From Defluviicoccus sp. (GTDB taxonomy: Bacteria > Pseudomonadota > Alphaproteobacteria > MPNO01), in contig JAPPHW010000014.1 in NCBI GenBank assembly GCA_028820945.1, forward strand, positions 1 to 19,013: a DNA stretch of 19,013 bases, given 5' to 3'. The first letter of the stretch is position 1; every line of letters begins with the position of its first letter. The translations under genes and the position numbers were made by a program. Below are positions 1-19,013 of this stretch, piece after piece. The notes below the pieces were generated by a model. It saw only the letters and a program-made list of their open reading frames with translations, searched no databases and had not been told where the DNA came from.

Positions 1-538
1 CGGTTTCGGTATGGGAATTCCGGCGGTTCGCAGTCCTGGTCCCGCGAGGCACCGTCAGGCGCCGCGGGTCGCAAAAAACTTGTGTGGAGACCGATTTCAG
101 CGTGGTAGCTGATCAGGTCGGCTGCCCTGATCGTGGTCATTTCGTTGCGACCCAATATGGGAAAGCAGGAAAGACGCGCCAGCGCCCGCCGTGATCGGAC
201 ACCGAACAGGTGCTAAGGCGGAACCCGTGGACCTCTCGCGGTCGGCGGCTTGTGAATAGTGAACAGGGCGCGCGAAAGGAAGGGGCGTGCACAACAGTCA
301 GTAATCGAGATTGAAAGTGTGTTGTTAATCGTGTCCCTTCCTCCCGGGAGTTCCAGAGCTTCGATCTGGGTCTCTCCTGCCTCAGAACGACAAGAAAGCT
401 TGCCAAGGCGCTGAGCCGTCGTCGATCGATCGTATGGCTTGGGCGAGCGTGGAACGGGGCCAAGCTTGGCGACCGCCGTCTTGCCGGGCACAATTCCCGT
501 AGACGGTCAAGATCATTCGAAGGGCGTAAGTTGGCAAC
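1..538. other. Left flank without a convincing gene
   Basis: I see no recognisable gene, tRNA or repeat here. An open frame on the minus strand begins with ATG at 140-138 and stays open to the left edge (46 codons, starting MTTIRAADLISYHAEI). Its third-position GC is not strongly biased and it has no clear ribosome site, so it could be the start of a divergent gene or chance. The other open frames here are short and look non-coding. The last 75 bases probably carry the promoter of the defence operon. Confidence 0.4.
466..494 (+). promoter_or_regulatory. Possible sigma-70-like promoter of the defence operon
   Basis: TTGGCG at 466-471 and CACAAT at 489-494 are separated by 17 bases; each hexamer matches the consensus at four of six positions. 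Transcription would begin near 500, giving a leader of about 40 bases before the GTG start at 539. A weak purine-rich stretch (GAAGGGCG) lies in that leader. The call rests on spacing and position only. Confidence 0.3.
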
Positions 539-3500
539 GTGAAACTGGAAGGCATCGTACCGGGGAGCCGATTGGCCGGCATTCAAGGTGATGACCCGGT
601 GGAAATCGTCGCCACCCGCGCGTACGGCACCGACGCGATCGAGGTGACCTGGAAGGGGCCGGACGGGCTCGGCAGCCGGATTCTCTACCGCAGCGACGAG
701 TCCGGGATCCACGAGGTCGCGCCCGCCCGCCGGTTCGCCTTCGACGGCGACGGAAGGCTGTTCCGGCTGGCCTCGGAGGCGCTCCGTATCCGCCTCGCGC
801 ATCTCTTCGATCCCTACGTCGCCGTCAACGCTTCGCAGATCGAGCCGCTGCCGCACCAGCTTACCGCGGTCTACGGCGCGATGCTCGACCGCCAGCCGCT
901 GCGTTTCCTGCTCGCCGACGATCCGGGCGCCGGCAAGACCGTCATGGCCGGGCTGCTGATCAAGGAGCTTCTGATCCGGGGAAGCCTCGAACGCTGCCTG
1001 ATCGTCGCCCCGGGAAGCCTCGTCGAACAGTGGCAGGACGAGCTCCAGGACAAGTTCGACCTCGCCTTCGACATCGTGAGCCGGGAGCAGGTGGAGACCT
1101 CGGCGACCGGCAACCCCTTCGCCGAGCGCCCGCGGCTGATCGCGCGGCTCGACATGCTGGCCCGCAACGACGTGCTGCAAGCCAGGCTGGAAGCCGCGCC
1201 CGAGTGGGACCTTATCGTCTGCGACGAAGCGCACCGCATGTCGGCCAGCTTCTTCGGCCAGGAGATCAAGTACACTAGGCGCTTCCAGCTGGGCGCGCTG
1301 GCCGGGCGTCTCGCGCGGCACTTCCTGCTGATGACGGCGACACCTCACAACGGCAAGGAGGAGGACTTTCAGCTCTTCATGGGCCTCCTCGACGCCGACC
1401 GGTTCGAGGGACGCTTCCGGGAAGGCGTCCACAAGGTCGACCCCTCGGACATGATGCGCCGGCTGACCAAGGAGGAGCTCTACCGCTTCGACGGCAGCCC
1501 GCTGTTCCCCGAGCGCCGCGCCTACACGATCTCCTACCGGCTCTCGCCCCGCGAGGACGCGCTCTACCAGGCGGTCACGCACTACGTGCGCGAGGAGATG
1601 AACCGCGCCGACCGGCTGGGCGACGACGGCACGCGGCGACGCAACAATGTGGGGTTCGCTTTGCAGATCCTGCAGCGCCGTCTGGCATCCTCGCCGGCGG
1701 CGATCCACGAGTCGCTGAAGAGACGTCTCGCCCGTCTCGAAACCCGGCTGGAGGAAGAACGGCTCGGCCGCCCCGGGCGAGGTTCCGGCGACGCGATTGC
1801 GCCGGGCACGGCGGAGCCCGCGCTCGACGAGGACGATTTCGACGATGCCACGGGCGAGGAGGTGGAGGCCCACGAGGACCGGCTCGTCGACCGCGCGACC
1901 GCGGCGCAGACCATCGCCGAGCTGGAAGCGGAGATCGCCGAGCTGCGGCGCCTGGAGAGGATGGCGAACGCGCTCCGCCGGTCCGGCGAGGACACCAAGT
2001 GGCGCGAGGTCGACCGCATCCTGGACGATCCCCTGGTCCACGACCCGGGGCGCGGCGTCCGCCGCAAGATCGTCGTCTTCACCGAGGCGCGCGACACGCT
2101 GGAGTATCTCGCCCGCCGCATTCGCGACCGCACCGGCGAAGCGGACAGCGTGACGGTGATCCACGGCAGCGTCCCGCGCGACCGGCGGCGCGCCGCCATC
2201 GCCGCCTTCAACGACGATCCCGCGGTCCGCTTCCTGCTCGCCAACGATGCCGCGGGCGAAGGCGTGAACCTGCAGCGCGGCGCCCACCTGATGGTCAACT
2301 ACGACCTGCCATGGAACCCCAACCGGCTGGAACAGCGCTTCGGCCGCATCCACCGGATCGGACAGACCGAGGTGTGCCATCTGTGGAACCTGGTGGCGAG
2401 CGAGACCCGCGAGGGCGCGGTCTACCAGCGGCTCCTGGAAAAGCTGGAAACGGCGCGGGAGACCCTGGGCGGCAAGGTCTATGACGTGCTGGGCGAGCTG
2501 TTCGAGGCGCGGCCGCTGCGCGAGCTGTTCATGGAAGCGATCCGCTACGGCGAGCGGCCGGAGATACGCGACAGGTTGTTCCAGACGATCGACGGCGCCG
2601 TCGATGTCGACAACATCAACGACCTCGTCGTGCGCAACAAGCTGACCCAGGAGGGGCTCGACCCGGCCGCGGTCCGCGGCGTGCGGGAGGATATGGAGCG
2701 GGCGGCGGCGCGCCGCCTCCAGCCCCACCACATCCGCTCGTTCTTCGAGGCGGCGTTCGCGGAGGCCGGTGGCGTCTTGCGGCCGCGCGAAACGGGACGC
2801 ACCGAGGTCACGCGCGTCCCGCCCATCCTGCGCGACCGGGACCGCCTGATCGGACGCGCCGATCCGGTGCTGCCGCGCTACCGCCGCATCTGTTTCGACA
2901 AGGCGCACATCCCGGGCCAGCCGCAAGCGGCGCTCGTGGCGCCCGGCCACCCGCTGCTCGACTCGTTGATCGACCTGACGCTCGAGCGCTACCGCGACCT
3001 GCTCGCGCGCGGCGCGGTGCTGGTGGACGAGACCGACCGGCACGACGACCCCCGCGTGCTGGTGACGCTGCGCCACGCGATTCGCGACGGGCGGACGACG
3101 CGGAACGGCAAGCCGCAGACGATCTCCGAGCGGCTGCAATTCGTCTGGCTGGAAGCCGAGGGCGGGGCGCATGACGGCGGGCCCGCGCCCTATCTCGACT
3201 GCCGCGGCGTGCAAGAGGAAGAGAGCGGCAGGCTGGAGGCGCTGCTGGACGCGGCGTGGCTCAAGGAACCGCTGGAGGAGCACGCGCGGACGCTCGCGGT
3301 CATCGATCTGGTGCCCCGGCATCTGAGCGAGGTGAGGGAGCCGCGCCTCGCCGAGCTTGACAAGATCGAGGCGGCGATCAAGGAGCGGATGCGCCGCGAG
3401 ATCGCCCACCTCCAGCATCGCGCCCTGGAGCTCGAAGCGGAGGAGAAGGCCGGCAAGCGTCCCCGGCTCAATTCGGAGAACGTGCGGCGCCAGGCCGAGG

Positions 3501-4075
3501 CGCTGACCGACCGGCTGGAACTCAGGCTCGCCGACATCGCGCGCCAGAGGGACATTGCGCCCCTGCCGCCGGAAGTCTGCGGCGCGGCCCTCGTCGTGCC
3601 GGCGAAACTGCTTCGCGGGGAAGAGGCGGACGAAGGCACCGCAAAGGAAATAGACGAGACCGCCGACCCGCTCAGCCGCGCAGAAGTCGAGGCCCGGGCG
3701 ATGGATACGGTCATGGAACGCGAGCGAAGCCTCGGATACGAGCCGTTCGACGTTTCGTCGGAGAATCGGGGCTACGACATCGAGAGCCGCGATCCCGAGA
3801 CCGGCAGCCTGCGCTTCATTGAGGTCAAGGGCCGCCGCGCCGATGCACAGGCCATCGCGGTCACGCGGAACGAGATGCTGGCGGCGTTTAACGCGGGGGA
3901 TTCCTTTGTCCTCGCCGCCGTCCTCGTCGAAGACGGTTTCACCCACCGGCCGCTCTACGTGCCCAACCCGGCCCCGCTGTTCGGCGCGGAGCCCGGGTTC
4001 AACGAGGTCCACCGCGCGATTTCCGTCGCGTCCATCAAGGCGGCGGCGCAGGACGGCGCCGACGGCGGGCCCTAG
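539..4075 (+). CDS. drmD: DrmD-like SNF2 helicase with C-terminal DUF3883 domain
   Basis: A superfamily-2 DNA translocase of 1178 residues, predicted to act on foreign DNA in the cytoplasm. Motif I is DDPGAGKT (residues 127-134), motif II is DEAH (229-232) and motif III is TATPH (266-270). The C-lobe carries DAAGEGVN (from 570) and QRFGRIHRIGQ (599-609), the classic Swi2/Snf2 motif VI. A charged helical segment lies between the two lobes (about 390-480). The C-terminal part (about 1050-1160) matches DUF3883, with GYD at 1078-1080 and EVK at 1095-1097, an arrangement like a PD-(D/E)xK nuclease site. The GTG start is chosen because the conserved N-terminus (KLEGIVPGSRLAGI) begins there. The sequence resembles DISARM DrmD helicases, but drmA, drmB and drmC are absent, so the name describes the family only. 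It is the first gene of the defence run. Confidence 0.9.
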   Translation: MKLEGIVPGSRLAGIQGDDPVEIVATRAYGTDAIEVTWKGPDGLGSRILYRSDESGIHEVAPARRFAFDGDGRLFRLASEALRIRLAHLFDPYVAVNASQIEPLPHQLTAVYGAMLDRQPLRFLLADDPGAGKTVMAGLLIKELLIRGSLERCLIVAPGSLVEQWQDELQDKFDLAFDIVSREQVETSATGNPFAERPRLIARLDMLARNDVLQARLEAAPEWDLIVCDEAHRMSASFFGQEIKYTRRFQLGALAGRLARHFLLMTATPHNGKEEDFQLFMGLLDADRFEGRFREGVHKVDPSDMMRRLTKEELYRFDGSPLFPERRAYTISYRLSPREDALYQAVTHYVREEMNRADRLGDDGTRRRNNVGFALQILQRRLASSPAAIHESLKRRLARLETRLEEERLGRPGRGSGDAIAPGTAEPALDEDDFDDATGEEVEAHEDRLVDRATAAQTIAELEAEIAELRRLERMANALRRSGEDTKWREVDRILDDPLVHDPGRGVRRKIVVFTEARDTLEYLARRIRDRTGEADSVTVIHGSVPRDRRRAAIAAFNDDPAVRFLLANDAAGEGVNLQRGAHLMVNYDLPWNPNRLEQRFGRIHRIGQTEVCHLWNLVASETREGAVYQRLLEKLETARETLGGKVYDVLGELFEARPLRELFMEAIRYGERPEIRDRLFQTIDGAVDVDNINDLVVRNKLTQEGLDPAAVRGVREDMERAAARRLQPHHIRSFFEAAFAEAGGVLRPRETGRTEVTRVPPILRDRDRLIGRADPVLPRYRRICFDKAHIPGQPQAALVAPGHPLLDSLIDLTLERYRDLLARGAVLVDETDRHDDPRVLVTLRHAIRDGRTTRNGKPQTISERLQFVWLEAEGGAHDGGPAPYLDCRGVQEEESGRLEALLDAAWLKEPLEEHARTLAVIDLVPRHLSEVREPRLAELDKIEAAIKERMRREIAHLQHRALELEAEEKAGKRPRLNSENVRRQAEALTDRLELRLADIARQRDIAPLPPEVCGAALVVPAKLLRGEEADEGTAKEIDETADPLSRAEVEARAMDTVMERERSLGYEPFDVSSENRGYDIESRDPETGSLRFIEVKGRRADAQAIAVTRNEMLAAFNAGDSFVLAAVLVEDGFTHRPLYVPNPAPLFGAEPGFNEVHRAISVASIKAAAQDGADGGP

Positions 4076-4180
4076 ATGGCGACCTCCGCGAGCATTGCCT
4101 ATATTGCTTGGTGGGATGCGGCACCGTCGGCGTTGGAATTCTCGACGGGCCGCAGCGGCTGATCTCGAAGGGTCGCGGCG
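4076..4180 (+). other. Gap after the helicase, with a 28-codon open frame
   Basis: An ATG directly abuts the helicase stop codon and opens a 28-codon frame (4076-4162, beginning MATSASIAYIAWWDAAPSAL). It has no ribosome site of its own other than translational coupling, and I do not recognise it. The end of the gap supplies GAAGGG (4167-4172), eight bases before the ATG at 4181, which is a good ribosome site for the next gene. Confidence 0.3.
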
Positions 4181-4891
4181 ATGGCGCAGAGTTCACGAAC
4201 GGCAGAGGGCGGACGCGACACCGCGATCGAGCTGGTCGAGGTGTCCGTGGTGCTCGTCGCGAACCAGAACGATCCTTCGATCCTCAACCCGGATTTCCTG
4301 CGCTACAACGGGATCGTGGACGAGGCGCTGAAACTGGCCCAACCGCCCATGTCGACCCCGATGATTTCCCAAGTGATTTTCGAGGGCGATATCGCCGTGA
4401 GTGCCGAACCACACCGGTTCGTGTTCAAGCAAAAAGGCGACCCGCTCAGCGAGGATGCGTGCGTGGTGCCGGAATTTGCGGAGCGGTTCGTGCAGACGGT
4501 CTCGCACATTCCCTACACAGCGATCGGAATCAACGCCAAGAGTTTCAGGCCGCCGAACGACGACTCACCGTATGGCGTGGCAGATACCTTGCTGGATGGC
4601 GGCAAGTGGATGTCTTTCAGGGACGTGCGGCCGGATATCCACTTAAGGGCGGTATACGGTTACGAAGGAAGGAGAATCACCCTTGATGTCGGTGGTGTCG
4701 GGGTGGTGAGAGATGACGGCGCCTCGGGCCACGGCTTGTTGTTCGAGGCGAACATCCATCGGGACATCGCGCAGAGGGATCAGGCACGGCGCATCGAGAG
4801 GGCATCGGCTATTCTCAATGCTTGGAGGGAGGACATTTCCGACTTCAACGACCTCGTGGCAAAGTTCTATAAAATGGGAATGTCCCGATGA
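4181..4891 (+). CDS. Unrecognised 236-residue protein of the defence operon
   Basis: I do not recognise a family. The protein is soluble, with no signal peptide or membrane segment. It looks mostly beta-rich over residues 15-180, with recurring short hydrophobic strands, and ends in a charged helical tail (about 190-236, containing RIERASAILNAWREDISDF). The ATG at 4181 is supported by GAAGGG eight bases upstream. Its stop overlaps the next start by four bases (ATGA), so the two are probably translationally coupled. Its base composition (35 of 60 G+C in 4381-4440) is lower than that of the helicase before it. Its position inside a helicase/methylase/ATPase run suggests an accessory role in the same system, for example in target recognition or control; this is inference. 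Confidence 0.75.
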   Translation: MAQSSRTAEGGRDTAIELVEVSVVLVANQNDPSILNPDFLRYNGIVDEALKLAQPPMSTPMISQVIFEGDIAVSAEPHRFVFKQKGDPLSEDACVVPEFAERFVQTVSHIPYTAIGINAKSFRPPNDDSPYGVADTLLDGGKWMSFRDVRPDIHLRAVYGYEGRRITLDVGGVGVVRDDGASGHGLLFEANIHRDIAQRDQARRIERASAILNAWREDISDFNDLVAKFYKMGMSR

Positions 4892-5550
4892 CGGCCTCAT
4901 CTCACATGGCGATGGCAGTGCCGACTGCCGAGCCTTCGACGGACCTTCTCCGGTCGACGCCGGATGCTTTCGTGATTACCCATGTGGATCGCGATCACCT
5001 GCTCGTCCATGAACATTTGAAAAATATATTGGCGATATGCCGGCAATCCGGCGTTACCGATCGTCTAGTTCAGGCATGGTTTGAACCGGTTGGAAGCAGT
5101 GTAGAGAACGTTACAGATACATCGAGTTCCCGGGATCTCTCCCCCAGGATCGTCGAATTCATGGAGACCGTCGGCGGTCGAAACTCCGACCTGAGGGACG
5201 CGCTGAACGATCTGGAGGAGGTCTCAGCCGAGGCGCGGGAAGAGGAATTTCCAATCCCCTCGGACTTGGCGCTGGCGAACGCCCGCCGGCTGTTGCTGGC
5301 CATGTACAAGCTTTCGCCCCGGCGTTTCGAGGTCTACCCCACGCCGGACGGCGAGGTCGCTATCGACGCCCCGGGCGGGCGCGGACGCTCGGTCGTGCTG
5401 CTGTGCGACTCCAACGGCGGCGCCCTTTGTCTGGTCAATATGGACGGCAGGCACAGGCGCGCGCGCTATTCGGATACGGGCTCGCTGCCCGACGGTTTCG
5501 TTCGGGAAGCGCTGGACGAAGTGGCGCAGCGGGGCGAACTGGCCGCGTGA
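4888..5550 (+). CDS. Unrecognised 220-residue protein, apparently two-part
   Basis: No family is assigned. The N-terminal part (about residues 1-110) is soluble, partly helical and AT-rich at DNA level (25 of 60 G+C in 4981-5040). The C-terminal part (about 115-220) is GC-rich (47 of 60 in 5341-5400). It begins with a helix (PSDLALANARRLLLAMYKLS), then a compact beta-rich core with RRFEVYPTPDGEVAID. That core looks like a conserved bacterial module of unknown function; I recall similar hypothetical proteins from memory only. The ATG overlaps the previous stop, and its own stop overlaps the next GTG start. The composition step suggests a gene built from two sources. No catalytic motif is visible. 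Confidence 0.75.
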   Translation: MTASSHMAMAVPTAEPSTDLLRSTPDAFVITHVDRDHLLVHEHLKNILAICRQSGVTDRLVQAWFEPVGSSVENVTDTSSSRDLSPRIVEFMETVGGRNSDLRDALNDLEEVSAEAREEEFPIPSDLALANARRLLLAMYKLSPRRFEVYPTPDGEVAIDAPGGRGRSVVLLCDSNGGALCLVNMDGRHRRARYSDTGSLPDGFVREALDEVAQRGELAA

Positions 5551-5963
5551 CGGCCGGGGACGACATCGCGCCGGAAGAAAATCTCGGCAGGGACGTATTT
5601 TCCAACAGTCAGGCAAGGCGGGCCGGCCGCGGCAGGGTTCTGATCAATGTTTTTCTGGAGAGGGAAGGCGAGCCGGAGCTTTCGGTCGATCGCCTCGACC
5701 TCGCTTTGCCGGGAGAGGCCGCCGAGATCGCCGACGGGGTGGCCGCCGCCCGGGGCAAGACATTTTATGGTTGGGCCGTGGTCGACGCGGAGACGGCCGC
5801 CTCGAACGGCCGGCAGGTGACCGCCTCGCCGCACCTCGACAACCCCTATCACGCAGACATCGTTTTGCCGGACGCGGCGGTCGAGGATCGCGAAGAACAG
5901 AAACGCCACGCGCAGGAACTCGCGGACGCTTCCATCTGGCGGGACCGCGACGACGATAGTTGA
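5547..5963 (+). CDS. Unrecognised 138-residue partner protein
   Basis: The reading frame is open from 5403, but the likely start is GTG at 5547, which overlaps the previous stop codon and gives a product beginning TAGDDIAPEENLGRDVFSN. Recognisable-looking blocks are a VLINVFLEREGEPELSVDRL beta section, TFYGWAVV near residue 75, NPYHADIVLP near 105 and a polar C-terminal helix (EEQKRHAQELADASIWR). I cannot name a domain and no catalytic triad is evident. Strict overlap with 4888-5550 and high GC that matches that gene's C-terminal half suggest the two form a unit. The next gene starts 22 bases later. Confidence 0.72.
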   Translation: MTAGDDIAPEENLGRDVFSNSQARRAGRGRVLINVFLEREGEPELSVDRLDLALPGEAAEIADGVAAARGKTFYGWAVVDAETAASNGRQVTASPHLDNPYHADIVLPDAAVEDREEQKRHAQELADASIWRDRDDDS

Positions 5964-5973
5964 GCCGATTTCC

Positions 5974-5988
5974 CGGAGAACCCCTTTG
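5974..5988 (+). promoter_or_regulatory. Ribosome site that favours the TTG start of the methylase
   Basis: GGAG at 5975-5978 stands seven bases before TTG at 5986-5988, an ideal spacing. The first ATG of the frame (5998) would lie 19 bases away, too far for this site. The TTG start is therefore preferred; it adds four residues. Confidence 0.5.
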
Positions 5989-8925
5989 ACCGCCGACATG
6001 TCTCCCCACCGCAAGAAACTCATCGAGGTCTCCCTGCCGCTGGAAGCGATCAATAGGGCGTCGGCGCGGGAGAAGTCGATTCGGCATGGGCATCCGTCGA
6101 CCCTGCATCTGTGGTGGGCGCGACGGCCGCTGGCGGCGTGCCGGGCGGTGCTGTTCGCGCAGCTGATCGACGATCCGGAGTCATGGCCCGAAGAGTTCCC
6201 GACCGAGGAGGACCAGGCGCACGAACGGGCGCGGCTGCACCGAATCATCGCCGAAATGGTGCCGTGGGAGGCAACCAACGACGAGCTGATTCTGAACCGG
6301 GCGCGCTATGAGATCGCGCGATCTCTCGCCCGAGGCCGGGGCGAGGCGCCGCCGCCGCGCGAGGACCCGGAGGCGGTGCTGTTCTGGCTCGCCGACAACG
6401 CGCCTCCGGTTTGCGATCCGTTCTGCGGCGGCGGCTCGATCCCGCTGGAGGCGCAGCGGCTCGGCCTGCACGCGCACGGGTCGGACCTCAACCCGGTCGC
6501 GGTACTGGTGTCCAAGGCGACTTGCGAGATCCCGCCCAAATTCGCCGGGCGTTCCCCGGTCAACCCCGACCGCGACCCGCACGTGGCGTGGAAGGGCGCA
6601 CAGGGGCTCGCCGAGGATATCCGCCATTACGGCCAGTGGATGCGCGACGAGGCAGAGTCCCGGATCGGGCACCTCTACCCGAAGGTCGCAGTCACCGAGA
6701 CGATGGTGGCGGAACGGCCGGACCTCAAGCCGTATGCCGGCAAGGAGCTGACCGTCATTGCTTGGATTTGGTCACGTACGGTCGCCTCGCCTGATCCGAT
6801 GGCGCGGGGAGCGCGCGTCCCACTGGTTTCATCTTTTATGCTCTCAACCAAGTCGGGAAAGCAGGCTTGGGCCGAAATTGTCCACGACACGGAGGCTCCG
6901 GATGCCTGGCGCTTCGTCGTGAACACGGGCACGATCAACGAGGACGATGAAGCAAGAAAAAAATTGGGAACCAAAGCGGGCAAGGCACAAGATTTCCTTT
7001 GCTGTCTGACCGGTACTCCCATCCAACGGACCTACATTCAGGCTGAAGGCAAGGCAGATCGGCTAGCTAAACGCTTGATGGCAGTTGTGGTCGCCGACGC
7101 CCGCGGCCGGCTTTATTTGGGGCCGAAAGACTTAGAAGAATTGGTAGCCGATGCGGAGGAGATGCGCGAACTCGTCTCCAGCGCGCGAACTGGTTTCCTG
7201 TCTGGATCCACGCCGACACGAGCAATGATTACGGGGGGCGTGTGTTCGGCGTACGGCCTCAGAACTTGGGGGCATCTCTTCACCGACCGGCAGCTGGTGG
7301 CGCTGACGACCCTTTCGGACCTTGTTGCGGAAGCGCGGGAGAAGGTGCTGGTGGATGCGCTGGCCGCCGGCATGGACGCCGACGCGCCCCGCCTCGCCGA
7401 TGGCGGCACCGGCGCCCAAGCCTACGCCGACGCCGTGGCGACATACTTGGGGTTGGCGACCGCAAAGGCCGCGGATTTGGGGAATTCCCTTTGCAGATGG
7501 GAACCGATCGCCCAATGCCCGAGACAGCTCTTTGCCAGACAGGCGATTCCGATGGTTTGGGACTTCGCGGAAGCAAACCCGTTTTCCAGGTCGTCCGGCA
7601 GTTGGGTGGTCTTTTGCGAGGGGCTGGCTAGGGCTCTGGAACGATGCTTCACGCTCAAGAACCTCGCCCCAGCGACCCTGGAGCAGCGCGACATCACGCT
7701 TCATGGCGACACCCAGCCCCGGATGATTGCCACCGATCCCCCCTACTACGACAACATCGGCTATGCCGATCTCTCAGATTTCTTTTACGTCTGGCAGCGC
7801 CGCGCTCTGCGAAGCGTGTGGCCCCATCTGTTCCGCCGTGTGCTGGTGCCGAAGGACGAAGAGCTCGTCGCCACGCCCTACCGCCACGGCGGCAAGGAAA
7901 CGGCGGAACGATTTTTCATGGAAGGCATGGGGAAGGCGCTGGCCAACATGCGTCAGTCCGGAATCGATCAATATCCGGTTACGCTCTATTACGCCTTCAA
8001 ACAGTCGGAAGTTGCAAAGGAAGGTCTGACCTCCCCGGGTTGGGCTACCTTTTTGCAAGCCGTGTTCGATACGGGCTACGTCATTGACGGCACGTGGCCC
8101 ATGCGGACCGAGAACGCGAGCAGAATGATCGGTCAGGGATCGAACGCCCTCGCGTCCTCCATCGTTCTCGTCTGCCGCAAACGGCCCGACGACGCGCCCG
8201 TCGTCACTCGCCGGGAGTTCGTGGCGCAGCTCCGCTCAACGCTTCCTGAGGCACTCGCCAGAATTCGCGAGGGCGGCGTCGGTCCTGTCGACATGGCGCA
8301 GGCGGCGATCGGCCCCGGCATGGGCGTGTTCACCGCCGCGTCCCGAGTACTGGAGGCCGACGATTCGCCGATGACCGTGCGCACGGCCATCGCGCTGATC
8401 AACCAGGTGAGGGACGAAATCTCCGGTGAGGAGGCGACCGGCTACGACGCCGACACCCGGTTCTGCATCGACTGGTTCGAGACCTTCGACATGGCGGAGG
8501 GCGTATCGGGAGAGGCGATCACCATGGCGCAGGCCTACGGCATCGGGATCGGCGACCTCGAGACCGCGGGGGTCTTCAGCGCCCGAGGCGGTTCGGCGCG
8601 GCTGCTCCGCCGGGACGAGCTTCCGGCGGACTGGACCCCCGCGACCGACAAGCGCCTGACCGACTGGGAATGCGCGCAGCACCTGGCACGCATGCTGGAG
8701 TCGCCGGAGGGCGGCATCGACGCTGCGGCGCACCTCTACGCGCGGATGGAGCCGGACCGGGCGGAGGCCGCACGCCTGCTCGCCTACCGCCTCTACGACA
8801 TCTGCGAGCGCAAGGACCGCGCCGCCGAGGCGCAGGTCTGGAACATGCTGGCCCGCGAATGGCCGGCGCTCGAAGCCGCCGCGGCGGGGATGGAAACCGA
8901 TGCCGGCGAGCCCCTACTCTTGTAG
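5986..8925 (+). CDS. DUF1156 DNA amino-methyltransferase, defence-associated
   Basis: A 979-residue protein predicted to transfer a methyl group from S-adenosylmethionine to the exocyclic amine of adenine or cytosine, probably marking self DNA. The N-terminus is a typical DUF1156 region (IEVSLPLEAIN, then HLWWARRPLAACRAV at about 42-56). Motif I is DPFCGGGS (144-151), the cofactor-binding loop. The catalytic motif IV is DPPYYDN (584-590), the DPPY form of N6-adenine/N4-cytosine enzymes. The long stretch between them (about 255-580) is the best candidate for target recognition. The C-terminal 300 residues are helical. The frame is intact. The middle of the gene is far poorer in GC than its ends, which suggests recombination. 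Homologues recur beside DUF499 ATPases and SNF2 helicases, as here. No partner restriction enzyme of classical type is present. Confidence 0.9.
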   Translation: MTADMSPHRKKLIEVSLPLEAINRASAREKSIRHGHPSTLHLWWARRPLAACRAVLFAQLIDDPESWPEEFPTEEDQAHERARLHRIIAEMVPWEATNDELILNRARYEIARSLARGRGEAPPPREDPEAVLFWLADNAPPVCDPFCGGGSIPLEAQRLGLHAHGSDLNPVAVLVSKATCEIPPKFAGRSPVNPDRDPHVAWKGAQGLAEDIRHYGQWMRDEAESRIGHLYPKVAVTETMVAERPDLKPYAGKELTVIAWIWSRTVASPDPMARGARVPLVSSFMLSTKSGKQAWAEIVHDTEAPDAWRFVVNTGTINEDDEARKKLGTKAGKAQDFLCCLTGTPIQRTYIQAEGKADRLAKRLMAVVVADARGRLYLGPKDLEELVADAEEMRELVSSARTGFLSGSTPTRAMITGGVCSAYGLRTWGHLFTDRQLVALTTLSDLVAEAREKVLVDALAAGMDADAPRLADGGTGAQAYADAVATYLGLATAKAADLGNSLCRWEPIAQCPRQLFARQAIPMVWDFAEANPFSRSSGSWVVFCEGLARALERCFTLKNLAPATLEQRDITLHGDTQPRMIATDPPYYDNIGYADLSDFFYVWQRRALRSVWPHLFRRVLVPKDEELVATPYRHGGKETAERFFMEGMGKALANMRQSGIDQYPVTLYYAFKQSEVAKEGLTSPGWATFLQAVFDTGYVIDGTWPMRTENASRMIGQGSNALASSIVLVCRKRPDDAPVVTRREFVAQLRSTLPEALARIREGGVGPVDMAQAAIGPGMGVFTAASRVLEADDSPMTVRTAIALINQVRDEISGEEATGYDADTRFCIDWFETFDMAEGVSGEAITMAQAYGIGIGDLETAGVFSARGGSARLLRRDELPADWTPATDKRLTDWECAQHLARMLESPEGGIDAAAHLYARMEPDRAEAARLLAYRLYDICERKDRAAEAQVWNMLAREWPALEAAAAGMETDAGEPLLL

Positions 8926-8959
8926 GCACGAGCATGTTCCACTGCGGTAGAAAGACCCG

Positions 8960-9727
8960 ATGGGGCTAGACGCGGCCAGAGGCGCCAGACAGCGGGTAGA
9001 TCGGGCTCTGGAAGCTCTCCGGGTCGGGCTCGGAGCCTATGTCGAGAGGCACATGCGCGACCGGCACGGCGAGCGTTGGCGCGATCATGCAAGCCGGACG
9101 CGGGGCGACGAGGCGGGCCGGGAGCTCGATATCTACGCGCTCCTCAAGACTTTGCTCGACAACTGGAACGACCTGTTCCGGCATGATAGCCAACTGCGCC
9201 GGGCGAGAAGCTTCATCTCGCTTGCCATGGACGCGCGCAACAGAGCCGCACATTTCTCCGGCGAGCTGTCCACACGGGAGGCGCTACGCTACCTGGACGC
9301 GATGCGCGAACTGGCGGTTGCAGTGGGCGCAACGCCGCAGGCCGGGATCATAGAAACTCTCTACGACGAACAGACCACGGCCAGTGCTTCCCAAGCCATT
9401 CCGGCACTTGCACCCCCGGTGCCCCACAAGTCTGCCGCGACGGGGACGGTACGCGGCAAGTATGCACCGCTATACAGTCATCTCATCGCGAGGGACGGCG
9501 CTTTCTGGCACGCATCCTTCCGTGAGGTCGAGTCCGTCCTCGGGTTCGATCTGCCGGCGTCCGCCAGGCGGCACCCAGCTTGGTGGGCAAACCAGGAAAC
9601 CGGCCGTAGTCATGCGCTCGCATGGCAGGCCGCGGGATGGAGAACCCGGGACCTGAATCTCACGGCGGAAACCGTGACCTTCGAACGCGCAGGAAATCCG
9701 GGAGCGCGGGACCGGGATCGACGTTGA
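8960..9727 (+). CDS. Swt1-type HEPN domain fused to DUF7662
   Basis: A 255-residue protein in two parts. Residues 13-142 are a Swt1-family HEPN domain with RNRAAH (93-98), the RNxxxH signature of HEPN ribonucleases. Residues about 165-245 (KYAPLYSHL, then LGFDLPASARRHPAWWAN and HALAWQAAGW) match my memory of DUF7662, a small domain of unknown function. The HEPN part is a near copy of the start of the following DUF499 gene. The gene lies 34 bases after the methylase and 77 before the ATPase. An RNase toxin, or a regulator that pairs with the HEPN of the ATPase, are both possible; the intact RNxxxH argues for activity. The start is the ATG that puts the HEPN domain close to the N-terminus. Confidence 0.8.
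   Translation: MGLDAARGARQRVDRALEALRVGLGAYVERHMRDRHGERWRDHASRTRGDEAGRELDIYALLKTLLDNWNDLFRHDSQLRRARSFISLAMDARNRAAHFSGELSTREALRYLDAMRELAVAVGATPQAGIIETLYDEQTTASASQAIPALAPPVPHKSAATGTVRGKYAPLYSHLIARDGAFWHASFREVESVLGFDLPASARRHPAWWANQETGRSHALAWQAAGWRTRDLNLTAETVTFERAGNPGARDRDRR
8996..9385 (+). repeat. HEPN-coding repeat, copy 1
   Basis: This 130-codon segment aligns without gaps to 9853-10242. By hand count 103 of 130 residues are identical. The DNA is also clearly alike, for example around CTCCTCAAGAC and GACAACTGGAACGA. It spans the whole HEPN domain up to LYDEQT; similarity stops soon after in both genes. Confidence 0.9.
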
Positions 9728-9804
9728 CGCCGCCGCAGCCGTCCGTTCAGGTATGCGCGGCGCCTCAATTTGCGCCGTAGATCGATCGAAACCAGAATTT
9801 CTGC

Positions 9805-12800
9805 ATGAGCGATACGGAAACGACAGCGGCGGCATTGGCCGCGAAGCAGAGGGTGGAGAAGGCCGTCGAGGCGCTGCGGGTCGGACTCGGCCCCTATGTC
9901 GGCAAGCACATGCGCGACCGCCACGGCAATCGCTGGCGGCACTATGCGAGCCGCGCGCGGGGGGACGAGTCCAGCGGGGATCTCGACCTCTACGCCCTCC
10001 TCAAGACGCTGCTCGACAACTGGAACGATTTGTTCCGGCACGACGACGGATTGCGCAGGGCGCGGAGCTTCATCTCGCTCGCCATGGATGCCCGCAACAG
10101 GGCCGCGCATTTCACCGGCGAGATGCCGGCACGGGAGGCGCTGCGCTATCTCGACGCGCTGCGCGAGGTGGCCGCCGCGGTCGGCGCCGCTCCCCAGGCC
10201 GGGATCATAGAAAAGCTCTACGACGAACAGACCGCGGCGAGCGGGATCCCGGCCGAGTCGGAGCCCCCGGGCCTCGATCTCGAAGAGCCTCCCGCACCAG
10301 AACATCTGCGTCCCTGGCGCGATGTCTGCGAGCCGCATCCGGACGTGCTCGAAGCGCGGTTCTCCGATGCCGACTTCGCGGCCAACCTGGCGCATGTCGA
10401 CCAGCGCGAGGGCAGCGAGGAATACACCGACCCGGCCGCGTTCTTCCGCATCACCTATGCGACGGAGGGGCTACGGCGCGTGCTCGCCGCGGCGATCGCG
10501 CGGCTGGCCGGCGAAGGCGGCGATCCGGTGATCGGGCTGCAAACCAATTTCGGCGGCGGCAAGACCCACACCATGCTCGCGCTCTACCACCTGGCGGGCG
10601 CGGCCGAGGCGGGCTACCGGCCCCAAGAGCTCGACGGCATGGCGCCGATCCTCGGGGCGGCGGGCGTCGAAACCCTGGACCGGGTCAACCGCGCCGTGTT
10701 CGTCGGCACCCACAAGGGCGCGGCCGAGGCGATGCACGCCGAAGGGGGCCGCGAGATCCGCACGCTCTGGGGCTACCTGGCTTTCCGGCTGGGCGGCTGG
10801 GAGGCGGTCGAGACCATCGCCGATTCCGAGGAGGCCGGCACCAACCCCGGCTCGGAGCGGCTGATCCCGATCCTGCGGAGCGCCGCGCCCTGCCTGATCC
10901 TGATGGACGAGGTGGTGGCCTTCGCGCGCCAACTGCGCGGCGTCGAATACGACGCCTTCCACGCCTTCATCCAGTCGCTCACCGAGGCCTCGGCCGCGGT
11001 GGACGGCGCGGTTGTCGTCGGGTCGCTGCCGGAATCGGGCGCGGAGGTCGGCGACGAACAGGGCCGGGATGCGCTCCAGCGGCTGGAGAAGATATTCGGC
11101 CGGGTTCAATCCGCGTGGACCCCGGCGAGCGGCGCCGAGACCTTCGAGATCGTCCGGCGGCGACTATTCCAGCCGCTCGACGAGGCGGGCGAGAAGGTGC
11201 GGGACGAAACCATCCGCGCCTTCCGCAAGCTCTACCGCGACCACCGGGCCGATTTCCCGCCGGAAGTCCGCGAGGCGGCGTACGAGGACGAGATGCGGCG
11301 GGCCTATCCGCTGCATCCCGAGGTGCTGCGGCGTTTCTCCGGCGACTGGTCGGTGCTGGAGAAGTTCCAGCGCACGCGCGGCATCCTCAAGATCATGGCG
11401 AGCGCGGTCTACGCGCTGTGGAGCGGGGAGAGCGCCGCGCCGCTGATCACGCCGGCGCTGCTGCCGTTCCGCGACGCGAAGGTGCGCACCGCGCTGCTGG
11501 AGCCGCTGGACCGCGCGTTCGGGCCGATCCTGCAATCCGAGGTCGACGGCGATCAATCGCTCACCGCCCGGATCGAATCCCAGCGCCCGCGCTTTTCTCG
11601 GTCGAAGGCGGCGACGCAGGCGGCGCGGGCGGTGTTCTTCGCGACCGCACCCCGCGCCGGCACCGGCAGCGCCGGCATGACCGGCACCGAGATCCGCCTC
11701 GCCTGCGCCCAGCCCGGTGACCAGATCGCGATCTTCGGCGAGGCGCTACAGGAGATCGCGTCGCGCTCGGCCCATCTCTATCGCGACGGCGACAGCTACT
11801 GGTTCTCTCCGCAGGCTACGCTGAACAAGCTCGCCGCCGACCGGGCCGGGGACGTGACCGACGACTACGCCGACCGGCGCATCGTCGAGCTCCTGCGCGA
11901 CGAGCAGCGCGGCCGGGCCGGCTTCCCGCGGGTCCACGCCGCGCCGGACAACCCGACCGACATCGAGGACCGGCGCGCGATGGCGCTGATCGTCCTGCCG
12001 CCTTCGGCACCGCACGACGCGAGCAGCGGGGCGGAGTCGAAGGCGGCCGAGCGCGCCAGGGAGACCATCGAGCGCAGGGGGAGCGGGCAGCGGCGTTATC
12101 GCAACGCGCTGGTGTTCGCCGCGGCGGACGCATCGACGGTCGAGACCGCGCGCGAGAATGCCAAGCGCGAACGCGCCTGGCAATCGATCCTCGACGACAA
12201 GGACCTGATGGAGAACCAGACCGGGGCGCAGGTGCGCGACGCCCAGACCCAGGCCGAACGGAGCCGTCAGTCGCTGCTGCAAAGCGTCCGGGGCGCGTGG
12301 GTCCACGTTCTCTATCCCGACCCGCCGGACGACGCCGACGGCGGCGCGGGCTACGTCGTGCGCTCGTCGCGCCTGGTCAATCGCGGCGGCGCCAAGCCGG
12401 TCCCGGAGGCGGTGTGGGACAAGGCGAAGTCCGACGATACCGTTCTGGACGCAATCGGCCCGGACAATCTGACCAAGGAGCTCGATCGGGTGTGGCCGCC
12501 GGAGCGCCCCCATCTGGCGATCGAGGACATCCGCGACTGGTTCGCATCCTATGTCTACCTGCCCCGGCTGCGCGACGACGCGGCGCTCGACGGCGCGTTG
12601 CAGAAGCTGGTCGAGGACCTGGCCCATCCCTACGCGTTCGCGGCGTCGTTCGACGAGGAGGCCGGCACCTATGGCGATGTGGTGGACGGCAGGGCGCTGT
12701 TGCCGGGCATGCTGGGCGACGGGCTCCTGGTGCGCCGAGACGCCATCCCGACGCCGTCCGACGACCCCGGGAAGCCCGGGGAAAGCGCGGAACCGGGCGG

Positions 12801-13095
12801 GGAGAAGCCCAGACCGCCGGGCTCGGAGGACCCCGCCCCCGCCGCACGGTGGCCGAAACGGTTCTTCGCCTCGCTCCCGGTCGACCCGGAACGGGCCGGG
12901 CTGGAAGTCGCGCGCATCATGGACGGCCTGCTGGTCGAGCTCACCCGCGCGCCCGGGAGCAGCATCGCGCTGACCCTGGAAATCCAGGGCAGCGGCGGCG
13001 AAGACGGCTACCCCGAGGACGTGGTCGAAACTGTCAAGGCCAACGCCCGCGACCTCAAGCTCAACGACGACGATTTGGGGTTCGAGGAGAACTAG
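9805..13095 (+). CDS. HEPN-DUF499 AAA+ ATPase, defence-associated
   Basis: A 1096-residue cytoplasmic ATPase. Residues 17-146 are a Swt1-family HEPN domain with RNRAAH at 97-102, a probable metal-independent RNase site. From about residue 170 the protein matches DUF499: the P-loop is FGGGKTH (249-255), in the atypical GGGKT form of the family, and the Walker B is LILMDE, with D368 and E369. Further ATPase and helical segments continue to about 980. A proline- and charge-rich linker (about 985-1015) precedes a last conserved domain ending at 1096. DUF499 proteins are known as partners of DUF1156 methylases in predicted defence islands; the fused HEPN suggests that ATP-driven sensing could be coupled to RNA cleavage. 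The ribosome site before ATG 9805 is weak. It follows the HEPN-DUF7662 gene in the same orientation. Confidence 0.88.
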   Translation: MSDTETTAAALAAKQRVEKAVEALRVGLGPYVGKHMRDRHGNRWRHYASRARGDESSGDLDLYALLKTLLDNWNDLFRHDDGLRRARSFISLAMDARNRAAHFTGEMPAREALRYLDALREVAAAVGAAPQAGIIEKLYDEQTAASGIPAESEPPGLDLEEPPAPEHLRPWRDVCEPHPDVLEARFSDADFAANLAHVDQREGSEEYTDPAAFFRITYATEGLRRVLAAAIARLAGEGGDPVIGLQTNFGGGKTHTMLALYHLAGAAEAGYRPQELDGMAPILGAAGVETLDRVNRAVFVGTHKGAAEAMHAEGGREIRTLWGYLAFRLGGWEAVETIADSEEAGTNPGSERLIPILRSAAPCLILMDEVVAFARQLRGVEYDAFHAFIQSLTEASAAVDGAVVVGSLPESGAEVGDEQGRDALQRLEKIFGRVQSAWTPASGAETFEIVRRRLFQPLDEAGEKVRDETIRAFRKLYRDHRADFPPEVREAAYEDEMRRAYPLHPEVLRRFSGDWSVLEKFQRTRGILKIMASAVYALWSGESAAPLITPALLPFRDAKVRTALLEPLDRAFGPILQSEVDGDQSLTARIESQRPRFSRSKAATQAARAVFFATAPRAGTGSAGMTGTEIRLACAQPGDQIAIFGEALQEIASRSAHLYRDGDSYWFSPQATLNKLAADRAGDVTDDYADRRIVELLRDEQRGRAGFPRVHAAPDNPTDIEDRRAMALIVLPPSAPHDASSGAESKAAERARETIERRGSGQRRYRNALVFAAADASTVETARENAKRERAWQSILDDKDLMENQTGAQVRDAQTQAERSRQSLLQSVRGAWVHVLYPDPPDDADGGAGYVVRSSRLVNRGGAKPVPEAVWDKAKSDDTVLDAIGPDNLTKELDRVWPPERPHLAIEDIRDWFASYVYLPRLRDDAALDGALQKLVEDLAHPYAFAASFDEEAGTYGDVVDGRALLPGMLGDGLLVRRDAIPTPSDDPGKPGESAEPGGEKPRPPGSEDPAPAARWPKRFFASLPVDPERAGLEVARIMDGLLVELTRAPGSSIALTLEIQGSGGEDGYPEDVVETVKANARDLKLNDDDLGFEEN
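9853..10242 (+). repeat. HEPN-coding repeat, copy 2
   Basis: Partner of 8996-9385, 857 bases downstream in the same orientation, at the start of the DUF499 gene. Differences are spread evenly (27 of 130 residues, mostly conservative) and both copies keep the RNxxxH motif, so this is an older duplication under selection and not a recent exact copy. Confidence 0.9.
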
Positions 13096-13149
13096 CCCAG
13101 GTGCCTCCAATCCGGACAACCGAATGCAACTTCCGCTCTTACCAATTGA

Positions 13150-13182
13150 TGGCACCAGCGGACAGTGAACCATCTGGTGCTA
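13150..13182. promoter_or_regulatory. Inverted repeat between the ATPase and NERD-STAND genes
   Basis: GCACCAG (13152-13158) and CTGGTGC (13174-13180) are perfect 7-base arms around a 15-base loop; one G-T and one T-A pair can extend the stem. There is no T-tract, so it is not a standard intrinsic terminator. It sits 55 bases after the ATPase stop and just before the next gene, where it could be an operator, an attenuator or a processing site. I see no convincing promoter hexamers in the 109-base gap 13096-13204. Confidence 0.4.
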
Positions 13183-13204
13183 GCGGAGAGCTCCTGAATT
13201 CGCC

Positions 13205-16200
13205 ATGGCAAGCACGAAAACGGGCGGACGGCAGTTACTCATGCCGTACGATACGATGAACGGTCGAGATGCGACCGCGCTTGAAATCCGAATCGGTGCC
13301 CCGATCGAGCACGATTCGGAACGTTCGACGTTGCGGAAGATCGAGCAGTTACTCGCCGCCGACGGACGACGCGCCGTCGTGTTTGCAAATTTCGAGATTG
13401 AGGGACGCCAGATCGACCTGCTGGTCGCCCTGGATGATGTCGTGCTCGTCATCGAAACGAAGGCCTTCACCCGTTCGGTGCGCGGCGGCGAGAACGGAGA
13501 CTGGCAGGTGCATTTGTCATCCGGCCAGTGGAAGGATTTCAGGAATCCCTACCGGCAGGCTCTCGATGCCGCGCTCGCGGTCAAGAATGCCGCAGGTGCT
13601 CTAGGACACACCCACGCTCCGTACGTTAATGCGGTGCTGGTGTTTTCGCCGGGAATTCCTCCGGGTTCCGGCGCGTTACCGGGCAACAGCAAGGTTTCGG
13701 TGATTGGAGAGGACGGCCTAGGGGAGGAACTCGGCAAGAGGACCCCAGGTGCCTGGTCGATCGAACGATGGAGGGAGTTCGGAGACGCTCACGGGCTAAA
13801 GCGGACATCATCGGTTTGCGCGGCATGCGATGCCGGGCTGGCGGAAGCGGAAGATCGTCTTCGGCACTACGGGACAGTGTTCCGTCGGACATACAGTGAA
13901 GGCGCGGCACTCGTTCCGTTTACATGTGAATCGGGCGGCACGGTCGTTTCATCCTCCGATGTCGTGCATGCTGTCGCGGAGGGGCGCGCCGGTACGCTGT
14001 TCCATGGTCCGTCAGGGTGCGGAAAGACGATGCTGGCAGCCTCGTCTGGCGTTGCGTTCAGCGACCGCGGCGGCGTGGCCATCTCTGCACAGGGCAAGGA
14101 TTTCTCCGGCAGCGCAAGGGACCTGTTGGGGCGCGAAGCGACACTTCTGGGCATGCAATCGGCGATACAGCTTCTCAACGATGCGCGGCGGTTGAATCGA
14201 CCGATCTTGCTGATTGTGGATGGCTATAACGAATGCCGCGAGGATCGACGGAGGGCGCTCACACGGGTCGTTGCGGCGTTGGCCTACAGATATGAAGCGG
14301 AAATCCTGGTGACGTCGCAGCTTCCGCTGGTGCGGAGCGACCTCCTGGAGTTACGGACATTCGAGGTTCTGGCGCCGACGATCGAGACCAAGATTGCGAT
14401 TGCGAGACAGGCATCTGAAAGCAAGGCCGATTTGCAGGAAGTTGGGAGCCTTCTTGCCGCCGTCTCGAGCGGCCTGGAAGCAAGGCTTGTCGGAGAGGTC
14501 GGGGCCGCTGTGACCCCGGGAAGCAGCCGCTATGTATTGTTCGACACGTTTGCGCGGAGCCGACTGGGCTCGGCGGCGAGCGATGGAATTCGGGTTCTTT
14601 CGCAGGTCGCCGCCTGGTTGTCCGAACGGTTCGCCTTCAGCTTGAGCATCCGCGAGTTCGATAGATTGATCGACGATGCTGGCGTGTCGGCCGAACTCGG
14701 AGGATTGGTGATCGATAGGGGCTTGCTGACGCTGCGCGGAGACAGGGTGAGCTTTCCGCACGAGTTGTTCCTGGATGCCTTCGCCGCGGGAGCTGTGGTT
14801 CGGCAAGCAGCGGGTGCGGGATCGGCGGAGGTAGTCCTGCAAGCCCTTCGTGCCCCGCTTCATGCCGTCCGCAAGGATCTTGTGATCGGAGCGATCGACG
14901 ACGATCTCATGCTTGAATGGCTGCTGCCGAAGCTGGAGGACCATGAATCGATCAGACACTGCTTGGAGGGGCGATGTGGACGGCAGGCACGAGAATGGGC
15001 GGAGGAGCATTGCCGAAGTTTGTGGATTCGGCTGCGGGAGGAGGCCTGCAATGTCCAGTACCGTATGGATCGCGGAGGAGTTGGCTACGTCGAGTTTGAG
15101 GAGTCTTCCCTAGCGCAGTGGAGCCTTTGTGATCGGGCGTTCTTCGCTGTGATTCCGGCGCTGATAGCGGACGGACAAAATCTTGAGATTGCGCTTGAGA
15201 TTGTTGGAATCATGGACCAGCGGATCACTGAGGAGGCAGATCGGCTTTGCAGGGAAACCGGAATTGCCCGGCGGAAGCTTCAGAGTGATCTGTTTGAAAT
15301 CAGCAGCGTGCATCCTCAACGAACATCAGCTGCTCCTGGAATTTCCAACATTTGCGCCGATCTGGATAGCGGCGTGTTCATGGCGCGAAACGGGCTTCTT
15401 GGGCGGTCTGAGAAGACAAAGGGCGCTGAGATTCGTCGAGAGGCAATGAGGCGCGAGCTTTCTCCGGGACAGATTCATCTCTTGCTGTCGCTGTCACGCG
15501 GGGACGGAATTCCGGCGTCATTCATCTCGTGCGCGATGGAGGCGCATTGGGACCGTGCGCCGTATCACCTGCGCCTTTCACTCATGGAAGCAGCGACCAT
15601 GTGGTGCGATGCGGAGGACAAGGCAGATCGGACGAAATTGATCGAAAAGATCGAAGGGGTGTTGGATGGGGGCCACCCCTTATTCTCCTCAATTGTCATG
15701 GAGGCGCTGCAGCGACTCGGTGCTCTGAATAAAGACGCGCGGGAGCATCGAACGGTCGTTCATGAACGGATCAGAGATTGCCTTGCGCGGCCGGCGGACA
15801 GCGAACGTCAGAAGGAAGCATGGGGCATTTACACGGCGCAGTGCGGTCATCCCTATTCGGACGCGTATTGCGAAGTGGTTGCCGGCCTCACGGACAGAGA
15901 GAAAAAGACGCTGTTGGAGATGGCGTCGCGAGGAGCGAACGAGACCTCCTTTCTGGTCGGGCCACTGCTTTTGGAACTCGCATCCTTCGGAGACCCTGAT
16001 GTCGGTGACAGCATCGGACGATGGACTAGCCCCCCACCGAAGGAAAGCCGAACCATGCCCCAGAGCGACATCTATGCCTTTGTTGCGTCGCACATTGCGT
16101 TGGCCAGGCTTGGCTGTCCGCTGCCGGCCCAAAAAAGATCGGATGCGTCCCGATCAGTAGGGGCGCTAAAAGCCTGCGGAGCAATTTTGTACTGGAGCAA

Positions 16201-16657
16201 TCGCACAGATTTGGATGAGAACGAGAAGCACGAAACCTGCGGGTCCGAGCTCGCGATTCTGGTGAACGATGGCAAGTGTGCCGCACTCGGCGTGCTGCGC
16301 GCGTGTGAGGATATATTCGGAGCAGGATGGGATCTCCTTCCCGGCGATGAACCGGTCGTGACCTCTATAGTCGGCATGTTCCCGGAAGAATCGGCTGCAA
16401 TCAGTCGCGAAGCGCTGAACGAACCCATGAACCAGGTCGGGTACTTTCCTCAATGGTCGCACTCCGACCAAGAGCGAATAATCTCCTTTGGTATCGGTGT
16501 CCTTGAGAGATATGGCAACGGTTCCGACCGTATGCTGCTTCGCCGATATGCCTCCAGCACGGAGCATGGCGAGCAAGCGATCGCTGCTATGAAGGCAATA
16601 GAGGAACGCGTGACGGGGATTTCGAGAGGTGTCGAAGCTCGCGAGGGGTCACAATAG
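13205..16657 (+). CDS. NERD nuclease fused to a STAND (NACHT-like) NTPase, Avs-like
   Basis: A 1150-residue protein. The N-terminal domain (about 25-165) matches NERD, a nuclease-related domain of the PD-(D/E)xK fold: D71 in QIDLLV, then E84-T-K86 in VIETKAF. The NTPase domain has P-loop GPSGCGKT (268-275) and Walker B LLIVDGYNE (D339 to E343), close to the NACHT pattern. From about 480 to the end it is a long helical, repeat-like region, typical of the sensor part of STAND proteins. The plan of effector, switch and sensor is that of Avs-type anti-phage proteins, which recognise conserved phage proteins; the ligand here is unknown. Codon use differs from the genes upstream (34 of 60 G+C in 14401-14460 and 30 of 60 in 15181-15240, against 47 of 60 in 12781-12840), so it was probably acquired separately. 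The start is uncertain: GGAG lies 16 bases before ATG 13205, and ATGs at 13241 and 13256 are alternatives. Confidence 0.82.
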   Translation: MASTKTGGRQLLMPYDTMNGRDATALEIRIGAPIEHDSERSTLRKIEQLLAADGRRAVVFANFEIEGRQIDLLVALDDVVLVIETKAFTRSVRGGENGDWQVHLSSGQWKDFRNPYRQALDAALAVKNAAGALGHTHAPYVNAVLVFSPGIPPGSGALPGNSKVSVIGEDGLGEELGKRTPGAWSIERWREFGDAHGLKRTSSVCAACDAGLAEAEDRLRHYGTVFRRTYSEGAALVPFTCESGGTVVSSSDVVHAVAEGRAGTLFHGPSGCGKTMLAASSGVAFSDRGGVAISAQGKDFSGSARDLLGREATLLGMQSAIQLLNDARRLNRPILLIVDGYNECREDRRRALTRVVAALAYRYEAEILVTSQLPLVRSDLLELRTFEVLAPTIETKIAIARQASESKADLQEVGSLLAAVSSGLEARLVGEVGAAVTPGSSRYVLFDTFARSRLGSAASDGIRVLSQVAAWLSERFAFSLSIREFDRLIDDAGVSAELGGLVIDRGLLTLRGDRVSFPHELFLDAFAAGAVVRQAAGAGSAEVVLQALRAPLHAVRKDLVIGAIDDDLMLEWLLPKLEDHESIRHCLEGRCGRQAREWAEEHCRSLWIRLREEACNVQYRMDRGGVGYVEFEESSLAQWSLCDRAFFAVIPALIADGQNLEIALEIVGIMDQRITEEADRLCRETGIARRKLQSDLFEISSVHPQRTSAAPGISNICADLDSGVFMARNGLLGRSEKTKGAEIRREAMRRELSPGQIHLLLSLSRGDGIPASFISCAMEAHWDRAPYHLRLSLMEAATMWCDAEDKADRTKLIEKIEGVLDGGHPLFSSIVMEALQRLGALNKDAREHRTVVHERIRDCLARPADSERQKEAWGIYTAQCGHPYSDAYCEVVAGLTDREKKTLLEMASRGANETSFLVGPLLLELASFGDPDVGDSIGRWTSPPPKESRTMPQSDIYAFVASHIALARLGCPLPAQKRSDASRSVGALKACGAILYWSNRTDLDENEKHETCGSELAILVNDGKCAALGVLRACEDIFGAGWDLLPGDEPVVTSIVGMFPEESAAISREALNEPMNQVGYFPQWSHSDQERIISFGIGVLERYGNGSDRMLLRRYASSTEHGEQAIAAMKAIEERVTGISRGVEAREGSQ

Positions 16658-16681
16658 CCTTACCATCGGGAAGGCTTTGTT
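16656..16681 (+). terminator. Probable intrinsic terminator of the NERD-STAND gene
   Basis: AGCCTT (16656-16661) pairs with AAGGCT (16671-16676); CC/GG inside the loop can extend the stem past an A-G mismatch, leaving a three-base loop. TTGTTG follows. The stem starts within the TAG stop codon (16655-16657). The T-run is short, so efficiency is doubtful. Confidence 0.45.
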
Positions 16682-16798
16682 GCGCGGTGTGTTGCGGGCA
16701 AAATCCGAGCCCGAACTGGAATATCAGTCGGTTGCCGTTGACGTCTGGGACGGGTGGTCGATACGATTCTTTGCGTTATATCAATAGGTTGAGAGAAA
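16682..16798. other. Short gap after the island genes
   Basis: This stretch between the terminator-like hairpin and the recombinase remnant is comparatively AT-rich at its right end (TTGCGTTATATCAATAGG near 16771-16788). I find no gene and no repeat matched elsewhere in the window. It could hold an old attachment-site half, but nothing proves that. Confidence 0.25.
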
Positions 16799-17035
16799 TC
16801 AAACTGGAACTTTGATCAAATGTCGGTCTCGGCTGAAACGCGTCCCCGCGACCACGGAGATCGACATTTCCGACAAGGCCGCGTCGTTCTTTGTGCGTCC
16901 AAGCGGTTTCCCGTCAATTCGAGAATGGTGCGGAGGTCGCCGCTCAGCGTTATCTCCGAGTCGCCCCGCATCGAGCCGGACGTGGACACGGATGCGGTAG
17001 ATGAGGCCACGGATAGCAACCGCGGCGGCGTCATG
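16799..17035 (-). pseudogene. Remnant of a serine-recombinase C-terminus
   Basis: On the minus strand three segments in two frames join into one recombinase-like tail. 17032-16979 reads AVAIRGLIYRIRVHV, 16977-16891 reads GDSEITLSGDLRTILELTGN and onward, and 16891-16799 reads MSISVVAGTRFSRDRHLIKV and then TGA. The order LIxRI, then xEIxLxGDLxxILxL, then VVAG(A/T)R is what I know from the C-terminal ends of resolvase/invertase-type recombinases in alphaproteobacteria. Two compensating frameshifts (near 16978 and 16891) and loss of all upstream catalytic parts show that it is dead. About 76 residues remain out of the several hundred of a full protein. It marks the right side of the island as a former integration or mobile-element site. 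The match is by memory of the family, not by search. Confidence 0.55.
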
Positions 17036-17132
17036 TTCTTCCGGTTTGCTCCCCTCACAACGCAGATCGGTACGCTGGTCCATCTGTCCTTCCGATTCTT
17101 CCACCCGTCGGCGCCGCGTATCGGACCCGGGG

Positions 17133-17543
17133 TCAGGCTGAATTCCCGCGCCGGTGGATGGCGCCGATGATCAGGCCGAACAGGCCGAATTGCAGCAGGA
17201 GATAGACCGTCTCCATCCAGATGAAGGCCCACATGTCCGGCACCTGCTGCTTGGCGACGAAGGCGAGTACGTGAGAGGTCCAGAAAAATGCACCGACTAG
17301 GAGAGCGAACTTGAGCCCTCGGTGGAAGCTGTTCCCCTCGACTCTCAGCATCGGAAACAGCGCCGAGAGCAGAAGCCCCTGGAGCACGATGGTGAGCAAG
17401 CCAATCAAGAGATTCGGCTCTCCCTCGAAGTATCCGAACGATTCGTATCTCTCCTTGAAGAGGAGCACGTGCCAGCCCACGGCAAGGGAGAACGTGCAAA
17501 TCGTGTAGGCTGCGGCTCCGAGAACCAGTTTCTTGGCATCCAC
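17133..17543 (-). CDS. Small four-helix membrane protein of unknown function
   Basis: The frame is open further upstream, but GTG at 17543 is preceded five bases away by a strong AAGGAG (17554-17549), giving a 136-residue protein beginning DAKKLVLGAAAYTICTFS. Four hydrophobic segments are visible at about 5-28, 44-66, 77-97 and 104-129, with short loops (KERYESFGYFEGEPN, RVEGNSFHRG, KQQVPD). A histidine (H25) in helix 1 and W88/H91 in helix 3 lie within the membrane segments. It is an inner-membrane protein; I do not know its family or substrate. It is transcribed towards the recombinase remnant, in the same direction as the antiporter behind it, and looks like host chromosome. Confidence 0.7.
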   Translation of the reverse strand: MDAKKLVLGAAAYTICTFSLAVGWHVLLFKERYESFGYFEGEPNLLIGLLTIVLQGLLLSALFPMLRVEGNSFHRGLKFALLVGAFFWTSHVLAFVAKQQVPDMWAFIWMETVYLLLQFGLFGLIIGAIHRRGNSA

Positions 17544-17554
17544 CGTAACTCCTT
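17544..17554 (-). promoter_or_regulatory. Strong ribosome site that fixes the GTG start at 17543
   Basis: AAGGAG (17554-17549 on the minus strand) stands five bases before GTG. The 93 upstream codons of the same frame are rich in Arg, Pro and Ser and look non-coding, so the short form is preferred. Confidence 0.6.
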
Positions 17555-17639
17555 CGGGCAAGAACGAAATGCGCAGGGCATGGCGAGGAGTGCAACGGTC
17601 CGGGAGCTCCCGATCCGGTTGGGGGATCGACTGTGGTAG

Positions 17640-17659
17640 GGCGGTGTCCGCCGTGTCAA
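17640..17659 (-). promoter_or_regulatory. Possible promoter with an internal inverted repeat
   Basis: A perfect TTGACA (17659-17654, minus strand) is followed at once by GGCGG-ACA-CCGCC (17652-17640), a perfect 5-base inverted repeat that would lie between the -35 and -10 elements. No good -10 is seen: TACCAC after 15 bases or CACAGT after 18 are poor. If real, it drives the membrane protein gene about 110 bases downstream and the repeat could be an operator. The rest of the gap 17544-17849 holds nothing else I can support. Confidence 0.25.
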
Positions 17660-17796
17660 GAGACGGAGAGGCGACCTCGGGCTCTTTCCGGATCCGCGGT
17701 CTCTGCTCGGCACGCCCCGTTCGGCGGGACCGCAAGAACGAATTTCGCTCGAATGGAGTCGAACCGTGACCGGCCGCAACTCCGCAGAGCGGAACG

Positions 17797-17820
17797 GGTT
17801 CCCCCACCGGTCGAGGAACC
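17797..17820 (-). terminator. Inverted repeat behind the antiporter gene
   Basis: GGTTCC (17797-17802) and GGAACC (17815-17820) form a 6-base stem with a 12-base loop, starting 30 bases beyond the antiporter stop codon on the minus strand. There is no T-tract after it, so it is at best a weak terminator or an mRNA-end stabiliser. Confidence 0.25.
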
Positions 17821-17849
17821 ATCCTTATCGAGGCGCAGCGATCGAATCG

Positions 17850-19013
17850 CTAGCTCCGGGTCTCGCCGGTGTCACGTTCGTCCTCCGCAAACATTTCTTC
17901 CAGGTCCCGGGTCCAGTGCCTGGTCTCCTCGATCATGCGGTCGGTGTCGTGAGCAATCCCGTGCTGCGCGATCAGGCGCGCGGTATCGTGATCGCGGAAG
18001 GTCTCGACCGTTTGCCGGCTCTCGGACCCGCCGAGGCCAAGCTCCACCAGGATCCCCTGGGCGAGCTCGAGGCTCGAATGGAAAGTGTCGCGCACGATGC
18101 GGTCGATGCCGAGATCCATCAGCGCGTAGGCGTGCTGACGGTTTCTCGCGCGGGCGAATATCGTCAGGTGAGGGAAGTGCCGGCGCACCGTCCGGGCCGT
18201 GGCGAGCGAGCGCTCGACGTCCTCGATCGCGAGCACGAAGAGGACGGCCTTGTCCGCCCTGGCGGCGCGCAGCAATTCCACCCGGCTCGCATCGCCGTAA
18301 TAGACCTTGTTGCCGAAGCGGCGCACGAAATCGACCTGTTCGGCGCTGGTCTCCAGCGCGGTGAAGCCGATGCGGCGGAGCCGCAGGATGCGGCCGACGA
18401 TCTGGCCGACCCGTCCGAACCCGGCGATGATGACCCGGTTCTCCTCTTCGATGTGGCGCTCGTATTCCGGTTCCGGCTCCCGTTCGAGACGGGCGTTCAG
18501 CCAGTCGCCCGCCTTGAAGGCGAGGGGCGTCGCCGCCATCGACAGCGTTACCGCGACGATCAGCATGTCGGACGTGCGCCCCTCCATCAGCGAGGAGGAC
18601 ACGCCCAGCGCGAGGATCACGAAGGCGAACTCGCCGCCCTGCGAGAGTGCCATGGCCGATCCACGGACGGTCCGCCAGTTCGGCGTATCGACGCGCGCGA
18701 TGGCGGCCAGACAGAGCATCTTGACGAGCATGAGACCGAGGGCGAGACCCAGCACCGTGAGCGGGGTCTCGACCACCAGGGCGATGTCAACCGTCATGCC
18801 GACGGCCATGAAGAACAGTCCGAGCAGCAAGCCCTTGAAGGGTTCGATGTCGGCTTCCAGCTCGTGCCGATACTCCGAATCGGCGAGCAGCACGCCAGCC
18901 AGGAACGCGCCGAGCGCCATGGAGAGCCCGGCAAGCTGCATCAGCAGCGCCACGCCCACGACCGTGAGCAGGGTCGTCGCCGTGAACACCTCATGCGTGC
19001 CGAAGCGCGCGAC
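17850..19013 (-). CDS. KefB/KefC-type potassium/proton antiporter, 5' end beyond the window
   Basis: The frame is open to the right edge, so 387 C-terminal residues are seen (beginning VARFGTHEVFTATTLLTVV) and roughly 200 N-terminal ones are missing compared with the usual 560-620. The visible first 170 residues hold hydrophobic helices of the CPA2 cation/proton exchanger domain, with ALGAFLAGVLLADSEYRHEL and a GGEFAFVI helix typical of Kef proteins. From about 190 to 310 follows a TrkA-N/RCK Rossmann domain with VIIAGFGRVGQIVGR, which binds nucleotide and gates transport. The polar C-terminal tail (about 320-387) is helical. Kef systems export potassium in exchange for protons in the inner membrane; in enterobacteria they respond to glutathione adducts, and whether this one does is unknown. 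It looks like host chromosome, not part of the defence genes. Confidence 0.9.
   Translation of the reverse strand, partial: VARFGTHEVFTATTLLTVVGVALLMQLAGLSMALGAFLAGVLLADSEYRHELEADIEPFKGLLLGLFFMAVGMTVDIALVVETPLTVLGLALGLMLVKMLCLAAIARVDTPNWRTVRGSAMALSQGGEFAFVILALGVSSSLMEGRTSDMLIVAVTLSMAATPLAFKAGDWLNARLEREPEPEYERHIEEENRVIIAGFGRVGQIVGRILRLRRIGFTALETSAEQVDFVRRFGNKVYYGDASRVELLRAARADKAVLFVLAIEDVERSLATARTVRRHFPHLTIFARARNRQHAYALMDLGIDRIVRDTFHSSLELAQGILVELGLGGSESRQTVETFRDHDTARLIAQHGIAHDTDRMIEETRHWTRDLEEMFAEDERDTGETRS

What the first reader, a model, noticed from the sequence alone, without database searches (positions are those of the whole stretch)
8996..10242. Tandem duplication of a HEPN domain into two different fusion proteins
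Residues 13-142 of the protein at 8960 and 17-146 of the protein at 9805 align without gaps, 103 of 130 identical by hand count, both with RNRAAH. One copy leads into DUF7662, the other into DUF499. HEPN RNases work as dimers, so the two could form a heterodimer in which the small protein inhibits, activates or replaces the HEPN of the ATPase. Evenly spread, mostly conservative changes point to selection on both.
Basis: partly seen in the sequence, partly recalled or inferred. Interest (0 to 1): 0.75.

Follow-up and report, generated by a model that had tools for sequence, protein, structure and literature searches.

The report
HEPN copied onto an antitoxin-type protein
Inside a bacterial anti-phage gene cluster of a known type sits a small extra protein that joins a copy of the cluster's predicted RNA-cutting domain to a domain which elsewhere heads antitoxin-like proteins, suggesting that toxin-antitoxin parts are recycled in phage defence.

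Summary
In detail: two HEPN_Swt1 domains, 103 of 130 residues identical without gaps, lie in adjacent genes of an Hma / Type-1 BREX-related locus. One leads into DUF7662, the other into the DUF499 ATPase HmaC. HEPN-DUF499 fusions are known; no paper in the searched library names DUF7662.

Two corrections. (1) This is no recent local duplication: the small protein's HEPN groups with HEPN-DUF7662 proteins of other metagenomes, HmaC's with other HmaC. One clade for all HEPN-DUF7662 HEPNs is rejected (AU p 0.010), so HEPN passed between HmaC and DUF7662 proteins more than once. (2) DUF7662 can be placed: 52 of 63 solo domains are followed by a PIN (VapC-like) gene. Its fold looks winged-helix, weakly. 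At four decayed places such pairs lie beside hmaB or HmaC-type HEPN remnants.

Most likely the small protein is a VapB-like platform whose toxin-binding tail was replaced by HmaC's HEPN. Pairing with HmaC is possible but unproven: the small gene is uncommon, own-pair similarity is not special, and both HEPNs look catalytic. The window itself has no PIN gene, tail or operator motif.

The parts
539..4075 (+). hmaA: SNF2-type helicase with C-terminal NOV_C domain
   Evidence: PADLOC HmaA 1520 bits; Pfam Helicase_C, NOV_C
5986..8925 (+). hmaB: DUF1156 DNA methyltransferase (start codon uncertain)
   Evidence: PADLOC HmaB 1190 bits; Pfam DUF1156
8960..9727 (+). small accessory gene HEPN_Swt1-DUF7662, 255 aa, 34 nt after hmaB, 77 nt before hmaC
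   Evidence: AlphaFold model pLDDT 82.1, pTM 0.57
8996..9385 (+). HEPN copy 1 (residues 13-142)
9236..9253 (+). RNRAAH (Rx4H) motif of copy 1
   Evidence: sequence; R and H invariant in compared rows
9467..9688 (+). DUF7662 domain (residues 170-243), predicted winged-helix-like
9805..13095 (+). hmaC: N-terminal HEPN_Swt1 fused to DUF499 ATPase
   Evidence: PADLOC HmaC 752 bits from residue 167 on; Pfam
9853..10242 (+). HEPN copy 2 (residues 17-146 of HmaC)
10093..10110 (+). RNRAAH motif of copy 2
   Evidence: sequence

Best explanation
The small gene is an embedded accessory of an Hma (Type-1 BREX-related) defence locus. SHOWN: it joins a HEPN homologous to that of HmaC to DUF7662; HEPN moved more than once between HmaC and DUF7662 proteins; most solo DUF7662 genes found stand directly before PIN genes, in an arrangement like VapB antitoxins. 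INFERRED: DUF7662-PIN (VapBC-like) modules entered the hmaB-hmaC slot, and copying of hmaC's 5' end onto DUF7662 replaced the toxin-binding tail and the PIN gene. INFERRED MECHANISM: the protein sits on DNA through DUF7662 and pairs its HEPN with another HEPN, its own or that of HmaC, forming the two-sided RNase active site; DNA occupancy and HmaC state would then set RNase activity or hma expression. It is to HmaC roughly what VapB is to VapC, except that the contact is HEPN-HEPN pairing and both sides look catalytic. The confidence given is for a functional partnership with HmaC; for the anatomy and the antitoxin kinship of DUF7662 I would put 0.85.
For: Hma genes around it. HEPN-DUF7662 HEPNs as one clade rejected, p 0.0102; with the reverse order added, p 0.0031; several small clades stand next to different HmaC rows. 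Rx4H kept in 34, 6 and 141 rows. Of 63 distinct solo DUF7662 domains 52 have a PIN gene close downstream (28, 12 and 12 by three PIN profiles), against 167 of 3000 random ORFs of the same loci; 25 of the 27 closest have the first PIN type; 10 of 10 ORFs of the other types and 5 of 5 of the first type sent to Pfam are PIN. A FitA-like antitoxin domain is fused to DUF7662 in L103. hmaB remnants precede DUF7662-PIN in L007, L014 and L082, and HEPN remnants whose 8 best matches are all HmaC follow it in L082 and L083; the PIN stop overlaps the HEPN start by 4 bases in L081, L082, L083.
Against: No complex could be modelled. The hma loci in which I saw an embedded DUF7662-PIN pair are all decayed, two of them in one genome (G008). 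The two HEPN-DUF7662 genes found in searched genomes (G001, G011) show no hma hit beside them, though G001's contig ends 746 bases downstream. In 398 genomes of the phylum 14 have HEPN_Swt1 and none has two. Own HmaC is nearest in 2 of 5 pairs. The window lacks a PIN gene, the tail and the GTAAGTAAG/AGTMAGWACT motif, so no operator for its DUF7662 is identified. 11 of 63 solo DUF7662 have no PIN found. Physical closeness alone could explain repeated HEPN capture.
Confidence: 0.4

Rival explanations
1. Self-contained effector: a HEPN RNase homodimer whose DUF7662 acts as DNA-binding autorepressor or sensor, merely parked in the Hma locus as an embedded defence gene and not touching HmaC.
For: HEPN-DUF7662 without hma neighbours in G011 and probably G001; DUF7662 and Swt1 HEPN join other parts: TIR, DUF6884, uracil-DNA glycosylase; GC3 0.715 against 0.90 in hmaA and hmaC, although hmaB (0.79) and other genes of the window are low too; catalytic motif intact.
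Against: HEPNs of these proteins stand next to several HmaC lineages rather than forming one group; co-occurrence with HEPN-HmaC far above chance.
Confidence: 0.35
2. One reading: a recent tandem duplicate that inhibits HmaC's HEPN as a decoy subunit.
For: Adjacent genes, 79% identity, gapless.
Against: Tree places the copies in separate clades; dS near 1; R and H conserved in 34 of 34 rows, unlike a dead decoy.
Confidence: 0.12
3. Transient recombination product without function.
For: Patchy distribution; hma loci with DUF7662-PIN in other genomes are decaying.
Against: dN/dS 0.07-0.18; eight whole-length relatives at 73-91% identity from other metagenomes; 43 invariant positions in 28 rows.
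Confidence: 0.08

Closest known systems
Hma system (PADLOC) = Type-1 DUF499-centred BREX-Related system
   Same: HmaA, HmaB, HmaC on one strand; N-terminal HEPN on the DUF499 ATPase, reported for 1370 of 2446 taxa (PMC12839542, section 29 read)
   Different: extra HEPN-DUF7662 gene between hmaB and hmaC; DUF7662 and Swt1 are not named in that paper's main text. It does mention other nucleases, HEPN among them, near such loci
Ava_2192-type HEPN-DUF499 of the Swt1 HEPN family (PMC3710099, passages read)
   Same: HEPN, DUF499, SNF2 helicase and R-M components in one operon
   Different: the passages seen describe no second HEPN copy and no DUF7662
VapBC type II toxin-antitoxin systems (general features recalled)
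   Same: solo DUF7662 genes directly before PIN genes, C-terminal tails, operator-like motif upstream of the nearest group
   Different: window protein lacks tail and PIN; carries HEPN instead
Panacea (PanA) hyperpromiscuous antitoxin domain (PMC10440598, passages read)
   Same: one small domain combined with several unrelated toxin or effector domains
   Different: relationship of the domains not tested; DUF7662 is mostly tied to PIN partners
Cas13 intramolecular HEPN pairs (PMC12165695, passages read)
   Same: two different HEPNs form one active site; Swt1 is named there among structural relatives of Cas13an HEPNs
   Different: here the two HEPNs are in separate proteins; pairing unproven

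Membership tests
Hma / Type-1 BR system | HmaA helicase, HmaB methylase and HmaC DUF499 ATPase together | tested here: met
   PADLOC 1520, 1190 and 752 bits
Hma / Type-1 BR system | anti-phage activity | not testable with these tools
   bench assay needed
Swt1-like HEPN | PF18731 over its cut-off, both copies | tested here: met
   66.3 and 54.3 bits against 27.5
Swt1-like HEPN | Rx4-6H motif | tested here: met
   RNRAAH in both; R and H in 34/34, 6/6 and 141/141 rows
Swt1-like HEPN | RNase activity as a dimer | not testable with these tools
   no complex modelling or assay
VapB-type antitoxin (small protein of the window) | PIN toxin gene directly downstream | tested here: not met
   no window ORF hit by the first PIN profile at E 10 or by three profiles at E 0.001; next gene is hmaC
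VapB-type antitoxin (small protein of the window) | toxin-binding C-terminal tail | tested here: not met
   tail motif of the nearest group absent; 12 residues follow residue 243, the end of the Pfam match
VapB-type antitoxin (small protein of the window) | operator motif of the nearest DUF7662-PIN group | tested here: not met
VapBC-type TA (DUF7662-PIN pairs elsewhere) | antitoxin gene first, PIN gene directly after | tested here: met
   52 of 63 distinct solo domains; 15 of 15 ORFs sent to Pfam are PIN
VapBC-type TA (DUF7662-PIN pairs elsewhere) | toxicity and neutralisation | not testable with these tools
   bench assay needed
winged-helix DNA-binding domain (DUF7662) | fold | tested here: inconclusive

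The most novel reading that the evidence does not exclude
A VapBC-type module inserted between hmaB and hmaC was rewired: its antitoxin (DUF7662) lost the PIN toxin and the toxin-binding tail and took a copy of the HEPN of the adjacent defence ATPase, so that a DNA-bound antitoxin platform now reads or gates HmaC through a HEPN-HEPN heterodimer. The same rewiring happened several times, in both domain orders.
Probability: 0.22. Interest if true: 0.8.

Novelty: new variant of a known kind. Interest (0 to 1): 0.58.

Why it matters
It gives an unnamed domain (DUF7662; 0 papers in the searched library) a concrete, testable role as the head of a VapB-like antitoxin family, and offers a case of toxin-antitoxin parts being absorbed into a multi-gene phage-defence system. 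If the HEPN pairing is real, it shows how a suicide RNase fused to a DNA-scanning ATPase can be held and released by a second, DNA-bound HEPN subunit, which bears on the open question of what the HEPN of DUF499 proteins does.

Tried and rejected
Recent local duplication: rejected by tree and dS. Dead-decoy inhibitor: disfavoured, motif invariant. Two 'HEPN-HEPN' HmaC proteins (P0185, P0189): one HEPN split by an insert, not a tandem pair. P0134's low HEPN identity: a stretch of about 25 residues that looks frame-shifted; dropped from the second tree. Pair-specific similarity: own HmaC best in 2 of 5. Reverse-order (DUF7662-HEPN) proteins as two origins: not established (p 0.193). Viral contigs: 35 pattern matches, no relative; phages: none; plasmids: 33 records with distant matches, none covering 80%, no DNA match. 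Solved structures by sequence: only two matches, both above E 0.3. Foldseek on the whole model: nothing at E 0.001. Third protein search (P0184): no further pair. Operator motif in the window: one match with 3 mismatches, no more than shuffles give, none otherwise. GIY-YIG-like tails after DUF7662 (P0079, P0116, P0120, L102) were seen by eye only; Pfam did not confirm them. DUF7662 as a high-copy element: no, 0-2 copies in each of 8 genomes.

The contig-length matching rests on numbers that I copied (37 HEPN+DUF7662 proteins, 128 HmaC entries, 126 distinct lengths); equal length is indirect evidence of the same contig, and members hidden behind cluster representatives are missed. The genome searches scored only 6 and 9 candidates per genome at most.

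Full report
WHAT IS THERE. The window holds hmaA (539-4075), two unassigned ORFs (4181-4891, 4888-5550), hmaB (5986-8925), a small gene (8960-9727), hmaC (9805-13095) and a NERD/P-loop gene (13205-16657), all on the + strand. PADLOC scores of 1520, 1190 and 752 bits identify HmaA, HmaB and HmaC. The HmaC profile starts at residue 167, so the N-terminal HEPN is an addition to the profiled core; this addition is known (PMC3710099, passages; PMC12839542, section 29, which counts 1370 of 2446 Type-1 taxa with it).

THE PAIR. 103 of 130 residues and 310 of 390 nt are identical without gaps. dN is 0.10-0.13 and dS 0.75-1.43 by four methods, dN/dS 0.07-0.18: old and constrained, though a pairwise ratio cannot assign the constraint to each branch. 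The 28 differences avoid residues 79-99 around RNRAAH. GC3 is 0.90 in hmaA and hmaC, 0.79 in hmaB, 0.715 in the small gene, 0.65-0.75 in the NERD gene and the two unassigned ORFs; this hints at separate arrival but does not prove it.

RELATIVES. (126 proteins, best 120 listed) shows HEPN-DUF7662 proteins at 51-91% identity, DUF7662-HEPN in reverse order, TIR-HEPN-DUF7662, TIR-DUF7662, HEPN-DUF6884 and many solo DUF7662. One search gave the HEPN-HmaC set (214 proteins, best 120 listed). In the HEPN tree (117 of 186 rows of sufficient length; 68 of 137 HmaC rows kept; SH-aLRT support) the window's small HEPN lies with P0001-P0008 (97) and the window's HmaC HEPN with other HmaC only (98). Other DUF7662-linked HEPNs lie beside other HmaC rows: P0011, P0012, P0014, P0017, P0018 with P0184, P0180 and L002 (91); P0025, P0031, P0032, P0034, P0037, P0038 with P0204 and P0236 (100); five reverse-order proteins among P0141 and kin (99). 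Two further small clades have no HmaC inside. In the rerun (105 rows; 9 solo rows and three long or odd HmaC rows dropped) one clade for all HEPN-DUF7662 rows is rejected (p 0.0102), likewise with the reverse order added (p 0.0031); the six reverse-order rows alone are not (p 0.193). These trees rest on 134 columns, and many forks are unresolved.

CO-OCCURRENCE. Contig lengths of 4 of 37 HEPN+DUF7662 proteins equal those of HEPN-HmaC proteins (P0002/P0134 5247, P0006/P0127 53233, P0009/P0122 153200, P0018/P0184 15389); jittered lengths give 0.04 on average and never 4 in 20000 trials. The association is uncommon: 4 of 128 HmaC entries, a lower bound. In the genome-contig scan (53 loci) one locus, L001, has HEPN-DUF7662; genome searches added G011 (143 relatives) and nothing more in 385 and 274 genomes, the former partly the same ones (few candidates scored per genome). 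Neither G001 nor G011 has hma hits beside it; G001's contig ends 746 bases downstream. In 398 phylum genomes, 14 carry HEPN_Swt1, none two.

THE SLOT. In L007 the last 42 residues of hmaB (76% identity) end 117 nt before DUF7662-PIN; in L014 an hmaB end lies 110-182 nt before it, depending on the start codon. In L082 (same place as L020) an hmaB middle fragment precedes DUF7662-PIN and a HEPN fragment follows; in L083, another place of the same genome, a degenerate HEPN fragment follows. The eight best matches of both HEPN fragments are HmaC proteins (88% and about 50% identity), but no HmaC core was found after them. In G011 (L081) DUF7662-PIN precedes an intact HEPN-DUF7662 gene. In L081, L082 and L083 the PIN stop overlaps the HEPN start by 4 bases. 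No intact hmaB-DUF7662-PIN-hmaC locus was seen. A duplication spanning DUF7662 and hmaC's 5' end would create HEPN-DUF7662 at its junction, and loss of the PIN stretch the reverse order; this is inference.

HOW IT MAY WORK. HEPN RNases typically work as dimers with a shared active site (PMC12165695, passage). With both motifs intact, a mixed dimer would be competent, not dead. I therefore favour a DNA-tethered HEPN partner that sets when the RNase acts, over a decoy. An independent effector is nearly as likely. Nothing here measures binding.

NOVELTY. Hma and HEPN-DUF499 are known. DUF7662 occurs in 0 papers of the searched library. Searches for HEPN with heterodimer and antitoxin (12 of 17 listed), for Hma, DUF499, HEPN and Swt1 (one search listed 25 of 2078) and for Hma-embedded genes (10 of 19 listed) showed no paper whose title or abstract start describes this arrangement. 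I saw passages of six papers, of one also a whole section. Hence a new variant of a known kind, with a new and testable reading of DUF7662.

Noticed in passing
window 4181-4891 and 4888-5550: Two overlapping ORFs between hmaA and hmaB without any Pfam, PADLOC or NCBIfam match; GC3 0.72-0.75 against 0.90 in hmaA.
   Followed up: no
window 13205-16657: Large gene directly after hmaC with NERD nuclease-related domain and a weak NACHT-like P-loop region, GC3 0.65: possibly a further embedded effector.
   Followed up: no
L016, L019, L022, L024, L026, L013, L081 and others, upstream of DUF7662: GTAAGTAAG once in each of 20 of 116 loci, just before the DUF7662 start where looked at and, by eye, next to promoter-like hexamers: likely operator of DUF7662-PIN pairs.
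   Followed up: partly
L036, L042, L044, L103 and L027, L110: Distant DUF7662 proteins carry other tail types (one a FitA-like domain, others read by eye as antitoxin-like) and other PIN partners, so DUF7662 looks like a general antitoxin head.
   Followed up: partly
L087 3395-4705: Swt1-like HEPN fused to a uracil-DNA glycosylase superfamily domain.
   Followed up: no
P0010, P0013, P0064: TIR-HEPN-DUF7662 and TIR-DUF7662 proteins (P0010 checked): a third effector type on the same platform.
   Followed up: no
P0060, P0062: HEPN_Swt1 fused to DUF6884 (P0060 checked).
   Followed up: no
P0118: DUF7662 preceded by sigma-70 region 1.1 in one frame; fusion, insertion into a sigma-factor gene or assembly artefact.
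   Followed up: no
L080 10962-11882: NYN-domain gene directly before HEPN-DUF7662 in G001; NYN genes are also annotated in the fetched regions around H2 (Thermus oshimai) and H7 (Thermococcus barophilus).
   Followed up: no
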